From NCBI RefSeq assembly GCF_900115975.1, contig NZ_FOYM01000005.1:62001-126000 (forward strand): 64,000 bases of DNA, written 5' to 3'. The notes under the pieces are model-generated. The model was not told the origin of the DNA. It saw nothing but the letters and a program-made list of their open reading frames with translations, and ran no database searches. The position numbers were made by a program, and so were the translations under genes. Numbering within the stretch: the stretch's first letter is position 1; every line of letters begins with the position of its first letter. Positions 1 to 64,000 of the stretch are shown here, piece by piece. Source of the DNA: Desulfoscipio geothermicus DSM 3669 (lineage in GTDB: Bacteria; Bacillota; Desulfotomaculia; Desulfotomaculales; Desulfallaceae).

Positions 1-92
1 AAGATTACCTGGCGGCAAACCTGCAAAAAGCCGGGCTGGTTGTGGATGTTGTCATGGCCCGGTCGGAAGAAGAACCCTGGGCTTTTGTTTAA
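1..92 (+). CDS. C-terminal end of an unidentified protein (partial)
   Basis: An open frame enters from the left edge and stops with TAA at 90-92. Its last 29 residues end in EEPWAFV. The gene start lies outside the window. The short tail could belong to a methyltransferase or another alpha/beta protein, but it is too short to assign. No terminator is evident in the 133 bases before the next gene, which are AT-rich and probably hold that gene's promoter. Confidence 0.45.
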   Translation, partial: DYLAANLQKAGLVVDVVMARSEEEPWAFV

Positions 93-225
93 TCTTGTTT
101 CACCGGATTGGTGTATTTTGATCACATCCTTTAATCTAAATTAAACACGTAATTGTACCGAAAATTTTTTAGCTAATCAATTTATTGCCTGGTAAAACCT
201 TGATTCTAAATTTTGGAGGTTTGTA

Positions 226-1116
226 ATGCAGCTAATAGAAAATGTTACAGTTCTGGGAGACCGGCACTTTCGGATTTATGCGGTTGGTAAAGGACCGGCG
301 GTGCTTTTGGAGGGCGGCGTGAGCGCCGTGGTGCCCGCAGTTCTGAAACAGGCTGCCGCAGGTCTTGTCCCACCGGGTGTCAGTCATTTGGTGGTTATGC
401 ATGCGCATTACGATCATGTATGTGGAATTCCGGGTTTGCGAGAGATTTTTCCCGGAGCTTTGGTGGCCGGATCGGCGGAGGCGCGCAAAATTCTGCAGCG
501 AGCCAAAATAGTAACGCATTTTTTTAAAGAGGATGCCGCCACCACTGAAGCGCTGCGGCAGGAAACGGGGTTGGAGGAAAAGGCTTTCGATTCTGTTGTA
601 GACCATATTAATGTTGAGCGGGTTATCGAGGACGGTGAAAAATGGACGTTGGGTCCCGGGTCAACATTGCACTTTTACCGCGCTCCGGGACACAGCCCCT
701 GCAGTCTGCTGGCCTATCTCCCCGAAAGTGAAGTGTTGTTCAGTTCTGATTGCGCCGGCTTCCCCGTAAATGACAAGTGTATTTTCCCCATTTTTTTCGA
801 GGGGTACGCAAAGTATTTAACAACAATAGACAGGATGCGGGATTTTCGGGCGGAGATTTTGGCCGGCGCGCATGAACAACTAATCTTTGGGCGAAAATAT
901 GTGGCGGAATTTCTTGATCAGGCCCGGTCCGAGACAGAAAGAATGAAGGAATTTGTTAGCAGCGGCCGTAAAAAGGGGTTGGGTGAGCAAGAAATTGCTG
1001 ATTTGCTGTTTGATATGTATTATTGCGACAACCTCCGTATATACTCCGTAAATAATATCCGTTTTTGCTGTAGTTTGCTGGTACGGAGAGTGCTGGAAAC
1101 GGAAGAAAACGGATAA
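226..1116 (+). CDS. MBL-fold metallo-hydrolase
   Basis: This 296-residue protein has the metallo-beta-lactamase-fold metal-binding signature HAHYDH at residues 59-64. Further likely ligands are His156 (in APGHS), Asp175 (in SSDCAG) and His217 (in GAHEQ). It is therefore probably a cytosolic di-metal hydrolase. The C-terminal ~70 residues are helical and might bind a partner or substrate. The family ranges from glyoxalase-like enzymes to flavodiiron-type proteins, and nothing here fixes the substrate. ATG 226 is chosen because TGGAGGT lies 7 bases upstream. A methyltransferase gene follows 45 bases later on the same strand, so the two are probably cotranscribed. Confidence 0.85.
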   Translation: MQLIENVTVLGDRHFRIYAVGKGPAVLLEGGVSAVVPAVLKQAAAGLVPPGVSHLVVMHAHYDHVCGIPGLREIFPGALVAGSAEARKILQRAKIVTHFFKEDAATTEALRQETGLEEKAFDSVVDHINVERVIEDGEKWTLGPGSTLHFYRAPGHSPCSLLAYLPESEVLFSSDCAGFPVNDKCIFPIFFEGYAKYLTTIDRMRDFRAEILAGAHEQLIFGRKYVAEFLDQARSETERMKEFVSSGRKKGLGEQEIADLLFDMYYCDNLRIYSVNNIRFCCSLLVRRVLETEENG

Positions 1117-1161
1117 CAATGGGCTTGGGAGAATGGTAACCAATAGAAGGGACGGTAGTTT

Positions 1162-1773
1162 GTGCAGGGGTACGATCTGAATAAATTGGCGGCGTCCTTT
1201 GATCGGGTGGCTAAATACTTTGATATAGTTTACCCGTTGTTTATCGGTCCTTACCGGCGGGCTGTGGATTACGTGCTGCGACAGCTGCCTGACCACCGGG
1301 CGACCCCGCGGGTGCTGGATATCGGCACGGGGACCGGAACCCTGGCCGGGGCTTTTGCGGCAAAGGGGGCTGAAGTGACGGGGGTGGATATTTCCGCGGG
1401 AATGCTTGAAAAAGCGCGCCGTAAATACGGCTCCCGCGTAACTTTTATCAAGACCCCCGCCCATGCCCTGGATGGATTTGCCGACAACAGCTTTGAAGTG
1501 GTGGCGGCGGCATTTGTTTTACATGAAATGCCGCCCGCTTACAGGGTGAAAATACTGCGAGAAATGAAAAGGCTGGCTGGCTCCGTGGTTATGGCGGTTG
1601 ATTACATACCCAATTTAAATCCGGTAATTTCATTGGTGGAGCGCGTGGAGAAAAGTTATTACCGGGATTTTTTAAAAAATGTGGGTCAACAACTGGTAGG
1701 TGAGTTTTCTGACTATAAGCTGATCAGGCTGACCCATTTCATGGGGCTGTACCTGTGTGATCCCCGGGCGTAA
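1162..1773 (+). CDS. class I SAM-dependent methyltransferase
   Basis: This 203-residue protein begins with GTG. The SAM-binding glycine loop VLDIGTGTGTLAG lies around residues 50-62, followed by the acidic motif II GVDIS. This is the usual Rossmann methyltransferase layout of UbiE/Methyltransf_11 proteins. The substrate is unknown. It lies 45 bases behind the metallo-hydrolase gene and is probably cotranscribed with it. Its last 35 bases overlap the end of korC on the opposite strand, so transcription converges here without room for a separate terminator. Confidence 0.8.
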   Translation: MQGYDLNKLAASFDRVAKYFDIVYPLFIGPYRRAVDYVLRQLPDHRATPRVLDIGTGTGTLAGAFAAKGAEVTGVDISAGMLEKARRKYGSRVTFIKTPAHALDGFADNSFEVVAAAFVLHEMPPAYRVKILREMKRLAGSVVMAVDYIPNLNPVISLVERVEKSYYRDFLKNVGQQLVGEFSDYKLIRLTHFMGLYLCDPRA

Positions 1774-2296
1774 CTTGTCCGGCCATTTCCAGGCCCCGGC
1801 GGTAACACTGCAGGTTGGGTTCTATGAATTGCGCCGGCAGGTTGTCGGCGATGGCTCTTTCCCCGTCCTTAGGCGCAATGATGTCGAACAATCCGGTGAT
1901 TATCCCCAGGGCCAGGATGGCGGCACCCCGTTCATTGCCTGTTTCCCGGGCGGCTTTGGTGATTGGAAAACCCCGGGCATTCTTTTCTTGTACCGCACTA
2001 TCAATGTCCGTATCATATATTAAATAACCGTCTTTATCCAGAGAACGGGCATTCTTGTGGTAGGCTTCCGGAGAAAGCGCCAAAAGCAGGTTGGGCTTTT
2101 CAATCAGGGGAAAGGCAATTTCGGCGCTGCTGATAACCACGCCCGAGTCGCTGTAACCGCCGCGGGCCCGGGCGCCGTAACTCTGGCTGTGTGCAGCGTG
2201 CAGGCCCCGGTAGAGCGCGGCTTCGGCCAGTATCTTACCCGCCAGGCCCAGCCCCTGCCCGCCCGAGCCGCTGAGCAGTATCTGCCATTCCTTCAT
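1739..2296 (-). CDS. korC: 2-oxoacid:ferredoxin oxidoreductase, gamma subunit (KorC-like)
   Basis: This 185-residue protein has the typical gamma-subunit start (LLSGSGGQGLGLAGKILAEAA) and the SQSYGARARGG segment of 2-oxoglutarate/2-oxoacid:ferredoxin oxidoreductases. With KorA, KorB and KorD it would convert a 2-oxoacid plus CoA to acyl-CoA, CO2 and reduced ferredoxin, or run in reverse as a reductive carboxylase. It is the last gene of a tight minus-strand operon. Its ATG overlaps the korB stop (ATGA), and an AAAGGAGG site lies upstream. The 2-oxoglutarate preference is inferred from the four-subunit order D-A-B-C, not proven. Confidence 0.88.
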   Translation of the reverse strand: MKEWQILLSGSGGQGLGLAGKILAEAALYRGLHAAHSQSYGARARGGYSDSGVVISSAEIAFPLIEKPNLLLALSPEAYHKNARSLDKDGYLIYDTDIDSAVQEKNARGFPITKAARETGNERGAAILALGIITGLFDIIAPKDGERAIADNLPAQFIEPNLQCYRRGLEMAGQVTPGDHTGTAP

Positions 2297-3105
2297 TGTA
2301 CAGCCTCCTTTTGCCGGTAACGGGTGTAAAAGTCCGGGTTATTTTTTCTCACCAGCACCCCGCGCCAGAAATGATTTTGCTGCTCGCTTTCCTCCATGTT
2401 TTGAAACTTGTTTAAAGGTATGGCTTTTTCTTTGAACATTTCCAGCATCTGCACCGCATCGCCGATTTTATTATACCGGCCGTAGTAGGTGGGGCAGGGG
2501 GTCAGCAGTTCCACCATGGAAAAGCCCCTGGTATTTAATGCTTCAAGAATATATTTGTGCATTTCCCGTACGTGATAGACCGTGCTTCGGGCCACGTAAT
2601 TGGCTCCGGCTTCCGCTGCCAACCGGCACAGGTCCAGCGCGGCGCCGGTTTTGCCTTGCCGGGAAGTGCTGGTCAAACTGTCTTCCGGGGTGGAAGGAGA
2701 ATACTGGCCGCCGGTCATGCCATAGTTCAAATTGTTGGCTACTATGGCGGTGATGTTGATGTTCCGGCGGGCGGCATGCAGTAAATGGTTCAGTCCGATG
2801 GCGCCGCAATCGCCGTCGCCCATCAGGCAAACGACGGTTAGCTCGGGGTTGGACAGGTGGATGCCGGTGGCAAAGGCCAGGGTGCGCCCGTGGGTGCCCT
2901 GGAAGCGGTGAAAATTCACGTAATCGCCGGCCCGGCCGGAACAGCCGATACCCGACGCCAGCACAGCTTTTTCCCGGGGAATGCCCAAAACGGCCAACCC
3001 CAGCAGCAAATGTTTCAGGATAACTCCGTTTCCACATCCCGGGCACCACATATGGGGTAATTTTTTATGGGCCAGGTATTGGTCGATCTCTTTCAGGTTA
3101 TTCAA
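2293..3105 (-). CDS. korB: 2-oxoacid:ferredoxin oxidoreductase, beta (TPP) subunit (KorB-like)
   Basis: This protein of about 270 residues binds thiamine pyrophosphate. The N-terminal MWCPGCGNG is the family's cysteine motif. The TPP/Mg site is GDGDCGAIGLNH followed by a downstream NNLNYGMTGGQ. It forms the catalytic beta subunit of the Kor complex and sits between korA and korC. I place the start at TTG 3105 because GGGAGGTG lies about 7 bases upstream. An in-frame GTG at 3114 overlaps that Shine-Dalgarno site and is less likely. The 5' end overlaps the 3' end of korA, indicating translational coupling. Confidence 0.9.
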   Translation of the reverse strand: MNNLKEIDQYLAHKKLPHMWCPGCGNGVILKHLLLGLAVLGIPREKAVLASGIGCSGRAGDYVNFHRFQGTHGRTLAFATGIHLSNPELTVVCLMGDGDCGAIGLNHLLHAARRNINITAIVANNLNYGMTGGQYSPSTPEDSLTSTSRQGKTGAALDLCRLAAEAGANYVARSTVYHVREMHKYILEALNTRGFSMVELLTPCPTYYGRYNKIGDAVQMLEMFKEKAIPLNKFQNMEESEQQNHFWRGVLVRKNNPDFYTRYRQKEAVQ

Positions 3106-4216
3106 GCAGAACACCTCCCTCGAGGATTTCCTCCGGCATGATGACCCTGGTATCGGTGCGGTTCAAGCCGTATGCCTCTGTTATTCCCGCGGCTCTGACT
3201 TCTCGCAGGAGCTGTCCCTTGTTCATTTCCACCACCAGTACCCGGGCGGCGCTCCGGCAGATATCGGTGATAAACTTTTCCGGGAAAGGCCAGATAGTTC
3301 TCAGCCGGATTACCCCCATGGACCGGCCCTGCTGCTTGGCGCGGCGGGCGGCGGACAGGGCCGCGCGGGCGGAAATGCCGTAGGAAATGATTACTGTTTC
3401 CGGCCGGTCCGGGCCCGCGTATTCCGGTTCCGGCAGTTCATCGGTGTATTTTTCTATTTTATTAATTAATCGGTTGACCAGGGTGCCGGCTACTTCGGGG
3501 TCGGCGGAAGAGTACCCTGCTTCATCGTGTACCAGGCCCGTTACCCGTAAAATATAATCATCACCGTAATTGGGCATGACAGGGACCTGGTTCGCCGCGG
3601 GGGCATAAGGGCGGTAGTTTTCCACCGGCCCGGAGGGTCTGGCCCGCTGCACCGTTTTTACCGTGTCGGGTATGCTTACCGTTTCCCGCAGGTGGGCGAT
3701 GGTGGCATCGGTGAGGACAATCACCGGGGTGCGGAATCGCTCGGCCAGGTTGAACGCTTCCACCGTCAGGTCAAAACATTCCTGAACCGAGGCCGGGGCC
3801 AGCGCCACGATACTGTGGTCACTGTGGGTCCCCCACCGGGCGGTCATGATGTCACCCTGACCGGGTTGGGTGGCAATGCCGGTGCTGGGGCCGAACCGCT
3901 GCACATTGATAATTACGCAGGGGACTTCAGCCATTACGGCAAAGCCGATATTTTCCTGCATCAGGGAAAATCCCGGCCCGCTGGTGGCGGTAAAGGCTTT
4001 CATACCTCCCAGGCTGGCTCCGATGACGGCGGCGATGCTGGCAATTTCATCTTCCATCTGTATATATATGCCATCGTGCCGGGGCAGGAGTTTTGCAGAA
4101 AGTTCGGCTATTTCGGTGGCCGGGCTGATGGGGTAGCCGGCAAAAAAACGCGCTCCCGCGGCAATGCCGGCCAGGGTGCAGGCTTCGTTACCCTGCAGAA
4201 ACTGCATGTTGGTCAT
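3098..4216 (-). CDS. korA: 2-oxoacid:ferredoxin oxidoreductase, alpha subunit (KorA-like)
   Basis: This 372-residue alpha subunit carries the pyruvate:ferredoxin-oxidoreductase N-terminal domain (AGYPISPATEIAE...MEDEIASIAAVIGASLGG, then TATSGPGFSLMQENIG). The C-terminal transketolase-like domain is around residues 270-370 (ISYGISARAAL...). These motifs are diagnostic of the KorA/VorB group. ATG 4216 is preceded by GGAGGTG. The start overlaps the end of the ferredoxin gene by about 29 bases and the end runs into korB, so the four subunits are made from one coupled message. Confidence 0.92.
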   Translation of the reverse strand: MTNMQFLQGNEACTLAGIAAGARFFAGYPISPATEIAELSAKLLPRHDGIYIQMEDEIASIAAVIGASLGGMKAFTATSGPGFSLMQENIGFAVMAEVPCVIINVQRFGPSTGIATQPGQGDIMTARWGTHSDHSIVALAPASVQECFDLTVEAFNLAERFRTPVIVLTDATIAHLRETVSIPDTVKTVQRARPSGPVENYRPYAPAANQVPVMPNYGDDYILRVTGLVHDEAGYSSADPEVAGTLVNRLINKIEKYTDELPEPEYAGPDRPETVIISYGISARAALSAARRAKQQGRSMGVIRLRTIWPFPEKFITDICRSAARVLVVEMNKGQLLREVRAAGITEAYGLNRTDTRVIMPEEILEGGVLLE

Positions 4217-4418
4217 TGTCTTTCACCTCCACGGCAAAGTCCGGACACCGGTGAAAACACGTGTAACAGCGGGTGCATTTTTCCGGTGCTTTTGCGCAAG
4301 GGTAGCCGTTATTGTCAAAGGCAATTGCCTGGCCGGGACAAAAGTGGCTGCATACACCGCATTTTTTGCATCGGGCGACGTTAAAGCTGACGGGAAAATC
4401 ATCGCGTTTAAAAACCAT
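4188..4418 (-). CDS. korD: 4Fe-4S ferredoxin-type subunit of 2-oxoacid oxidoreductase (KorD-like)
   Basis: This 76-residue protein has two cluster-binding motifs, CKKCGVCSHFCP and CTRCYTCFHRCP, and so should hold two [4Fe-4S] clusters. It is the electron-transfer subunit of the adjacent KorABC enzyme. It is the first gene of the minus-strand operon, with GGAGGGAACAG before the ATG. The ~240 bases between it and the divergent Nudix gene are AT-rich and must hold both promoters; I could not assign either confidently. Confidence 0.9.
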   Translation of the reverse strand: MVFKRDDFPVSFNVARCKKCGVCSHFCPGQAIAFDNNGYPCAKAPEKCTRCYTCFHRCPDFAVEVKDNDQHAVSAG

Positions 4419-4660
4419 CTGTTCCCTCCAATATTGATTTATTTATTTTTACGTGGACCTCGTATATTATAATGATATATTCTTCAGTACACTCCGAAAA
4501 TAATCTTTATTTCACAAGTTTTATGCGGTGTTTCTTAGAAAATTAATTTATCAATATAGTAGCAGGTTTGTAAATACTTTTAGAGAAATTTCCGTATAAA
4601 TAAAATGCCAATTATAAAATTTATAAATTGTTACGGGGTATTGATCAGGTGAAAGAGTTA

Positions 4661-5296
4661 ATGCAAAAGCTGCTTCGGCGTAATGCTGAACTGATGGGCA
4701 AGGAAAACTTTTTGATCTCGGCGGTGCTGATACCTTTAATCGAGGGAAACGAGGGCACGGAGATATTGTTCGAGGTGCGCTCCATGCACCTGGACAGGCA
4801 ACCGGGGGAAATATGTTTTCCGGGCGGCAGGGTGGAACCTTGTGAGATGGGCAACCCGGAAACAGCCGCGGTGCGGGAGACTATGGAAGAATTGAGCTTG
4901 TGGCCGGGAGACATTGACGTACTGGGACCGCTGGATTTTCTGGTTACTCCCATGGGGGTGGTGGTTTATCCTTATGCGGGGTACATACTGCAGCCCGGGC
5001 ACATTGAACCCAACCGGGAAGAAGTGCACAGTGTTTTTACGGTGCCCCTGCCTTATTTGCTGGCCAACCCGCCCAAAGCCAGTAACGTGGAGGTAGCCAC
5101 CCGGTACGGTGAAGATTTTCCCCTCCACAGGGTGCCCGAAATATATCGCGGGGGATGGGTAAAACGTTGGTCCTTTCCCACTTACATTTATGAATATAAA
5201 GAGTATTTTATCTGGGGGATGACCGCGATTATTTTGCAAAACTTTTTACGTCTGATATTATCTAATGATATTAGGGATATATTTATTAGGGGATGA
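4661..5296 (+). CDS. Nudix hydrolase, CoA pyrophosphatase-like
   Basis: The protein has the CoA-pyrophosphatase extension (VRSMHLDRQPGEICFPGG) running directly into the Nudix box (GGRVEPCE...AAVRETMEELSL). This pairing is typical of enzymes that split CoA and its derivatives into 3',5'-ADP and phosphopantetheine using Mg2+/Mn2+ held by the RExxEE glutamates. The C-terminal domain is normal length for the family. ATG 4661 is preferred because AGGTG lies 9 bases upstream; GTG 4649 and TTG 4628 are in-frame alternatives. It stands alone, divergent from korDABC. Confidence 0.82.
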   Translation: MQKLLRRNAELMGKENFLISAVLIPLIEGNEGTEILFEVRSMHLDRQPGEICFPGGRVEPCEMGNPETAAVRETMEELSLWPGDIDVLGPLDFLVTPMGVVVYPYAGYILQPGHIEPNREEVHSVFTVPLPYLLANPPKASNVEVATRYGEDFPLHRVPEIYRGGWVKRWSFPTYIYEYKEYFIWGMTAIILQNFLRLILSNDIRDIFIRG

Positions 5297-5362
5297 GTCC
5301 TTAAAGGCGCAGTGTTCGGAATTTTTTCATCCCTCCGCCGGTGTGGGGAAAGGTACTGGACG

Positions 5363-6046
5363 CTAAATCCACGATTTAAGTTTATATTTGTCCAGGATGG
5401 TAACCTGACCTTTATGGACGGCAATGGCTTTTTGTCGCTTGAAGTCATTTAAAATGCGGTTGGCGGTTTCCCGGGAGGTGCCGATCAGCTGGGCCAGGTC
5501 CTGGTTGGTGAGGGAAATGTCAATGACAATACCTTCTTTTGTTTTGGTGCCCTGTTCACCGGCCAGGAACAGCAGCATGCTGGCGGCCCGCCGGGTGGTG
5601 TCCAGCAGGGCCAGTTCGATCAATTGTTGCTGGGATATGCGCAGCCGGCGGGCCATGATTCTCAGCATACCCAGGGCGATACCGGGTTTTTGGTTAATAA
5701 TTCTTTCCATGTCCGCATTTCTGATGAGGCCGACGGTGCAGTCTTCCACCACTTCGGCGGTGGCCGGGTAAGTTCCGTCGTCGTCGAACATAATGACCTC
5801 GGCAAATATCTCGCCGGGGTTGATAAAGTGCAAAATGTGTTCCCGGCCGTCGCTGGTTTGCTTGGTCACTTTGATGCGGCCAGATTTAACAAAAAATACT
5901 GCTTCTCCGGGTTCCCCCTCCATGAAAATAATCCGCCCTTTTTGATAGGCGCGCTCCAGGATAACTTTATCTACTTCCGCCAGCTGCTCGTCCGTCAGGA
6001 AGGCGAACAGGGGTATTTTCTTCAGGTACTGTAAATTATCCGACAT
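5363..6046 (-). CDS. Crp/Fnr-family transcriptional regulator
   Basis: This 227-residue regulator has an N-terminal cyclic-nucleotide-binding-fold sensor domain (about residues 10-125, with FMEGEPGEAVFFVKSGRIKV) and a C-terminal Crp-type winged helix (LTNQDLAQLIGTSRETANRILNDFKRQ is the recognition region). There is no N-terminal cysteine cluster like that of E. coli Fnr, so the ligand is unknown. In sulfate reducers such proteins include HcpR and CooA types. A Crp/Fnr-like box precedes hcp at 54590-54605, so hcp is a possible target, but the genes are 48 kb apart and the link is a guess. Confidence 0.87.
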   Translation of the reverse strand: MSDNLQYLKKIPLFAFLTDEQLAEVDKVILERAYQKGRIIFMEGEPGEAVFFVKSGRIKVTKQTSDGREHILHFINPGEIFAEVIMFDDDGTYPATAEVVEDCTVGLIRNADMERIINQKPGIALGMLRIMARRLRISQQQLIELALLDTTRRAASMLLFLAGEQGTKTKEGIVIDISLTNQDLAQLIGTSRETANRILNDFKRQKAIAVHKGQVTILDKYKLKSWI

Positions 6047-6137
6047 AACTTGCTCCTTGTTACATGTTTTAAATAAAGGCAGATGACCGGGTATCGGAAC
6101 ACCGGGATAATTAATCTAAATTATACCACAGCACCTG

Positions 6138-6200
6138 AAAAAGGGGACAGGCTACTTTTCATGGTAATTATTACCATGAAAAGTAGCCTGTCCCCTTTTT
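6138..6200. repeat. perfect 30-bp inverted repeat with GGGGACAGGC arms
   Basis: The left arm (6138-6167) and right arm (6171-6200) are exact reverse complements with a 3-base loop. The arms begin with an A run, then GGGGACAGGCTACTTTT. The structure ends at the stop codon of the next minus-strand gene and carries T runs on both strands, so it can act as a two-way terminator. Related but degenerate palindromes lie at 31666-31715 and 45717-45757, and a shorter variant at 23680-23702. This looks like a REP-type dispersed palindrome. Confidence 0.85.
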
Positions 6201-6475
6201 TATCCGGCTTTTACCAGGCTGTAAAATTCATCGCCCAGTTTGGTAACGGTGCAAATTTTACTTTTGCCCTCGGTGGATATTTCCACCAGTCCCAGGGCGT
6301 AAAGCTGCATGATGATATGGTCCAGGACAGCCCTTTTTACGCGGGCCGTCAGGGAAAGTTCCTCTTTGTTCATGCTGCCCTGTTCCAATAACGCATGCAA
6401 TACCCTTTCGGCTTCTTCGGGTAGCCTTTCACTGGCTTTACGCAGGTAATCAATAAGACTTGTTGTGGATACCAT
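6200..6475 (-). CDS. small winged-helix-like protein, function unknown
   Basis: This 91-residue protein reads like a helix-turn-helix domain of the ArsR/MarR class (LLEQGSMNKEELSLTARVKRAVLDHIIMQLYALGLVEIS, then a beta-wing with KICTVTKLGDEF). I cannot name a family. AGGAGGTTAAGG precedes the ATG. It lies upstream of and on the same strand as the Crp/Fnr gene but is separated from it by the perfect palindrome, so the two are probably separate units. It may be a DNA-binding regulator; no ligand motif is visible. Confidence 0.6.
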   Translation of the reverse strand: MVSTTSLIDYLRKASERLPEEAERVLHALLEQGSMNKEELSLTARVKRAVLDHIIMQLYALGLVEISTEGKSKICTVTKLGDEFYSLVKAG

Positions 6476-6549
6476 ATAATTCCTTAACCTCCTATTTAAT
6501 TGATTTTATTTATAGTATGCGCACCTTTTGCTTGATTAATAAGTCAAAA

Positions 6550-6582
6550 AAGCCCGTTCAAAAAATTTTTTTGAACGGGCTT
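6550..6582 (-). terminator. rho-independent terminator after the HdrD-like gene
   Basis: The stem AGCCCGTTCA/TGAACGGGCT with an A/T-rich centre is followed on the minus strand by a T run. It lies about 30 bases beyond the stop of the minus-strand HdrD-like gene. Confidence 0.85.
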
Positions 6583-6613
6583 GGGAACAATTTTATTATT
6601 ATCCGAAAAAATG

Positions 6614-7771
6614 TTATTCCAAGCTGTCGCTGATCAGTTCGCTGATATCTTTGACGGCCATGGTTTCATCTTTGTCGATGTTCTTAAGACTGTCTTCCAG
6701 CATAACAATGCAGTAGGGGCAGGCGGTAACCACCAGGTCGGCGCCTTTGGCCATGGCTTCCTTGGCTTTTACATCGGAGAAACGCAGCCCGGCTTCGGTT
6801 TCCATCCAGATACGGGCGCCGCCGCCGCTGCAGCACATACTGTCGTCCTTGGTTTTATCAAACTCCATGCATTCCACTTCCGGTATGGAGGTAAGCAGCT
6901 CCCGAGGCGCTTCAAATACCTTGCTGTGTCTGCCCAGATAGCAGGGTTCGTGGTAGATGACTTTTTTGCCCAACCCTTTGGCCGGCTTGAGTTTGCCTTC
7001 CTTCAACAACTCGGCGAACAACTGGGTGTAATGAATGACTTCAAATTCGCCGCCAAATTCGGGGTATTCGTTTTTAAAGGTATAATAGCAGTGGGGCGAG
7101 GTGGTGATGATTTTCTTGACGCCCTTGCTGTTAAACAGTTCAATGTTGGCTTCGGCCAGATTGCTGAATTCTTCCTCAGCGCCGATCTTGCGCACGGCCT
7201 CGCCGCAGCATTTTTCCTCGGTGCCGATGATGCCGAAGCTGATCCCGGCTTTTTGCAGGGTGGTGGCTATGGCGCGGGCAATCTTCTGGCTGCGGCCGTC
7301 AAAGGCGGAGGTGCAGCATACGTAAAGCAGGTACTCCTGGTCGGTGTAAGTGGGGATATCCAGACCCTTGGTCCAGTCAATGCGTTTTTCGCTATCCTGG
7401 GACCAGGGGTTGCTGTTGCTGTTGATGCTGCCGAGTACGGCTTTCAAATTTTTAGGAATGCCACCGGTTTCACAAACAACGGAACGCATAGCACGCACGA
7501 CATCGATAATTTTAACTCCGCGGGGACAGCGTACCACACACTGGCCACAGGTTGTGCAGGCGTAAAGTACATCATCGCTTTCAAAACCTTCCAGTCCCAG
7601 CCTGCCCATGTAAATCATTTGGCGGATGCTGAACGGGCTTTCTTTTTCCATCCGTCCCCATGGGCAAGAGCCGCTGCACAGTCCGCACTGTTTGCACAGG
7701 GTAATATCTTGGCCACCCATTTCCTGGACAATCTCTCTTACCTCATCAAAATAAGTAATGGCTTCTGACAT
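6614..7771 (-). CDS. HdrD/GlpC-like iron-sulfur protein (heterodisulfide reductase-related)
   Basis: This 385-residue protein has two N-terminal [4Fe-4S] motifs (CKQCGLCSGSCP and CTTCGQCVVRCP). Two CCG domains follow, with CCGEAVRK and CCSGGGARIW, which in HdrB/HdrD ligate a non-cubane cluster. The family moves electrons to or from disulfides or quinones; members include HdrD, DsrK, GlpC and LutA. At this length it is shorter than DsrK and has no membrane partner beside it, so its redox partner is unknown. It is a single-gene unit with its own terminator. A role in energy metabolism of a sulfate reducer or syntroph is inferred. Confidence 0.85.
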   Translation of the reverse strand: MSEAITYFDEVREIVQEMGGQDITLCKQCGLCSGSCPWGRMEKESPFSIRQMIYMGRLGLEGFESDDVLYACTTCGQCVVRCPRGVKIIDVVRAMRSVVCETGGIPKNLKAVLGSINSNSNPWSQDSEKRIDWTKGLDIPTYTDQEYLLYVCCTSAFDGRSQKIARAIATTLQKAGISFGIIGTEEKCCGEAVRKIGAEEEFSNLAEANIELFNSKGVKKIITTSPHCYYTFKNEYPEFGGEFEVIHYTQLFAELLKEGKLKPAKGLGKKVIYHEPCYLGRHSKVFEAPRELLTSIPEVECMEFDKTKDDSMCCSGGGARIWMETEAGLRFSDVKAKEAMAKGADLVVTACPYCIVMLEDSLKNIDKDETMAVKDISELISDSLE

Positions 7772-7977
7772 AATTCTCCTCCTCTTCCCATTGCCAAGCT
7801 TGAAATTGAGGCTTATATCCCAGCCTGAATTTTAGAATAACTTCGTCAATTTTTGAACAAAATCCTGCTTTGCAAAAAAATAATATGAATTAATTTCTAA
7901 ATGTTAATAAAAGCTATATCCCGCCGGGGACATCGGGTTACAATAATGGATAGCTGGAATAGGGAAAGAGTGATAAC

Positions 7978-9039
7978 GTGCAGACAACAGTGTTGCTATA
8001 TCGCCTGTATGATGTGGCCGATGAAATCAATCTGGAAACCGTGGAAACTATATTATCTGCGCAAAGCACCACGTCAAGGCTGCGATTGTCCCGCATTCCG
8101 CCCAAGTCGATTCACATACAAAACCCGCCGGTGGGTGTGGAACTGGGCGGCGGCAAAGTTAGCCTGGGCGGAACAGATTACGATGTTTTTTACTCGGCCC
8201 GGGTGTATGATTTGGGCGTGGTGAGTATCATCATGCGGGTCGGGCTGGCGCCCGGGACCGGATACGGGGAAATGAAACGCCTGTCCCTGGCTCTGGAACA
8301 GCAGGATGATTATGAAAAACTTTTTCGTACCCAGTTGGAAAAACTGCAGCAGGTCATGTCGCCGGCCCTGGTAAAAAAAGGTTTGGGAGATGTCGAGGAA
8401 GACTTTACAGTATTTTTCTTTACCGACTGGCAGGAGGACTGGGACCCGCTGCCCCTGCTGCTGGGGGAGGAAGGCCCGTTCAGCGACTGGGTGAGGCGGG
8501 AAACTCTACGCAACTCATTTTCCTATTCACCCGATGATTTGGTCATTATTACCTGGGACTCGGCCCTGGTTTATGACGCCTCGGGCAGCACGGACCTGCC
8601 GGACTTGCTGGAATTTGCCAATTCCCAGCTGCTGGAGCTGCGTTACTACGATGGGCTGCTGACCGGGGAAATGGAAAAAATGTATGATGATCTGGCGCTG
8701 GTGGAGCGGGGCAGCAGCTTTCAACGCTTGCGGCATTACCGGAGTATCATGGCCCGGTTGATGGAAGTGGTAACCGAAGTGACGGATATCACCGAGCGTA
8801 TTCATAATTCTATCAAGGTAACCGAAGATATTTATTACGCCCGGATTTATTCCGCCGCCCTGGGTCTGTTCCGGACCGGGGTATGGATGGAAAGCATTCA
8901 GCGCAAGATGGCGGTGATCCAGCAAAATTACTCCATGCTCAGCGACGAAATTGTCACTGCCCGGGCCACCTGGCTGGAGGTGGCCATCGTGCTGCTTATT
9001 ACTCTGGAAATTATTCTGGGTCTGTTGCAGGTGTTTTAA
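7978..9039 (+). CDS. RMD1/DUF155-family protein with C-terminal membrane anchor
   Basis: This 353-residue protein ends in a hydrophobic segment (LEVAIVLLITLEIILGLLQVF) preceded by ESIQRKMAVIQQNYSMLSDE and RATWLEV. This arrangement is the signature of the RMD1/YagE (DUF155) family, known from yeast sporulation and mitochondrial proteins and many bacteria. The biochemical function is unknown. The start is GTG. The 3' end overlaps the convergent HAD phosphatase gene by 29 bases. It is probably attached to the membrane by the single C-terminal helix, with the bulk in the cytoplasm. Confidence 0.75.
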   Translation: MQTTVLLYRLYDVADEINLETVETILSAQSTTSRLRLSRIPPKSIHIQNPPVGVELGGGKVSLGGTDYDVFYSARVYDLGVVSIIMRVGLAPGTGYGEMKRLSLALEQQDDYEKLFRTQLEKLQQVMSPALVKKGLGDVEEDFTVFFFTDWQEDWDPLPLLLGEEGPFSDWVRRETLRNSFSYSPDDLVIITWDSALVYDASGSTDLPDLLEFANSQLLELRYYDGLLTGEMEKMYDDLALVERGSSFQRLRHYRSIMARLMEVVTEVTDITERIHNSIKVTEDIYYARIYSAALGLFRTGVWMESIQRKMAVIQQNYSMLSDEIVTARATWLEVAIVLLITLEIILGLLQVF

Positions 9040-9709
9040 AATGCTTTAGCAGTACGGGTATAAGTTCCTCAAGATCGTGTACGGTAATCAGACGGGGAAT
9101 GGCGGCCTGCATTACGGCCAGGTCGCCGGGGTGCGGGTTTACAGCCACCCCCAGGCCCGCTTCCCCGAGCATGCCCAGGTCGCCGATACTGTCGCCCACC
9201 GCCGCGGTTTCCCGGGGCGTGGCACCCAGTTCGGCCATCAGCTTTCTCAAGAAGGCCTCCTTGGTTTTCTCAGTCCCGTGGGTGGTTACGTGTATAACGC
9301 ATCCCCCGGTCATTACGCCATCCCGGTGCGCCAGTTCGTTGGCGGTGTGATAGTGAAACCCCAACTGGCCGGCCAGCCGGTCGGCCAGTATTTTTACCCC
9401 GGTGGAAAGCAGTACGGGCTTGGCACCCAGGTCCCGGCACAGGTGCATTACTTTTTCCGCCGCGGGGTGAAGGGGAATTTCGTTTAAGATGGTCACAATC
9501 TCATCCAAGTTTATGCCGCGCCACATGGCGGCATCCAGTCTGCAAAATTCCTCGTAGCTGATTTTCCCGGCCAGAAACAGCTCCTGGTATATCTCAGCCT
9601 GCCCGGTCCAGATACCCATGCGTCGGTGCAAGTATTCCCATGAACTGCGCACGTTGGTTAAGGTACCGTCCATGTCGAAGGCGATTAGTTTCAATTCCGG
9701 TTTGGTCAT
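9011..9709 (-). CDS. HAD-family phosphatase, SerB-like
   Basis: This 232-residue protein has HAD motif I (IAFDMDGTLT, with nucleophile Asp), motif II (LLSTGV) and motif IV (AVGDSIGDLGMLGEAGLGVAV). The helical cap sits between motifs I and II, the C1 arrangement of phosphoserine phosphatase. A serB role is possible, but related HADs act on other phosphomonoesters. ATG 9709 is preceded by CAGGAG. The gene is alone and converges with the RMD1-family gene. Confidence 0.78.
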   Translation of the reverse strand: MTKPELKLIAFDMDGTLTNVRSSWEYLHRRMGIWTGQAEIYQELFLAGKISYEEFCRLDAAMWRGINLDEIVTILNEIPLHPAAEKVMHLCRDLGAKPVLLSTGVKILADRLAGQLGFHYHTANELAHRDGVMTGGCVIHVTTHGTEKTKEAFLRKLMAELGATPRETAAVGDSIGDLGMLGEAGLGVAVNPHPGDLAVMQAAIPRLITVHDLEELIPVLLKHFKTPATDPE

Positions 9710-9795
9710 GGTGAGTCTCCTGTTTGAAAATTGGAAGCTTTCACCGGGCTATTATATCACAGAAGTGTTATTGCGCCATAGTGATGTTGCCAGTC

Positions 9796-9833
9796 AAAAA
9801 AGGGACCGCATAACGGTTTTTTGTGCGGTCCCT
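9796..9833 (-). terminator. rho-independent terminator of the Lin0512/DUF6506 pair
   Basis: The stem AGGGACCGCA/TGCGGTCCCT is followed by a T run on the minus strand (A run at 9796-9800). It lies about 100 bases beyond the stop of the Lin0512-family gene. Confidence 0.8.
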
Positions 9834-9936
9834 CAAACTTTAAGAAGTTTAACATGCGATTTATTTTACCGGAACATCATGCTGATAGCCATGTGATCCA
9901 ACAGGGGATGGAAGTACTTACCATATGCACGCAGGA

Positions 9937-10299
9937 TTAAAGGCTCGGGTTCACTTTAACCTCAACGCAGGCGTTGGCCACGATGATTGAATCGTCGCCG
10001 TCACCCAGCTCGGGCAGAAAAAGGCCCGGCGCTCTCATACCGCCGGCCACCGCCTTGATGGACTTGCGGCCAAAGGGGATTTCATCCAGTACCCGGGCGC
10101 CGTCCACTTTTTCCGGGTTGGGCACCGCTATTGTAACATCCACCATCATTGCATTTAAATCCTTTATCCCCAATATTTCCGATAAACCGCACAAGCAGCT
10201 GTGGGAAACCGCGTCCCGGACAGCCTTCCTGGCGGCGCCGGTGGGGTCCTGACCGTGAAAATCAATACCGGTGCCGAATTCAATAATGTAGCGTTTCAT
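9937..10299 (-). CDS. Lin0512-family protein, function unknown
   Basis: This 120-residue protein (MKRYIIEFGTGIDFHGQDPTGAA...) matches my recollection of the Lin0512 family, small conserved proteins of unknown biochemistry. The GxGxDxHGQDPTxAA start and a hydrophobic core with many conserved acidic residues are visible. ATG 10299 is chosen because AAGGAGGGCGAAT lies directly upstream; the longer open frame to 10323 overlaps the previous gene's stop. It is cotranscribed with the DUF6506 gene, just upstream of the divergent AcoR-like regulator. The pairing suggests a joint, still unknown role. Confidence 0.72.
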   Translation of the reverse strand: MKRYIIEFGTGIDFHGQDPTGAARKAVRDAVSHSCLCGLSEILGIKDLNAMMVDVTIAVPNPEKVDGARVLDEIPFGRKSIKAVAGGMRAPGLFLPELGDGDDSIIVANACVEVKVNPSL

Positions 10300-10319
10300 A
10301 TTCGCCCTCCTTGCCGCCT

Positions 10320-10619
10320 TCAAAAAATCTGGTCGCCGCTGGCGCCGTTCAATCCCGGATGCACATCAAAACGTACCACCCCCACGGCCACGCCCTGGCC
10401 GGCCGCGCGGGCTACCCGGGCCGTTCCCCCGTGACCGAAGCCCCCGCAGAGCTCAATAGCCTTAACACCTTCTTCAACCAAACCGGGCACAATTTTTTCA
10501 GCCGCCTGGTAATCCTTAACTCCTACCACTATCAGCTCCACCCCCGGGGTCTTAACCACCGACCTGTGTTGTTCGGGATTCGCTTCCGGGGCCAAAAAAA
10601 TGAATGCTGCCTTAAGCAT
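10320..10619 (-). CDS. DUF6506-family small protein
   Basis: This protein of about 100 residues (MLKAAFIFLAPEANPEQHR...) resembles the DUF6506 family, whose function is unknown. The HGG and GVVRFDVHPGLNG segments are conserved-looking. ATG 10619 is chosen because GGAGGTGGGAATA precedes it. It is the first gene of a two-gene minus-strand unit with the Lin0512-family gene, which begins about 20 bases beyond its stop. Both are divergent from the acetoin activator gene. Confidence 0.65.
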   Translation of the reverse strand: MLKAAFIFLAPEANPEQHRSVVKTPGVELIVVGVKDYQAAEKIVPGLVEEGVKAIELCGGFGHGGTARVARAAGQGVAVGVVRFDVHPGLNGASGDQIF

Positions 10620-10809
10620 TATTCCCACCTCCTTAAAATGTTGCCTTTGTTATAATGCAAAAAATATACCCAAAAACTCACCGGCAAAAGAGCGCAGCCT
10701 AATCGACGAAAGTTGATGGTTATCTAATCTTGAATAATGCCTTTAATCGTAATAAACTGTATGAAAGAAAAAGTGGTAAAACCAACCTTTTCAGGGGGGT
10801 CTGGATATT

Positions 10810-12855
10810 GTGTACGGTTCTGCTAAATTGGCTGCCATTAAAAGATTAGAGAAGTCCTGGGAGCGATTTATCGTTTCAGGCGAATTTGATGCACAGGCCG
10901 TGGATAGCACCATCGCCGCTTCCTGGCAGAGATGCAAGACGGCAGCGGTTAACCCCGTGGGCGGCACATGTTTCCGGATACATAGCGACGGCCACCTGGA
11001 ACAACTCTTGGAAGCAAATAAAATGTTGTTGGATATAGCCAGACCCGTAATTGAATCAATTTATTACACCGTCCAGGGATCAGGTTTCATGGTGGTGCTG
11101 GTCAATCATGAAGGCATCGTTTTACAAACCATGGGTGATTGCAAAACATTGCTCGACGCCGAGTCGCTGCACTTTTTCCGGGGAGCCGACTGGACCGAAG
11201 AATCGGTGGGCACCAACGCCATAGGGACTTGCCTGGCTACCGGCATCCCCATTCAGGTAACTGCGGCCGAACACTTTTGCACCGAGCACCATGATTGGAC
11301 CTGCTCGGCTGCGCCGATTCGCGGTCCCGGTGGAGATCTACTGGGCTGCCTGGATATGTCGGGTCCTTATGATAAAATGCATCCCCACACCCTGGGCATG
11401 ATCGTGGCCGCGGCCAAAGCCATCGAAAGCCAGTTGCGCAGGGAAATAACCAACAATGAATTAACCTCCACCCTCAGCCGTTTGGTAACGGCGGTAAACA
11501 CTGTTTCCGAGGGAATTCTGCATATCAATGCCGACGGCGTGATTACCGATGCCAATATTTCCGCCTGTAAAATGCTTGGACTTGCCCCGGACAAATTAAA
11601 GGGGCAGAAGGCCGGTGATACCCTGGGAAACATGCGGGAATTAAAACGTTTGCTGGCTGCCGGCGAGGGAGAGAATGACCGAAGACAACTGCTGGATACC
11701 CCTCGCGGCAGGTTTTATTGCTCAACCCGCAGTATAACCGGTGGAAGCAAAAAACAGGGCGAGGCTGTCATGGTGATAAGCCCGGCGTCACTCGGCAAAG
11801 AGTCGGTTGACTCGGGGGAGTGCAAACCGAAAAACGCTGCAGGCCGGTCAACGGTCACCTTGAGTGAGAAGCCGGCAGCCAAAAGCGTCACCGGCGGGGA
11901 CTTTAACCGGGCCCGCTTCACTTTTACGGACATCATCGGGGCAAGCAGCCAAATGCAGGCGGCCAAGGAACTGGCCCGGCGGGCCGCTGCGTGCTCGTCC
12001 ACCGTGTTGTTGTTGGGGGAAAGCGGCAGCGGCAAGGAAATCTTCGCCCAGGCCATACACAACGCCAGCGACCGCCGCCACGGGCCGTTTATCCCCGTTA
12101 ATTGCGCCGCCATGCCTGCCGGGTTGATCCAGAGCGAACTGTTCGGCTATAGCGAAGGGGCTTTTACCGGCGCCAGGCGCGGTGGACAACCGGGTAAGTT
12201 CGAACTGGCCGGAGGGGGTACCCTCTTTTTGGATGAGATAGGTGATATGCCGCTGGAGATGCAGTCCAACCTGTTGCGGGTGCTGCAGGAAAAAACGGTC
12301 ACGCGGGTGGGCGGTAAAAAAGTCATTCCGGTGGACGTACGGGTAATTGCCGCCACTAACAAGGACCTGCACCAGGAGATGCAGAACGGGAAATTCCGGG
12401 AAGATTTATTTTACCGCATAAATGTTTTGTCCATTAAAATACCGCCCCTGCGCGAGCGGGAGACGGATCTCGAGTATTTGATCGAACACTGCCTCGCCGG
12501 TGTAGCGGCCCGGTTGGGTAAGAACGTGCCACGGATCGATCCCGCCGCCATGGAAGTTTTGGCCCGTCACCACTGGCCCGGCAACGTCAGGGAACTGGTC
12601 AACGTGCTGGAGCAGGCGGTAATCATTACCGACAATGACTTGATCATGACCTGTCACCTGCCTTGCTACCTCACCGGAAAACGACCGGTGCTCGTAGCTA
12701 AAATGCAACAGGTAACCACTCTGGAGCAATTGGAGCAGCAGGCCATCAAAGCGGCGCTGGACCGATTTAATGGTAACATCAGCCGCACTGCCCGGGCGCT
12801 GGGTATCGGCCGCAATACCCTGTATGACAAGTTAAAGAAGTATAATATTCGATAA
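10810..12855 (+). CDS. acoR: sigma-54-dependent activator, AcoR-like
   Basis: This 681-residue protein has an N-terminal sensor part (GAF-like, about residues 60-210, then a PAS-like part near 220-300). The AAA+ sigma-54-interaction domain has Walker A GESGSGKE near residue 402 and the sigma-54 loop GAFTGA near 449. A Fis-type helix-turn-helix lies at the C-terminus ([22 protein letters not shown]). This is the AcoR architecture: a cytosolic activator that opens sigma-54 promoters. The target is almost certainly the adjacent operon, which has two sigma-54 promoters at 13038 and 13277. GTG start with GGGGGG upstream. The gene has its own terminator. Confidence 0.85.
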
Positions 12856-12877
12856 CGTGTGCGCCTTATTATGGTTA

Positions 12878-12906
12878 GCCGCCTTGCCTGGCGGCGTTTT
12901 TGTTTG
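12878..12906 (+). terminator. rho-independent terminator after acoR
   Basis: GCCGCC-TTGCCT-GGCGGC is followed by GTTTTTGTTT, 22 bases after the acoR stop codon. Confidence 0.85.
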
Positions 12907-12914
12907 CCCGAAAA

Positions 12915-12936
12915 TCGAACACTGCCCGGAGTTCGA
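12915..12936. promoter_or_regulatory. candidate AcoR upstream activating site
   Basis: TCGAAC-N10-GTTCGA is a perfect inverted repeat of 6-base arms. It lies about 105-125 bases upstream of the first sigma-54 promoter, the usual distance for an enhancer of this activator class. Assignment to AcoR is inference from position only. Confidence 0.4.
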
Positions 12937-13037
12937 ACGGCATTAATTAGCGGTCACAGCACCATCGTCAACCGAATTTTCAACCTGTATCTCAATATCC
13001 CGGCAAAATTTTATTTTTTTTAAAAGTTATAATATTC

Positions 13038-13053
13038 TGGCATTTATATTGCT
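13038..13053 (+). promoter_or_regulatory. sigma-54 promoter 1 of the acetoin locus
   Basis: TGGCAT-N5-TTGCT matches the -24/-12 consensus with exactly 10 bases between the GG and GC pairs. It is followed by the inverted repeat GTTGCTT-C-AAGCAAC (13054-13068) and AAAGGAGG before the butanediol-dehydrogenase remnant. Confidence 0.85.
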
Positions 13054-13087
13054 GTTGCTTCAAGCAACAAAGAAAGGAGGTTTTGTT

Positions 13088-13192
13088 ATGAAAGCTGCCG
13101 TGTGGTACGGGAATAAGGACGTCAGGGTTATGGATGTGCCGGAACCGCCAAGCCCGGGTGAGGGGCAGGTTAAAATCAAGGTTTACTGGTGA
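13088..13192 (+). pseudogene. N-terminal remnant of a zinc alcohol (2,3-butanediol) dehydrogenase
   Basis: ATG 13088 with AAAGGAGG opens a 34-codon frame. It reads MKAAVWYGNKDVRVMDVPEP and ends in GQVKIKVYW before TGA. This is the standard first strand of zinc-dependent (R,R)-butanediol/sorbitol dehydrogenases, which are normally about 350 residues. The rest of the gene, including the zinc ligands, is missing. The next ~150 bases lead straight to the second sigma-54 promoter and acoA. An internal deletion is the simplest reading. Butanediol dehydrogenase fits functionally, since it makes acetoin for the downstream enzyme. Confidence 0.75.
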
Positions 13193-13276
13193 AATTGAAC
13201 ATGGACCAAAAGAAGCGGGGAGTGAATGAGCTTCCAGGAAGGGCAATAAATGCTGCATAATTGCCTAGCCGCTATT

Positions 13277-13292
13277 TGGCATTCACGTTGCA
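13277..13292 (+). promoter_or_regulatory. sigma-54 promoter 2, directly upstream of acoA
   Basis: TGGCAT-N5-TTGCA gives a near-perfect -24/-12 element with 10 bases between GG and GC. It lies 50 bases before the acoA start. Confidence 0.88.
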
Positions 13293-13341
13293 TAAATGAT
13301 TTGTCAGTTGAGTTAAAAATTCTTTGCAGGGAGGGTTTGTC

Positions 13342-14304
13342 ATGGCATTTAGTAAAGAGGAAATGCTGGGTATGTATCGCAAAATGCTGTTGATCCGCGA
13401 GTTTGAGGAAACCGTGGCCAACCTGTTCTCCCAGGGGCAGATACCTGGGTTTGTGCACCTGTATGTGGGGGAAGAGGCCGTGGCCGTAGGCGTCTGCAGC
13501 AATCTGGGTGATAAAGATTATATCGCCAGTACTCACCGGGGGCACGGTCATGGCATTGCCAGGGGAGCGTCCGTGGATAAAATGATGGCCGAGATTTTTG
13601 GTAAAATTAACGGCTACTGCCGGGGCAAGGGCGGGTCCATGCATATCGCCGACGTGGAACTGGGCTTTTTGGGTGCCAACGGTATCGTGGGAGCCGGTCT
13701 TCCTTTGGCCGCCGGGGCCGCCTTTGCCAACAAGTACCTGAAGAATAACGGTGTGGCCGTATGCTTTTTCGGCGACGGGGCTTCCAACCGGGCCACCTTC
13801 CACGAGGCTCTGAACCTGGCCAGCATCTGGAAGCTGCCTGTGGTTTTCGTCTGCGAAAACAATATGTACGGCATTTCCATGAGCCAGGAGCGGCACCAGA
13901 ACATCACCGACGTGGCCGACCGGGCCGTGGCTTACGGCATTCCGGGCGTGAGCGTGGACGGCAACGATTTAATGGCGGTTTATGAGGCCGCCGGCGAGGC
14001 CGTCAAACGGGCCAGGGCGGGGGAGGGACCCACCCTGATTGAGTGCAAGACCTACCGCCACCGCGGGCATTTTGAAGGGGATGCCTGTGTCTATCGCAGT
14101 GAAGATGAGCTAAACGAATGGAAAAAGAAATGCCCCATCCAGCGGTTTAGCACGAGGTTGCTGGAGATGAACATGACCACCCGGGAAGAATTGGAAAGCA
14201 TAGCCGCGGGAGTTAAGGAGCAAATCAAGACCGCGGTTGAATATGCAAATAGAAGCCCGCTCCCGGATGAAACGGAACTGACCACCGACGTTTACTGTGA
14301 CTAA
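13342..14304 (+). CDS. acoA: acetoin dehydrogenase E1, alpha subunit (TPP-dependent)
   Basis: This 320-residue protein is the E1-alpha type of branched-chain/acetoin/pyruvate dehydrogenases. The TPP-binding motif GDGASNRATFHEALN ends in CENN, about 30 residues further on. The phosphorylation-loop region YRHRGHFEGD is also present. Acetoin dehydrogenase splits acetoin into acetaldehyde and acetyl-CoA. The acoX neighbour and the AcoR-type regulator favour acetoin over pyruvate as substrate. ATG 13342 is chosen over the upstream TTG because GGGAGG precedes it. It is the first intact gene after the two sigma-54 promoters. Confidence 0.88.
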   Translation: MAFSKEEMLGMYRKMLLIREFEETVANLFSQGQIPGFVHLYVGEEAVAVGVCSNLGDKDYIASTHRGHGHGIARGASVDKMMAEIFGKINGYCRGKGGSMHIADVELGFLGANGIVGAGLPLAAGAAFANKYLKNNGVAVCFFGDGASNRATFHEALNLASIWKLPVVFVCENNMYGISMSQERHQNITDVADRAVAYGIPGVSVDGNDLMAVYEAAGEAVKRARAGEGPTLIECKTYRHRGHFEGDACVYRSEDELNEWKKKCPIQRFSTRLLEMNMTTREELESIAAGVKEQIKTAVEYANRSPLPDETELTTDVYCD

Positions 14305-14362
14305 CCACCAGTATTTGTCCGAAGGATAAAACTGTTAAACAAAAATATAAGGGGTGAATTTC

Positions 14363-15334
14363 ATGCAGGAAATGACCTATTCCCAGGCTATCAATGCCGC
14401 TCTGCGGGAAGAGATGAAACGGGACAATACCGTCTATCTTCTGGGCGAAGACGTGGGAGTATTCGGCGGCTGTTTCGGTGTTACCACGGGACTGATCCAA
14501 GAATTCGGTCCGGAGCGTGTGTTGGATACCCCCATATCCGAAACCGCCATTGTAGGCAGCGCGGTGGGCGCGGCCGCTGCGGGACTGCGGCCCGTGCCGG
14601 AAATTATGTTTATGGATTTCATGACGGTCTGTTTGGACGAGTTTTTTAACCAGGCCGCTAAAATGAGGTATATGTTTGGCGGCAAGGCCAAGGTGCCCAT
14701 TACACTGCGTACGGTGTGCGGCGCCGGGCTGGGCGCGGCGGCCCAGCATTCGCAAAGCCTGGAAGCCTGGTTTACCCACATGCCCGGGGTAAAAGTGGTG
14801 ATGCCCTCCACCCCCGCTGACGCCAAAGGATTACTGGTGTCCTCAATTCGGGACGACAACCCGGTTATTTTTATTGAACACAAAATGTTATACGGGGTTT
14901 CCGGCGAGGTGCCCGAAGGCGAATACGCCATTCCCCTGGGCCAGGCCGATATCAAACGGGAGGGCAAGGATGTCACGGTAGTGGCCACCTCCTTGATGGT
15001 GCACCGGGCTTTGGCTGCAGCCGAGACCCTTGCAGCGGAGGGCGTTGAATTGGAAGTGGTGGACCCCCGGACCCTGATGCCCTTTGACAAGGAAACGGTA
15101 CTAAAATCCGTAGAAAAAACCGGGCGCCTGGTAATCGTGCATGAAGCGGTGAAAACCGGCGGGTTCGGTGGGGAAATAGCCGCCATAGTGGCAGAAGAAG
15201 GATTTGATTCCCTGGACGCGCCTATCAAGCGGGTGGCCGCCCCCTTTGCTCCGGTGCCTTTCAGCCCGCCGCTGGAAGCGGCCTACGTGCCCGGTGAAGA
15301 AAAGATTATCGAGGCTGTCAAGGAAATTTTATAG
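14363..15334 (+). CDS. acoB: acetoin dehydrogenase E1, beta subunit
   Basis: This protein of about 323 residues is a typical E1-beta chain. The N-terminal pyrimidine-binding domain has [15 protein letters not shown] and the [32 protein letters not shown] motif. The C-terminal transketolase domain runs from about residue 200 ([12 protein letters not shown]). It pairs with AcoA to form the alpha2beta2 E1. ATG 14363 is preferred over GTG 14354 because AAGGGGTG lies 7 bases upstream. It is 58 bases behind acoA and 29 bases before acoX in the same operon. Confidence 0.9.
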
Positions 15335-15363
15335 CCGGGGCGCGGGACTGTCTTGAAAAAATC

Positions 15364-16401
15364 ATGGCAGAAAGGAAGAGGACATTGTCTGTCGGCATTA
15401 TAGCCAACCCGGCATCCGGCAAAGACATTCGCAGGCTGGTGGCGCATGCCACGGTATTTGATAATAATGAAAAAGTCAATTTGCTCAGACGCATACTACT
15501 GGGCCTGGATTCTCTTGGAGTGGAACGGGTCTGGTTCATGCCCGATTATTTCGGTTTTTACCAGCGGGCGCTGGACGGCCTTGCCGGGCAGGGTGGTCTG
15601 AACATGGAAACCCGCCTGCTGGATATGCCAATCAATGCCAACCAGGAAGACTCACGGAGGGCGGCAAAATTAATGGCCGATGCCGGGGTTAAGTGTATTA
15701 TTACCCTGGGGGGCGACGGCACCAACCGGGTAGTGGCCAAGGGTGCCGGTGTCGTGCCGCTGCTGCCCGTTTCCACCGGCACTAACAATGTGTTTCCCGT
15801 CATGGTGGAAGGAACCGTGGCGGGATTGGCCGCGGGACTGGTGGCCACCGGCAAGGTGGCGCCCGAAGAATCTCTCTTACGCACCAAAAAGTTGATTATT
15901 TACTTGAATGATCAACCGGTGGACATCGCCCTTATTGACGCGGTGGTGCTGGCGGACCAGTTTACTGGTTCCCGGGCGGTTTGGGACGTGGGGAAAATCA
16001 AGCAGATCGTAGCAACCAGGGGTGCCGCCAGCAATATAGGGATAGCTTCGGTGGTGGGCGGCCTCAGGTACATCAGCATTGCCGATCCCAAAGGAATGCA
16101 GGTTGCCGTGGACGAGCCCGGGGAAGACGCCCCCTTTTATGTCCGAGCCGCCATTGGTCCCGGGTTAGTGAAGCGAGTACCGGTAACCGGGTACGGCATG
16201 CTGGGGCCGGAGCAGCGGGTTGCGGTGCGGGAAACTCCCTGTGTCATAGCGGTGGACGGCGAACGGGAAATCCAGGTCAATGCCGGGGAGCGGGCGGAAA
16301 TCGAGCTCTCCCTGAAAGGCCCGCTGGTGGTAGATGTCGAACGAACGCTGGCTGCCGCCGCCGCCAGGGGTGTTTTCCGGGAAACCCGACCCCCGGCTTA
16401 A
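15364..16401 (+). CDS. acoX: AcoX-like protein, NAD-kinase-fold
   Basis: This 345-residue protein carries the NAD-kinase/diacylglycerol-kinase motif GGDGTNRVVAKG and GTNN. AcoX proteins of acetoin operons share this fold; their reaction has not been settled as far as I know. The start (ERKRTLSVGIIANPASGKDIRRLVAHA) is typical of the group. It sits between the E1 and E2 genes, which is the usual aco order and the main argument that the operon is for acetoin. The predicted location is cytosolic. Confidence 0.82.
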   Translation: MAERKRTLSVGIIANPASGKDIRRLVAHATVFDNNEKVNLLRRILLGLDSLGVERVWFMPDYFGFYQRALDGLAGQGGLNMETRLLDMPINANQEDSRRAAKLMADAGVKCIITLGGDGTNRVVAKGAGVVPLLPVSTGTNNVFPVMVEGTVAGLAAGLVATGKVAPEESLLRTKKLIIYLNDQPVDIALIDAVVLADQFTGSRAVWDVGKIKQIVATRGAASNIGIASVVGGLRYISIADPKGMQVAVDEPGEDAPFYVRAAIGPGLVKRVPVTGYGMLGPEQRVAVRETPCVIAVDGEREIQVNAGERAEIELSLKGPLVVDVERTLAAAAARGVFRETRPPA

Positions 16402-16514
16402 AGGAACGGCGCTATTTTGAACTTACGGGTCTATCGGGCCAAATCAAGGAAAAAGCAACCGGTTCTACGGCTGAATGTGCAGTGGACAGAGGTGAATTAA
16501 CGGAGGTAATAGAA

Positions 16515-18107
16515 ATGGCTAATATTGTGCTGATGCCCAAACTAGGCTTGACTATGAAAAAAGGCAGGATTTACGGTTGGTTGAAAAACGAGGGTGACCG
16601 TGTGGAATTGGGCGAGCCCCTGCTGGAAGTGATGACCGAGAAGGTCAACATAAAGGTGGAATCTCCCTTTGCCGGGGTATTGTACAAAATTCTTTGCGCC
16701 AAGGGAACTACTTTGCCCATTTCCACACCCATTGCGGTAATGGCGGAAGCCGGAGACGACGAAGCCGCCCTGGAAGCTGCGGTCAGTAAAGCCCGGGCTG
16801 CTCTGGAGGAAGCCCTGGCCGGCGCCGGGAAGGAAGAAGGGCGGAAAAAGGAAGTCAAAGCGGTTAAGCCTTTTGTAGTGTTTACCGGCGACCGCAAGGT
16901 TTCTCCCCGGGCGGCCAAGCTGGCTCGCAAAGAAGGGGTTGACATCGGATTGATCAGCGGGTCCGGTCCGGGCGGCCGGGTGGTGGAGGAAGATGTCCGC
17001 GCCTACCTGGAACAGTTGCAGGGGAATGAAAGTTGCCAAACCATGCCCATCGACGGTATGCGCGCAGTAATTGCGGAGCGGATGTCCGGCAGCAGGAAAC
17101 AAGCCGCCCACGTAACCGTCATGGAGGAAGTGGACGTCACTGCGCTGCGAGATGTCCGCAGCCAGCTGAACGCCCTGGACGACTCCGGCAAGATAAAGTT
17201 TTCCTATACCGACTTGCTGGTGAAATTTGTCGCAGAGGCGCTGACCGAGTACCAGATGGTTAATTCCTGTAGTTCGGAAAGTGAAATTATTTTGCCCTCC
17301 AGCGTTAACATCGGGGTGGCCGTGGCGTTGGAAAACGGTCTGGTGGTACCCAACATCAAAAATGCCCAGCGACTGAATCTGGAGCAAATTTCCGCCAAGG
17401 TGAAGGACCTGGCGGCCCGCGCCCGAAACAACGAATTGGACCCGGAAGATATAGAAGGCGGGACATTCACTATCAGCAACCTGGGGATGTTCGGAGCGGA
17501 AGGATTTACACCCATAATCAATCGCCCGGAAACCGCCATCCTGGGCGTGGGCACCATGCGCGCCAAGCCCGATCTGGCGGGTGGAAAGTTGGTAAAGCGT
17601 TACTTTATGACTCTGAGCCTCTCCTTCGACCACCGAATTATCGACGGCTCGCTGGCAGCCGAATTTTTGAGCAGGTTGAAGGAAATGCTGGAAGATCCTC
17701 ATCCATGGTTCGGACTGCAGTCGCAATACAGCGAAGAATTGCTCATTTCCGCTGGCGGCAATAAGTCCCCACAACAAATCCGCAAAGCTTACCAGAACGG
17801 GATTGATAAGTTAATGGAAACCGCGCCCGACGTCGTGATGGGTTTTTCCACCCTTACCGAGGGGATTTTCTTTGACGACGGCGCAGTGTCCAGGTTGGAC
17901 AAGGAACTGATTGCGGTGGCGCTTTCCGTGTGTATTAAATGTGAATACTGCATAGCCGCGCATGTCTATAAAGCGATGGAACTGGGCGCTACCCCGGAGC
18001 AGGTACTCGAAGCAGCCAACGTGGCTGTGTTTTTCGGCGGCGGAGCGGCCCTGGCCTACACTTCCACGTTGGTGCAGGATTGCATCGAGGCTTTCGGTAA
18101 AAACTAA
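16515..18107 (+). CDS. acoC: acetoin dehydrogenase E2 (lipoyl acyltransferase) fused to a C-terminal AhpD-like domain
   Basis: This 530-residue protein has a lipoyl domain at residues 1-80 (EVMTEKVNIKVESP holds the lipoylated Lys), a linker, and a peripheral-subunit-binding domain around 115-155 (SPRAAKLARKEGVDIG). The acyltransferase core covers about 175-400, with catalytic SFDHRIIDGSLAAEF. From about residue 420 to 530 there is an extra AhpD/carboxymuconolactone-decarboxylase-like domain with the redox motif CEYCIAAH (CxxCxxxH). In mycobacteria a separate AhpD is reduced by the E2 lipoyl group, so the fusion suggests a built-in peroxide or thiol function; that is inference. ATG 16515 follows CGGAGG. 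No E3 gene is nearby. Confidence 0.88.
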   Translation: MANIVLMPKLGLTMKKGRIYGWLKNEGDRVELGEPLLEVMTEKVNIKVESPFAGVLYKILCAKGTTLPISTPIAVMAEAGDDEAALEAAVSKARAALEEALAGAGKEEGRKKEVKAVKPFVVFTGDRKVSPRAAKLARKEGVDIGLISGSGPGGRVVEEDVRAYLEQLQGNESCQTMPIDGMRAVIAERMSGSRKQAAHVTVMEEVDVTALRDVRSQLNALDDSGKIKFSYTDLLVKFVAEALTEYQMVNSCSSESEIILPSSVNIGVAVALENGLVVPNIKNAQRLNLEQISAKVKDLAARARNNELDPEDIEGGTFTISNLGMFGAEGFTPIINRPETAILGVGTMRAKPDLAGGKLVKRYFMTLSLSFDHRIIDGSLAAEFLSRLKEMLEDPHPWFGLQSQYSEELLISAGGNKSPQQIRKAYQNGIDKLMETAPDVVMGFSTLTEGIFFDDGAVSRLDKELIAVALSVCIKCEYCIAAHVYKAMELGATPEQVLEAANVAVFFGGGAALAYTSTLVQDCIEAFGKN

Positions 18108-18123
18108 GGAAATGAATTGAATT

Positions 18124-19701
18124 ATGGTCCAAACCCTTTGTGATACAGTAATAACAAAATATCAGCGGGCGTTGGTTATAGGCCTGGATACGCTGGCGTA
18201 TCCTCGCGCCCTGGAATTGCAACGGAGATTGCAGAGGCTGAGAATCGCGGGGGAGATGCCGGACTGTATGTTATGTTTGGAGCATCCGCCCACGCTGACT
18301 CTCGGCCGGGCGGGGGGTGACACGGATATCCTGGTATCCGGTGAACGGTTGGCCCGGGAAGGGGTAGAGGTTTACCGGGTAGAACGGGGCGGCGGCGTCA
18401 CCTACCACGGGCCCGGTCAGTTGGTGGGCTACCCCATTGTGGACTTGAACAACTACCAAAGGGATGTGCACCTGCTGGTACAAAACCTGGAAGAGGTCAT
18501 TATTCGCGCGCTGGGCGCTTTTGGCATCAAGGGGCGTCGCAAAGAGGGCTACCCCGGGGTGTGGGTGGACGAGGCCAAGATCGCCAGTATTGGCGTGGCA
18601 GTGAGCAAGTGGGTCACCATGCATGGCTTCGCCCTAAATGTGGACCCGCAGATGAGCCATTTCAAGTTGATCAATCCCTGCGGTATGCAAGGGGTACGGA
18701 TGACTTCCATGCGTGAATTGCTGGGGCGGCCCGTCGGGGTGTGGGAAGTGAAAGACCGGGTTATTGAGGAAATGGCCGCGGTTTTTCGCTGGGCCGAGGT
18801 GCTTCCCGGAACCCCGGCTCCGGTGTGCAAGCTGCTGGACGAACTGGGCGTGGAGACGCCGTCCAGCAGGCCGGGTTGGCTGGGGGTACAAGTTCCGGCA
18901 CCCGGGGTGCTGGGAAAAATGGTCGGGCTGTTGGAACGAGGTAGATTAAATACCGTCTGCCGGGAGGCCCGCTGTCCCAACGTTGCGGAATGTTTTGGGA
19001 TGGGCACCGCCACCTTCATGGTGCTGGGGGACGCCTGTACCAGGAACTGCCGGTTTTGCTCGGTGAACAGCGGCCCTCCCCGAGAGCCCGACCTTGCAGA
19101 ACCGCAATCCCTGGCCGAAACCGTCAGGGAACTGGGCTTAAGGCATGCGGTGGTTACTTCGGTCACCCGGGATGATCTCCCGGACGGGGGAGCTGGTCAT
19201 TTTGCCCGGGTCATCAGCGCCGTGCGGCGCCTTTGCCCCGGTGTCACGGTGGAGGTGCTGGTGCCCGATTTCGGGGGATCGGAAGAGTCTTTGGCCACGG
19301 TTGTCGCCGCCCGGCCCGACATTCTGGGACACAACCTGGAAACCGTGCCCCGGCTGTACGAAAAGGTGCGCCCCGGGGCGGACTACCGCCGTTCGCTGCA
19401 GTTGCTGGCCTCTGCAAAAAGGCTGGCCCCGGGGATGGTCACCAAGAGTGGGATCATGGTGGGGTTGGGGGAAGAACCGGAGGAGATGCTGGGGGTTATG
19501 GACGATCTCAAGAAGGCCGGATGCGATTATGTGACCATCGGGCAGTACCTGCAGCCCACCCCGGGACATTTGCCGGTGCAGGGTTTTGTGACTCCGGCAA
19601 TGTTTGACTGGTACAGGGAACAGTGTTTACTAAAAGGCTTTCGGCAAGCCGATTGCGGCCCGTTGGTGCGCAGCTCTTATCACGCCCGGCCGCTTGCTTG
19701 A
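18124..19701 (+). CDS. LipB-LipA fusion: octanoyltransferase plus lipoyl synthase
   Basis: This 525-residue protein joins two lipoate-biosynthesis enzymes. Residues 1 to ~225 are LipB, with GGGVTYHGPGQLVGYPI, the catalytic Lys in AKIASIG and the catalytic Cys in INPCG. Residues ~235-525 are LipA, a radical-SAM enzyme with the auxiliary-cluster motif CREARCPNVAEC and the SAM-cluster motif CTRNCRFC. Together they would move octanoate from acyl carrier protein to the E2 lipoyl domain and insert two sulfurs. It is the gene directly behind acoC (16 bases), so lipoylation is made with its substrate. The frame is open across the junction, with no stop or internal start needed. Confidence 0.88.
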   Translation: MVQTLCDTVITKYQRALVIGLDTLAYPRALELQRRLQRLRIAGEMPDCMLCLEHPPTLTLGRAGGDTDILVSGERLAREGVEVYRVERGGGVTYHGPGQLVGYPIVDLNNYQRDVHLLVQNLEEVIIRALGAFGIKGRRKEGYPGVWVDEAKIASIGVAVSKWVTMHGFALNVDPQMSHFKLINPCGMQGVRMTSMRELLGRPVGVWEVKDRVIEEMAAVFRWAEVLPGTPAPVCKLLDELGVETPSSRPGWLGVQVPAPGVLGKMVGLLERGRLNTVCREARCPNVAECFGMGTATFMVLGDACTRNCRFCSVNSGPPREPDLAEPQSLAETVRELGLRHAVVTSVTRDDLPDGGAGHFARVISAVRRLCPGVTVEVLVPDFGGSEESLATVVAARPDILGHNLETVPRLYEKVRPGADYRRSLQLLASAKRLAPGMVTKSGIMVGLGEEPEEMLGVMDDLKKAGCDYVTIGQYLQPTPGHLPVQGFVTPAMFDWYREQCLLKGFRQADCGPLVRSSYHARPLA

Positions 19702-19791
19702 CCCTGCATAAAGATCTTTGTCGGGGCGTGCCGGTTGCTGCGCGGTGCCTGCGAAAACCGGCGTCAGGCCGGGCGGAAAAGGGGTGATAAT

Positions 19792-20487
19792 ATGAAGCAA
19801 TTATTTGATGATAAGGCCGACGGCTACGACAAATGGTACCGGACCCCCGTTGGGCGTTTTGTGGACCGGGTGGAAAAGGCGGCCGTGCTGGCCTACCTCG
19901 AACCGCAGCCCGGCATGAGCGTTTTGGACATCGGGTGTGGCACGGGCAATTACTCGCTGGAGCTGGCCCGGCAGGGACTGCAAGTGACTGGGATTGACAT
20001 TTCGCCGGGCATGTTGGCCCGGGCGCGCGCCAAAGCCGAGGCGGAGGGACTGCCGGTGCAATTTATCCGGGGGAATGCCGGAAGGCTGCCCTTTGGGGAT
20101 AACAGTTTCAATTATGTTGTTTCCGTATCCGCCTTGGAGTTCCTGCCCGACCTGGGCGCGGCCTTGCTGGAGGCCTACCGGGTCCTGAAGCCGGGCGGCA
20201 GGCTGGTGGTGGGGCTGATCGGCAGGGACAGCGCCTGGGGGCGATTTTATGAAACAAAATCTCGCCGGGAGCCCGGCAGCGTCTTTAACCGGGCCCGGCT
20301 TTACACCTTGGATGAATTGCATGACGCCATGCCTGGACGGACGGTCCGGGCCCGGGCGGTTTTGTTTACCCCGCCGGAATTTGATTACCAAAATGAACAG
20401 GCGGCTTGGGACCTGGAAAACTCAGCAATTGAAAACGGCCGTACTGATGGCGGATTTGTCTGTGCGGTATCAATAAAATTAAGGTAA
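19792..20487 (+). CDS. class I SAM-dependent methyltransferase, UbiE-like
   Basis: This 231-residue protein contains MSVLDIGCGTGNYSLEL (SAM loop, about residues 42-58), VTGIDISPGML and the NYVVSVSALEFLPD region with a downstream RVLKPGGRLV. These are the motifs of the Methyltransf_11/UbiE group. The substrate is unknown. ATG 19792 has AAAAGGGGTG upstream; the longer frame to 19735 is less likely. It lies 90 bases after the LipB-LipA gene and before a terminator, so it could be the last gene of the acetoin operon. Confidence 0.78.
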   Translation: MKQLFDDKADGYDKWYRTPVGRFVDRVEKAAVLAYLEPQPGMSVLDIGCGTGNYSLELARQGLQVTGIDISPGMLARARAKAEAEGLPVQFIRGNAGRLPFGDNSFNYVVSVSALEFLPDLGAALLEAYRVLKPGGRLVVGLIGRDSAWGRFYETKSRREPGSVFNRARLYTLDELHDAMPGRTVRARAVLFTPPEFDYQNEQAAWDLENSAIENGRTDGGFVCAVSIKLR

Positions 20488-20523
20488 AAAAAGATATAAC
20501 TTGAGTTAATTAAAAAAAGTATT

Positions 20524-20549
20524 GCCTGAATTTCAGGCGATTTTTTTTT
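20524..20549 (+). terminator. rho-independent terminator at the end of the acetoin operon
   Basis: GCCTGAA/TTCAGGC is followed by GA and about ten T residues, 36 bases beyond the methyltransferase stop. Confidence 0.9.
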
Positions 20550-20654
20550 GGTAAAAGCGCTACATAAGTTTATCCTTTATATTAAATTAAAATTTTAAAT
20601 ATAAAAGAGGGAATTGGTTTAAAGTTGCAGAAAATAATTAGAGTAGAGGTGATA

Positions 20655-21278
20655 ATGATGCCCCAAAGCAAGAAAACGAAGAAAATTGCCATCTTGGGAG
20701 GACCCGGCACCGGCAAAACCACATTATGCAAACAGTTGGATGTCGATTATAGCCTGGCCGGTTATATCAGCGATGTTTGCCTGGAATTTGCCCGTTCCTA
20801 TATTGCCCGCTACGGTATTCCCACAAATATTTTTGAGCAATTTTTGTTGTATGAGGGCCAGAAACAGCGGGAATATGAATTAAGATATTGTGACATTATT
20901 TTTTGCGACAATGCCACCATATTAAACTATGTTTATGGTTTAATGTGCTGCAACTTTAAAAACCCCAAGGAAATGTACTCCTTGATGAAGCTTTTCGAGT
21001 GGGCCATGAAGGATTTGCCGGGATACGAGGTTTTTTACATTCCCCGGGAATTTGCCGTTGAAAAGGATGGCATCCGCTATCAGGATGATGATTTTGCCGT
21101 GGTGGTGGACCAGAAAATTAAAAACTTCCTGGATATCATGAATGTTCCTTATCATATCATTACCGGGGACCTGCGCACCCGGGTGGAAAAGGTCAAGGAA
21201 ATTATCGGCTTTGAGCAGTTAAGGTCGCGTAAACTCATCAACAATAAACCGGAAGAAAAACATCAGGGAACGCAATAA
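20655..21278 (+). CDS. P-loop ATPase, NadR-like AAA domain
   Basis: This protein of about 207 residues starts with a Walker A motif, ILGGPGTGKTTLCKQL. CLEFARSYIARYG and a lid-like region follow. This layout resembles the AAA_28/ribosylnicotinamide-kinase domain of NadR-type proteins, which phosphorylate nicotinamide riboside, but the match is by motif only. ATG 20655 is chosen because AGAGGTGAT precedes it. Codon choice is more AT-rich than in the upstream operon. It stands alone between the acetoin operon terminator and the flavin reductase gene. The 249 bases behind it hold no gene I can support. Confidence 0.6.
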   Translation: MMPQSKKTKKIAILGGPGTGKTTLCKQLDVDYSLAGYISDVCLEFARSYIARYGIPTNIFEQFLLYEGQKQREYELRYCDIIFCDNATILNYVYGLMCCNFKNPKEMYSLMKLFEWAMKDLPGYEVFYIPREFAVEKDGIRYQDDDFAVVVDQKIKNFLDIMNVPYHIITGDLRTRVEKVKEIIGFEQLRSRKLINNKPEEKHQGTQ

Positions 21279-21527
21279 AGGTTCTTGGCAAGTTAACTGT
21301 ATAAAGTAAAAATTCTATGGTTAAAGTATTTTTTTGCCGGGTGGTGAATTCATTCTCATCCAACTCTCAATTTAAATTAAGCTATAGCCGGATAAATTCC
21401 GGTGATTTTTTTTATAGCAGGAAAATTGCACCGCAGGAGAGAATTATATAATGAATGATTATTCAGTTAAAAGATCCATATGCAAGTTTTGATGTCAGAA
21501 AATATTAATTTTTCGGGGGTATGAACT

Positions 21528-23516
21528 GTGAAACTCTTGACGCCGGTCAAAATAGGTCAATTGGAATTGAAAAACCGCGTAGTAATGCCGGCCATGCACC
21601 TGGGTTACTGCCGGGACGGCTTTGTGACAGACAAGCTGGTGGAATTTTACCGGGAGCGGGCCCGGGGCGGGGTGGGGCTAATTATTGTAGGCGGTTGCGC
21701 CATTGATGAGCATGGTTACGGTAATATGATTAAGATAAATGATGACAGGTACATACCCGGCCTGGCCGATTTGGCGGCCGGGGTGCATGCCGAGGGGGGC
21801 AAAATCGCCGCTCAGTTGTTCCAGCCCGGTCGTTATTCGTATTCCTTCTTTTTCGGGATTCAACCGGTGGCCCCTTCCCCTGTGCCCTCCAAATTGACCA
21901 AACGGGTGCCCAGGGAAATGTCAACGGAGGAAGTCAAGGCCATGGTGGACGCTTTCGGGAAAGCCGCTGTCCGGGCGAAAAAAGCCGGGTTCGATGCCGT
22001 GGAGGTTATTGCCAGCGCAGGCTACCTGATATCCCAGTTTCTTTCGCCGGTGACCAATAAGCGGAATGACGAGTACGGCGGTGATTTCGAACGGCGGATG
22101 CGGTTTGGCCTGGAAGTAGCCCGCGCCGTCAGGGAAGCGGTGGGGCCGGGTTACCCGGTGCTGTTCCGGGTGGGCGGCAATGACTTTATGCCCGGGGGCA
22201 ATACCAACCGAGAAATCGCTGCTTTTTGCCGGCACCTGGAGGAAGCGGGGGTGGACGCTTTCAATATTACCGGCGGCTGGCATGAAACCACTGTACCGCA
22301 GATAACCATGGCCGTGCCCCGGGGGGCTTTTATCTATCTGGCCCGGGGAATTCGCGAGGCGGTGGGTGTGCCGGTAATCGCTTGTAACCGGGTTAATGAC
22401 CCTGCCCTGGCGGAGGAAATTTTACAGAACGAAATTGCCGATTTGGTGGGCATGGCCCGGGCCATGATCGCCGACCCCGATTTGGTGGCCAAAGCTGCGA
22501 CGGGCCGGGCAGCGGAAATAAGAAAGTGCATTGGCTGTAACCAGGGCTGTCTGGATGCGGTTTTCACCTTGAAACCCGTGGGCTGCCTGGTCAATGCCCG
22601 GGCCGGGCGGGAACTGGAGCACCCCCCCCGTCCGGCGGAGCAGGTCAAGAACGTACTTGTGGTGGGAGGCGGTCCCGGCGGCATGGAAGCGGCGCGGGTG
22701 GCGGCCCGGCGCGGGCACCGGGTAACGCTGTGGGAGAAAAGCGGCCGGCTGGGCGGCCAGTTGAACCTGGCGGCAGTGCCGCCGGGCCGGGAGGAATTTG
22801 CCTCGCTGGTGAAATATTTAAGCGGCGAATTGTCCCGTCTGGGTGTAACAGTTGAACTCAATAAGGAAGCAAATGAGGAGAACATCAAGGCCTTTAATCC
22901 CGATGCGTTGGTCATGGCCACCGGGTCGGCTCCGTTGACCCCGCCCATCGAGGGGGTGGACCGGCCCAATGTAGTTCAGGCCTGGGATGTATTGGCCGGC
23001 ACCGCTCTTACCGGCAAGCGGGTGGTTATCATCGGCGGCGGGGCGGTGGGCTGTGAAACCGCTACGCTGCTGGCCCGCAAAGGGACCATCGATGCCGTTG
23101 CCCTGCATTTCCTGGCCCTGAACGATGCCGAGGACTGGCCCACACTGAAGGAACTGGCCACCCGGGGTGTTAAAGAAGTCACCGTGGTGGAAATGCAAAA
23201 GGCGGCCGGCGCCGATATCGGCATTTCATCCCGCTGGGTCATCCTGCAGGAAATGCAGCGCTACGGGGTGAAGGTGGTTACCCGGGCCACGGCCAGACGC
23301 ATAACCGAGCAGGGCGTGGTGGTGGATGTAGCCGGTCAGGAGGAACTTTTGGAGGCCGATACGGTGGTACTGGCGGTCGGCGCAGGTGCCCAAAACGAAC
23401 TTTGCGAAAAGGTGAAGGAAGAACTGCCCGAAGTGTACATGGTGGGTGACGCCGTAGCGCCGCGCAAGGCGCTGGACGCTGTTTACCAGGGCCACCTGGC
23501 CGGGGAGGTTCTTTAG
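21528..23516 (+). CDS. NADH:flavin oxidoreductase, 2,4-dienoyl-CoA reductase (FadH)-like
   Basis: This 662-residue protein has an old-yellow-enzyme FMN barrel (residues 1 to ~350, with SAGYLISQFLSP and GVGLIIVGG). The iron-sulfur motif is CIGCNQGC...GCLVNA (about 340-360). Then come FAD- and NAD(P)-binding Rossmann modules (VLVVGGGPGGMEAARVAARRG; VVIIGGGAVGCETA). This domain order is that of 2,4-dienoyl-CoA reductase, trimethylamine dehydrogenase and bile-acid reductases. The exact substrate, probably an enoate or enoyl-CoA, is unclear. GTG 21528 lies behind a G-rich stretch. It is followed by a terminator at 23642. Confidence 0.87.
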   Translation: MKLLTPVKIGQLELKNRVVMPAMHLGYCRDGFVTDKLVEFYRERARGGVGLIIVGGCAIDEHGYGNMIKINDDRYIPGLADLAAGVHAEGGKIAAQLFQPGRYSYSFFFGIQPVAPSPVPSKLTKRVPREMSTEEVKAMVDAFGKAAVRAKKAGFDAVEVIASAGYLISQFLSPVTNKRNDEYGGDFERRMRFGLEVARAVREAVGPGYPVLFRVGGNDFMPGGNTNREIAAFCRHLEEAGVDAFNITGGWHETTVPQITMAVPRGAFIYLARGIREAVGVPVIACNRVNDPALAEEILQNEIADLVGMARAMIADPDLVAKAATGRAAEIRKCIGCNQGCLDAVFTLKPVGCLVNARAGRELEHPPRPAEQVKNVLVVGGGPGGMEAARVAARRGHRVTLWEKSGRLGGQLNLAAVPPGREEFASLVKYLSGELSRLGVTVELNKEANEENIKAFNPDALVMATGSAPLTPPIEGVDRPNVVQAWDVLAGTALTGKRVVIIGGGAVGCETATLLARKGTIDAVALHFLALNDAEDWPTLKELATRGVKEVTVVEMQKAAGADIGISSRWVILQEMQRYGVKVVTRATARRITEQGVVVDVAGQEELLEADTVVLAVGAGAQNELCEKVKEELPEVYMVGDAVAPRKALDAVYQGHLAGEVL

Positions 23517-23641
23517 GTAAACTCCATGCTGCAAGTGCGGCACTGGCAGAGGGATAACATGATTGCCTTTTGCATAGAGCGAGCGTAATGCTGCGGCAAG
23601 CATAAAAGTGAGCTATTTACAGAGTAATAATGCAAAATAAT

Positions 23642-23678
23642 AGGCTGCTTTCCCGAGCGTGGAAAGCAGCCTGTTTTT
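23642..23678 (+). terminator. rho-independent terminator after the flavin oxidoreductase gene
   Basis: AGGCTGCTTTCC-N7-GGAAAGCAGCCT is a perfect 12-bp stem followed by GTTTTT. It lies between two convergent genes. Confidence 0.85.
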
Positions 23679-23679
23679 A

Positions 23680-23702
23680 CAAAAGGTGCCTGTACCCTTT
23701 TA
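23680..23702. repeat. short AAAAGGT...ACCCTTTT palindrome
   Basis: AAAAGGT-GCCTGT-ACCCTTTT lies directly behind the terminator. The GCCTGT core resembles the GGGACAGGC palindromes elsewhere in the window, so it may be a degenerate member of the same group. Confidence 0.4.
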
Positions 23703-23727
23703 CCGGAGCGAGCCCCCTTTAGCTTTT

Positions 23728-24333
23728 TTACATAATTATGGAATGCTGGTAGGTAAGATTATCAAACATCTCTACATGGTTCCTGGTTACGTTTTTGCCT
23801 ATGCGCACCATCAGCATATTGGCCGGGTGTTCAAGGATTTCCGGATCATCGGTATGCCTGCGCTTAAACCCTACCGAACCGAAGACATGCTTTAGCATGC
23901 TCTGGTATTCCCATACACCCAAGCCGCTGTTGCGCAGGTCCCAATGCCAGTAAAATTCTGTGGTGATCACCACGTAATCTTCCAGTAACGGGTTTTTAAA
24001 AGCCTCTTTTAAAATAGCCGTTGAAATGCCCTTCTTCTGCCATTCCCTGCTGAGTTCGATGGCGCCCAGTTCCAGGATGCGGGGATGTTTGGCCCATCGG
24101 CTGTATTCGTTGGGGGAATGAAACAAAACATAGCCGATTATCTCCTGATCATGCCGGGCAATGTAAACCATTCCGTCAGGCGCCCCGGCGACGATGCACA
24201 GGGCTTCCTTTTGTCGGGTCGCATTTCTGAAGTTGTTCAATTTTTGATTTATCGCTAAAGACTCCAGGTATTCCCTGGAAACCGGTCCCTCGATAATCAC
24301 CGGCCCTTTATCCGTTGTTAACTCCTTAGCCAT
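23728..24333 (-). CDS. acuA: GNAT acetyltransferase, AcuA-like
   Basis: This protein of about 200 residues has a GNAT core (VYIARHDQEIIGYVLFH...LELGAIELSREWQKKGIS; the QKKG region is the acetyl-CoA loop). The C-terminal part YWHWDLRNSGLGVWEYQSMLKHVFGSVGF...TDDPEILEHPANMLMVRIG resembles Bacillus AcuA, which acetylates and inactivates acetyl-CoA synthetase. AcuA is linked to acetoin use, and the aco operon is 4 kb away. ATG 24333 (MAKELTT) or 24345 could be the start. It is the last gene before the convergent reductase. Confidence 0.72.
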   Translation of the reverse strand: MAKELTTDKGPVIIEGPVSREYLESLAINQKLNNFRNATRQKEALCIVAGAPDGMVYIARHDQEIIGYVLFHSPNEYSRWAKHPRILELGAIELSREWQKKGISTAILKEAFKNPLLEDYVVITTEFYWHWDLRNSGLGVWEYQSMLKHVFGSVGFKRRHTDDPEILEHPANMLMVRIGKNVTRNHVEMFDNLTYQHSIIM

Positions 24334-24476
24334 AGCCACCACCATTTTTCCCGTAATTTTAACAATGTATGTTATTTAATTATATTGATTGTTATCAAGG
24401 TTATATAAGGTTATATTATAAAATTATTCGGATTTAAAATCATTAATCCTGCCTGGTTGATATTTTTTTTCTGAAT

Positions 24477-25835
24477 TTATACCAAATCCATGTTAATACC
24501 ATATTTTTGGGACCGGTACAGCAGTGCGGACCGGGTGATACCCAGCAGTTGAGCAGCCTTGGTCTGGTTGCCGCCGCTTTTTTTCAAAGCTTTTAAAATA
24601 AGCTCTTTCTCCAGTTCCTCCAGCGAAATGCCCTGGTCCGGGAAATTTACAATTAAATCGGAGGAAGATTTGGGAGTTGCATACAGCTCACGGGGTAAAT
24701 GCTCGGGATGAATGGTTTTATCGCGGCAAATTATGGCCGCCCGCTCAATGACATTCTGTAACTCCCGGATATTACCGGGCCAGTGATAATTATACAACAG
24801 TTCCATGGCTTCGGTGGATATATTTTCTACTTGGTAAGTATGCCCAAATTTATGCAGGAAATGTTTGGCCAGCAGGGGAATATCCTCTCTGCGCTCCCTG
24901 AGCGGGGGCAGGTGAATATGAATGACATTCAGCCTGTAGAACAAGTCTTCCCTGAATTCACCCTTTTTTATCGCTTCGTCCAACTGGCGGTTAGTGGCGG
25001 CAATCACCCGTACATCCACCGACAGGGTTTCCGTGCCGCCTACCCGTTCAAACGATTTTTCCTGCAGTACCCGTAAAATTTTTGCCTGCATATTTAATGA
25101 CATTTCGGCAATTTCATCCAGGAAAATAGTACCCTTGCCGGCCAGTTCAAAACGACCCAGTTTGCGGGTCACCGCTCCGGTAAACGCGCCCCGCTCGTGG
25201 CCGAACAATTCACTTTCCAGCAGCTGCTCGGGCAGGGCCGCGCAATTGACGGGGACAAAGGGTTTGTTGCTGCGCGGGCTGTTCTGGTGGATGGCCACGG
25301 CGGCCACTTCTTTGCCGGTGCCGCTTTCACCGGTGATCAGCACGCTGGCGTTGCTGTTGGCCACCCGCTCGATCAAGGCGATGATTTCCTGCATGATTTT
25401 GCTCTGGCCCACTATATTGTCATACTTGCTGGCCAGTTCGGAACGTAAAAAAGTTACCTCCGTTTCCAGCTGGCTCAATAATAAATTCTGTTTGATGACC
25501 AGTTTTAACTCATCCAGGTCGAATGGTTTGGTGATGTAATCAGTGGCCCCGATTTTCATAGCTTCAATGGCCGTTTCGATGGTACCATGGGCGGTGAGCA
25601 TGATGACGGGCAGCTTGGGGTTCATTGCTTTGGCTTCCTTTAATACCTCCATGCCGCTCATGTCGGGCATGCGCAGGTCCAGGATCACCAGGGACGGAGA
25701 TTCTTCTTTGATCAGTGACAGGCCCTGCTTGCCGCGATAGGCCACCAGGGTATGATACCCCTCCTGACGCATGGCCCGGTCCAGCGCCCAGCACATATGC
25801 TCCTCATCATCAATAATTAATATTTTCGGTATCAT
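24477..25835 (-). CDS. sigma-54-dependent response regulator (NtrC/AtoC type)
   Basis: This 452-residue protein has a receiver domain (residues 5-120; phospho-acceptor Asp53 in ILDLRMPDMSG and Lys in ITKPFD). The AAA+ domain has Walker A GESGTGKE and the sigma-54 loop GAFTGAVTRK. A Fis-type helix-turn-helix lies at the C-terminus (NQTKAAQLLGITRSALLYRSQKYGI). It would be phosphorylated by the kinase encoded just upstream. Candidate targets are the TauE operon and the CBS-domain gene, both with sigma-54-like promoters within 5 kb. A 20-bp palindrome at 27510-27529 is the best candidate binding site. Confidence 0.92.
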   Translation of the reverse strand: MIPKILIIDDEEHMCWALDRAMRQEGYHTLVAYRGKQGLSLIKEESPSLVILDLRMPDMSGMEVLKEAKAMNPKLPVIMLTAHGTIETAIEAMKIGATDYITKPFDLDELKLVIKQNLLLSQLETEVTFLRSELASKYDNIVGQSKIMQEIIALIERVANSNASVLITGESGTGKEVAAVAIHQNSPRSNKPFVPVNCAALPEQLLESELFGHERGAFTGAVTRKLGRFELAGKGTIFLDEIAEMSLNMQAKILRVLQEKSFERVGGTETLSVDVRVIAATNRQLDEAIKKGEFREDLFYRLNVIHIHLPPLRERREDIPLLAKHFLHKFGHTYQVENISTEAMELLYNYHWPGNIRELQNVIERAAIICRDKTIHPEHLPRELYATPKSSSDLIVNFPDQGISLEELEKELILKALKKSGGNQTKAAQLLGITRSALLYRSQKYGINMDLV

Positions 25836-25873
25836 TTGGTTCGTCCCCCATTTCTACATAAGGCTTTTACCGG

Positions 25874-27430
25874 CTAGCTGTATAAATCCCAGCTTTCTGG
25901 AAGCGGCAGCTTCACCGAAAAGGTAGTGCCCTGTTTGTGGGTGCTTTCCACATTGATGTGCCCGCCGTGCATGCGGACAATCTGGTTGCTAATGGACAGT
26001 CCCAGGCCTGTACCGTTTTCCTTGGTGGTATAGAACGGGTCAAAAATGCTGCTTATTTCTACGGGTGATATACCCTGACCCGTATCGGTGAATTCGGTAT
26101 ATGCCCACCTGTGGTCCCGGTAGGTGCTGATGGTCAGCGTGCCCCCGTCGGACATGGCTTGAATTGCGTTTAATATCAAATTGACAAAGACCTGCTTGAT
26201 TCTTTCGGCATCCACTTCTACGAAGGGCAGGCCTTCATCCAGCTTCTGCTCCAGTTTGATGTTGTGCTGCCTGAGCATTGGCGAGGTGAAGGTGAGGACT
26301 TTTTCCAGCAGTGAGTTAATGGACGCGCTTTGCACGATGTGTTTGCTGGGGCGCCCGAAGTCAAGCAACTCCTGGATAACCCTGTTTTGACGGTTAATTT
26401 GTTCATTAATCACCCGGATATATTCATCGATATTGCCAACCTCATTTAATTCGCCTTTCATTAATTGGACAGTAGTCTTAATTACCCCGATAGGGTTGCG
26501 CAGTTCATGGGCCACCCCGGTTACCAGGCGGCCCAGCGCCGCCAGTCGTTCGGAACGGCGCAGCTCCTCCTCCAACTGATCCTTTTCAGCCAGGGAAGCG
26601 GCCATTTTATTGATGGCCTGGGCGATTTGCCCCGCCTCACCGGGCAAATCGGGTATGCGTTGGTGCAGGTCCTTTTCCATGGTTTTCAGGCCGTCCAAGA
26701 TTTTGCGTACACCGCCGGCCAGGTTGTGAATAATAATTAGCGCGCCGAAAATGCTGATGATCAGGGCAAACAGAGTAATATAGCGGGTCAGGTCAAGGAA
26801 ATAACGGCTCTGAGCGAAAATGGGATGCACCCGCTGGTCCGCCCAGGCCACGGCCACCAGTTTTTTATCGATATAAACCGGAGACAGGTATTCGTAGGTT
26901 TGGTCGTTTAAACTATTGGTCAGCCGGGCCAACGGTTGACCGCCGGCAGCGACGTTAATAATGCCGTCCTTGGCCTCGTCCATGATCCTTTTTTCCCTGA
27001 TCCGTTGCTCGGTCGGGCTTAATTTTCGGTACTGGTGTAAAAAACCATGCACGTAGATTTGGCCGGTTTCGGGAATGTACAGGCCAAAGCGGACGCCCGG
27101 GTTGCTGGGCACCAGCGGTTTGGCTGTCTGGTCAAAAGCTGTCTTCAGGTAATCCACCCGGTCTTTGGTGCTGAGGTTGTTGATATTAGCATCGCCAATT
27201 GAATAGCTGACCGATTCTTTGATCTGTGGAATAACCAGAGTTTCGATAAGGGAGCCCAGTTTTTCCTCCCTTTCTTTGAGCATGGCTTCTTCACTGCGGC
27301 TGGCAAAAAATAAGTCGTACATGATTACCAGCACGGGGATGATTAAAAGGATGGCGATTACGGCTAAAAATTGAAAACGCAGGCTCTGGTCAGTGAAATG
27401 AATAAAGTTGAAAATTTTTTTATTTTTCAT
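25874..27430 (-). CDS. membrane sensor histidine kinase partnered with the NtrC-type regulator
   Basis: This 518-residue protein has an N-terminal transmembrane helix (FLAVIAILLIIPVLVIMYDL) and a periplasmic or extracellular sensor part of about 170 residues. A second helix (YITLFALIISIFGALIIIHNL) is followed by a HAMP-like segment. The HisKA motif is VAHELRNPIGVIKTTVQLM. The HATPase_c domain has NLILNAIQAM, DTGQGI and GTGLGLSISNQIV. ATG 27430 is preferred over 27466 because AGGTGAG precedes it. The signal sensed is unknown. The gene is divergent from the TauE operon. Confidence 0.9.
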   Translation of the reverse strand: MKNKKIFNFIHFTDQSLRFQFLAVIAILLIIPVLVIMYDLFFASRSEEAMLKEREEKLGSLIETLVIPQIKESVSYSIGDANINNLSTKDRVDYLKTAFDQTAKPLVPSNPGVRFGLYIPETGQIYVHGFLHQYRKLSPTEQRIREKRIMDEAKDGIINVAAGGQPLARLTNSLNDQTYEYLSPVYIDKKLVAVAWADQRVHPIFAQSRYFLDLTRYITLFALIISIFGALIIIHNLAGGVRKILDGLKTMEKDLHQRIPDLPGEAGQIAQAINKMAASLAEKDQLEEELRRSERLAALGRLVTGVAHELRNPIGVIKTTVQLMKGELNEVGNIDEYIRVINEQINRQNRVIQELLDFGRPSKHIVQSASINSLLEKVLTFTSPMLRQHNIKLEQKLDEGLPFVEVDAERIKQVFVNLILNAIQAMSDGGTLTISTYRDHRWAYTEFTDTGQGISPVEISSIFDPFYTTKENGTGLGLSISNQIVRMHGGHINVESTHKQGTTFSVKLPLPESWDLYS

Positions 27431-27509
27431 GTACTCACCTTTTCTTATCCGTGTTTGAAAAACCATGCTATGTTGCTTTATGTGCTGATAAGTTAAATAT
27501 AATCAAATG

Positions 27510-27529
27510 ACTGTTTGAAAGCAAACAGT
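27510..27529. promoter_or_regulatory. candidate enhancer (UAS) for the NtrC-type regulator
   Basis: ACTGTTTG-N4-CAAACAGT is a perfect 8-4-8 inverted repeat. A further half-site (TTTCAAACAGTG) lies at 27541-27552. They are about 160-180 bases upstream of the sigma-54-like promoter at 27686, and between the kinase gene and the TauE operon. No T run follows, so a terminator is unlikely. Binding by the adjacent response regulator is inferred. Confidence 0.6.
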
Positions 27530-27685
27530 TTGGTGCATGATTTCAAACAGTGGGCGGGGCTTTGTATATAGGTTCACAAGCCCATTACGACCCCGTGCAA
27601 TACCATTTGTCTGATATTGAACAATCCGAGTAAAGCAATGGTAAAATCAGTGTCCGTAAAACCACAACTGGCGTGAATTCCATTC

Positions 27686-27701
27686 TGGCATGGTTTGTGC
27701 A
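27686..27701 (+). promoter_or_regulatory. sigma-54 promoter of the TauE operon
   Basis: TGGCAT-N5-GTGCA keeps the GG-N10-GC spacing of -24/-12 promoters. It lies about 240 bases before the TauE/SafE start, with a long leader between. Confidence 0.7.
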
Positions 27702-27808
27702 TTAAAAAAGCAGCGATAATAATTTTTTTCACATATGTTGACACAACAAAAATAAGCACAAATTCATTATATCACATTCACAAATCACTATAAAGAAAGG
27801 AAGGGGTG

Positions 27809-27916
27809 TTGCTTGCAAATCACCGGTTTGTTAGGGGTTTAGGGAGTGCTGGGTTGTGCAATACTGCGCTTGATGTTTGGTGGCATGACGGAGTGTATGC
27901 TGAAATTGCAAATTAA
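27809..27916 (+). CDS. possible 35-residue leader ORF ahead of the TauE gene
   Basis: A strong Shine-Dalgarno stretch (AAAGGAAGGGG) is followed by TTG and 35 sense codons ending in TAA at 27914-27916. The predicted peptide has no recognised family and contains a WW pair and one Cys. It lies inside the long leader between the sigma-54 promoter and the TauE gene. It may be a chance frame; the good ribosome site is the main support. In the 513 bases between the kinase and TauE genes I otherwise see only the palindrome and promoter. Confidence 0.3.
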   Translation: MLANHRFVRGLGSAGLCNTALDVWWHDGVYAEIAN

Positions 27917-27943
27917 AGATTATAAGTTAACGGGGGAAAAAAT

Positions 27944-28885
27944 ATGTTGGAAGGATTAATAGCCAAAGCAAGTATATTGATGGAAATGGCTAGCAATTCC
28001 CAGGTGGCCCACGCGGTGACTCAGGCCTCGGGAGCGCCGGGAACTCCCTGGTGGGTGTGGCCCCTGGCGCTGTTTATTACCACGTTTGTCATGGGTATTT
28101 TGGCTGTTATGGCCGGTGTGGGCGGTGGAGTGCTATTCGTACCCATTATTAGCAGTTTCTTTCCGTTTCACTTGGATTTTGTCCGGGGCGCCGGATTGAT
28201 TGTGGCCCTGGCGGGAGCCCTGGCGGCGGGGCCGGGCCTTTTGAAAGCCAATTTGGCCAACTTACGCCTGGCGTTGCCGGTGGCTCTCATAGCTTCAACT
28301 TTCAGTATCGTGGGGGCGTTTATCGGCCTGGCGCTTCCGGCCAATATTCTGCAGATTTGCCTGGGGGCTACCATTACCATGATTGCGCTGCTCTTCGTTT
28401 TTTCCAAGAACAGCGAGTTTCCCAAGGTGGGTAAGGCGGACGCGGTTACCAAAGCTCTTAACATCAGCGGCTCCTATTACGAGCCATCGGCGGGTCGGCC
28501 GGTGGATTGGACGGTTTGGAGAACCCCGCAGGGATTCTTGATTTTTATCGCCATCGGTGTTGTGGCCGGCATGTTCGGGCTGGGCGCCGGCTGGGCCAAT
28601 GTGCCGGTGTTGAACCTGCTTATGGGTGCCCCGCTGAAAATCGCCGTGGGTTCCAGTAAGTTCTTGCTGTCCATCACGGATACTTCCGCAGCCTGGGTGT
28701 ACTTGAACCAGGGCGCGGTGCTGCCCATCATTGCGGTGCCGTCAGTGCTCGGGATCATGCTGGGCTCATTGGTGGGAGTAAAGTTGCTGGCTGTTGCGAA
28801 GCCCAAAATGGTACGTTATCTGGTTATAGCGATGTTGTTATTTGCCGGAATCAGGTCCCTGCTCAAGGGATTGGGATGGGGGTAG
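27944..28885 (+). CDS. sulfite exporter TauE/SafE-family membrane protein
   Basis: This 313-residue protein has about eight hydrophobic segments. They include LALFITTFVMGILAVMAGVGGGVLFVPII and FLIFIAIGVVAGMFGLGAGWANVPVLNLL, the two inverted repeats with GxGGGxxxxP-type motifs typical of TauE/SafE. The family exports sulfite, sulfonates or other organic acids. In a sulfate reducer a role with sulfur anions is plausible but unproven. ATG 27944 has GGGGG upstream. It is the first gene of a sigma-54-controlled unit with the small membrane protein that follows. Confidence 0.88.
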   Translation: MLEGLIAKASILMEMASNSQVAHAVTQASGAPGTPWWVWPLALFITTFVMGILAVMAGVGGGVLFVPIISSFFPFHLDFVRGAGLIVALAGALAAGPGLLKANLANLRLALPVALIASTFSIVGAFIGLALPANILQICLGATITMIALLFVFSKNSEFPKVGKADAVTKALNISGSYYEPSAGRPVDWTVWRTPQGFLIFIAIGVVAGMFGLGAGWANVPVLNLLMGAPLKIAVGSSKFLLSITDTSAAWVYLNQGAVLPIIAVPSVLGIMLGSLVGVKLLAVAKPKMVRYLVIAMLLFAGIRSLLKGLGWG

Positions 28886-28890
28886 AAAAT

Positions 28891-29370
28891 ATGAGTATAC
28901 AGGCTAAAGCGGAAAAAATTCAACAGCAGAGCGCCCCGGTCAAACAAAAAAAGGCTGTGCCTAAGGTGGAAGTGCCGCCGGAACAGGTTAAATACGCCAA
29001 CCTGCTGCTGTATTGCTCCTGGACCGGAATAGGCATCTTGGCCGTTACCTTTGCGCTTTACATGGGCGGTGTAATTACAGGGTATGTTCCCAAGACGGAA
29101 ATAGCGCAATACTGGGGACTCAGCGTGCATGATTACCTGGCTGCCACCGGGGCGCCCACCGGCTGGGCTTGGCTGAGTATGTTGAACCATGGCGACTATC
29201 TTAGTTTAGTCGGTATCGCTTTCCTGGCTTTGCTAACGATCGTTGGCTACCTGTTTCTTCTGTTACCCGCCTACCTGCGCAAAAAAGATGTGCCCTACTT
29301 TACCATAGTTGTTCTGGAAATCACGGTGCTGTGCCTGGCTGCTTCGGGTATTCTTAAAGTCGGTCACTAA
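28891..29370 (+). CDS. small membrane protein, DUF1634-like partner of TauE
   Basis: This 159-residue protein has a charged N-terminus rich in Lys/Gln. Three hydrophobic helices follow (LLLYCSWTGIGILAVTFALYM; YLSLVGIAFLALLTIVGYLF; IVVLEITVLCLAASGIL). Three-helix DUF1634 proteins are often encoded beside TauE/SafE exporters, and the layout fits, though the sequence match is weak. ATG 28891 follows the TauE stop after only 5 bases, with GGGGGT as ribosome site. ATG 28876, overlapping TauE, is also possible. It is likely a helper or regulator of the exporter. Confidence 0.65.
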   Translation: MSIQAKAEKIQQQSAPVKQKKAVPKVEVPPEQVKYANLLLYCSWTGIGILAVTFALYMGGVITGYVPKTEIAQYWGLSVHDYLAATGAPTGWAWLSMLNHGDYLSLVGIAFLALLTIVGYLFLLLPAYLRKKDVPYFTIVVLEITVLCLAASGILKVGH

Positions 29371-29471
29371 AAGATGAGAAAAAGTTGCCCGGGACCGGTG
29401 CCCGGGGTAGAAGAAGAATGTATATGTGGCAAAAAATAGATAAACTGTAAGGTTATGTGGAGGGCGTCATT

Positions 29472-30143
29472 ATGAGCAGTGATTTTTTGGAACAGTTTAC
29501 CAGGCAAAAGGATGAGTTTTTACAGGAACTGCAACGGGGAAATATTGAAGTTAATTTTAAACCTGACGGCAACGTGGACAGCAAAAAAATAATCCTGGAA
29601 CTGTTTGAGCAGTGGCTGCAAAGAAAAGCAGCACCGGTGCAAGAACAGGTGACGCTGGAACAGGAAGATACCCAAACCTTTGATGTGTTTCTTGATGAAG
29701 TTTTATCCAGGGCCAAAAAAATATTAAAGGAAAGAGGCATTCATATTGCCTATACCTCTCTTAGTAAAAAAATGGGTATTACCGAATCGTGGAAATGTAT
29801 CAGGGTGTTTGGCCGCAGTAATATTTACTACCGCATCGGAAAAACCAGGCCCCGGAAGGGCCCCAACAAGGGCAGGGAGTATCTGGTCATTGACCTGGTG
29901 ATGGACGGCAACAAAAAACAAGTATTTGTGCCCTTGTTAAAGAAAAAGGATCTTATTGAAAATCAACTGGGGGTTTCCCTGGAAAGGGAACTCCCCAAAG
30001 TGGAAGCAACCGGAAAATATCGTTTGAAGCTACTTTTGCCTTACGATGTGGTACGGGAAAGAAATAAACGTTTGGCAGCGAAGAAACTGGCTGATTTTGT
30101 TGAAGCAACCAAACCGCACCTTGATGAACTGGGTGTAGTATGA
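29472..30143 (+). CDS. conserved hypothetical protein
   Basis: This 223-residue protein is soluble and highly charged. An N-terminal acidic helical part (FLEQFTRQKDEFLQELQRGNIEV) is followed by a basic central part (RIGKTRPRKGPNKGREYLVIDLVMDGNKKQVFVPLLKKKD). The C-terminus is reminiscent of nuclease-like DUF4268 domains, but I cannot support that firmly. ATG 29472 is chosen because GGAGGG lies 7 bases upstream. It lies about 100 bases after the TauE partner gene on the same strand and may be in the same transcript. Confidence 0.6.
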   Translation: MSSDFLEQFTRQKDEFLQELQRGNIEVNFKPDGNVDSKKIILELFEQWLQRKAAPVQEQVTLEQEDTQTFDVFLDEVLSRAKKILKERGIHIAYTSLSKKMGITESWKCIRVFGRSNIYYRIGKTRPRKGPNKGREYLVIDLVMDGNKKQVFVPLLKKKDLIENQLGVSLERELPKVEATGKYRLKLLLPYDVVRERNKRLAAKKLADFVEATKPHLDELGVV

Positions 30144-30537
30144 CGGGCGGTACAGGCGTCCGGTATGCTTGAATATTAAAATACGGCGTTTGCCGAAAGC
30201 GGTTTTACTTGCCGTCGATTCGTCTGGATCTTTGTGCAAAAATGTTCATCCGGCTGTTCCAATGAAAGATTCTGACCCGGGAATCGTCTTAAGCGGTTCC
30301 CATTTTTTAACTTTTGAAGAGCGGAACGATTCCATGATTTTTCCGGAACTATTTCCGCGGCCCGTTGTTTGCCGGTCAAGCCGCTGTTTGATTTTAGACA
30401 CCGCGTTGTATGATTATAAACAATAAAATGTTACGTTATCTTTAACGATACGGCAATACTTAGCAAGAATGCCCGAAATCAAACTAGATAATTAAGATTT
30501 TGGGGTTTGATCTGCCGGCTTGACGTGTTTTAACCGC
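30144..30537. other. intergenic stretch without a supported gene
   Basis: These 394 bases contain short frames on both strands (for example 30169-30426 plus) that have no ribosome site or family resemblance. I regard them as non-coding. Loose inverted ATCAAAC...GTTTGAT arms near 30480-30513 lie just before the sigma-54-like promoter and could be an activator site. Confidence 0.4.
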
Positions 30538-30553
30538 TGGCATGAAAAATGCG
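30538..30553 (+). promoter_or_regulatory. sigma-54-like promoter of the CBS-domain gene
   Basis: TGGCAT-N5-ATGCG keeps the GG-N10-GC spacing. The -12 half is weaker than in the acetoin promoters. It lies about 45 bases before the GTG start of the CBS gene. Confidence 0.6.
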
Positions 30554-30595
30554 TGATAAATTATAAAAATTTTTTGGATTCAGGAGGTATGGGAA

Positions 30596-31126
30596 GTGTC
30601 CGATCAGCCTGAAAAAAGAGTAGGCGATATAATGATCCCTGTGCGCAATTACAAAGTCATATCGCACACTTGCACCGTGGCCGATGCCGTTGCGGTACTG
30701 CATCGGGCCTTCTACCAGCGCAGCAAAGGCGGTCAAGGGCATCGCTCGGTGATTGTGAGCGACGATTATGGCAATCCCCTGGGATTGATTACTTTCCGGT
30801 CTGTTTTAAATGCCCTGGAGCCTTTTTTTGCCAAGGCGCAGCACCTGTCCGTACCTGTTTTCTGGGAAGGCCTGTTTAGCGAAAGATGCCGGGTTGAAGC
30901 GCAGAAAAATGTAAAGGAAATCATGCATCCCATCAATGTAATATCCCTTGATGCAAATGACACTCTCATCAAGGCCGTGCACGCCATGATTAAACACAAA
31001 TTGGGAACGCTCCCCGTCAAGAAAAACAATCGCCTGGTCGGTATGGTGCGGGTTAACGAATTGTTTGAAGAAGTGCACGGTTTGGTGGCGGGCGCGCATG
31101 GTTTGGAAGACGCCTTTATAGGTTAA
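30596..31126 (+). CDS. CBS-domain pair protein
   Basis: This 176-residue protein consists of two CBS motifs. The first is near residues 8-70 (VGDIMIPVRNYKVISHTCTVADAVAVLHRA...SVIVSDDYGNPLGLITFRSVL). The second is near 100-165 (VKEIMHPINVISLDANDTLIKAVHAMIKHKLGTLPVKKNNRLVGMVRVNEL). Such pairs bind adenine nucleotides and regulate a partner. Acetoin-linked AcuB also has CBS domains, but it carries an ACT domain that is absent here. GTG 30596 has AGGAGGTATGGGAA upstream. It is a single gene between a sigma-54-like promoter and a terminator. Confidence 0.85.
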   Translation: MSDQPEKRVGDIMIPVRNYKVISHTCTVADAVAVLHRAFYQRSKGGQGHRSVIVSDDYGNPLGLITFRSVLNALEPFFAKAQHLSVPVFWEGLFSERCRVEAQKNVKEIMHPINVISLDANDTLIKAVHAMIKHKLGTLPVKKNNRLVGMVRVNELFEEVHGLVAGAHGLEDAFIG

Positions 31127-31143
31127 AAATCTGATTTGCCACA

Positions 31144-31165
31144 CAGCCCCTTGGGGCTATTTTTT
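31144..31165 (+). terminator. rho-independent terminator after the CBS gene
   Basis: AGCCCC-TT-GGGGCT is followed by ATTTTTTG, 18 bases after the stop codon. Confidence 0.88.
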
Positions 31166-31349
31166 GTGCCTGTTTAAACTATATGTCACAATCATAATTG
31201 ATGCAAAAGGATTAAGATAATAATTCACAAATATAGTGTTGCTGCCCAAAACAATTAATAAAATATTTCACAAATTATCGTTGATTTTTCTATAATGTCA
31301 AATTATAATGTTAAAAAGGGCACAAAGTTTTGTTGGGAGGGGGGCGGCG

Positions 31350-31583
31350 ATGGCTATTGTGATGCCAATAGGGGGATTGCGGTCGGGGCCGGTTTTAAAG
31401 GAGGAAAACCTCGTAGAACGATTGCTGGAAAGTCCTTTTTTTAAAGCAGAAATGGCCCGGTCCGAGATGTGGCGCGCGGAGCATCCCAGTGAGACGAGCG
31501 AAGGAATTATTGATATTTTATTGGTGTGGGCTGTAACATACATTGGGTTAAGCGCCTACTGGATTGTGAAATATGACATTTGA
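31350..31583 (+). CDS. small hypothetical protein with a C-terminal membrane segment
   Basis: This 77-residue protein has a polar N-terminal half rich in Glu/Arg. The hydrophobic C-terminal segment is IIDILLVWAVTYIGLSAYWIV. ATG 31350 is chosen because GGGAGGGGGGCGGCG lies directly before it; the open frame extends to 31308 without a ribosome site. I recognise no family. It is a single-gene unit followed by its own terminator. Confidence 0.55.
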   Translation: MAIVMPIGGLRSGPVLKEENLVERLLESPFFKAEMARSEMWRAEHPSETSEGIIDILLVWAVTYIGLSAYWIVKYDI

Positions 31584-31602
31584 ATGAGTGTGAATTATAG
31601 TG

Positions 31603-31647
31603 CAAAACCGTTTAGGAAAATTGCCGACTGGTCCTGAACGGTTTTTT
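31603..31647 (+). terminator. rho-independent terminator
   Basis: AAAACCGTTTAGGA pairs with TCCTGAACGGTTTT, with one G-T pair, and runs into TTTTTTG. It ends the small membrane-protein gene. Confidence 0.8.
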
Positions 31648-31665
31648 GTATTAAAAGTATGCTTG

Positions 31666-31715
31666 GAGGGGGGCAGGCTGAGATTTTGCTTTTTGAAAAA
31701 TTTGCCTGTCCCCCT
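31666..31715. repeat. degenerate GGGGG(A)CAGGC palindrome
   Basis: GGGGGGCAGGC on the left faces TTTGCCTGTCCCCC on the right, with a T run beyond. The core matches the perfect palindrome at 6138-6200. As there, it abuts the stop codon of a minus-strand gene, here at 31714. Confidence 0.65.
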
Positions 31716-32976
31716 ATTTTTTACAGCATGTGTCGAGTAAATTACCATGATAATCAAAATGCATGGGGGCGGGGGCGCCGATGATTTCGATTGCCGGGTT
31801 TTCCCGCAATTCAGGCAGCAACTTGGCTGAAGCCCGCATGGCGGTAAGGTGAAGAGTATTCATAATGTGCAATACCCGGGCCTCGGCGGGTTTGATGCTC
31901 CCCAGGCTGCGCAGCGCTGTAACTATGGCTGCCCGGTCGTCGGGCAGGGTCAGGGGAACCATGGCGCGCTTGACAAAGGTGCTCGTAAGTACGTTCAGCA
32001 TGGTGGCCTGGAAGTCAATTTTATCCACCAGTCGCCTGGTGGTAAAATCAGCCAGGCCAATGCCGTTGGCGTTACCGTGGGATTCCGGTGACAGGTCCAG
32101 CACGGCTATACGTTGAATAAACGGTTTGGCGGGCTCCGGCACGCCCTGGATATGCATCCGGCCGATAATGTTGGTATCCATGCCGGTGCCGCTAAAATTT
32201 TTACCCATTTGCTCCACTATAAGCAGGTCCAGACTTTCCACCGGCAGCCTCGGCATGGCAGACCGCGCCGTGTCCAGCAGCTTTTCCTCCACCTGCGCCA
32301 GTTGTTTCGGCGGTATGGCCGTCACCTGCATGGTATCTTCATAAGCATCCTCCAGTATGGCCAGGCCCAGTACTATGGGCAGTTTGCCCATCAGCAACCG
32401 CGCCGCCGCCGGAATGACTTCGGGCAGCGCCGCTGCGCCCAGGCGGTGCAGCGCCCGGGCGCCTTCCGGCCCGCCCAGGCCCACGGTGATGATCTTTTGC
32501 AGCCCGCTTTCGGCGGGGCCGTGGAAGGATGTATGGGGCTTGACCCGGTTAACCACTATAATGGCGTCACAAGCCCGGGCAATTTCCGTAATAAACACGG
32601 GAGTGCCGTTTTCCAGTTTGCCCACCTGCCGGCAGTCCGCTCCGGCATGCACCGGGGCTCCCACGTTTTCCGGGGTAATGCCCAAATCCGCCAGAATGGC
32701 GCGCTGGCCGGCGGCGGTGCCGCCGCCGTGGCTGCCCATGGCGGCCAGAATAACCGGGTTTGCGCCCAGCGATTTAACAAATAAGACGATTTCCGCCAGT
32801 ATCGGGACAATGTTGGTAATGCCCCGGCTGCCGGCGGTAATGCCCACCTTTTGGCCGGGGACTATGATTTGGGTCAGGCAACTGCGCTGCAATTGTTCCC
32901 GGACAGCAGCAGGTACGTCGGGCAGACCCCGGCGGGGGAAGTTTTGTTTTATTTCAACCATTAGCGGCAAAGACAT
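31714..32976 (-). CDS. LarA-like (DUF2088/lactate racemase N-terminal domain) protein
   Basis: This 420-residue protein contains the DUF2088-type N-terminal region (VGITAGSRGITNIVPILAEIV, AAMGSHGGGTAAGQRAILADLGI) and NRVKPHTSFHGPAESGLQKIITVGLG. This resembles the nickel-pincer lactate racemase superfamily, in which the HTSFxG-type segment is near the cofactor site. Many members lack the Lar accessory genes and have unknown isomerase roles; no larBCE genes are present here. ATG 32976 with GGAGG is the start; the frame extending to 33543 runs under the IPP isomerase gene and is spurious. The last codon abuts a palindrome. Confidence 0.75.
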   Translation of the reverse strand: MSLPLMVEIKQNFPRRGLPDVPAAVREQLQRSCLTQIIVPGQKVGITAGSRGITNIVPILAEIVLFVKSLGANPVILAAMGSHGGGTAAGQRAILADLGITPENVGAPVHAGADCRQVGKLENGTPVFITEIARACDAIIVVNRVKPHTSFHGPAESGLQKIITVGLGGPEGARALHRLGAAALPEVIPAAARLLMGKLPIVLGLAILEDAYEDTMQVTAIPPKQLAQVEEKLLDTARSAMPRLPVESLDLLIVEQMGKNFSGTGMDTNIIGRMHIQGVPEPAKPFIQRIAVLDLSPESHGNANGIGLADFTTRRLVDKIDFQATMLNVLTSTFVKRAMVPLTLPDDRAAIVTALRSLGSIKPAEARVLHIMNTLHLTAMRASAKLLPELRENPAIEIIGAPAPMHFDYHGNLLDTCCKK

Positions 32977-33082
32977 TGTTGCCTCCCATGACTTTTTACT
33001 TAAATTATAACAGGATCCGCCAGTGGCGTGAATATGTGGCAGAAAATTTGACTCATGTTGGTGCAGGTGGTATAAAGTAGTT

Positions 33083-34186
33083 ATGTCATGCAAAGAAAGT
33101 GTGGATTTAAAATATTGTTGTTGGGAGGCGCGGGCTATTTCCAGGAAGACACGAAAGCTTGAGCACATAAAGTATGCCCTGGAACTACCGGACGCGGTTT
33201 CGCCGTCGGGTTTCGGGGATATGTATCTTGTCCATAATGCGCTCCCTGAACTGAACCGGGGTGGAGTGGACTGTGCCATTTCTTTTATGGGTAAACAGCT
33301 GCGGGCGCCGCTGATGATTAACGCCATTACCGGGGGACATGCCGGGGTGCTGGAAATAAACCGGGGTCTGGCCCGGGCGGCGGCCGCATGCGGCATTGCC
33401 ATGGCGGTGGGGTCGCAGCGGGCGGCGCTGGATGACCCGGCGGTACGCGATACCTTCGCCGTGACCAGGGAGGAAAACCCGGACGGGTTGATCTTGGCCA
33501 ATTTGAGCGCGCTTTGCACGCCGGATGAGGCGCTGGAGGCCATAAATATGATTGATGCGGACGGTATACAGTTATACCTTAATGTAAATCAGGAACTGGC
33601 CATGCGAGAGGGTGATACCGATTTTCGCGGGGTCCTGGCCAATATCCGGTCCCTGGTGCAAAACCTGCCGGTGCCGGTGGTGGTCAAGGAAGTAGGTTGT
33701 GGGTTGGCCCGGGAAACGGTTGTGGCTTTGTATCAGGCCGGGGTGTCCTGCATTGACGTAAGCGGGCGGGGCGGGACCAATTTTGCCGCCATTGAGAGCA
33801 GGCGCGGCGGTTCCGGGGGGGCTTACCTGGAACAGTGGGGAATTCCCACCGCGGTGAGTTTGCTGGAAGCGCTCAGCACCGGCTTGCCCCTGGTGGTGAT
33901 TGCCTCGGGCGGCCTGCGCTCCGCGGTGGATATAGCGGTAGCGTTGGCCGCCGGGGCGTCCATGACGGCCATGGCCGGGCCTTTTTTGCGGGCGCTGCAG
34001 GCGGGGGGAACGGAAGGGTTGGCTGGTTATATTAATGACTTGATCGCCGGCCTGCAGCGGGTGATGATGTTAACCGGGGCTGAAAACCTGGCCGCCCTGG
34101 CCGGAAAACCGCTGGTCATCACCGGGTTTACCGCCGAATGGCTTCGCCGGCGGGGCGTTGATATAGATTGTTACGCCAGGAGATAA
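33083..34186 (+). CDS. fni: type 2 isopentenyl-diphosphate delta-isomerase (FMN-dependent)
   Basis: This 367-residue protein has the family's N-terminal RKLEHIKYAL, GDMYLVHNALPE and PLMINAITGGH motifs. The FMN-barrel segments are VGSQRAAL, GIQLYLNVNQE, VVKEVGCGL, DVSGRGGTNFAAIE and VIASGGLRS. It interconverts isopentenyl and dimethylallyl diphosphate using reduced FMN in the cytoplasm, supplying isoprenoids such as the menaquinone side chain. ATG 33083 gives an N-terminal extension of about 20 residues; GTG 33101 is an alternative. It is divergent from the LarA-like gene. Confidence 0.88.
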   Translation: MSCKESVDLKYCCWEARAISRKTRKLEHIKYALELPDAVSPSGFGDMYLVHNALPELNRGGVDCAISFMGKQLRAPLMINAITGGHAGVLEINRGLARAAAACGIAMAVGSQRAALDDPAVRDTFAVTREENPDGLILANLSALCTPDEALEAINMIDADGIQLYLNVNQELAMREGDTDFRGVLANIRSLVQNLPVPVVVKEVGCGLARETVVALYQAGVSCIDVSGRGGTNFAAIESRRGGSGGAYLEQWGIPTAVSLLEALSTGLPLVVIASGGLRSAVDIAVALAAGASMTAMAGPFLRALQAGGTEGLAGYINDLIAGLQRVMMLTGAENLAALAGKPLVITGFTAEWLRRRGVDIDCYARR

Positions 34187-34257
34187 ATTTTTTCTTTGCA
34201 GTAACCGAAAATTTTTTTGAGTGGGGGACGATAAATTGAATGAGGAATATTAATTTA

Positions 34258-34286
34258 AGGCCGCCTTGTTTTGGGCGGCCTATTTA
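34258..34286. terminator. hairpin between convergent fni and fbp genes
   Basis: AGGCCGCC/GGCGGCCT forms an 8-bp stem in the gap between two convergent genes. The T tracts are short on both sides, so it may serve both directions weakly. Confidence 0.6.
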
Positions 34287-34295
34287 GTCAGTTAG

Positions 34296-35393
34296 TTATT
34301 TTCTCAGGTCGATAAATCTTTCCTTTAATTTTTTGGAAACTTCGGGCAGGGTGGTGTACTCCATCTCGTCCAGGTGCAGGCGGTGCGGTTCGAACGGTCC
34401 CATGCTGCGCATGTACTCGGCGACGGCGTTGGCGGTTTCCCTGGCGCGGTCGTAAGACGGATCGGCGAAAAAGTCCTGCGGCCCGTGCAGTTTTCCGTCG
34501 GCCAACTGGAAGCCCAGCGCCACGACCCGGGGCGGGCCGTCGAAGCGGGTGGGGTTGCATTGTTCCAATCCCACCGGCATCAGCGGCCCGGAATGCGACC
34601 CGCGCATCCAGCCGGAAACCAGGTGCGGGTGGGCAAACGGTTCCAGCACCTCACCCACGGCCGGGAAGCCGCTCTGGCAGCGCACAATCAATACCGGGTC
34701 ATCTTTGCCTATGTACCGTCCGGCCATCAGGTTCAACCGCTGGGTGCTGCTGGCGGCACAGATGTCGCCGGTATCCCGGTGGAAAACCCGCTTAATGCAG
34801 TACCGGCCCGGCGCCCCGATAAAAACGAGCATATCGTAAAGGTCTTCCGGGCAGGAGAACACTACCTTGCGGTTTTTAATTAAATCTCGCACCTCAAAAT
34901 TAAAACCGTTGTGCATTTTGGGGTCAATTACCAGGCCCGCCGTGTTGAACGGGTCGGCAAAAATCTTGTATAATGGCAGGTTCCAGGCGCCCGGTTCGGT
35001 TTTATCGGCCATGAATATAACAACCGGTTCGCTGGCCCTTTCTTCGAACTGCATTTCCGCAACCCCGGGACCCATGCCTTTGATATTGCCGGAAAAGGCG
35101 TCTGACAGCAGGTCCTGACCGGCCCCGTACAGCTTCATTTTTTTAGCCACTTCGGTGCAGGCCTGGAAAACGTCCCAGGCCAGTTGGTGAACTTCACCGT
35201 TGTTACGACCGCCCTCGTGGGTCATGATCAGGTTAAGGTCGTCGCCAACATGCGTCACGTGGGCGTCTATGAGCAGTGGATGGCCGGATAACATGCCCCG
35301 GGCTTTCTCCAGTAAACCGGGGTGTACGCTGGAATGGCCGACAAAGCCACCAATATCAGCTTTAATAACTGATAATGTAATATTTTTTCCCAA
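34296..35393 (-). CDS. fbp: fructose-1,6-bisphosphate aldolase/phosphatase (class V FBPase)
   Basis: This 365-residue protein matches the archaeal-type bifunctional enzyme. It has ITLSVIKADIGGFVGHSSVHP at the N-terminus, GDDLNLIMTHEGG, EPGAWNLPL and a C-terminal DEMEYTTLP. The family makes fructose-6-phosphate from triose phosphates in gluconeogenesis and is common in autotrophic or thermophilic anaerobes. TTG 35393 is the start: AAAGGAGGATAAAC lies upstream and it matches the usual N-terminus, whereas the frame to 35450 has no ribosome site. It lies about 90 bases downstream of the PK C-terminal-domain gene on the same strand. Confidence 0.9.
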   Translation of the reverse strand: MGKNITLSVIKADIGGFVGHSSVHPGLLEKARGMLSGHPLLIDAHVTHVGDDLNLIMTHEGGRNNGEVHQLAWDVFQACTEVAKKMKLYGAGQDLLSDAFSGNIKGMGPGVAEMQFEERASEPVVIFMADKTEPGAWNLPLYKIFADPFNTAGLVIDPKMHNGFNFEVRDLIKNRKVVFSCPEDLYDMLVFIGAPGRYCIKRVFHRDTGDICAASSTQRLNLMAGRYIGKDDPVLIVRCQSGFPAVGEVLEPFAHPHLVSGWMRGSHSGPLMPVGLEQCNPTRFDGPPRVVALGFQLADGKLHGPQDFFADPSYDRARETANAVAEYMRSMGPFEPHRLHLDEMEYTTLPEVSKKLKERFIDLRK

Positions 35394-35483
35394 GTTTATC
35401 CTCCTTTGCATTAAATTCATAATTTTAGCATTACTATTCTTATTATACATATTATATTTAGGCCCGTATATGCCGTAAAAATA

Positions 35484-36029
35484 TTAAAAGTCCCGGGGCT
35501 TGCAAATAATTTCTTTAACTTTGGTATCAAAGAAATGATTGGAGTGGGCGGGCACGATCACAGCCGCGGTATCGGCCCCCTTGCCCGAACCGGCAATGGC
35601 GATTATCTCCTCTCCATAAGGGACCAGCCCGGCGTCCAGGGCCATGCCCGAAATTTCCACACACACTTTTATCCCCTGGCCCAGCATGCGTAAGGTTTGT
35701 GCCATGATTTCCGACGGGTACACGCCGCCGAATTTGTTGCGCACGGCCCGGTCCAACCCGGCCATCAGGTGGGTGGTGATTAAAACCTGGATGTTGTTTG
35801 CTTTAAGTTCGTTTATGGCTTCCTCACTCATGCGCCTGGCTCCGGGGCCGTCAAATCCCACGTGGTAACTCACACAAACCACATTGCAACCGCAGTTGGA
35901 CAGCTTGCGGGCGGTGGTGCCGGTGCTGGAAGCAACCACAATATGCTGAATACCCAGTTCGGCGGCCCTGTCCAGGGCCGCTTTGATGGTCCTGTCCGTG
36001 TTATCCGGGCCCTTTTTTTTCCAGTGCAT
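35484..36029 (-). CDS. stand-alone pyruvate kinase C-terminal (alpha/beta) domain protein
   Basis: This 181-residue protein consists only of a PK_C-like domain (IKAALDRAAELGIQHIVVASSTGTTARKLSNCGCNVVCVSYHVGF...). In full pyruvate kinases this domain carries the allosteric sugar-phosphate site; no catalytic barrel is present. Such free-standing proteins occur in archaea and clostridia with unknown function. ATG 36029 has GGGAGGGAATTTAAC upstream. It is directly upstream of fbp on the same strand, which suggests a sensing role in gluconeogenesis; that is inference. Confidence 0.8.
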   Translation of the reverse strand: MHWKKKGPDNTDRTIKAALDRAAELGIQHIVVASSTGTTARKLSNCGCNVVCVSYHVGFDGPGARRMSEEAINELKANNIQVLITTHLMAGLDRAVRNKFGGVYPSEIMAQTLRMLGQGIKVCVEISGMALDAGLVPYGEEIIAIAGSGKGADTAAVIVPAHSNHFFDTKVKEIICKPRDF

Positions 36030-36113
36030 TGTTAAATTCCCTCCTACCATTTTTCACTTATTTTAGCTAACATTGGACGAGTTGGCAAGGACATGCCCCG
36101 GGGCAAAAAAATA

Positions 36114-36138
36114 AACGCTCCTGTTTTAAAGGAGCGTT
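36114..36138 (-). terminator. terminator downstream of tRNA-Ala
   Basis: AACGCTCC-N9-GGAGCGTT is followed on the minus strand by TTATTTTTTT. A second palindrome, TGCCCCGGGGCA, lies at 36094-36105. Confidence 0.7.
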
Positions 36139-36303
36139 CGGAAGAGGAGTATTATTTTGAAACTTGGGAGTTGCTTATGATGAAATTATAAATCTGAGAA
36201 ACCGTTTTAGCTGTCATGTATGCGACAAAATGAGGTAAGATATGCGACAATGCCCCTTTATTTTGACAAAACAAAAGGCCTCACTGTAACCAGTAAGGCC
36301 ATG

Positions 36304-36378
36304 TGGTGGACGAGAGGGGATTCGAACCCCCGACCCCCGCGTTGCGAACGCGGTGCTCTCCCGCTGAGCTACACGCCC
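36304..36378 (-). tRNA. tRNA-Ala (anticodon CGC)
   Basis: Read on the minus strand this is a 75-base cloverleaf: acceptor GGGCGTG/CTCGTCC, D arm GCTC...GAGC, anticodon arm CCGCG-TTCGCAA-CGCGG and T arm GGGGG-TTCGAAT-CCCCT. CCA is encoded. The anticodon is CGC, reading GCG. The G3-U70 pair, the alanine identity element, is present. Acceptor position 6-67 is a U-U mismatch, which is unusual. Confidence 0.93.
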
Positions 36379-36470
36379 ATTTTTTTGTGTGTGTGAACAA
36401 AGCATATCTTAGCATAAAGCGAGCAAATAATCAAGTATATTTTTTAGAATTAACCATACAAATCATGTTT

Positions 36471-37334
36471 TTACTGGTTTTGAGCTGCCCTGTTCTGATA
36501 CTCGTAAACCATTTCGGAGATATGATGGATTACCGGTAATGTTGCACCGTAACCCGGTGTATCCTTGCTGGTAATGACCAGTATATAGGGACGCCGGGGG
36601 TGGGCGATATAGGCGACGTCATGGTAACTGTTGGTGGGCGGCCAGGTGCCTATTTTGTTGGCCACCTTGATTTCCCGGGGCAGCGGGGCGGGTATGCGGT
36701 CTTTTAATTCGGTGCGGAACAGGTTGTTTAGCAACAGCTTACCTTCAGGCTGCCGGGAAAAGGTTAAGATTTCATGCATGTACAGAGCCAGGTCGTAGGG
36801 GCAGGTGATATTCCTTTCATCGTCCACCACCTGTCCGCCCAGCGAACGCATGAAATCTTTAACGTTATTTTTATCGAGCCTGTCCAGCAGTATGTTGGTG
36901 GCCACATTATCGCTGTAGATAATGGAATAACCGGCCAGTTGCGCGATGGAATATGCTTCCCCGGGTGAATTATTCTGCAGGATGCCTGTACCGCCTTCCC
37001 GGTGTCTGTTCAAAAAGGTCAGTTTCTCCTCAATGTCCAAATTGCCCCGGGAAACCTCCCGGTACAGGTACAGGTTCATAGCCAACTTAAACGTACTGGC
37101 GGCGTGAAATGGGGTAAGCGCATTATACCCGAATTCCCGGCCGGAGTTTAAGTCGATAAAATACAGCCCGTACGTGCCGGGTTGGCGGGCTAAATAAGCT
37201 ACTACCTGTTCCTGTAGAGGTTTGTAATCAGGCGCCGGCGGGGTGTATTTTTTCACCGGGCCCTGGATTTGTGTTGCTGCGATAAATATAAGCAGAATAA
37301 AAACGGATATTGCATAATATAATTTGGTTTTCAA
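36471..37334 (-). CDS. class A beta-lactamase-like serine hydrolase, exported
   Basis: This protein of about 287 residues starts with a signal or anchor segment (KTKLYYAISVFILLIFIAATQ). The serine-hydrolase triad motifs are ASTFKLA (SxxK, nucleophile Ser), YSDNVATN (SDN) and NKIGTWP in place of KTG. This is the class A beta-lactamase fold; the Ile in place of Thr in KTG and the environmental host leave open whether it hydrolyses beta-lactams or acts on peptidoglycan. TTG 37334 is chosen because GGGGGG precedes it and it gives a proper signal peptide. It is a single gene, minus strand. Confidence 0.78.
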   Translation of the reverse strand: MKTKLYYAISVFILLIFIAATQIQGPVKKYTPPAPDYKPLQEQVVAYLARQPGTYGLYFIDLNSGREFGYNALTPFHAASTFKLAMNLYLYREVSRGNLDIEEKLTFLNRHREGGTGILQNNSPGEAYSIAQLAGYSIIYSDNVATNILLDRLDKNNVKDFMRSLGGQVVDDERNITCPYDLALYMHEILTFSRQPEGKLLLNNLFRTELKDRIPAPLPREIKVANKIGTWPPTNSYHDVAYIAHPRRPYILVITSKDTPGYGATLPVIHHISEMVYEYQNRAAQNQ

Positions 37335-37494
37335 CTGGTACCCCCCAAGCAAAATACTGATTGTGTCTAATATACCATAAAATGTAAATATTTCATACGG
37401 TACCAGGTGATAATTTTCAAATTGACTTGGACAGCCGGTTCGTTATAAAAAAGTAGTGTGCACAAGTAACTATAACATTAGGTGGGCTCCCAAC

Positions 37495-38121
37495 ATGATG
37501 TTTAATCCATTTAATATGGTTAGCAAAAATGAGATCAGTAAAAGGGTGCGCAAATTGCGCGAAAAAAATCCCGGCCTTTCGGAACGGGAACTTTGCGAAT
37601 TGATCATTGCCCGAAAAAGCCGCCTTTGCGCTACCAGCGGTGCTTTGACGGCTCTGCCGGCCACCGTTCCCGTTATCGGTACGGCTTTTACGTTAATTGG
37701 CGGGACGGCGGTGGATATAGCGGCAGTGAGTTACTTCATGGCGGAAATGGTGCTGGAAATGTCTGCCGTATATGGCCGTAATCTTGATTTGCCGGGGGTA
37801 TCCCGGGAGGCCCTTTGGGTGATGGGATCTGCCGTAGGCGCTGACATGGCCAATAAGGCAATCGGCAAGACAGTTATGAAACAAATGAACAACCAGGTTT
37901 TTGTGCGCTTGATGCAGGAGGTGCTGATCTCCCTGGGTATCAGGGCCACCCAGCGTACTGTGTTGAGAATAATCCCTCTTTTTGGCGCGGTAATTTCCGG
38001 AACGGTGAACTATTATATATGCAGGCGGATCGGGCGCGCCGCAGCGGATTATTATGATAAGAACAGCTATGCAAAATGGGCGGAGCAAGCCATTGATGTG
38101 GAAGGCGAAGTTCTGGAATAA
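37495..38121 (+). CDS. EcsC/DUF697-like membrane-associated protein
   Basis: This protein of about 208 residues contains hydrophobic, glycine-rich helices (SGALTALPATVPVIGTAFTLIGGTAVDIAAVSYFMAEMVLEM and FGAVISGTVNYYICRRIGRAAADYY). These resemble EcsC-family or DUF697 proteins, which associate with membranes. The function is unknown. ATG 37495 with AGGTGG about 10 bases upstream is the likely start; ATG 37516 is also possible. It converges with murI, only 27 bases away. Confidence 0.6.
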   Translation: MMFNPFNMVSKNEISKRVRKLREKNPGLSERELCELIIARKSRLCATSGALTALPATVPVIGTAFTLIGGTAVDIAAVSYFMAEMVLEMSAVYGRNLDLPGVSREALWVMGSAVGADMANKAIGKTVMKQMNNQVFVRLMQEVLISLGIRATQRTVLRIIPLFGAVISGTVNYYICRRIGRAAADYYDKNSYAKWAEQAIDVEGEVLE

Positions 38122-38148
38122 AACAGCCCGGTGTTATGCGAACCGGGC

Positions 38149-38946
38149 TCATAATTCTACGTGATGTGTTTTGGCAACCGGGTGTCCCCATAAATAATTA
38201 ATCACCCGGCCTACCTGGACGGGGTCGGCGCTGGTAAAGAAAGTTTCCGTACCATTTTCATGTGCTTCCCCCTGCAGTTCCGCTTCCTGTAAAACCTGCT
38301 TAACCCGCTTGGCCACGGCGCACCCGGTATCAATTACTTTTACGGATGGCCCCATGATTTTTTCCACCAGCGGGCGCAAGAAAGGATAGTGGGTGCACCC
38401 CAAAACCACGGTATCCACTGAGTTGGCTATCAGCGGTTCCAAATAGCGGTGCAGCATTTTCTCCGTTGCGGGGTCATCGAGCAGCCCCATTTCCACCTGT
38501 TCCACCAGTCCCGGGCACGTTACTTTATAAACCTCAATGCCGTTGGCGAAACGCTCCAGAAGCGAATTAAACCGCTCCCCGGTAACGGTGACTCCCGTGG
38601 CCAGAACGCCGACCTTGCCGTTTCGGGTCATGGAGGCGGCGGGCTTGACGGCCGGTTCCATGCCCACAATGGGCACCTGAAAAAATTGCCGCAGGAAATC
38701 CAACCCGGCAATGGAGGCGGTGTTGCATGCTGACACGAGCATTTTGGCTTTGCGGGCAATTAAAAAATCAGCAATCTTTATGATGCGGCGGCGAATTTCT
38801 TCCTGTGGTTTTACTCCGTATGGACAATGGGCGGAATCGGCAAAATAAAGGAGTTCCTCGGCCGGTAACAGGCGGCGAATTTCCTTTAATACCGATATGC
38901 CTCCCACACCCGAATCAAAAATCCCTATGGGATTCGGGTTGGGCAC
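38149..38946 (-). CDS. murI: glutamate racemase
   Basis: This 265-residue enzyme converts L- to D-glutamate for peptidoglycan. The family's opening IGIFDSGVGGISVLKEI is present, as is the proton-relay pair of cysteines in SACNTAS and GCTHYPFLRPL. CPYG follows YFADSAH as usual. GTG 38946 has GAGGTGAACAA upstream. It is cytosolic, and the gene stands alone on the minus strand. Confidence 0.95.
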   Translation of the reverse strand: MPNPNPIGIFDSGVGGISVLKEIRRLLPAEELLYFADSAHCPYGVKPQEEIRRRIIKIADFLIARKAKMLVSACNTASIAGLDFLRQFFQVPIVGMEPAVKPAASMTRNGKVGVLATGVTVTGERFNSLLERFANGIEVYKVTCPGLVEQVEMGLLDDPATEKMLHRYLEPLIANSVDTVVLGCTHYPFLRPLVEKIMGPSVKVIDTGCAVAKRVKQVLQEAELQGEAHENGTETFFTSADPVQVGRVINYLWGHPVAKTHHVEL

Positions 38947-39061
38947 GGGTTGTTCACCTCGATTCAGTGCAATTATACCATCAACAGCATACCATTTAAG
39001 GCGTGGGTAAGCAACAAAATAAACTATTTAAACCGGTTATCGGCAAATTATTAAACATTAT

Positions 39062-39244
39062 TTATTTTCTGTGAAAATTGCCGTGATATACCATGTGCGT
39101 GATTAATAGCACCAGCACCACGGAAATTATGCCCGCGGCCAGGTGGTATTTTTCCGCGCTTTCCACTCCCACGTAAGAAACAAGTCCAAGGGTCGCGGTT
39201 ATAACGGTGATGAGCGCTGTAACAACGGCCAGTATTTTTTGCAT
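39062..39244 (-). CDS. small two-helix membrane protein, unknown
   Basis: This 60-residue protein has two hydrophobic helices (ILAVVTALITVITATLGLVSYVG and LAAGIISVVLVLLITHMVYHG), separated by ESAEKYH, and a basic tail. ATG 39244 has AAAGGAG upstream. I recognise no family. It lies between murI and tRNA-Leu and is alone on its strand. Confidence 0.6.
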   Translation of the reverse strand: MQKILAVVTALITVITATLGLVSYVGVESAEKYHLAAGIISVVLVLLITHMVYHGNFHRK

Positions 39245-39394
39245 GCGCACACACTCCTTTCTGGTTAATATATATTTAACTCCGGGTGGCGACTTTCCTT
39301 TATTTCACCGGACGCTTGCGCATTTTTGTTTTGGTATATATAATTTTACCATTGGAGGAAGCGGTGACAGATGCAGGATAGCCGGTTTTTCCAA

Positions 39395-39423
39395 TTGACA
39401 TATGAGTACGTTTAACATATAAT
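39395..39423 (+). promoter_or_regulatory. consensus housekeeping promoter of tRNA-Leu
   Basis: TTGACA, a 17-base spacer and TATAAT form an exact sigma-A consensus, ending 24 bases before the mature tRNA. Confidence 0.92.
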
Positions 39424-39447
39424 AATATGTGTTTCATACGTTATAAT

Positions 39448-39536
39448 GCCGGAGTGGCGGAACTGGCAGACGCACGGGACTTAAAATCCCGGGCCCTGCA
39501 AAGGGCGTACCGGTTCGATTCCGGTCTCCGGCACCA
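39448..39536 (+). tRNA. tRNA-Leu (anticodon TAA)
   Basis: This 89-base class II tRNA has acceptor GCCGGAG/CTCCGGC, anticodon loop CTTAAAA (anticodon TAA), a long variable arm (GGGCCCTGCAAAGGGC) and encoded CCA. Its last 21 bases recur exactly at 45957-45977, so the gene is a probable integration site. Confidence 0.95.
39516..39536 (+). repeat. left 21-bp direct repeat (putative att site in tRNA-Leu)
   Basis: This stretch is the T-arm and acceptor 3' end of tRNA-Leu including CCA. It is identical to 45957-45977. Confidence 0.85.
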
Positions 39537-39547
39537 TTTGATATGCC

Positions 39548-39588
39548 AGTTAATGCATCCCCGTTTTCGGTGGTGCATTAACTTTTTT
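39548..39588 (+). terminator. terminator just inside the island, behind tRNA-Leu
   Basis: AGTTAATGCA/TGCATTAACT is a 10-bp stem followed by a T run. It now ends the tRNA-Leu transcript; the probable original terminator is at 45993. Confidence 0.85.
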
Positions 39589-39777
39589 ATGCCCACCAAA
39601 TGGCTGCGCATTGGATCGGCAAAAAAGTTTATATACATAATGCCATTATTCGGGGCTAGTTCAAGATTATAAATAAATCGTCTTAAAAAATTCTCTTTTT
39701 CGGTATTAGTTCCTGTATTTCAAATCTCTTAGCCGCGTTTAAGATAATTTAATAAAATTTTTTCATCCAATGACTTA

Positions 39778-39993
39778 GCTTTTAGACGGTCTTTTTCTAA
39801 TGCCATTGAGCGGGATTTGAAGAATGCTACTTATGATGAATGCTATACAACTCGTTTGGTGCGTAGCCGACCAGTGCTGGATGCCTTTTCGGCATGGCTT
39901 AAGACCCAGTCTGCTCGGGTGCTACCCAAAAGCGCACTAGCTAGAGGCCAGGCAATTAAGTACTGCCGTCACGAATGCATATTTCCCTTATGA
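39778..39993 (+). pseudogene. IS66-family transposase (TnpC) remnant
   Basis: Translated in one frame this stretch reads NAIERDLKNATYDECYTTR, then SRPVLDAFSAWLKTQSARVLPKSALA and QAIKYC, before TGA at 39991. That is the C-terminal catalytic part of IS66 transposases (IER...RSxPxLDAFxAWL...PKSxLgxAIxY). The rest of the gene and its accessory ORFs are missing and no terminal repeats are recognisable. Elsewhere in 39590-40208 I see no gene. Confidence 0.8.
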
Positions 39994-40208
39994 TGAAGTT
40001 ACTCCAAAAGCCACCTTTTCTTGAATAAGTTGGGCTTTTTATTCCATTATACATTTTCGCTTCAGATTTAAGGTACTCCCGCATTGTCCTTCATGACATC
40101 CCTCGGCTCATCCATAGTTCTAGCACTATAAAGCGGATAATTTTGGCTCGTTCATGGTCTATTTCCCAAAGAAGTTGCCCCGACTATATCATATGACCTA
40201 TTTTAATA

Positions 40209-40237
40209 TTGACGAAACAAAAAAAGTGTAGTAAACT
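40209..40237 (+). promoter_or_regulatory. sigma-A promoter of the island operon
   Basis: TTGACG, a 17-base spacer and TAAACT. The three operators follow immediately downstream. Confidence 0.75.
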
Positions 40238-40247
40238 AACCATTAAA

Positions 40248-40285
40248 GTAAACGTTTACGTAAAACGTTTACAGTAAGCGCTTAC
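40248..40285. promoter_or_regulatory. three adjoining LacI-type operators
   Basis: GTAAACGTTTAC (40248-40259), GTAAAACGTTTAC (40260-40272) and GTAAGCGCTTAC (40274-40285) lie end to end over the transcription start region. Central CG flanked by symmetric arms is the usual LacI-family operator form. The LacI-type gene two genes downstream is the obvious ligand-responsive repressor. Confidence 0.85.
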
Positions 40286-40332
40286 GCATGCTATCAATTT
40301 TAAGAAAATAATAACAAAGAGGGGGATTTGTT

Positions 40333-41256
40333 ATGGCAAAGAAATGGAGAGGGGTTTATCCTGCGGTTTTATTACCATTTAAAGATGATTACAGTATTGA
40401 TGAGCAAGGTTTTCGCAAATTGGTAAGATGGGTTGCAAGTCATGATGGTATTGAGGGAATTGTTGTTAATGGACATACTGGAGAGATAAATGCATTATTG
40501 CCGGAAGAACGGGCACAAGTTGTTCGTATTGCCGCAGATGAGTTAAAGGGGAGTAAACCGGTAATTTCCGGTGTTTCCGCTGAAGGGACAATTGAAGCTA
40601 TTCAACATGCAAGAGCAGTGCAAGAAGCCGGCGGTTCGGGAATATTGCTAATGCCACCTCATTCATGGCTGCGCTTTGGAATGCAACCGGATTCCACCGT
40701 AAAGTTCTTTGAAGACGTTGCGAATGCTGTAGATATTTCCATTGTTGTGCACCAATATCCAAAGTGGACTAAGGCTTCCTATACGACTGATCAATTATTG
40801 AAAATGGTTAGTGTCCCCAATATTGATTGTGTTAAAATAGGAACCAGAGAAATGGCGCAATATGAAGTAGATGTAAGGGCATTGAAGCAGCACGCGCCGG
40901 ATGTATCTATTCTTACTTGCCACGATGAATACTTATTACCCACATTAATCCAGGGGGTTGATGGGGCACTGGTAGGCTTCGCTAGTTTCGTACCGGATTT
41001 AATTGCCGCATTGGTTAAAGCTGTTTGGGATAATAACCTACCGGAAGCTCTTAAAATTTATGATCGAATCTATGAACTCAAGCATGCGGTATATAAGATG
41101 GGGGAACCTTCTGCCACTGCACATGCCCGCATGAAAGAAGCAATGTTTCAGAGAGGTTTAATTTCTAGTGCCTTAACTCGTCCGCCTGTTCTTCCATTAA
41201 CGGATAAGGAGAAAGAAGAGATTAGTCAAGGATTAAAAAGTGTTGGATTATTATAA
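40333..41256 (+). CDS. DapA-family (dihydrodipicolinate synthase/N-acetylneuraminate lyase) aldolase
   Basis: This 307-residue TIM-barrel protein has the family's YPAVLLPFKDDYSID start, NGHTGEINALLPEER, the Tyr in VHQYP and the Schiff-base Lys in IDCVKIGTRE. The family covers DapA and lyases or dehydratases of sugar acids. The location beside a TRAP transporter and LacI regulator argues for catabolism of an imported carboxylated compound rather than lysine synthesis. ATG 40333 has AGAGGGGGA upstream. It is the first gene of an AT-rich operon inside the island. Confidence 0.85.
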   Translation: MAKKWRGVYPAVLLPFKDDYSIDEQGFRKLVRWVASHDGIEGIVVNGHTGEINALLPEERAQVVRIAADELKGSKPVISGVSAEGTIEAIQHARAVQEAGGSGILLMPPHSWLRFGMQPDSTVKFFEDVANAVDISIVVHQYPKWTKASYTTDQLLKMVSVPNIDCVKIGTREMAQYEVDVRALKQHAPDVSILTCHDEYLLPTLIQGVDGALVGFASFVPDLIAALVKAVWDNNLPEALKIYDRIYELKHAVYKMGEPSATAHARMKEAMFQRGLISSALTRPPVLPLTDKEKEEISQGLKSVGLL

Positions 41257-41340
41257 AACCTATAAAAAGGATTGTCTTTTTAAAATTTTAAAATAAAATA
41301 AAAAATAAGAAAAAAGATCAATTTTAAGGGTGGTAACCGA

Positions 41341-42351
41341 ATGGGTGTAAATATAAAAGATATAGCAAAAGCCGCAGGAGTATCAACTGCAACGGTTTCC
41401 CGAGTTATCTCCGGAAAACCCGGGGTAGGCGAAGAAACAAAGAAAAAGATAAAACAGATCATCGAAGAAATGGGTTACCGCCCAAATTTGGGTGCAAGAG
41501 GATTAGCTAAAAGGCGGACTGGAAATATAGGGATTGTATCTCCAAGGCAAAGTAATATTGTCCTTGGCAATCCCTTTTTTATTAGCATCTTAGAGGGAGT
41601 TTCCCATGTATTGGATCAGCATGATTATAATATGGTGCTTTCATTTACGCTTTCTCAACAAAAACGATTACTGGAAACACATTCCGTGGATGGTATCTTG
41701 TTATTTGCCGCTAGAATAGGGGATCCCGTCTTAGAGTGGTTAGACGCATCAAAATTACCCACAGTTGTAATTGGCAGTTATCAGGACGAAAATGCCTATC
41801 CGAGTGTGCGGCCGGATGATGAAGGGGGAATCTATCAGGCGGTAAAATATTTGATCGCCAAGGGACATACCAGGATTTGTTTTGTAAATGGTCCCTTAAG
41901 TTCTATCAAAAGTATTCGCTGCCGGAACGGATATTTAAAAGCAATGGAGGAAGAGAAATTGGAAGTTACCTCTGAGCAGATTATTGAAGTTCCTGAATAT
42001 GATGTTCTGGTAAGTCTAAAGACAATGAATCGGTTATTTAAAGAAGGAAAGTTTCAATCTACTGCAGTGGTATGTGCTTCGGATTATCTTGCACTGGGTG
42101 TAATGAAAGCAGCAATATCCAACGGGATTGCCATACCAAATGATCTATCATTGATAGGGTTTGGCGATGTGCCATTTGCAGAATTATCGCACCCATCCAT
42201 AACCACCATGCATACGGATCTTAAAAAAATTGGTTCACAAGCTGCACAAATGCTGATTAACGAGATTAAAGGCAAGAAAATTAGAAAAAGAAATAGAGTT
42301 TTTCCAATGGAATTAGTTGAACGCCAGTCTGTTTGTGCCTTGAAACAATAA
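41341..42351 (+). CDS. LacI-family transcriptional regulator
   Basis: This 336-residue repressor has an N-terminal LacI helix-turn-helix (IKDIAKAAGVSTATVSRVISGKPGVGEETKKKI) with the hinge RPNLGARGLA. The periplasmic-binding-protein-like ligand domain follows (about residues 62-330; IGFGDVPFAELSHPSITTMHTD is typical). It should bind the three palindromes at 40248-40285 upstream of its own operon and release them on binding a pathway metabolite. ATG 41341 has AAGGGTGG upstream. The ligand is unknown. Confidence 0.92.
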   Translation: MGVNIKDIAKAAGVSTATVSRVISGKPGVGEETKKKIKQIIEEMGYRPNLGARGLAKRRTGNIGIVSPRQSNIVLGNPFFISILEGVSHVLDQHDYNMVLSFTLSQQKRLLETHSVDGILLFAARIGDPVLEWLDASKLPTVVIGSYQDENAYPSVRPDDEGGIYQAVKYLIAKGHTRICFVNGPLSSIKSIRCRNGYLKAMEEEKLEVTSEQIIEVPEYDVLVSLKTMNRLFKEGKFQSTAVVCASDYLALGVMKAAISNGIAIPNDLSLIGFGDVPFAELSHPSITTMHTDLKKIGSQAAQMLINEIKGKKIRKRNRVFPMELVERQSVCALKQ

Positions 42352-42375
42352 TTAATAACCGAAAGCGAGGAATAT

Positions 42376-43332
42376 ATGATGATCTCCCGCAATATCAAGG
42401 TTTTATTCCTTGCACTCCTTATCCTCTCTCTAGTTGGATGTAGTGCAAATAAGGATGAATATGTAAATGTCGGGACAGCAGGAACAGGAGGAGCATATTA
42501 TCCCATCGGGATAGCAATATCGGAGATTTTAACCAAAGATTTAGGGGTAAACTCAACAGCCCAAGTTACCGGGGGAGCGGTTGAAAACGTTACTCTCGTT
42601 AATAAAGGTGCGACTGAAATCGCTATTACCCAAAGTCCCATGGCATATGCAGGATTTAATGGCACCGCGCCATATGAAAGTAAAAATGATAATATCGCCA
42701 CATTGTTTAATGGGCTTTCCAAAGGTGTGTTTCAGTTAGTGGTTTCAGAATCATCGGGAATTAATTCCGTCGCCGATCTCAAAGGGAAAAAGGTTGTATT
42801 AGGACCTTCCGGTGGTGGAGCTATTAACGTTATTACGGATATCCTCAGTGTGTATAACTTTTCTTTAGCTGATATCCAGCCTACGTATGTTTCATATAGT
42901 GAAGGAGTTTCAATGTTATCGGATAACAACGTGGATGCGGTCATAGTCCAATCTGCAGCACCTGCCGCCGCCATCAAAGAACTTGAAGCCTCTGGAAAAA
43001 AATTTGAATTAATTTCCATTGAACCGGAAAAAATTAACCAACTATTAGAGAAATTTGCTTATTTGGACCAAATTACTCTTCCTAAAGATATGTACGGAAC
43101 AAATCAGGATATTAAAACGGTATATTTAACCAATATGATGATTGTAAAGAAAGATTTGGATGAGGATATGGTTTATAAGATCACCAAAGCAATCTTTGAG
43201 AACATAGAAAAAGTAAAGGAATCCCATCCCGCAGCAAAAGGATTTTCCTTAGAGGAAGCAGTTACCAGAACACCTATTCCGTTGCACCCCGGAGCAGCAA
43301 AATATTTTAAAGAAGTGGGAGTTTTAAAATAA
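42376..43332 (+). CDS. TAXI-family TRAP transporter solute-binding lipoprotein
   Basis: This 318-residue protein starts with a lipoprotein signal peptide (ending LSLVGC, lipobox Cys near residue 22). The TAXI fold follows: VGTAGTGGAYYPIGIAISEIL, IAITQSPMAYAGFNG and a C-terminal HPGAAKYFKEVGVL. It would capture a small organic acid or amino acid outside the cell and hand it to the adjacent permease. AGCGAGGAAT precedes ATG 42376. The permease starts 1 base after its stop. Confidence 0.9.
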   Translation: MMISRNIKVLFLALLILSLVGCSANKDEYVNVGTAGTGGAYYPIGIAISEILTKDLGVNSTAQVTGGAVENVTLVNKGATEIAITQSPMAYAGFNGTAPYESKNDNIATLFNGLSKGVFQLVVSESSGINSVADLKGKKVVLGPSGGGAINVITDILSVYNFSLADIQPTYVSYSEGVSMLSDNNVDAVIVQSAAPAAAIKELEASGKKFELISIEPEKINQLLEKFAYLDQITLPKDMYGTNQDIKTVYLTNMMIVKKDLDEDMVYKITKAIFENIEKVKESHPAAKGFSLEEAVTRTPIPLHPGAAKYFKEVGVLK

Positions 43333-43333
43333 G

Positions 43334-45232
43334 ATGCTATCTTACATTCAGGCTCAAAAAATAGGGCGAATATTACTCATAATTAATTCAATATTTGCAC
43401 TATATACTGCGGGATTTGGTTTATTATCCGCAACTGCTCAAAGGGGATTGCACTGGCTTTTTCTATCTGTTAGCTTATTTATTCTTTATCAATCGACGAG
43501 TAAGGAAAAACCCTTATGGGGTAAAAGGTTTTCCACCATATGGAATACCCTGGTTCTTTGCGGCGCTTTTTCCAGCGGGATCTATCTTCTTGCGGTTTGG
43601 CAAGATCGGGTCTTGAAAGTAGGGGCAACCCCTATTTGGGATACATTCATGGCAGTAGTTATGATCGTCGTTGTACTGGAAGCCACTCGAAAAACGACTG
43701 GGAAATTCTTGATGATTACAGCGCTGCTTTTTATTGCTTACTCCCTATTAGGGCCATATTTTCCAGCCCCTTTAGGGCATAGGGGGCAATCGCTAGAACG
43801 GTTAGTCAACTTTCTTTATTTTACAACAGAGGGTATTTTTGGGATTCCCATGGGGATATCAGCGACTTTTATTATCGTGTTTGTGCTATTTGGCTCTTTT
43901 TTGGAGAAATTTGGCGGTGGAAAATGGTTTATTGATATCTCGTATGCATTAACCGGCAGATTCCGAGCCGGGCCGGCCAAAACTGCAGTGATTTCCAGCG
44001 GGTTGATGGGAATGTTATCCGGAGCTCCGGTTGCAAATGTTGCCACTACCGGGACATTTACCATACCATTAATGAAGAAGGTAGGGTTTAAATCACATTT
44101 AGCCGGGGCAATCGAGGCGGTTGCTTCCACCGGCGGGATGATTACTCCTCCTATTATGGGAGCAGGTGCCTTTATTATGGCCGAGTATTTAAATATTCCT
44201 TATACGGAAGTTGCGGCAGCAGCTATTATTCCTGCATTTCTCTTTTACTTTTCTTTAATGCTTGGTATTGATTCCAAAGCTGTTAAGGAAGGTATCGTTG
44301 GAATAGAGGCCAAGCAGCTTCCCAAAATAAGCGATACCATTAAAAAACGGGGACACCTGGCCATTCCTTTAATATCCCTTATTGGAATGATCTTAATTGG
44401 TTGGAGTCCGATGAAGGCTGCGTTCTGGTCTACTATATTGTCTATCTTAATCGCTTATGTTAGTCCAAAAACGCGGCCTAATATGGAGAAGATTTTGCAA
44501 GCGCTGGAAAATGGATCAAAAGAAGTAATTTCTATAGCTGCAGCTTGTGCCAGTGCAGGTATTATCGTAGGGGTTATCGCAATAACCGGTCTTGGAGCAA
44601 AAATATCCTATACCTTGATTGAGCTTTCAAACGGAAGTATAATTATTGCTTTAATACTAACCGCGATCATCTCGATTATTCTGGGATTTGGCATGCCACC
44701 AACAGCAGTCTACATTATTTTGGTATCCATTCTCGTACCGCCCCTTGTAGAGTTGGGGGTTATGCCAATAGCGGCGCATATGTTTCTATTCTTCTTCTCT
44801 ACAATTGCTGCCTTAACACCACCTGTGGCTATTACCTCATATGCGGCAGCAGCAATTGCTAAAGCCAACCCTAACAGGACAGGCGTTGCTTCTTTCCGGT
44901 TAGGCATATTAGCTTATATTATCCCGTTTATGTTTGTCTTTTCACCAAGTTTACTGTTGGTGGGAACACCGGAAACCATTACCCTTTCTATCTTAACTTC
45001 TACCATAGGGGTCTGTTGCTTGGTTGCCGGGATGGAAGGCTTTCTATTTTTTAAATGGGGTTGGATAACCAGAGTACTACTGGCAATCTCGGCGTTTCTC
45101 TTTATAGATGGCGGTTGGGTTACGGATGTTACTGCTTTAACTGGAGTGATGATTGCATTTCTGATCCAATATTTTATGGGAATAAAAAGGAACAGAAAAG
45201 TAATGTTAAATACACAGAAAAAGTTTTTATAA
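43334..45232 (+). CDS. TRAP transporter fused DctQM permease
   Basis: This 632-residue integral membrane protein fuses the small DctQ-like part (first ~150 residues, four helices) with the large DctM part. The DctM part is recognisable from GSFLEKFGGGKWFIDISYALTGRFRAGPAKTAVISSGLMGMLSGAPVANVATTGTF and FGMPPTAVYIILVSILVPPLVELGV. Such fused permeases work with TAXI-type binding proteins, using a cation gradient. It starts 1 base after the binding-protein gene and ends the island operon. No terminator is obvious behind it. Confidence 0.92.
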   Translation: MLSYIQAQKIGRILLIINSIFALYTAGFGLLSATAQRGLHWLFLSVSLFILYQSTSKEKPLWGKRFSTIWNTLVLCGAFSSGIYLLAVWQDRVLKVGATPIWDTFMAVVMIVVVLEATRKTTGKFLMITALLFIAYSLLGPYFPAPLGHRGQSLERLVNFLYFTTEGIFGIPMGISATFIIVFVLFGSFLEKFGGGKWFIDISYALTGRFRAGPAKTAVISSGLMGMLSGAPVANVATTGTFTIPLMKKVGFKSHLAGAIEAVASTGGMITPPIMGAGAFIMAEYLNIPYTEVAAAAIIPAFLFYFSLMLGIDSKAVKEGIVGIEAKQLPKISDTIKKRGHLAIPLISLIGMILIGWSPMKAAFWSTILSILIAYVSPKTRPNMEKILQALENGSKEVISIAAACASAGIIVGVIAITGLGAKISYTLIELSNGSIIIALILTAIISIILGFGMPPTAVYIILVSILVPPLVELGVMPIAAHMFLFFFSTIAALTPPVAITSYAAAAIAKANPNRTGVASFRLGILAYIIPFMFVFSPSLLLVGTPETITLSILTSTIGVCCLVAGMEGFLFFKWGWITRVLLAISAFLFIDGGWVTDVTALTGVMIAFLIQYFMGIKRNRKVMLNTQKKFL

Positions 45233-45956
45233 TGCGGTTATTTCTCGCCGTGAAGTCTCCGTCCTTAAGTAAAAAAGGGGCAGTAATTACTGGCGTGATT
45301 GTTTTTCTTGTTAGTATTGAAGGGAACCATTAATTTTTTAGTTCTCCAGTTACGGTAGCTCAGGGGAAAGGCATGCGGTAGCGCAACGGGATACGTGTAT
45401 AACACGGGACAAAGGGAAAAGTATCTTGTCCCACCAAGCTTTATTGGAACTAATTATAAAATTGGAACATCATATTAAATAATGCTTGCACCGGCTTACC
45501 CGTTGAAAGCAAGCAATAAGTTATTACATAAAAAGCAGATAAGGATTTTCTACCTGTCAGATAATGCGGTCATAGTCTATATCTAGCAAGATGAGTATTT
45601 CCGTATGTTGCCAGCGATCCAGAGTTTCCGGTTGAATTTTCTACCTTGCGATATGTTAAAGCCTGAGTTAGATTTTTTTTAAATAAAACGACAATTCTAA
45701 TTTATATTATATCTTACACTATGCAGTGGGACAGGGTACCTGCCCCAGTGCATAGTGCTGGAAAGAAAGTTTTGTGCCCATCTCGTCTAGGTTTATCCTG
45801 CGGAGTTACAAGGCACACCAGGGGCTTTCTTCTTTTGGTGGGCGTTTCAGCATAGCATCTCCAGGATGCCTATTTTATTTTAAGCCTTGCTTTGGGCGAT
45901 TTCTCTTTCGTTTTTGCTCTATTATGTGTTGTTCCGTAATAACTGACATATGAAAA
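45233..45956. other. gene-free right part of the island
   Basis: These 724 bases hold no frame I can support. They contain a structured stretch at 45345-45435 (stems CGTGT/ACACG and GGGACAA/TTGTCCC followed by ACCA), the GGGACAGG palindrome at 45717-45757 and short frames with stops. An integrase gene would be expected near this end of a tRNA-borne island but is not recognisable. Confidence 0.5.
45717..45757. repeat. GGGACAGG palindrome inside the island
   Basis: CACTATGCA and GTGGGACAGG face CCTGCCCCA and GTGCATAGTG around a GTAC centre, with two mismatches in about 20-base arms. The GGGACAGG core is shared with 6138-6200 and 31666-31715. Confidence 0.65.
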
Positions 45957-45977
45957 CGATTCCGGTCTCCGGCACCA
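45957..45977 (+). repeat. right 21-bp direct repeat (copy of tRNA-Leu 3' end)
   Basis: This is an exact copy of 39516-39536. The preceding bases do not continue the tRNA, so it is not part of a second tRNA gene. Confidence 0.85.
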
Positions 45978-45992
45978 ACCCATTTCATAACT

Positions 45993-46033
45993 CCCCGGAC
46001 CCTTTTCAGCGGGACCGGGGTTGTTCTTTTTTC
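45993..46033 (+). terminator. probable original terminator of tRNA-Leu
   Basis: CCCCGGACCC/GGGACCGGGG, with one central mismatch, is followed by TTGTTCTTTTTT. It lies 16 bases after the right copy of the tRNA end. From there to 46400 I see no supported gene. Confidence 0.75.
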
Positions 46034-46400
46034 TGAGTATTAACCTTTCCCTTTCCTTGCTGCCGAATGGATCAGGCCAAAATATTACATAAACAAGTCC
46101 TTCTTGGGGATCCAGTTCCAAACGGCGGATAAAATAAAAAAATTATTTAATTTCGAGTGGTACTCAAAAAAAGCCGATTTTCCTTAAAAAAAAGGATTAT
46201 GGGCATGATATACGATTCGGAGAACTCAAACGCTGCGGAAACCTATTACCGGAACCGTACCGGGCCGAATTTTTAGCTGAGATTGAAAGGTGTGCTATAC
46301 TCCGTTCGGAGACAAAAAGGATATTGGTCTAAACCATAACTTTTAATGATAAAATAAAAACTAAATGCAACACATGGTTAACAATATCAAGGAGAAAAAA

Positions 46401-47108
46401 ATGGATCTGCTTACAAACGAAAAAAATCCGAATATTACAAATCCCCGCAAGTGGGAGCCGGGAATGCGTGTCCTTGTATTGACCGCTGTCTCGGCGGAGA
46501 GGGAAGCGGTGTTGCGTGGGCTGCGCGGCGATAGAAGGTTTGACGTATTAATTGTGGGTGTCGGCCCGGTATCGGCCGCTGTCAACACGGCAAAGGCGCT
46601 GGTAACTAATGATTACGGCTTGGTTGTGAGCGCGGGTATTGGCGGAGGCTTTCCTGGTAAGGCTGAGGTAGGCTCTCTGGTGGTGGCGAACGAGATCGTC
46701 GCTGCCGACCTGGGAGTGGAGACCTCTGAGGGTTTTAGTAGTTTGGATGAGTTGGGATTTGGGCCCACCCGTATCCAGGTAGATGCTAGCTTAGTGAACA
46801 GTGTTGTGGAGGCACTGACTGCGGCCAAGTTTCCGGTTGAAATTGGCCCTGTGCTCACCGTATCAACGGTGACGGGAACTGCTGAGAGTGCCGCAGAACT
46901 GGCCGCGCGGGTGCCGGGCGCTACCGCCGAGGCTATGGAAGGGTATGGCGTGGCTTTCGCAGCAACTAACGATCTCGGTATACCAATTTTGGAGCTCCGG
47001 GCCATTTCAAACCTGGTCGGCCCACGTGACCGGGCTGCATGGCGCATCAAAGAAGCTCTGGATATTCTGGAGTCAGCTAGCTCAGTATTATTGGAGGTGC
47101 TACCATGA
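46401..47108 (+). CDS. mqnB: futalosine hydrolase
   Basis: This 235-residue protein of the nucleoside-phosphorylase/MTA-nucleosidase fold has VLTAVSAEREAVLRGL, VGVGPVSAAVNTAKAL, SAGIGGGFPG and the C-terminal MEGYGVAFAA and ISNLVGPRDRAAWRI. MqnB removes hypoxanthine from futalosine in the alternative menaquinone pathway. ATG 46401 is chosen because CAAGGAG lies 9 bases upstream; the frame extends to 46365 without a ribosome site. Its stop overlaps the mqnD start (ATGA), so the two are coupled. mqnA and mqnC are not in the window. Confidence 0.9.
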   Translation: MDLLTNEKNPNITNPRKWEPGMRVLVLTAVSAEREAVLRGLRGDRRFDVLIVGVGPVSAAVNTAKALVTNDYGLVVSAGIGGGFPGKAEVGSLVVANEIVAADLGVETSEGFSSLDELGFGPTRIQVDASLVNSVVEALTAAKFPVEIGPVLTVSTVTGTAESAAELAARVPGATAEAMEGYGVAFAATNDLGIPILELRAISNLVGPRDRAAWRIKEALDILESASSVLLEVLP

Positions 47109-47947
47109 AAATTGCCTTCTCTCCTTGCCCCAACGACACGTTTATTTTTCATGCTTTGGTGCACAGGCTAATACCCGGTGCGCCGGAATTTGATGTCACC
47201 TATGCAGATATCGACATTACGAACAGCTTGGCAGCTAGCTTTGACGGGCCGGAGGTGGTCAAGATTTCCTATGCGGCGCTACCCTGGGTGTTATCCCAGT
47301 ATGCGCTACTTCCTTGCGGTGGGGCGTTGGGTAGAGGATGCGGGCCACTGGTACTGATGTCAAAGAAAGCAGGCGGCACTAACGACCCAGCGGTGCTTAC
47401 TGGTAGACGGGTGGCGGTACCTAGCGAGCGTTCAACCGCCTATTTACTGTTTCGGCTATGGGCAGCTCAACATGTACCGGGTGGCGTGGGCGAGATTGTG
47501 ATTCTCCCATTTCATGAGATTATGCCGGCGGTGCGCGATGGTAAGGTTGATGCAGGCCTGGTAATTCACGAGGCACGCTTTACTTATCCTGCGTATGGGC
47601 TAACTCTTTTGGCTGACTTGGGCAGCTGGTGGGAGGCCGATACCAGCTTGCCAATTCCGCTGGGAGCGATCATTGCTCGCCGGTCACTGGATCTACCTGC
47701 GATTGCCGATTGGATTCGGGCATCGGTAAAATACGCCTGGACACATCCGGAGGCGTCACAGGATTACGTGCTAAGCCACGCCCAGGAGATGTCTCCTGAA
47801 ATAGTAAAAGCGCACATTAACCTTTATGTAAACGAATTCAGCGAAAATTTAGGCGAGGTAGGCTATGAGGCGGTAACCACCCTGCTCAGCCGGGCTTCGC
47901 AAGAAGGGCTAGTACCTAAGGTAGACTTGGCAGCGCTGAGAATATAA
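47105..47947 (+). CDS. mqnD: 1,4-dihydroxy-6-naphthoate synthase
   Basis: This 280-residue protein starts with the MqnD signature KIAFSPCPNDTFIFHALVH. It continues with the periplasmic-binding-like fold (YADIDITNSLAASF, KISYAALPWVL, GRRVAVPSERSTAYLLFRLW, DAGLVIHEARFTY). MqnD turns cyclic dehypoxanthine futalosine into 1,4-dihydroxy-6-naphthoate. It overlaps mqnB by 4 bases. The pair shows that the host makes menaquinone by the futalosine route. Confidence 0.92.
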   Translation: MKIAFSPCPNDTFIFHALVHRLIPGAPEFDVTYADIDITNSLAASFDGPEVVKISYAALPWVLSQYALLPCGGALGRGCGPLVLMSKKAGGTNDPAVLTGRRVAVPSERSTAYLLFRLWAAQHVPGGVGEIVILPFHEIMPAVRDGKVDAGLVIHEARFTYPAYGLTLLADLGSWWEADTSLPIPLGAIIARRSLDLPAIADWIRASVKYAWTHPEASQDYVLSHAQEMSPEIVKAHINLYVNEFSENLGEVGYEAVTTLLSRASQEGLVPKVDLAALRI

Positions 47948-48022
47948 AAATTTTTTTATTGATTAATATCTTTAGCAACGCTCAAGAAAAATATTGATGC
48001 CGTTTCAAGCAAATACTTACTT

Positions 48023-48060
48023 ACTGACGAAAGCCACCCACTGGGGGCGGCTTCGTCAGT
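48023..48060. terminator. hairpin downstream of mqnD
   Basis: ACTGACGAA-AGCC pairs with GGC-TTCGTCAGT. No T run follows on the plus strand, so it is a weak terminator at best. Confidence 0.4.
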
Positions 48061-48100
48061 AGAAACTTAACTATCCTGGCAATTAAAACCTCGTCAAACG

Positions 48101-48262
48101 GATATCGTGTGCATGCAGGGCGAAGGGAAAACCGTTGTACTCATAGGCAGCCAGAGCCGGTTGCTTGGTTTGATAGCTGTAGCTGATCAGCCCAAGGCTA
48201 ACGCGTTAATCAATCAGTTCGATGGAATCCGTGGGCAAGCAGTTTTTCTTCCTGCTCAATGA
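48101..48262 (+). pseudogene. fragment of a heavy-metal P-type ATPase
   Basis: One frame reads MQGEGKTVVLIGSQSRLLGLIAVADQPK and stops at 48260. EGKTVV...G..LLGLIAVAD is the conserved segment between the nucleotide-binding and phosphorylation domains of ZntA/CopA-type pumps, normally part of a protein of over 700 residues. There is no recognisable pump sequence on either side. It overlaps the start of the resB remnant. Confidence 0.75.
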
Positions 48263-48805
48263 TAGCCCGTTTAATATCCTTCTCTTTTCTTCCATGCGCT
48301 TTGGAATTGCCCTGATTTTGGTTTTTTCCGGGGTGCTGGCACTGGCTACAATTCTGTCGTCCACCTCCGGGAGCGGTGGTATTTACAGCTCAACGTGGTT
48401 TATTCTAATTGTTGGTTTATTGTGCATGAATCTAATTATTTGTACAATTAACCGGGTCAATATGCTCATTAACTCGACAATTCCAGAACCTTATATTAAA
48501 AAAACGATCCTGGCGTTATGCCTTTGGGATACTGCAGAACAGTGGTCGCGGACAGCTCCTCAATGGAAAATGATGTATCCCGCTTTTTCCGTTCCCGGGG
48601 CTATGGGATTAAGAAAATAGGGGAACAGGAGACGACTTTTTTTTACATAAGCAAGGGTAATTTAGGCCCTTGGTGTAGCCTGGTGCTACACTTGTCTCTG
48701 GTTATTATCGTGGCCGGTGTTTTATGGGGCGAGATGATATACCTTAAATTTATAAGACAAAATCTATTTATTTGCCTTCCATATGGACCGGTACCAACGA
48801 GGTAA
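48222..48805 (+). pseudogene. resB: frameshifted and truncated resB (cytochrome c biogenesis)
   Basis: The first part (48222 to ~48520) encodes FGIALILVFSGVLALATILSS and IYSSTWFILIVGLLCMNLIICTINRV, the first two ResB/Ccs1 helices. The frame then shifts near 48518-48530 and continues as FFRSRGYGIKKIG...ISKGNLGPWCSLVLHLSLVIIVAGVLWGE, the next ResB helix, before stopping at 48805. Full ResB proteins are about 350-450 residues with a large periplasmic domain, which is missing. ResB would assemble c-type cytochromes with ResC; no resC is seen nearby. Confidence 0.75.
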
Positions 48806-48930
48806 TGTCCGTGATAACCGCGCACGAGTGGTACCGTGAGTATCATAAGGCTCAAGAGTCTCGTCGTGAGCGGGACTACGAAATGGATGCTCCCGAAGCC
48901 GGTGCGGTAGATGAAAAAATATATGGATAA
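48805..48930 (+). CDS. possible 41-residue protein
   Basis: ATG 48805 opens a 41-codon frame rich in Glu, Arg and Tyr (MSVITAHEWYREYHKAQES...). Only ACGAGG lies upstream, very close to the ATG. It follows directly on the decayed resB and may be part of the debris rather than a working gene. No family is recognised. Confidence 0.25.
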   Translation: MSVITAHEWYREYHKAQESRRERDYEMDAPEAGAVDEKIYG

Positions 48931-49010
48931 ATTATCGCAACTGGGTCGTTAAAAAATCGTTTAGCCGGGTTGGGACAAGACGTTCCGGTCCGGTTTTTAT
49001 GTTTATATAT

Positions 49011-49427
49011 TTATATGTTTTTTGATTTGGATTCTTCATCCTCAACCATTTTTATATACCGGATTACCCGGCGTATTGATTCGGGTGATAACCGGCGAAT
49101 TTGTTTAAAAAGAAGTTGCAGGTCTTCTCTTTGATTGATTTCTTTTAGATATTCATAAATCTGTAATTCTTCACAAACAACATTTTCATTTCTTATTTTA
49201 AAAGTTCCATAAGTTTTGGTTAAAAATGCTGTATCTTCTACCAATTCAGAGAAAGAAATATCTAAGGCCTTAACCAGAGATTGAATAGTGTCCAGTGATG
49301 GTTTACTACGACCTGATTCGATATCAGCGATAAAGGAATGAGATACATGAGCAAGTTTACCCAGGGTTCGGAGAGATAATCCTTTCTGTTTTCGAAAGTA
49401 TTTCAATCGAGCGCCTATTTCGTTCAT
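49011..49427 (-). CDS. XRE-family helix-turn-helix regulator
   Basis: This 138-residue protein has an N-terminal XRE/Cro domain (IGARLKYFRKQKGLSLRTLGKLAHVSHSFIADIESGRSKPSLDTIQSLVKAL). A C-terminal ~70-residue part, rich in charged residues, ends in SPESIRRVIRYIKMVEDEE and may be an oligomerisation or sensor region. AGGAGTTGTAATTTT precedes ATG 49427. It is divergent from a second, smaller XRE protein 235 bases away. Together they may form a switch acting on the shared gap. Confidence 0.85.
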   Translation of the reverse strand: MNEIGARLKYFRKQKGLSLRTLGKLAHVSHSFIADIESGRSKPSLDTIQSLVKALDISFSELVEDTAFLTKTYGTFKIRNENVVCEELQIYEYLKEINQREDLQLLFKQIRRLSPESIRRVIRYIKMVEDEESKSKNI

Positions 49428-49661
49428 AAAATTACAACTCCTGTTCGTTATTGCCGTACAACACTAATTATACATAATATTATGCAAACAGTAGAAGCAT
49501 TACGGCGGTCGTATTTAGCGACCGCAATATTTTTGGATTGGCCTAGGATGAAAAAGAATTCCTTAGATTTTAAAATGTAATTGATCGATGTGGCCGACCG
49601 AATGCATTTACAAATGGTCGTTGATGACATACACTTAAATATATGAAGGGGGCAGGAAAAC

Positions 49662-49886
49662 ATGATTGGTTTAAAGATTAAACAATTGCGTGAACAACAA
49701 AACTTTTCATTGCGCAGATTGGCCCAAATTACGGGACTATCGCACGGGTTCCTGTGTGATATTGAACATGGACGATGTAACCCGTCTATCAAAACTTTGA
49801 CAATAATAGCTAATGCACTGAGAGTAAAACCGGAATTTATATTAAGTAATTTGGATACCGTAGGAACAAACAAGAAAATACTTTAA
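49662..49886 (+). CDS. small XRE-family helix-turn-helix protein
   Basis: This 74-residue protein is little more than an XRE DNA-binding domain (IGLKIKQLREQQNFSLRRLAQITGLSHGFLCDIEHGRCNPSIKTLTIIANALRV). GAAGGGGGCAGG lies upstream of ATG 49662. Its recognition helix (LSHGFLCDIEHG) resembles that of the divergent 138-residue regulator, so the two may read related sites. A Spo0E-like gene follows 107 bases behind, suggesting a link with sporulation control. Confidence 0.8.
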   Translation: MIGLKIKQLREQQNFSLRRLAQITGLSHGFLCDIEHGRCNPSIKTLTIIANALRVKPEFILSNLDTVGTNKKIL

Positions 49887-49993
49887 CCAATTAGTTATAT
49901 TTTAACAATAAAAGGAAGTATTGTTAAATGTTAAATCTGTTACCTTAATTTTATATTACCTTGCCATCCCATTTTACAGGAGGTATTTTTGTT

Positions 49994-50206
49994 GTGGAGA
50001 TAAACAAAATTGAAACATTGGAAAAAATAGAAAAGTTGCGCCTGGAACTCTATAAACTGTTTGAATCTTATACAAGCCAGGAAGCGCTTGAGATCAGCCG
50101 AGAGTTGGATTTTCATATCGTATCTTTTCAAAAAAATATTTTTGTAACCAACGGTCAAAGGCCGTTTTATCAGAAAGCGTATGGGTTACCGGGTGAAGGG
50201 TATTGA
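49994..50206 (+). CDS. Spo0E-like sporulation regulatory protein
   Basis: This 70-residue protein has the Spo0E family pattern: a first helix (IETLEKIEKLRLELYKLFE) and a second helix with the signature SQEALEISRELDFHIVSF (the S.ELD motif). Spo0E proteins dephosphorylate Spo0A~P and so delay sporulation. GTG 49994 is chosen because AGGAGG lies 10 bases upstream. Its position behind an XRE gene resembles other signal-fed sporulation brakes. Single copy in this window. Confidence 0.82.
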   Translation: MEINKIETLEKIEKLRLELYKLFESYTSQEALEISRELDFHIVSFQKNIFVTNGQRPFYQKAYGLPGEGY

Positions 50207-50323
50207 CTTAAGGGATTGCGGGATAACCTTTTTTTTAAATACATAGCACAACAGAACTTGAGATACTACTAAACATAAATATAATTAAAGGTTAGTATAT
50301 ATTTGGACTGAGGTGGTTGGGAG

Positions 50324-50497
50324 ATGAACAATGAAGGGACCTGGGAAGTGGTATGGATTCAGCCCTTTACCGGCAGCCAGCAGGTTATACACAGTGGTTT
50401 GGATTACCGGGAAGCGCTGGACAGGAAGTCCGAGTATGATAACAACATGACAGGTTTTGGGGGCGCTGTAATTGTACGTGGCGCCATGAAAAGTTAA
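50324..50497 (+). CDS. small hypothetical protein (57 residues)
   Basis: ATG 50324 opens a 57-codon frame that begins MNNEGTWEVVWIQPFTGSQQ and ends in AVIVRGAMKS. A GGTGGTTGGGAG stretch precedes it, and a good terminator overlaps the stop codon at 50497. Those signals make a real gene likely despite its size. No family is recognised; it reads as a small soluble beta-rich protein. Confidence 0.55.
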   Translation: MNNEGTWEVVWIQPFTGSQQVIHSGLDYREALDRKSEYDNNMTGFGGAVIVRGAMKS

Positions 50498-50526
50498 GCC
50501 GCCCGGCAAGGGCGGCTATGTTTTTT
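50497..50526 (+). terminator. rho-independent terminator of the 57-residue gene
   Basis: AGCCGCCC-N5-GGGCGGCT is followed by ATGTTTTTT, starting at the stop codon. Confidence 0.85.
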
Positions 50527-50564
50527 GGTCAACACATGCCTAATGTGTCTTTGTGTACCCGTGT

Positions 50565-52358
50565 TCAGTGTGGCTTGATGAACGGGGCAATGGCGGTCCG
50601 GAGGGATTCGTCCACGGCTGCTTCCACCCAGATGCCGTCTTCGGTGTAATGTTCTTGATAAACCGCCCCCTCTCTGTGCAGCAGGGCCACCAGGTCGGTC
50701 CGGTCATAGGGTAGCTTCCCCCGCAATATTCTCCGGGGTTGATGGGTATATTCAGCAATTAATTTTCTCAAATATTCCAGTCCCGCACCTGTTCTGGCGG
50801 AAACCCTGACAACCCTGTGGGGACAGGAGAATTCAACTTCTTCCAGCAGTACGGAATCAACCGGGCGGTCCGTTTTGTTAAAAACCAGTATGGTCTTTTT
50901 GTCGTGCGCGCCCAGATCTTTTAAAACCGAATTTACCGCCGCGATTTGCTCTTGCAGACGATCATGGTCCGCGTCAACCACGTGCAATAGCAGGTCCGCT
51001 TCCGTAACCTCTTCCAGGGTGGCCCGAAAGGCCGCCACCAAGTGGTGTGGTAATTTACGGATAAATCCCACCGTATCCGTTAAAAGCACTTCCCGGTTAT
51101 CGGGCAGTTGCAGGAGGCGGGTGGTGGGGTCCAGGGTGGCAAACAACCTGTTGGCCGTTAATACCCCTGCCCCGGTCAGGGCGTTGAGCAAGGTACTCTT
51201 GCCGGCGTTGGTATACCCCACCAGTGCTATAACCGGGATGGCGGCCTCCCGGCGGTTTTGCCGGTGCTGCCGGCGGTGCCGGCGCACTTGCTCCAGCGCG
51301 CGGGTCAGGTCATCAATGCGGCGCCGAATGTGCCGGCGGTCCGTTTCCAGCTTGGTTTCGCCGGGCCCCCTGGTGCCTATGCCGCCGCCCAACCGGGACA
51401 GGACCACGCCCAGGCCGGTAAGGCGGGGCAGCAAATAGCGTAGTTGGGCCAGTTCCACCTGCAGCTTGCCCTCTTTGGTTTGCGCCCGCTGGGCGAAAAT
51501 ATCCAGGATTAAAGCTGTTCGGTCTATGACGCGGCAGCCGATGGCGTTTTGCAGGTTACGGGCCTGCGTGGGGGTCAGTTCATCGTCAAATATTACCAGG
51601 TCCGCTGCCAGGCGCTGTCTGAGCAGCGCCAGTTCCTCCACCTTGCCCCGCCCGATAAAGTAAGTTGTATCAGGCCGGTTTCTTTGCTGTACGACCCGCG
51701 CCACGGTCAAAGCGCCGGCGGTGTCTGCCAACTGGGCCAGTTCGTCCAGGGATTCATTGCTTTCTATGGTTACCAGTATGGCTCGCTCCGCATGGCGGTG
51801 TTCACCGGTTTGTATCGAAGACGGGGGGGTGATTCCGGTTTCGATTTCCTGGATCAGCGGCAAGATTGGGAACCCGCTCATTTCTTGTTCGGACATGGGG
51901 CCAAAGGTTTGAAAGGCGCGGGTTAAAACACCGTCCTGCGGATCCAGGCAGGCCATATAGGCCTCCTTAATTTTTCCATCCCGTACTCCCAAAGCCACCA
52001 TCAGGTCCAGGCGCATATCCAGAAGGGCGGCGTAATCTACCGGGCTCAGCGCTCCGCTTCCCGAAGGGTGAGTATGGATGCAGCGCAAACCGGACAGTCG
52101 GAATTCTCCGCGGCGCCTGTCCCGGGCTTGGAGGGGCGCAGTGGCAAAATCACCCGCGCCCACGGATACCACATGACCGCCCCTATCCACGAAAACCACC
52201 AGTTCGCGCTGGCAGTCCCAGGATATGGCGGCCAGTAGACGGGCTATTTCCATAGATATGATATTGTTTTTATCTACGGTATAACTATAAATGCTTTGCA
52301 ATAAAGCGAGATCGTTTTTTTTGATCCCCCGGGTGTTGCCATATACAGTTTTAGCCAA
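50565..52358 (-). CDS. hflX: GTPase HflX with N-terminal JAMM-like extension
   Basis: This 597-residue protein ends in a standard HflX. The glycine-rich N-domain has [11 protein letters not shown]...[12 protein letters not shown], RDxx-type [30 protein letters not shown] and [12 protein letters not shown]. The G domain has [14 protein letters not shown] (G1), [10 protein letters not shown] (G3) and NKTD (G4). HflX splits stalled ribosomes. The first ~180 residues are extra and contain [18 protein letters not shown] (residues 93-110), with the HxHP-x6-S-x2-D spacing of JAMM/RadC metal-binding proteins. The gene is divergent from a DVU0298-type gene. Confidence 0.9.
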
Positions 52359-52459
52359 ACTGATCCCTTCCCGTTTTTTTCTGTTATTATCAGTTTAGCA
52401 TACTTGCTGCCTGCCATGAAGCGGCCGAATGCGTTAAAATAACCTGTGGGGGGGAGATA

Positions 52460-53101
52460 ATGATGAATCAGGCATCCAAACAGGAGTTTGTTAAATTGCT
52501 TGAGGAACGAAAGTTCATTAAAATAGCTGAACTGGTAATCCAAAAGCGGGGGACTGTCAGGTACTTAAAAAGGCTTTTATACAGTACGGAAACACTTTTG
52601 CGCTGGCGGGCCATTGAGGCAATGGGGGTGGTGGTGGATAAATTGGCTGAATCGGATCCCGAGGGGGCCAGAAATATTATTCGCTCCTTGTTCTGGTCCA
52701 TTAACGACGAATCCGGTGGTATCGGTTGGAGCGCCCCGGAATGCATGGGCGAGATTATATACCGCCGGCCGATACAGTTTAAAGAATTTGCTTCCATTAT
52801 CCTTTCGTTTACTGATGAAGAAATGTTGCGGCGGGGAGTGGTATGGGCGGCCGGTAGGATTGCTCAGGCCTCACCCGACCTGGTGCGGGCAGCGGTACCC
52901 GAGATGCTGGCGTTTTTATCCGATCCCGACCCGGTGCTGCGGGGTTATGTTCTCCGGTTTTTATTTATTATCGGGGAAAAGCTGGATAACCGTTACCGGC
53001 ACCTGCTGGATGACCGGAGCACCGTTCCTTTATATGAAGACGGTGTATTGCGGGAAACCACTGTCGCTGAACTTGCCGTACGACTTTTACCGGAAAAATG
53101 A
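52460..53101 (+). CDS. DVU0298-family HEAT-like repeat protein
   Basis: This 213-residue helical protein resembles the DVU0298 family of sulfate reducers and related anaerobes. It consists of HEAT-like helical pairs (LLYSTETLLRWRAIEAMGVVVDKLAE; EEMLRRGVVWAAGRIAQASPDLVRAAVPEMLAFLSDPDPVLRGYVLRFL). The motif WSINDESGGIGWSAPECMGEII is characteristic. The function is unknown; a scaffold or binding role is likely. GGGGGAGATA precedes ATG 52460/52463. A terminator starts at the stop codon. Confidence 0.75.
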   Translation: MMNQASKQEFVKLLEERKFIKIAELVIQKRGTVRYLKRLLYSTETLLRWRAIEAMGVVVDKLAESDPEGARNIIRSLFWSINDESGGIGWSAPECMGEIIYRRPIQFKEFASIILSFTDEEMLRRGVVWAAGRIAQASPDLVRAAVPEMLAFLSDPDPVLRGYVLRFLFIIGEKLDNRYRHLLDDRSTVPLYEDGVLRETTVAELAVRLLPEK

Positions 53102-53130
53102 GGGGTGGCGAATACCACCCCTCATTTTTT
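53099..53130 (+). terminator. rho-independent terminator between two convergent genes
   Basis: TGAGGGGTGG-N6-CCACCCCTCA is followed by TTTTTTG. The stem starts in the stop codon of the DVU0298-type gene and runs into the end of the convergent small gene. Confidence 0.88.
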
Positions 53131-53337
53131 GTCTATCATGTCCGCTACTTTTTCCTTTACCAGTTCACCCAGGCTCATTCCGGCCCCTTTGCGGTCGTCC
53201 CATGGTTTGGGCGGGTTTTCCCGGCCCGGCAGTCGATGCGGTGTTTTCGGTTCTATATTTAAATCCTCGATCCCGGCCGTCATGTAATCGCCTGTAACTC
53301 CATAGGAGCGGGGTTTATTTGTGCGTTTGTTTGGCAA
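53122..53337 (-). CDS. small hypothetical protein
   Basis: This protein of about 71 residues is basic and proline-rich at the N-terminus (PNKRTNKPRSYGVTGDYMTAGIEDLNIEPKTPHRLPGRE) and has a helical tail (LGELVKEKVADMI). I recognise no family. TTG 53337 is preferred because GAGGTG lies 8 bases upstream; the GTG at 53346 is part of that site. It lies between convergent and codirectional neighbours with its own start, so it looks real. Confidence 0.5.
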   Translation of the reverse strand: MPNKRTNKPRSYGVTGDYMTAGIEDLNIEPKTPHRLPGRENPPKPWDDRKGAGMSLGELVKEKVADMIDKK

Positions 53338-53415
53338 AACAATCACCTCGTTTATGAAATTAAGCAGTGCCGGCGTGCTGCGCTATCACCTGCCCGCTTG
53401 CGGTGTTCCCTTGCT

Positions 53416-54504
53416 TTATTCCCTTTTATAGGCCGGTTGGGCGATCAGGTGTTCCTTGGCGTACCCGTACAACAGCCCACCCAGCATTAACAACCCCGCG
53501 TAGCCCACTGCAGGGTAAAGTACGCGTACCAGAGTGGAGAAACCAAACTGGCTGGCAGCGAAAGCCACAATGCCGGTACCGATGACCAGCCACTTGAACA
53601 AGGGCTTGCCTTGGTCCGTAATTCTTTCGGCAAACCCGTAGAGGCTGCCCACGGCGGTCGTATAGATTTCCGCCAGCAGCACCACGCTGTAAGCAATTTG
53701 AATCAACGGTGAGAACTGGGCAGCCACAAATACCATGGGCACTTCGTACCCCGCAACCTCGGGTATCCTCGACAGCATGGTCAAATTGATGGCCAGGGCG
53801 CCGATGCCCAGGCCGATACCTCCCAACAATGCTCCTTTTTGTAAAGTCTTCGGATTGTTCACATGTTTGCCCAGCGGGGCCAGTACGGAAACGCCCAGCA
53901 CCAGGTTATAGGAAACGTAAGTGATGGCCGACAGGGGCCAGGAGGGCACGGCAGCCCGGGCCGCCCGGGCCCAATCGGTGACTTCCCCCGGGTTGAGGGG
54001 TGATGTAACCAACGTTGCAACGGTAATGCCCAGCACGGAAACCAGCAAAGCGGGCACCACAAAACTGATGGCGTTGATCACGCCTGATATACCCAGCAGC
54101 ACGGTCAGCATGGTAATGATCACCATTACCAGGCTGCCCAGTATAAACGGCAGGCCGAATTGTTCTTCGAATATGGCCCCGGCCCCGGCCGCCATGGCGG
54201 TTAACGCACCAAATAAAAAGAACGTGATGACACCGTCAATGACTGTGCCGAGCCAGCGCCCACCGGCATACTGAATGACTTCCCGATGGGAATCGGCATT
54301 CAACCGGCGGCCCAGTTCCAGTATCACCAGTCCGAAGAAGACAAATAACAAGGCGGCCACCAATAAGCCGAAAATGCCGGTGATACCAAAAAAACTAAAA
54401 AACTGTAGCACTTCCTGGCCGGATGCGAATCCCGCGCCGACTACGGTCCCCATATAAACCGCCGCTACTTTTAATGTTGAAATATTGTTAGTTGTCGTTT
54501 TCAT
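53416..54504 (-). CDS. YkvI-type membrane transporter
   Basis: This protein of about 362 residues has some ten hydrophobic helices. Its N-terminus (LKVAAVYMGTVVGAGFASGQEVLQFFSFFG) is typical of YkvI/YkvM-like proteins of the APC/NSS superfamily. The GxGFASGQE loop in helix 1 is the probable substrate and sodium site. The substrate is unknown. ATG 54504 (MKTTTNN) is likely; a GTG at 54540 is in frame. It is divergent from hcp, and the 194-base gap holds the hcp control region. Confidence 0.82.
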   Translation of the reverse strand: MKTTTNNISTLKVAAVYMGTVVGAGFASGQEVLQFFSFFGITGIFGLLVAALLFVFFGLVILELGRRLNADSHREVIQYAGGRWLGTVIDGVITFFLFGALTAMAAGAGAIFEEQFGLPFILGSLVMVIITMLTVLLGISGVINAISFVVPALLVSVLGITVATLVTSPLNPGEVTDWARAARAAVPSWPLSAITYVSYNLVLGVSVLAPLGKHVNNPKTLQKGALLGGIGLGIGALAINLTMLSRIPEVAGYEVPMVFVAAQFSPLIQIAYSVVLLAEIYTTAVGSLYGFAERITDQGKPLFKWLVIGTGIVAFAASQFGFSTLVRVLYPAVGYAGLLMLGGLLYGYAKEHLIAQPAYKRE

Positions 54505-54589
54505 GTAGGATATTTTGGTCAAAGCGCTTTCATTATACACCCGGTAATTGTTTCCGCATTAAGGGGTGTGATAAATCTAAAACTTATGG

Positions 54590-54605
54590 TGTGAGATAAA
54601 TCATA
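54590..54605. promoter_or_regulatory. Crp/Fnr-type box upstream of hcp
   Basis: TGTGA-N6-TCATA differs from the TGTGA-N6-TCACA consensus by one base. A TGTGA half-site lies at 54567-54571. TATAAT at 54632-54637 would place the box at about -46, close to where class II activators bind. A Crp/Fnr gene is present at 5363. Confidence 0.6.
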
Positions 54606-54698
54606 GTACGGTCAAAAATTTTCCTGTAAAGTATAATCAACCAATAAACAACCGAGCAATAAATAGGATTATCAATAATAAAAAGGAGGAAGATAGTA

Positions 54699-55982
54699 AT
54701 GTTTTGTTACCAGTGTGAACAAACTGCCGGCGGAACCGGCTGCACCAAAGTGGGGGTTTGCGGCAAGAATGAGGATGTGGCCAGCCTGCAGGACGCCCTG
54801 CTTATCGGGCTGAAAGGTGTTGCGGCCTATTCTTTTCACGCCAGGGAACTGGGCGCCCGGGATGAGCAAGTAGATGCCTTTATGCATGACGCTCTCTTTA
54901 CCACCCTGACCAACGTCAATTTTGACCTGAACAACCACGTGGAAAAAGTGCTGCAGTGTGGCGAGATGAACCTGCGGGCCATGGAATTGCTGGATAAGGC
55001 AAATGTATCCCAGTTTGGTTCACCTGAACCGACACAAGTATCCACCGGATTCAAACCCGGCCCGGCTATTCTCATCACCGGCCACGACCTGCTGGACCTT
55101 TACGAACTGCTGAAGCAGGCCGAAGCCGAAGGGGTCAATGTCTATACCCACGGGGAAATGCTGCCGGCCCATGCTTATCCGGAACTGAAGAAATTCAAAA
55201 ACCTGGTGGGCCACTACGGCTCCGCCTGGCAGAACCAGAAGAAAGAATTTGACGAATTCCCCGGCGCCATCCTGGGTACTACCAACTGTGTCCTGGTACC
55301 GAAGGAAACCTACAAAGATCGCATGTTCACCTGCGGCATTGCCAGGCTGCCGGGCGTAACCCATATTGAAAACAGGGACTTTTCGGCGGTAATTGAAAAG
55401 GCTAAGTCCCTGCCGCCCCTGCCGGAGAAAGAAGGCGGCGCGCTGACCACCGGATTCCACCACAATTTTGTGCTGTCCATAGCCGACAAGGTGATCGAGG
55501 CTGTCAAAGCCGGTAAAATACGTCACATTTTCCTGGTGGGCGGTTGCGAGGGCGCCAAGGCATCTCGCAGTTACTACACCGAATTTGTCAAGCAGGTGCC
55601 CGAAGACTGCCTGATTCTCACCCTGGGTTGCGGCAAATACCGCTTCAATTACCTGGACTTTGGTGATATTGACGGCATTCCGCGCCTGCTGGACATGGGG
55701 CAGTGCAACAACGCCTATTCGGCGATTCAGGTGGCCGTCGCCCTGGCCAAGGCCTTCAATTGCGACGTCAACGACCTGCCACTGAGCCTGGTGCTGTCCT
55801 GGTTTGAACAAAAGGCCGTATCCATCCTGTTTACACTGTTGCACCTGGGCATCAAGAATATCCGCATCGGCCCTTCGGCCCCGGCGTTCCTGACGCCTAA
55901 CGTGCTGGGCGTTATCCAGGAGAATTACAACCTGAAGCTGATCACCACGCCGGAACAGGATCTCAAGGAAATTCTCGGCTGA
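54699..55982 (+). CDS. hcp: hybrid-cluster protein (hydroxylamine reductase), class III
   Basis: This 427-residue protein begins with the cysteine motif for its first cluster (CYQCEQTAGGTGCTKVGVC). It carries the hybrid-cluster ligands in GHDL, THGEMLPAH, GTTNCVL, TLGCGKYRF and EQKAV. It is about 120 residues shorter than class I/II Hcp because the second helical domain is missing, as in class III proteins of archaea and thermophiles. Hcp reduces nitric oxide or hydroxylamine, protecting anaerobes from nitrosative stress. AAAAGGAGGAAG precedes ATG 54699. It is a single gene with a Crp/Fnr-type box upstream. Confidence 0.93.
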   Translation: MFCYQCEQTAGGTGCTKVGVCGKNEDVASLQDALLIGLKGVAAYSFHARELGARDEQVDAFMHDALFTTLTNVNFDLNNHVEKVLQCGEMNLRAMELLDKANVSQFGSPEPTQVSTGFKPGPAILITGHDLLDLYELLKQAEAEGVNVYTHGEMLPAHAYPELKKFKNLVGHYGSAWQNQKKEFDEFPGAILGTTNCVLVPKETYKDRMFTCGIARLPGVTHIENRDFSAVIEKAKSLPPLPEKEGGALTTGFHHNFVLSIADKVIEAVKAGKIRHIFLVGGCEGAKASRSYYTEFVKQVPEDCLILTLGCGKYRFNYLDFGDIDGIPRLLDMGQCNNAYSAIQVAVALAKAFNCDVNDLPLSLVLSWFEQKAVSILFTLLHLGIKNIRIGPSAPAFLTPNVLGVIQENYNLKLITTPEQDLKEILG

Positions 55983-56002
55983 TAATTACCGGCTGAATAA
56001 TC

Positions 56003-56043
56003 AAAACCAATAGAACCCCGACGGGCGGGGTTCTATTGGTTTT
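56003..56043. terminator. strong terminator after hcp
   Basis: AAAACCAATAGAACCCCG and its exact reverse complement form an 18-bp stem ending in TTTT. It lies 20 bases after the hcp stop. Confidence 0.92.
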
Positions 56044-56202
56044 GTATTGCTGCAAAAATATGAATAAGTTAACTGCGTTGTGTTGTTGGAAAGCGGAGCG
56101 GCCTTCAGTCGCTCTTTTTTAGTAATTACAGTTAATTGAAATAAGTATATTTAACAGCAGATTATAAATAATAATCTTGAAAAAATAGAAGGAGGTTGAA
56201 CT

Positions 56203-56619
56203 ATGTATCATAATCAGACCAATCCGTTTATCCAGCATGCCGTGCGCCACGGGATGATGATTGTGGGCGAGGTCAACAGGACCGTCGGCGTTTCCCGGAA
56301 CCTGATTGCGGCCTGCGATGAGGTTATCATGTCTTTAAATGCCGGGAACATGCAAGGGGCGTTTAATGCGGCGCAAAACGCCAGAAACCTGGCGGCTGAG
56401 ATAGCCCAGGCCACCGGTCAAATGAATCAAACCATCAGTGAGCGCATAGAAATGGCTTCCTATGTTTTAAACCGCGTGCAGCAGCATATCAACGAGTTGG
56501 CCAGTGCCCTGCAGAGCATGAGGAATAGTGAATTAACTTATAGTTATACCGTGGGTGTCTCCCCGAACCCGCAATATGGTACCACGATGTCATATCGGGA
56601 GACGGGAACGTATATGTAA
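56203..56619 (+). CDS. helical hypothetical protein
   Basis: This 138-residue protein is largely alpha-helical with amphipathic repeats rich in Asn, Gln and Ala (ACDEVIMSLNAGNMQGAFNAAQNARNLAAEIAQATGQMNQTISERIEMASYVLNRVQQHINELASALQSM). A Tyr/Ser/Thr-rich tail follows. The composition recalls spore-surface proteins of Firmicutes, but I cannot name a family. GAAGGAGG lies 7 bases before the ATG, and a terminator follows, so it is a well-expressed single gene. Confidence 0.6.
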   Translation: MYHNQTNPFIQHAVRHGMMIVGEVNRTVGVSRNLIAACDEVIMSLNAGNMQGAFNAAQNARNLAAEIAQATGQMNQTISERIEMASYVLNRVQQHINELASALQSMRNSELTYSYTVGVSPNPQYGTTMSYRETGTYM

Positions 56620-56636
56620 AACGGCACGTTAAAGGT

Positions 56637-56668
56637 GGCGCCGGTTTTTACCGGCGCCTGCTTATTTT
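56637..56668 (+). terminator. rho-independent terminator
   Basis: GGCGCCGGT/ACCGGCGCC around a T loop is followed by TGCTTATTTT. It ends the helical-protein gene. Confidence 0.8.
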
Positions 56669-56856
56669 AAAGCAAATTTTTTCTTGAAAGTGTACAAGCT
56701 AAAATTATTTTTTATCTTGACCTGTTATATAATTTCAGTGTTTTGGAATCTTATCATAATTGAAGGTTATCAAAGTTCCTTGTTGAATAATTAATATATT
56801 TGACAAAATAAAAAAAGAAATACTTGCTATTTTTATGGAATTAAGGCTATAACATA

Positions 56857-57270
56857 GTGACAGAAAGGATGAAGTATCTGTTGGCACCTCAAAACATTGC
56901 GTCAATTACTAAGGTATTTACCTTTAACAGCGCGCACTCCCTTCCAAATTATCCAGGGCACTGCAAGAACGTTCACGGTCACACCTATAGATTAGAAGTT
57001 ACCATACGTGGTCCGGTTAATACGGAAACGGGCATGGTGATGGACTTCTATGATCTAAAGAGCCTGGTAAAAGAACATATCATCAAAAAATTGGATCACT
57101 GCTACCTTAATGATGTTTTACCCTATATACCCACTGCAGAAAACATAGCAATCTGGATTTGCCGTTCATTGCAGAATAAGGTGCCAACATTATATAAGAT
57201 AAAGCTTTGGGAGACACCTACGAGTTGTGTGGAGGTTTATGTTACAGATGTCCAGACTTCCAGTATGTGA
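56857..57270 (+). CDS. queD: 6-carboxy-5,6,7,8-tetrahydropterin synthase
   Basis: This protein of about 137 residues is a QueD/PTPS-family enzyme. Zinc ligands lie in SAHSLPNYPGHCKNVHGHTYRLEV, with the catalytic Cys in GHCKN. MVMDFYDLK and LDHCYLND complete the signature. It makes carboxytetrahydropterin from dihydroneopterin triphosphate in queuosine synthesis. The start is uncertain: GTG 56857 has no ribosome site and TTG 56881 has AGAAAGGA upstream. queE overlaps its 3' end, so the two are coupled. Confidence 0.9.
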   Translation: MTERMKYLLAPQNIASITKVFTFNSAHSLPNYPGHCKNVHGHTYRLEVTIRGPVNTETGMVMDFYDLKSLVKEHIIKKLDHCYLNDVLPYIPTAENIAIWICRSLQNKVPTLYKIKLWETPTSCVEVYVTDVQTSSM

Positions 57271-57907
57271 AATTTTTGGACCCACTATCCAAGGCGAAGG
57301 CCTATACTCCGGGCACCGCACCATGTTTATTAGAATGGCGGGATGTGACTACAGGTGCTCATGGTGTGATACCCAATATGCCCAAAGTGTAAGCCAGGCG
57401 CAACAGTTATTAAGTGAAGAAGAAATTGTCCATTTAGTAAATAAGCGTTCCTGTGGAGGTTCACGTCGAGTCACTGTTACAGGCGGGAATCCATGTATCC
57501 ATGATTTGGACAAACTTATCGGCCTGCTTCACCAGGAAAATTACGTAATACATATTGAGACCCAGGGGTCAATAATACCACCATGGCTTTATAATGCGGA
57601 CCATGTATGTTTATCTCCCAAGCCGCCAAGCTCCGGGAACGTTACACCTGTCTCAGCCTTCGACAAGTTTATGCACAGTGATACATCCAAAGAGCTTAAG
57701 CTGGTAGTTGGTACGGAGGAAGACTATATTTACGCCAAACAAATATATAAGCAGTATCCTTCCTACCCTTTTACTTTGCAGGCCTGTACAAAGGAGGACC
57801 CTTTACCGGTTTTGAAGTGGCTTATCGAATATGCCACCGCGGACCCTGATTGGGGAGATAATGTGAAGGTCCTACCCCAGCTTCATGTGCTGATTGGTAT
57901 TAAGTAA
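57248..57907 (+). CDS. queE: 7-carboxy-7-deazaguanine synthase (radical SAM)
   Basis: This protein of about 219 residues has the QueE opening CEIFGPTIQGEG and the radical-SAM motif in AGCDYRCSWCDT (CxxxCxxC). VTVTGGNPCIH and CLSPKPPSSG also fit. It contracts carboxytetrahydropterin to carboxydeazaguanine. ATG 57248 is chosen because GGAGG lies 12 bases upstream; ATG 57239 is too close to it. It overlaps queD and converges with queC 13 bases away. Confidence 0.92.
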   Translation: MSRLPVCEIFGPTIQGEGLYSGHRTMFIRMAGCDYRCSWCDTQYAQSVSQAQQLLSEEEIVHLVNKRSCGGSRRVTVTGGNPCIHDLDKLIGLLHQENYVIHIETQGSIIPPWLYNADHVCLSPKPPSSGNVTPVSAFDKFMHSDTSKELKLVVGTEEDYIYAKQIYKQYPSYPFTLQACTKEDPLPVLKWLIEYATADPDWGDNVKVLPQLHVLIGIK

Positions 57908-57920
57908 AAAAGTATATCTT

Positions 57921-58616
57921 TCAATCTTTGATTTCATATTCAATGGGGTCCTGAATCCCTGCCTCCCTGAAGCCTTTCAGCCTGAGCCTGCAGGAATCGC
58001 ATTTGCCGCAGGCTTTTTCCCCACCTAAATAGCAGCTTGTGGTAAGGTGCAGGGGAGCGCCGTTTTTTACCCCAACTTTAATGATTTCACCTTTTGTTAA
58101 GGATATTAGAGGTGTGGCAATTTTTATGGGCATATTTTTGTCTGATGCTGCCGTTCCTAAGTTTACCGCTTCCTGGAAGGCCTGTATAAACCGGGGGCGG
58201 CAATCGGGATATCCCGAATAGTCCAATGCGTTAACCCCAATGTAAATCTTTTCAGCTTGTATTGCCTCGGCATAGCCCACAGCCATTGATAAGAAAACGG
58301 CATTTCTGAAAGGGACATAAGTTACGGGAATGTCCTCTTGCATTTGCTCTACAGATCTGTCCGTAGGCACGTCGATGTTATAAGATGTCAGGGCACTTGC
58401 GCCAATTTCCCTGAAAAATCCAATATCTAAAATAAGGTGTTTGTTACACCTGTAAAATTCTGCAACTTTTTTAGCCTGCTCAACTTCTCTGCTGTGGCGT
58501 TGCCCATAGGAAAATGTTATTGGGAAAATTTTATACCCGTCTTGCTTTGCCACTGACATGCATACAGTGCTATCGAGACCTCCTGATAATACTACAACTG
58601 CTTTTTTCAATCGCAA
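57921..58616 (-). CDS. queC: 7-cyano-7-deazaguanine (preQ0) synthase
   Basis: This 231-residue protein has the PP-loop ATP motif VVLSGGLDSTVCM near residue 10 and a C-terminal zinc site CYLGGEKACGKCDSCRLRLKGF. QueC turns carboxydeazaguanine into preQ0 using ATP and ammonia. It is convergent with queD-queE rather than in the same operon. No queF is present in the window, so how preQ0 is reduced to preQ1 must be encoded elsewhere. Confidence 0.95.
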   Translation of the reverse strand: MRLKKAVVVLSGGLDSTVCMSVAKQDGYKIFPITFSYGQRHSREVEQAKKVAEFYRCNKHLILDIGFFREIGASALTSYNIDVPTDRSVEQMQEDIPVTYVPFRNAVFLSMAVGYAEAIQAEKIYIGVNALDYSGYPDCRPRFIQAFQEAVNLGTAASDKNMPIKIATPLISLTKGEIIKVGVKNGAPLHLTTSCYLGGEKACGKCDSCRLRLKGFREAGIQDPIEYEIKD

Positions 58617-58831
58617 TTTCCTCCGCTTAAAATTTATTTACCCACGAAATTATAGGATTTTATCTATAGTATAAATAAGTTTATAGTATCCAGGAATATT
58701 ACTTTAAAGCTAAATAAAAATGTTTTCCTTGCCAAGATAAAGGAGTTCTACCTTTTTGTAAGTGAACCCTTTTTTATTGCCGTCAAAAATTTTCAGATTA
58801 TCATAAGACTATAATTGGGAGTGATTTTTTT

Positions 58832-59632
58832 ATGCGCATTGTTTCACTGGTACCTTCCCATACAGAAATACTGTTTGCCCTGGGCCTTGGGGATCATGTG
58901 GTCGGGGTTACTGAACACTGTGATTACCCGTCTGCCGTTTTGCAAATAAAAAAAATTGGTACTTTTGCCTGCCCGGAGCCTGCCAGGATAGTGTCCTTAC
59001 GACCCGACCTTGTCCTTGCCGGCGGAAGAATGCATAGTAGCTGTGTGGCGGAGTTGCGCCGGGCAGGTGTTCAGGTTTTTGACTTTGAGCCCCGCACGGT
59101 CAGCGAAGTTTTTGAGGCGATGGAAAAAATAATGGAGTTAACGAAACAAGGTGAATCAGGTAGGTTATTAATTTTTGAGCTACGGGATAGGCTTGTGAGG
59201 ATTAAAGAAAAATCTAAAAATCTTCAGCGCCCAAGGGTAATATTTATCATGGGCGAGAATAAATTAATGACCCCCGGCCCGGCATCCTGCCAATACGACG
59301 CCCTTTGTATCTTGGGAGCCGCTCCTATTCCGGTTGCTGAAAATATTTCTTATGTCTCTATTACCTGGGAAGAAATAATTGGCTATAACCCGGAAATTAT
59401 TTTATCCTGTGGCAGCGCCCCTGGTGAACCAATTAAAAAAAGATGTCCGGGCTGCAACCTGATAAACCGTCCCTGTGTGCGGGACGTTAAGAGCATTTTA
59501 AACAATCCCTTACTAAAAAATGTGATAGCAACCCAAACAGGGCGTGTATACACTATCCCCTGCCACTTTCTGTGTCGGACCGGCCCGCGGCTTATCAATG
59601 GGATGGAGCAGCTGGCGCAATTGTTTTGCTGA
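58832..59632 (+). CDS. BtuF-like cobalamin-binding protein without a signal peptide
   Basis: This 266-residue protein has the BtuF/helical-backbone binding fold (MRIVSLVPSHTEILFALGLGDHVVGVTEHCDYP, KIGTFACPEPARIVSLRPDLVLA). It starts directly at the first beta strand with no signal peptide or lipobox, so it is predicted to be cytosolic. No ABC permease or ATPase genes adjoin it. Such orphan proteins exist in bacteria with unknown roles, for example corrinoid handling. No cobalamin riboswitch is visible in the 215 bases upstream. Start ATG 58832 has TTGGGAGTGA before it. Confidence 0.75.
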   Translation: MRIVSLVPSHTEILFALGLGDHVVGVTEHCDYPSAVLQIKKIGTFACPEPARIVSLRPDLVLAGGRMHSSCVAELRRAGVQVFDFEPRTVSEVFEAMEKIMELTKQGESGRLLIFELRDRLVRIKEKSKNLQRPRVIFIMGENKLMTPGPASCQYDALCILGAAPIPVAENISYVSITWEEIIGYNPEIILSCGSAPGEPIKKRCPGCNLINRPCVRDVKSILNNPLLKNVIATQTGRVYTIPCHFLCRTGPRLINGMEQLAQLFC

Positions 59633-59829
59633 TGACGGTGAACTGGAAAATCTTTATAACACAAGAGTCATTTGATTGGCCGGTTCCGCCGCCATTTCGT
59701 TACGAAATTCTTGCAGAGCAGCTTGCAACATTTAAAAAAATGAGGAAAATTATGCATAATTTGGCAGGATTCCTTATGCATAATTTCGAATATTAGTACC
59801 AGGAGTCAAAGGAAGGGGGGGAAAGTTTC

Positions 59830-60459
59830 TTGGATAAAGTACGTACCGGAATTAATGGCTTTGATGAACTTGTATATGGCGGGATTGTACGAGGCAATTC
59901 GGTTTTAATAGAAGGGGTTCCCGGTGCGGGTAAAACCACTTTTGGTATAGAGTTTGTATACCGGGGAATTACGCAATTTAACGAGCCGGGGGTAATTATT
60001 ACTTGTGAGGAATTGCCCGAGTCAATATATCGTGATGCTCTGAACTTTGGTTGGAATCTGCAGAGCTTGGAAAAGGCTGATAAGCTGCGTATTTTGTGTA
60101 CATCTCCGGAAGTATTAGCTAACGCGGAAATAAACCTTGTTGAAGAGATCGTTAACGAAGTTGGTGCTAAGCGAATTGTGTTTGACAGCATTAGCCACTT
60201 TAGAAACATCGTGGATAACCCTCTTGCACTGCGTAAGACTGTGTATAGCTTTTGCAGCGGGTTACGCCGTTTGGGACTAACATCCTTTCTGGTTAAAGAG
60301 CGGGAAATCAACCGGACACTATCCAGGCTGGCCGGACTTGAGTATGAGGAAGTTTTAGGTCGACCACTCCAGGATTTTCTAAATGGTTCAAGAACAGGCT
60401 TTAGTAAGCTGTTGCAAACCCTTTCTACAGGCAAGGAATTCCAAGATCTAAAGCCTTAG
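59830..60459 (+). pseudogene. KaiC/RadA-type ATPase domain joined to a PAS fragment (decayed)
   Basis: The first ~160 residues are a KaiC/RecA-superfamily ATPase domain with Walker A IEGVPGAGKTTFG and Walker B RIVFDSISHF. The domain stops after TSFLVKE, short of its usual last strands. It runs directly into EINRTLSRLAGLEYEEVLGRPLQDFLNG, the start of a PAS domain. The frame stops at 60459, and the PAS domain continues in another frame downstream. TTG 59830 has AAGGGGGGGAAAG upstream. A deletion followed by a frameshift is the simplest history. Confidence 0.65.
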
Positions 60460-60479
60460 GCCGTGCTTCCTGTAATTGA

Positions 60480-60971
60480 TTCAATGCCTATTGGGTAAAT
60501 ACATATCAAATTACAGATGAAAGCGGTACCACAATAGGAGCCATGGCAGTCTTTATACCGGTGGGACGGCAGCAAGAATTGGAGAACGCGATTATTAAAG
60601 CAGAAAAGCTGGCTATTTTAGGCCAACTGGCTGCAGTAGCAGTACACGAAATTAGGAACCCGCTTACAACTATCAATGGTTTTTTGCAATTACTACAGAA
60701 GGACTTACAAGGAACGCCCAAGGAAGAGTATTTAAGCATTATGTTATCCGAGCTGAAACACGTCAACAGGCTTATTTCAGAATTTTTACACTTAGCTCGA
60801 CCAGGTTATTCGAAACGTACCCATTGTTCTATTAATAAATTAATAAGAGAAGTATTAATCTTGGTGGAAAGCGAAGCGTCAATCCATAATCTAGAAATTA
60901 TTCTTGAGACATCAACTAATATTCCCCCCATCCTTGCAGATGATGAACAAATTCATAGAACCACTTTTTGA
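60480..60971 (+). pseudogene. PAS-HisKA part of a histidine kinase (frameshifted, no ATPase domain)
   Basis: From 60480 the frame reads NAYWVNTYQITDESGTTIGAMAVFIPVGR, the end of a PAS domain. Then comes a HisKA domain (LAILGQLAAVAVHEIRNPLTTINGFLQLL, phospho-acceptor His in HEIRNP). It stops after ILADDEQIHR, just where the HATPase_c domain should begin. The upstream half of the PAS domain is in the previous gene, one frameshift away. Without the ATP-binding domain it cannot be an active kinase. Confidence 0.72.
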
Positions 60972-61039
60972 AATTGTGTATAATCATGTCAGTATAATAA
61001 CTTTAAAAAAGCACACTATAATATTGGAGGTGAATCACA

Positions 61040-61309
61040 TTGGCAAAAGAATTTCTTAACCCTTTAAAGTTTTCTGTGATTCAGGAACTCCCGGAATTTA
61101 GTGGCGTTGATAACGAGTACGAGTATCAAAACAGGTTAAACAACTTTAAATATGAAGTGGCGCAAGAAGTTGGCATTCCTTTGAAAATAGGTTACAACGG
61201 CGATTTAAAATCTAAAGATGCCGGTGTTATCGGCGGGCATATCGGTGGTAAAATCGGCGGCCATATGGTCAGGGAAATGATCAGGGCTTTCGAGGCATCT
61301 TTAACGTAA
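61040..61309 (+). CDS. alpha/beta-type small acid-soluble spore protein
   Basis: This 89-residue protein ends in the family's two DNA-binding segments: NNFKYEVAQEVGIPL (with the GPR-type cleavage region) and GYNGDLKSKDAGVIGGHIGGKIGGHMVREMIRAFE. These proteins coat and protect spore DNA. It has about 30 extra N-terminal residues compared with the usual 60-70-residue form. TTG 61040 has TTGGAGGTGAATCACA upstream. It is a single gene with its own terminator, presumably expressed in the forespore. Confidence 0.88.
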   Translation: MAKEFLNPLKFSVIQELPEFSGVDNEYEYQNRLNNFKYEVAQEVGIPLKIGYNGDLKSKDAGVIGGHIGGKIGGHMVREMIRAFEASLT

Positions 61310-61336
61310 ATCCTACAAAGAGTATGGTAAAAAATA

Positions 61337-61377
61337 AAGCCGGGCATGGTTTAAAATCCATGTTCGGCTTAAATTTT
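61337..61377 (+). terminator. terminator after the spore protein gene
   Basis: AAGCCGGGCATGG pairs with CCATGTTCGGCTT and runs into AAATTTT. It lies about 30 bases after the stop. Confidence 0.75.
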
Positions 61378-61478
61378 CGCTGTCAATCATTGTTTAATTA
61401 TCCCGGATGCCCTGTCTTTTTGATATATTATGTTTAACTAACAAAAGATAAATCAGTAAATTTAAGTAGGTTGTGGAT

Positions 61479-62909
61479 ATGCAAAGTTTTGGGAAAGATT
61501 TTTTTTCACTGATACCGGAAAATTTGTTCTCTGTTTTTAGTCGAAGTCTTAAAGAAGTGTATGTTGATTTGTTATTTTTAGTTTACCGGGAATACAAGAA
61601 ACGAATTTACACCCTTTCCCGAGAACATGTAATTGAACTGTTTACGGAATACCTGGAAAGTATGGGAGAATTAGCATGGCAAGTTGAGGAAGAGGGCGAT
61701 TGGGAGGATGCGGCAAAAAGTGCCCGCGAGCGGGCCTTTCAACTTTTGCGCAGGCTGTTGGACACAGGATGGCTGAACCTGGAGCCGGAATCCGATTATA
61801 CTTTTAGGATATCAATCCCCGACTATGCCATTGTTATCTTGGAGGCCATGAACAAAATTCGCACGGGCTACCGGGTGGAGTTTAAGGGAAGGATACTCAG
61901 TATTTATCAAAACCTTACCGGCAGTGAATGGTTTTCTTATATTGCCCTGCAGCAAGCTTATGAATCCACCCGGGAATTGATTGACGGCTTGAAAAGTTTA
62001 AATCACAGCATCAAGAATTACACCGAAAAACTCCTGGAGACAGAAGATGTGCGCGCAATACTGAGTCAAATCTTTGATGAGTACCAGACCAAGGTCCTTG
62101 GCGCGCAATACTACAGGCTCAAAACTTCGGAGCATATATCCAAGTACCGCATCGGTATATTAAAGCGCATCAGGGAATGGAATTCCAACCGGGCAGAAAT
62201 CGTTAATCAGGCCGGTATCATGGTGCAGGAAAAAAGAGCACCGGACAGGGTGACCGCCGAGAACATGTTATATGAGTGGGTTGAGTACATAGAATCGTCC
62301 TTCGGTCAGGAAATGGACAGGCTGCTTGGTGAAATTGACCGGCGCAATGCCAGGTATGCCAGGTCAGCGGCGGACCGCCTTCGCTTCAAACTGCACCAGG
62401 GCAGGGGGGCCGGCCAGCATATTTTTACTGTGCTGGCTTACCTGGGGCAATTGGCCAAGGGGTCAGGGGAAAAATCGTTGGCCCCTGAAGAAGTTGCCCG
62501 TTCCATAGCCCTTTTCCCCCAGACTGTCGTGGACAGCCAGAGTCTGAGAAAGCCCCCTGCGGCGCGGCAGGCTCATAATCCCCAACTTCTGCGCGTTTTC
62601 TCCGTACCCGATGAGATACGCAGAGAAAAACTTTTCCAATTTGGTTCGAGGGTGGCCGAAGAGGTAACAGTGGAGCAAATAAATAATTATGTAGACAGCT
62701 TGTTGGATGAACAAGATGTTTGTCCCCTGGAGCGTGTACCTCTTGAGAACCGAAACCAGTGGGTGAAACTTATTTACATTATTCTTTACAGCCAATCCCC
62801 CGGGGCCGGCTACCGCCTGGAAGGGAAAAGAGGCGAAACAGTGGCGATAAAAGGGGGTACGGTTGAGGTGCCTAATTTGGTCATAAAGAGGAAGGAGAAG
62901 AAAAGTTGA
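61479..62909 (+). CDS. jetA: Wadjet defence protein JetA
   Basis: This 476-residue protein matches the DUF5716/JetA layout: an N-terminal winged-helix region (LFSVFSRSLKEVYVDLLFLVYREYKKRIYTLSREHVIELF), a long helical middle and a C-terminal basic tail. JetA is the kleisin-like subunit of the Wadjet condensin-type complex (JetABCD), which recognises and cuts small circular DNA. The identification rests on length, order (A-B-C) and the SMC-like third gene. ATG 61479 has TAGG 8 bases upstream. jetB overlaps the end by 4 bases. Confidence 0.82.
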   Translation: MQSFGKDFFSLIPENLFSVFSRSLKEVYVDLLFLVYREYKKRIYTLSREHVIELFTEYLESMGELAWQVEEEGDWEDAAKSARERAFQLLRRLLDTGWLNLEPESDYTFRISIPDYAIVILEAMNKIRTGYRVEFKGRILSIYQNLTGSEWFSYIALQQAYESTRELIDGLKSLNHSIKNYTEKLLETEDVRAILSQIFDEYQTKVLGAQYYRLKTSEHISKYRIGILKRIREWNSNRAEIVNQAGIMVQEKRAPDRVTAENMLYEWVEYIESSFGQEMDRLLGEIDRRNARYARSAADRLRFKLHQGRGAGQHIFTVLAYLGQLAKGSGEKSLAPEEVARSIALFPQTVVDSQSLRKPPAARQAHNPQLLRVFSVPDEIRREKLFQFGSRVAEEVTVEQINNYVDSLLDEQDVCPLERVPLENRNQWVKLIYIILYSQSPGAGYRLEGKRGETVAIKGGTVEVPNLVIKRKEKKS

Positions 62910-63529
62910 GTTGGTACCGGGAATACGGAGATTTTTCGGACAAGGACAAGGAAACTTTTCGTAAGGCGGCAAACTTACTTTTAAGCCAGAATTATTTGGT
63001 GTACGAGCGGGAAGAAGACCGTCTTTATTACCGGTTTGTTGAGCGTTATCTGGATATCTTTATTGATTACTTTTTCCTTTCGGGCTGGGATTTGCATCAT
63101 GATAAGCGTCTCTTTGTGTTTCAACTCTACAACCGTTATGGAAAAAACAGGTGCCATTTTACTTTGCAGGAAACTATTTTTTTATTTATCCTGAGGCTGC
63201 TTTATGATGAAAAGCAAAAGGATTTGCGACTGACCCGGGAGATATTGATATCGGGTGAGGATATCCAGCAAAAATATATGGCCCTGGAAATAAAAAATCG
63301 TTTGCCAGCCCGGGATGACATGGAAAAGGCATTAAAACTTTTCAGCAACTTTTCTATTTTGGACTTGAAGCGCGGGCAATGGAAGGACCCGGACGCTGTC
63401 TATATCCTATATCCTTCTCTCCTTCTGGTTGTTGATGTGGCCAGCGTGGAAAGATTGGCAACTTGGATCAAGGCAAATAAGGCAAAGGGGGATGAAGACG
63501 ATGTTATTGACCGGGATAAAGCTGATTAA
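62906..63529 (+). CDS. jetB: Wadjet defence protein JetB (DUF4194)
   Basis: This 207-residue protein fits DUF4194, the winged-helix kite-like JetB subunit: FRKAANLLLSQNYLVYEREEDRLYYRFVERYLDIFIDYFFLSGWDLHHDKRLFVFQL and a central FTLQETIFLFILRLLYDE. It bridges JetA and the JetC ATPase. TTG 62906 overlaps the jetA stop (TTGA) and has AAGGAG upstream. jetC begins inside its 3' end, so the operon is translationally coupled. Confidence 0.85.
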   Translation: MSWYREYGDFSDKDKETFRKAANLLLSQNYLVYEREEDRLYYRFVERYLDIFIDYFFLSGWDLHHDKRLFVFQLYNRYGKNRCHFTLQETIFLFILRLLYDEKQKDLRLTREILISGEDIQQKYMALEIKNRLPARDDMEKALKLFSNFSILDLKRGQWKDPDAVYILYPSLLLVVDVASVERLATWIKANKAKGDEDDVIDRDKAD

Positions 63530-64000
63530 CTGGCATTATTTTACAAATGAGACTATCCCGGTTGACGGCAGTGCTCTCATTACCGGGAACAACAAGGCAG
63601 GTAAGTCTACGCTGATCGATGCTCTGCAGGTGGTCATTGTTTCCAATATGAAAAAAGTCCTGTTCAATTCCGCCGCTTTTGATGAAAAGACTGAAAGAAA
63701 CCTTAAAAGTTACCTGCGGGGCAGGACCGGCACGGAAGGCAAGTATACCTATTTGCGGGGGAACGAAGAGGACTTTTCCAGCTACATAGTGCTTGAGATG
63801 ACCCATTCAACGACCAACGAATCCTGCTTGATCGGCGTGGTTTTCGATTACTATTGCGACTCCGGGGAGGAGGAGCACGTATTTTTTATAATCGACGCAT
63901 GTTCGTTGGAGGATGATCTCTTTTTACAAGACGGGTACCCACGTAACAGGGAGCAGTTTCTCCGTCACATCAAATCCAGGGGGTGCAATTTTCGCCAGTA
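63501..64000 (+). CDS. jetC: Wadjet defence protein JetC (SMC-like ATPase), N-terminal part
   Basis: ATG 63501, inside the end of jetB and behind AAAGGGGGATG, opens a frame running off the window. The visible 166 residues have KLINWHYFTNETIPVDG followed by Walker A ITGNNKAGKSTLIDALQVVI, as in SMC/MukB/SbcC-type ATPases. JetC is normally about 1,100 residues with a coiled-coil arm. The nuclease gene jetD should follow beyond the edge. Frame and order support the assignment; completeness cannot be judged here. Confidence 0.88.
   Translation, partial: MLLTGIKLINWHYFTNETIPVDGSALITGNNKAGKSTLIDALQVVIVSNMKKVLFNSAAFDEKTERNLKSYLRGRTGTEGKYTYLRGNEEDFSSYIVLEMTHSTTNESCLIGVVFDYYCDSGEEEHVFFIIDACSLEDDLFLQDGYPRNREQFLRHIKSRGCNFRQ

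Follow-up and report, generated by a model that had tools for sequence, protein, structure and literature searches.

Which enzyme could have placed 6.4 kb of AT-rich DNA behind a leucine tRNA gene of Desulfoscipio geothermicus DSM 3669? We analysed a stretch of 64,000 nucleotides around this locus (the window), for which a preliminary description proposed a genomic island inserted at the tRNA 3' end with no recognisable integrase. The integration target is tRNA-Leu(TAA) (39448-39536, plus strand), the sole tRNA of this kind that ARAGORN detects in the window.

A repeated tRNA 3' end bounds the island

The final 21 bases of tRNA-Leu(TAA), CGATTCCGGTCTCCGGCACCA, form the attL core (39516-39536, plus strand) and recur exactly, on the same strand, as the attR core at 45957-45977. 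With up to 3 mismatches allowed, the window contains no match to the core beyond these two, and 100 dinucleotide shuffles gave none. The interval between the copies has a GC content of 40.3% versus 50.6% in the remaining window, and the operon and IS66 remnant reported earlier are indeed found there, the operon comprising four genes. A tRNA gene and a displaced 3' fragment in the same orientation flanking foreign DNA is the geometry of tDNA islands as defined by Islander.

The right copy begins sharply at tRNA nucleotide 56 and ARAGORN finds no tRNA at this position. The sequence upstream of it is not a decayed tRNA body; it is a conserved element end common to genomes G007, G014 and G013. The preliminary description had named a decayed second tRNA gene as a finding that would undo its reading, and this is not what precedes the copy. 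It had also predicted an empty site joining 39536 to 45978, and such a junction is present in three relatives (G013, G014 and G011), whose tRNA is joined straight to the sequence that begins at 45978 in the window. The empty-site junction and the conserved element end support site-specific integration at the tRNA 3' end.

Remnants of two serine integrases

Each 21-bp copy is followed by a decayed minus-strand remnant of a large serine recombinase (LSR), A at 39579-40177 and B at 45948-46133, in contradiction with the claim that the island has no recognisable integrase. The C-terminal part of LSR A (39579-39821, minus strand, two in-frame stops) was identified by tblastn at E 1.5e-22, and at E 8e-23 with a C-terminal fragment derived from G034. 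Part of its "recombinase" domain (39971-40177, minus strand) is matched by four intact LSRs at E 4e-12 to 4e-9. An IS66 transposase fragment lies between these pieces (39817-39990, plus strand; PF03050, 22.2 bits, just below the cut-off of 23.1), and the matches at 39821-39579 and 40177-39971 derive from a single gene that it split. Only the recombinase-domain and C-terminal parts of LSR A are present in the window, the catalytic domain being absent. The decayed C-terminus of LSR B (45948-46133, minus strand) has 74% identity to its match (E 2.5e-25) and is part of a second element beyond the right repeat.

The integrase was reached through relatives of the tRNA 3' flank; in one of them, G034, the reading frame of this flank encodes a serine recombinase with one frameshift. 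Taken alone, the short remnants of the window have no significant Pfam domain, and their identification rests on tblastn with intact relatives; a set of 20 other, generic LSRs has no significant match at these positions. In analyses short of a dedicated tyrosine-recombinase profile search of its non-coding ends, the interval showed no recombinase of this family. The window's own element is dead. Since its genome has, at E 1e-20, no LSR of the clade described below besides the window remnant, the element can probably no longer move, short of the arrival of a related integrase.

Two elements in tandem at tRNA-Leu(TAA)

Element A has a left attP arm (GATATGCCAGTT, 39537-39560, plus strand), the inverted-repeat partner of the arm at its right end (AATAACTGACATATGAAAA, 45933-45956, plus strand). 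The right end is the one common to G007, G014 and G013, and is complementary to the left arm at 16 of 23 positions. One end of element B, with its own left attP arm (ACCCATTTCATAACTC) and a terminator hairpin, lies at 45978-46033 (plus strand); it is the sequence found directly after the tRNA in G013, G014 and G011. A hairpin with a T-run that would end the tRNA transcript lies at 39549-39588 (plus strand; fold of -20.2 kcal/mol, z -5.4) and another follows the right copy (-19.0 kcal/mol, z -2.1). Both were missed by a terminator scan, because of its loop and bulge limits, and detected by folding.

The hairpin beyond the right copy had been taken for the original terminator of the tRNA. We rejected it as the native terminator since the downstream reading frame matches an LSR C-terminus; with LSR remnants after both copies, it marks where another LSR element, module B, ends. 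The site downstream of the island was consequently already occupied and is not pristine chromosome. The earlier interpretation thus stands for site-specific integration and falls for the missing integrase and the terminator.

Module A follows the tRNA in G003, G004, G006, G007, G008 and G009, and module B in G011, G013 and G014. The two also occur in tandem: A precedes B in the window and at G013:4120817 (right end of A, then B), and B precedes A in G005:C91 (right end of B, then A). At the tRNA-Leu of G013, the tRNA is followed by B and, 77 kb further on, by a core copy with module A. The occurrence of A and B in either order among relatives identifies tRNA-Leu(TAA) as a tandem integration hotspot. 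No second boundary of element B is found in the window. Desulfotruncus arcticus has a 5.5-kb island with two A-type ends at tRNA-Leu(TAA) (L064, 2371-7962), whose cargo is an MCP-like chemotaxis protein and an HTH gene in place of the TRAP operon described below.

Symmetry of the attachment sites and size of the elements

The attP of 11 elements was rebuilt by joining right end, core and left arm, the arms coming from different genomes in two cases. With core positions numbered 1-21 (CCA end at 19-21), the two arms repeat each other in inverted orientation about a centre at 10.5, where pooled complementarity over the 11 sites is 62% versus 16-32% at other centres. For the window attP, the 16/23 complementarity at this centre is reached by 0 of 5000 shuffles. 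The centre holds in five site families (Leu-TAA A, Leu-TAA B, Cys, Gly and Leu-GAG); weaker dyads, reached by 27-274 of 5000 shuffles, are found at two Cys sites and at the L121 site. It falls between tRNA nucleotides 65 and 66, the boundary of T-stem and acceptor stem, which places the predicted crossover of the window at 39525/39526. These sites display the arrangement of LSR elements, inverted-repeat half-sites around a central 2-bp crossover, the crossover itself being a prediction. The dyad analysis suggests that tRNA nucleotides 66-76 (39526-39536, plus strand) originate from element A. In the reading frame of G034, the hairpin that would terminate the tRNA transcript falls within the 3' coding end of the integrase, implying that the element supplies acceptor strand, CCA and terminator together.

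Second core copies flank elements of very different size: a 94-kb ICE-like island, two elements of 4.7 kb and one of 5.8 kb. The 94-kb island lies at tRNA-Cys of Peptococcaceae BICA1-7 (L204-L208, G044:C15:119619-213852) with an intact serine integrase, and has genes for T2SSE-type and FtsK ATPases, a topoisomerase, methylases and a KAP NTPase. The 4.7-kb elements, found in Clostridia MAGs at tRNA-Gly(TCC) (L125, 433-5157, and L127), look like complete integrative elements; they encode an integrase, a Rep_trans-like protein (below the Pfam cut-off), an S24/XRE regulator and a small HTH protein. The 5.8-kb element at tRNA-Leu(GAG) carries a REP-type protein.

A clade of serine recombinases linked to tRNA genes

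Intact relatives of the remnants are LSRs of about 540-613 amino acids whose genes usually end, stop codon included, on the antisense strand of a tRNA 3' end; Desulfotruncus alcoholivorax and Desulfocucumis palustris have such an intact LSR at tRNA-Cys. In LSR integrases a resolvase catalytic domain is followed by a recombinase domain and a zinc ribbon; the intact relatives carry PF00239 and PF07508, and two of four also PF13408. With the C-terminal fragment of the G034 LSR, freed of any tRNA sequence, as query, a search at E 1e-20 across 113 genomes of the order returned 14 places including 39579-39821 (minus strand) of the window, and a tRNA gene for Cys, Leu-GAG or Leu-TAA adjoins 13 of them. 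A scan of named genomes gave 31 loci, 26 of them on contigs that continue past the LSR 3' end; 19 of these 26 have an antisense tRNA, adding Gly, Met and Glu as targets. With tRNA-Thr, contributed by the phylum sample, the targets across the clade are Cys, Leu-GAG, Leu-TAA, Gly, Met, Glu and Thr. The overlap of integrase and tRNA is commonly 22 bp, and the tRNA end, read in antisense, gives the C-terminal residues GGDTRI (Cys) or GVGGGT (Leu-GAG).

No tRNA was detected at the other 7 of the 26 named loci. One (L138) has a tRNA partly masked by N and two (L141 and L135) keep tRNA-like 3' ends at a decayed boundary; the remainder are L126/L128, L139 and L143. As a control, 40 LSRs were drawn from relatives by PF07508, and in no case does a tRNA lie within 500 bp of the LSR stop codon. 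This contrast with 19/26 does not compare sets of independent events since the clade members are related. Rerunning the controls for tmRNA revealed three of 40 that overlap ssrA by about 22 bp and one located 135 bp away, so the contrast is specific to tRNA and does not extend to every RNA gene.

The tRNA-linked LSRs are monophyletic (support 100/100), with several target changes in the tree, and are found in Bacillota and in Armatimonadota, Acidobacteriota and Melainabacteria MAGs. Phage and plasmid collections yielded only distant LSRs, at 22-28% identity among the matches listed, and a PDB sequence search with an intact LSR returned nothing at E 0.01. A clade LSR lies beside a tRNA-Leu(TAA) with a degraded 5' part in a 62-kb viral contig (L202) and at L209, possibly a prophage with a longer stretch of the tRNA than the 21 bp that are usual. 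Judging from these sequences, we consider it likely that the clade is specialised in tRNA genes: its members would recombine at nucleotides 65/66, keep their C-terminus on the tRNA antisense strand, switch repeatedly between tRNA species and drive elements of 4.7 kb to 94 kb.

A foreign operon as cargo

Three LacI-type palindromic operators (GTAAACGTTTAC, GTAAAACGTTTAC, GTAAGCGCTTAC; 40248-40285) precede four plus-strand genes. They encode a lyase/aldolase of the DHDPS family (40333-41256; PF00701, E 2.5e-42), a LacI-family repressor (41341-42351; PF00356 and PF13377), a TAXI-family TRAP binding protein (42376-43332; TIGR02122, above cut-off) and a fused TRAP permease (43334-45232; TIGR02123, above cut-off). 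No close relative of the operon was found in the class outside the window's genome. Relatives of it occur at 52-55% identity in four other genomes of the phylum sample, a distance at which the donor could not be named; across similar operons elsewhere in the phylum, the DHDPS and TAXI proteins have about 52-56% identity. No relaxase or conjugation gene is found among the ORFs of the window within the island. The LacI/DHDPS/TAXI-TRAP operon is foreign and retained by the dead element.

Origin of the island

We privilege, as very likely, the explanation that the island is a decayed integrative element, A, whose own LSR inserted it at the tRNA-Leu(TAA) 3' end beside an older LSR element, B. Reading all recombination steps from sequence, we infer that a catalytically active LSR would have acted on an attP of about 70 bp, in which two inverted-repeat arms flank a copy of tRNA nucleotides 56-76, and exchanged strands with the tRNA gene at nucleotides 65/66. 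The acceptor strand, CCA end and terminator of the tRNA would have been replaced by those of element A, which would keep the tRNA functional. In its intact state the integrase gene presumably ran toward the tRNA, its last codons being the antisense of the tRNA 3' end as in intact relatives. The IS66 insertion, deletions and stop codons that destroyed integrase A would have come later, leaving the operon stranded as cargo.

A classical tyrosine-integrase tDNA island that lost its integrase, the LSR fragments being later insertions or unrelated debris, would fit the use of tRNA genes by about half of all islands through tyrosine integrases (PMC4383910), and the 21-bp block from T-loop to CCA resembles the footprint of such enzymes. 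We nevertheless hold this origin to be improbable: LSR remnants occupy the same place in the same orientation beside both tRNA copies, the genes of intact relatives run into tRNA 3' ends and usually have their stop codon within the tRNA, and the attP arms are symmetric inverted repeats with one fixed centre, as would be expected of serine recombinases. That no tyrosine recombinase showed in the interval, with the scope given above, points the same way. The IS66 fragment within the island might instead suggest that homologous recombination or IS66 transposition captured the tRNA ends without any site-specific step. That the same boundary architecture with different cargo is present in at least four other genomes, and that IS66 sits inside the integrase remnant, away from the boundaries, makes this very improbable.

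Genes for tRNA duplicate and decay, and the second copy could in principle be a duplicate of this kind, the operon having come by other means; no tool result supports this here. The sharp start of the copy at nucleotide 56 after the element end of G007, G014 and G013, the ARAGORN result and the empty-site junctions of relatives all speak against a duplicate, which we regard as extremely improbable. We therefore retain integration of element A by its own serine recombinase.

Large serine recombinases had been thought not to use tRNA genes; that of the 6.4-kb element very probably did. If true, a tRNA-specialised LSR clade contradicts the stated view that tRNA genes are used by tyrosine integrases only. 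A literature search that took in few subscription papers and none of the TIGER data tables found no paper on serine integrases at tRNA genes, and an earlier report may exist. Serine integrases are prized tools of genome engineering. A clade that spares a conserved essential gene and has switched targets many times makes the evolution of their site choice testable.

Comparison with known systems

The nearest precedent comes from Dehalococcoides, whose tmRNA (ssrA) islands have the serine recombinase DsiB (McMurdie et al. 2011, PMC3146451). There too the LSR adjoins the site, a direct repeat of about 20 bp covers the 3' end of an RNA gene from the T-loop and is embedded in the integrase gene, leaving the stop codon unclear, and islands with catabolic cargo lie in tandem. 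As in the DsiB islands, the integrase 3' end overlaps a repeat whose first base lies in the T-loop: among intact relatives the overlap with the tRNA is at least about 22 bp, and the window repeat starts at nucleotide 56. The target differs, tRNA-Leu(TAA) here versus the tmRNA 3' end there, and DsiB has a proposed partner, DsiA, and a conserved six-gene module, of which nothing is seen here. Serine recombinases that overlap or abut tmRNA genes also exist in relatives (L147, L171, L174 and L219-L221). The window's genome itself has an intact 531-aa LSR (L176, G000:C63, 928-2523, plus strand) that, like DsiB, overlaps the 3' end of the tmRNA (2502-2860, minus strand), here over about 22 bp; a second copy of the ssrA core was not found in this genome. 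The five tmRNA-linked LSRs placed in our tree (L147, L171 and L219-L221), which does not include DsiB, form a lineage separate from the tRNA-linked clade. The window's element therefore resembles an ssrA island in the way it works, without being one.

Firmicute elements of the Tn4451/TndX type, IMEs and ICEs reviewed in PMC5704250, are likewise integrated by a single LSR. They share a very short sequence with their target (2 bp for Tn4451) and disrupted dispensable genes in the cases reviewed, whereas the element at tRNA-Leu(TAA) has a 21-bp tRNA segment in common with its target and restores the target gene. Intact clade LSRs match the full-length profile of SCCmec CcrB weakly (E 2.7e-9 and 8.8e-14), at 36-51 bits versus a cut-off of 900, and differ from it in target and element type. 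With Islander tDNA islands (PMC4383910) the locus shares the tRNA gene with its displaced 3' fragment in the same orientation, the island between them and the tandem arrays. Those islands bear tyrosine-family integrases, whereas the remnants at tRNA-Leu(TAA) are those of serine recombinases.
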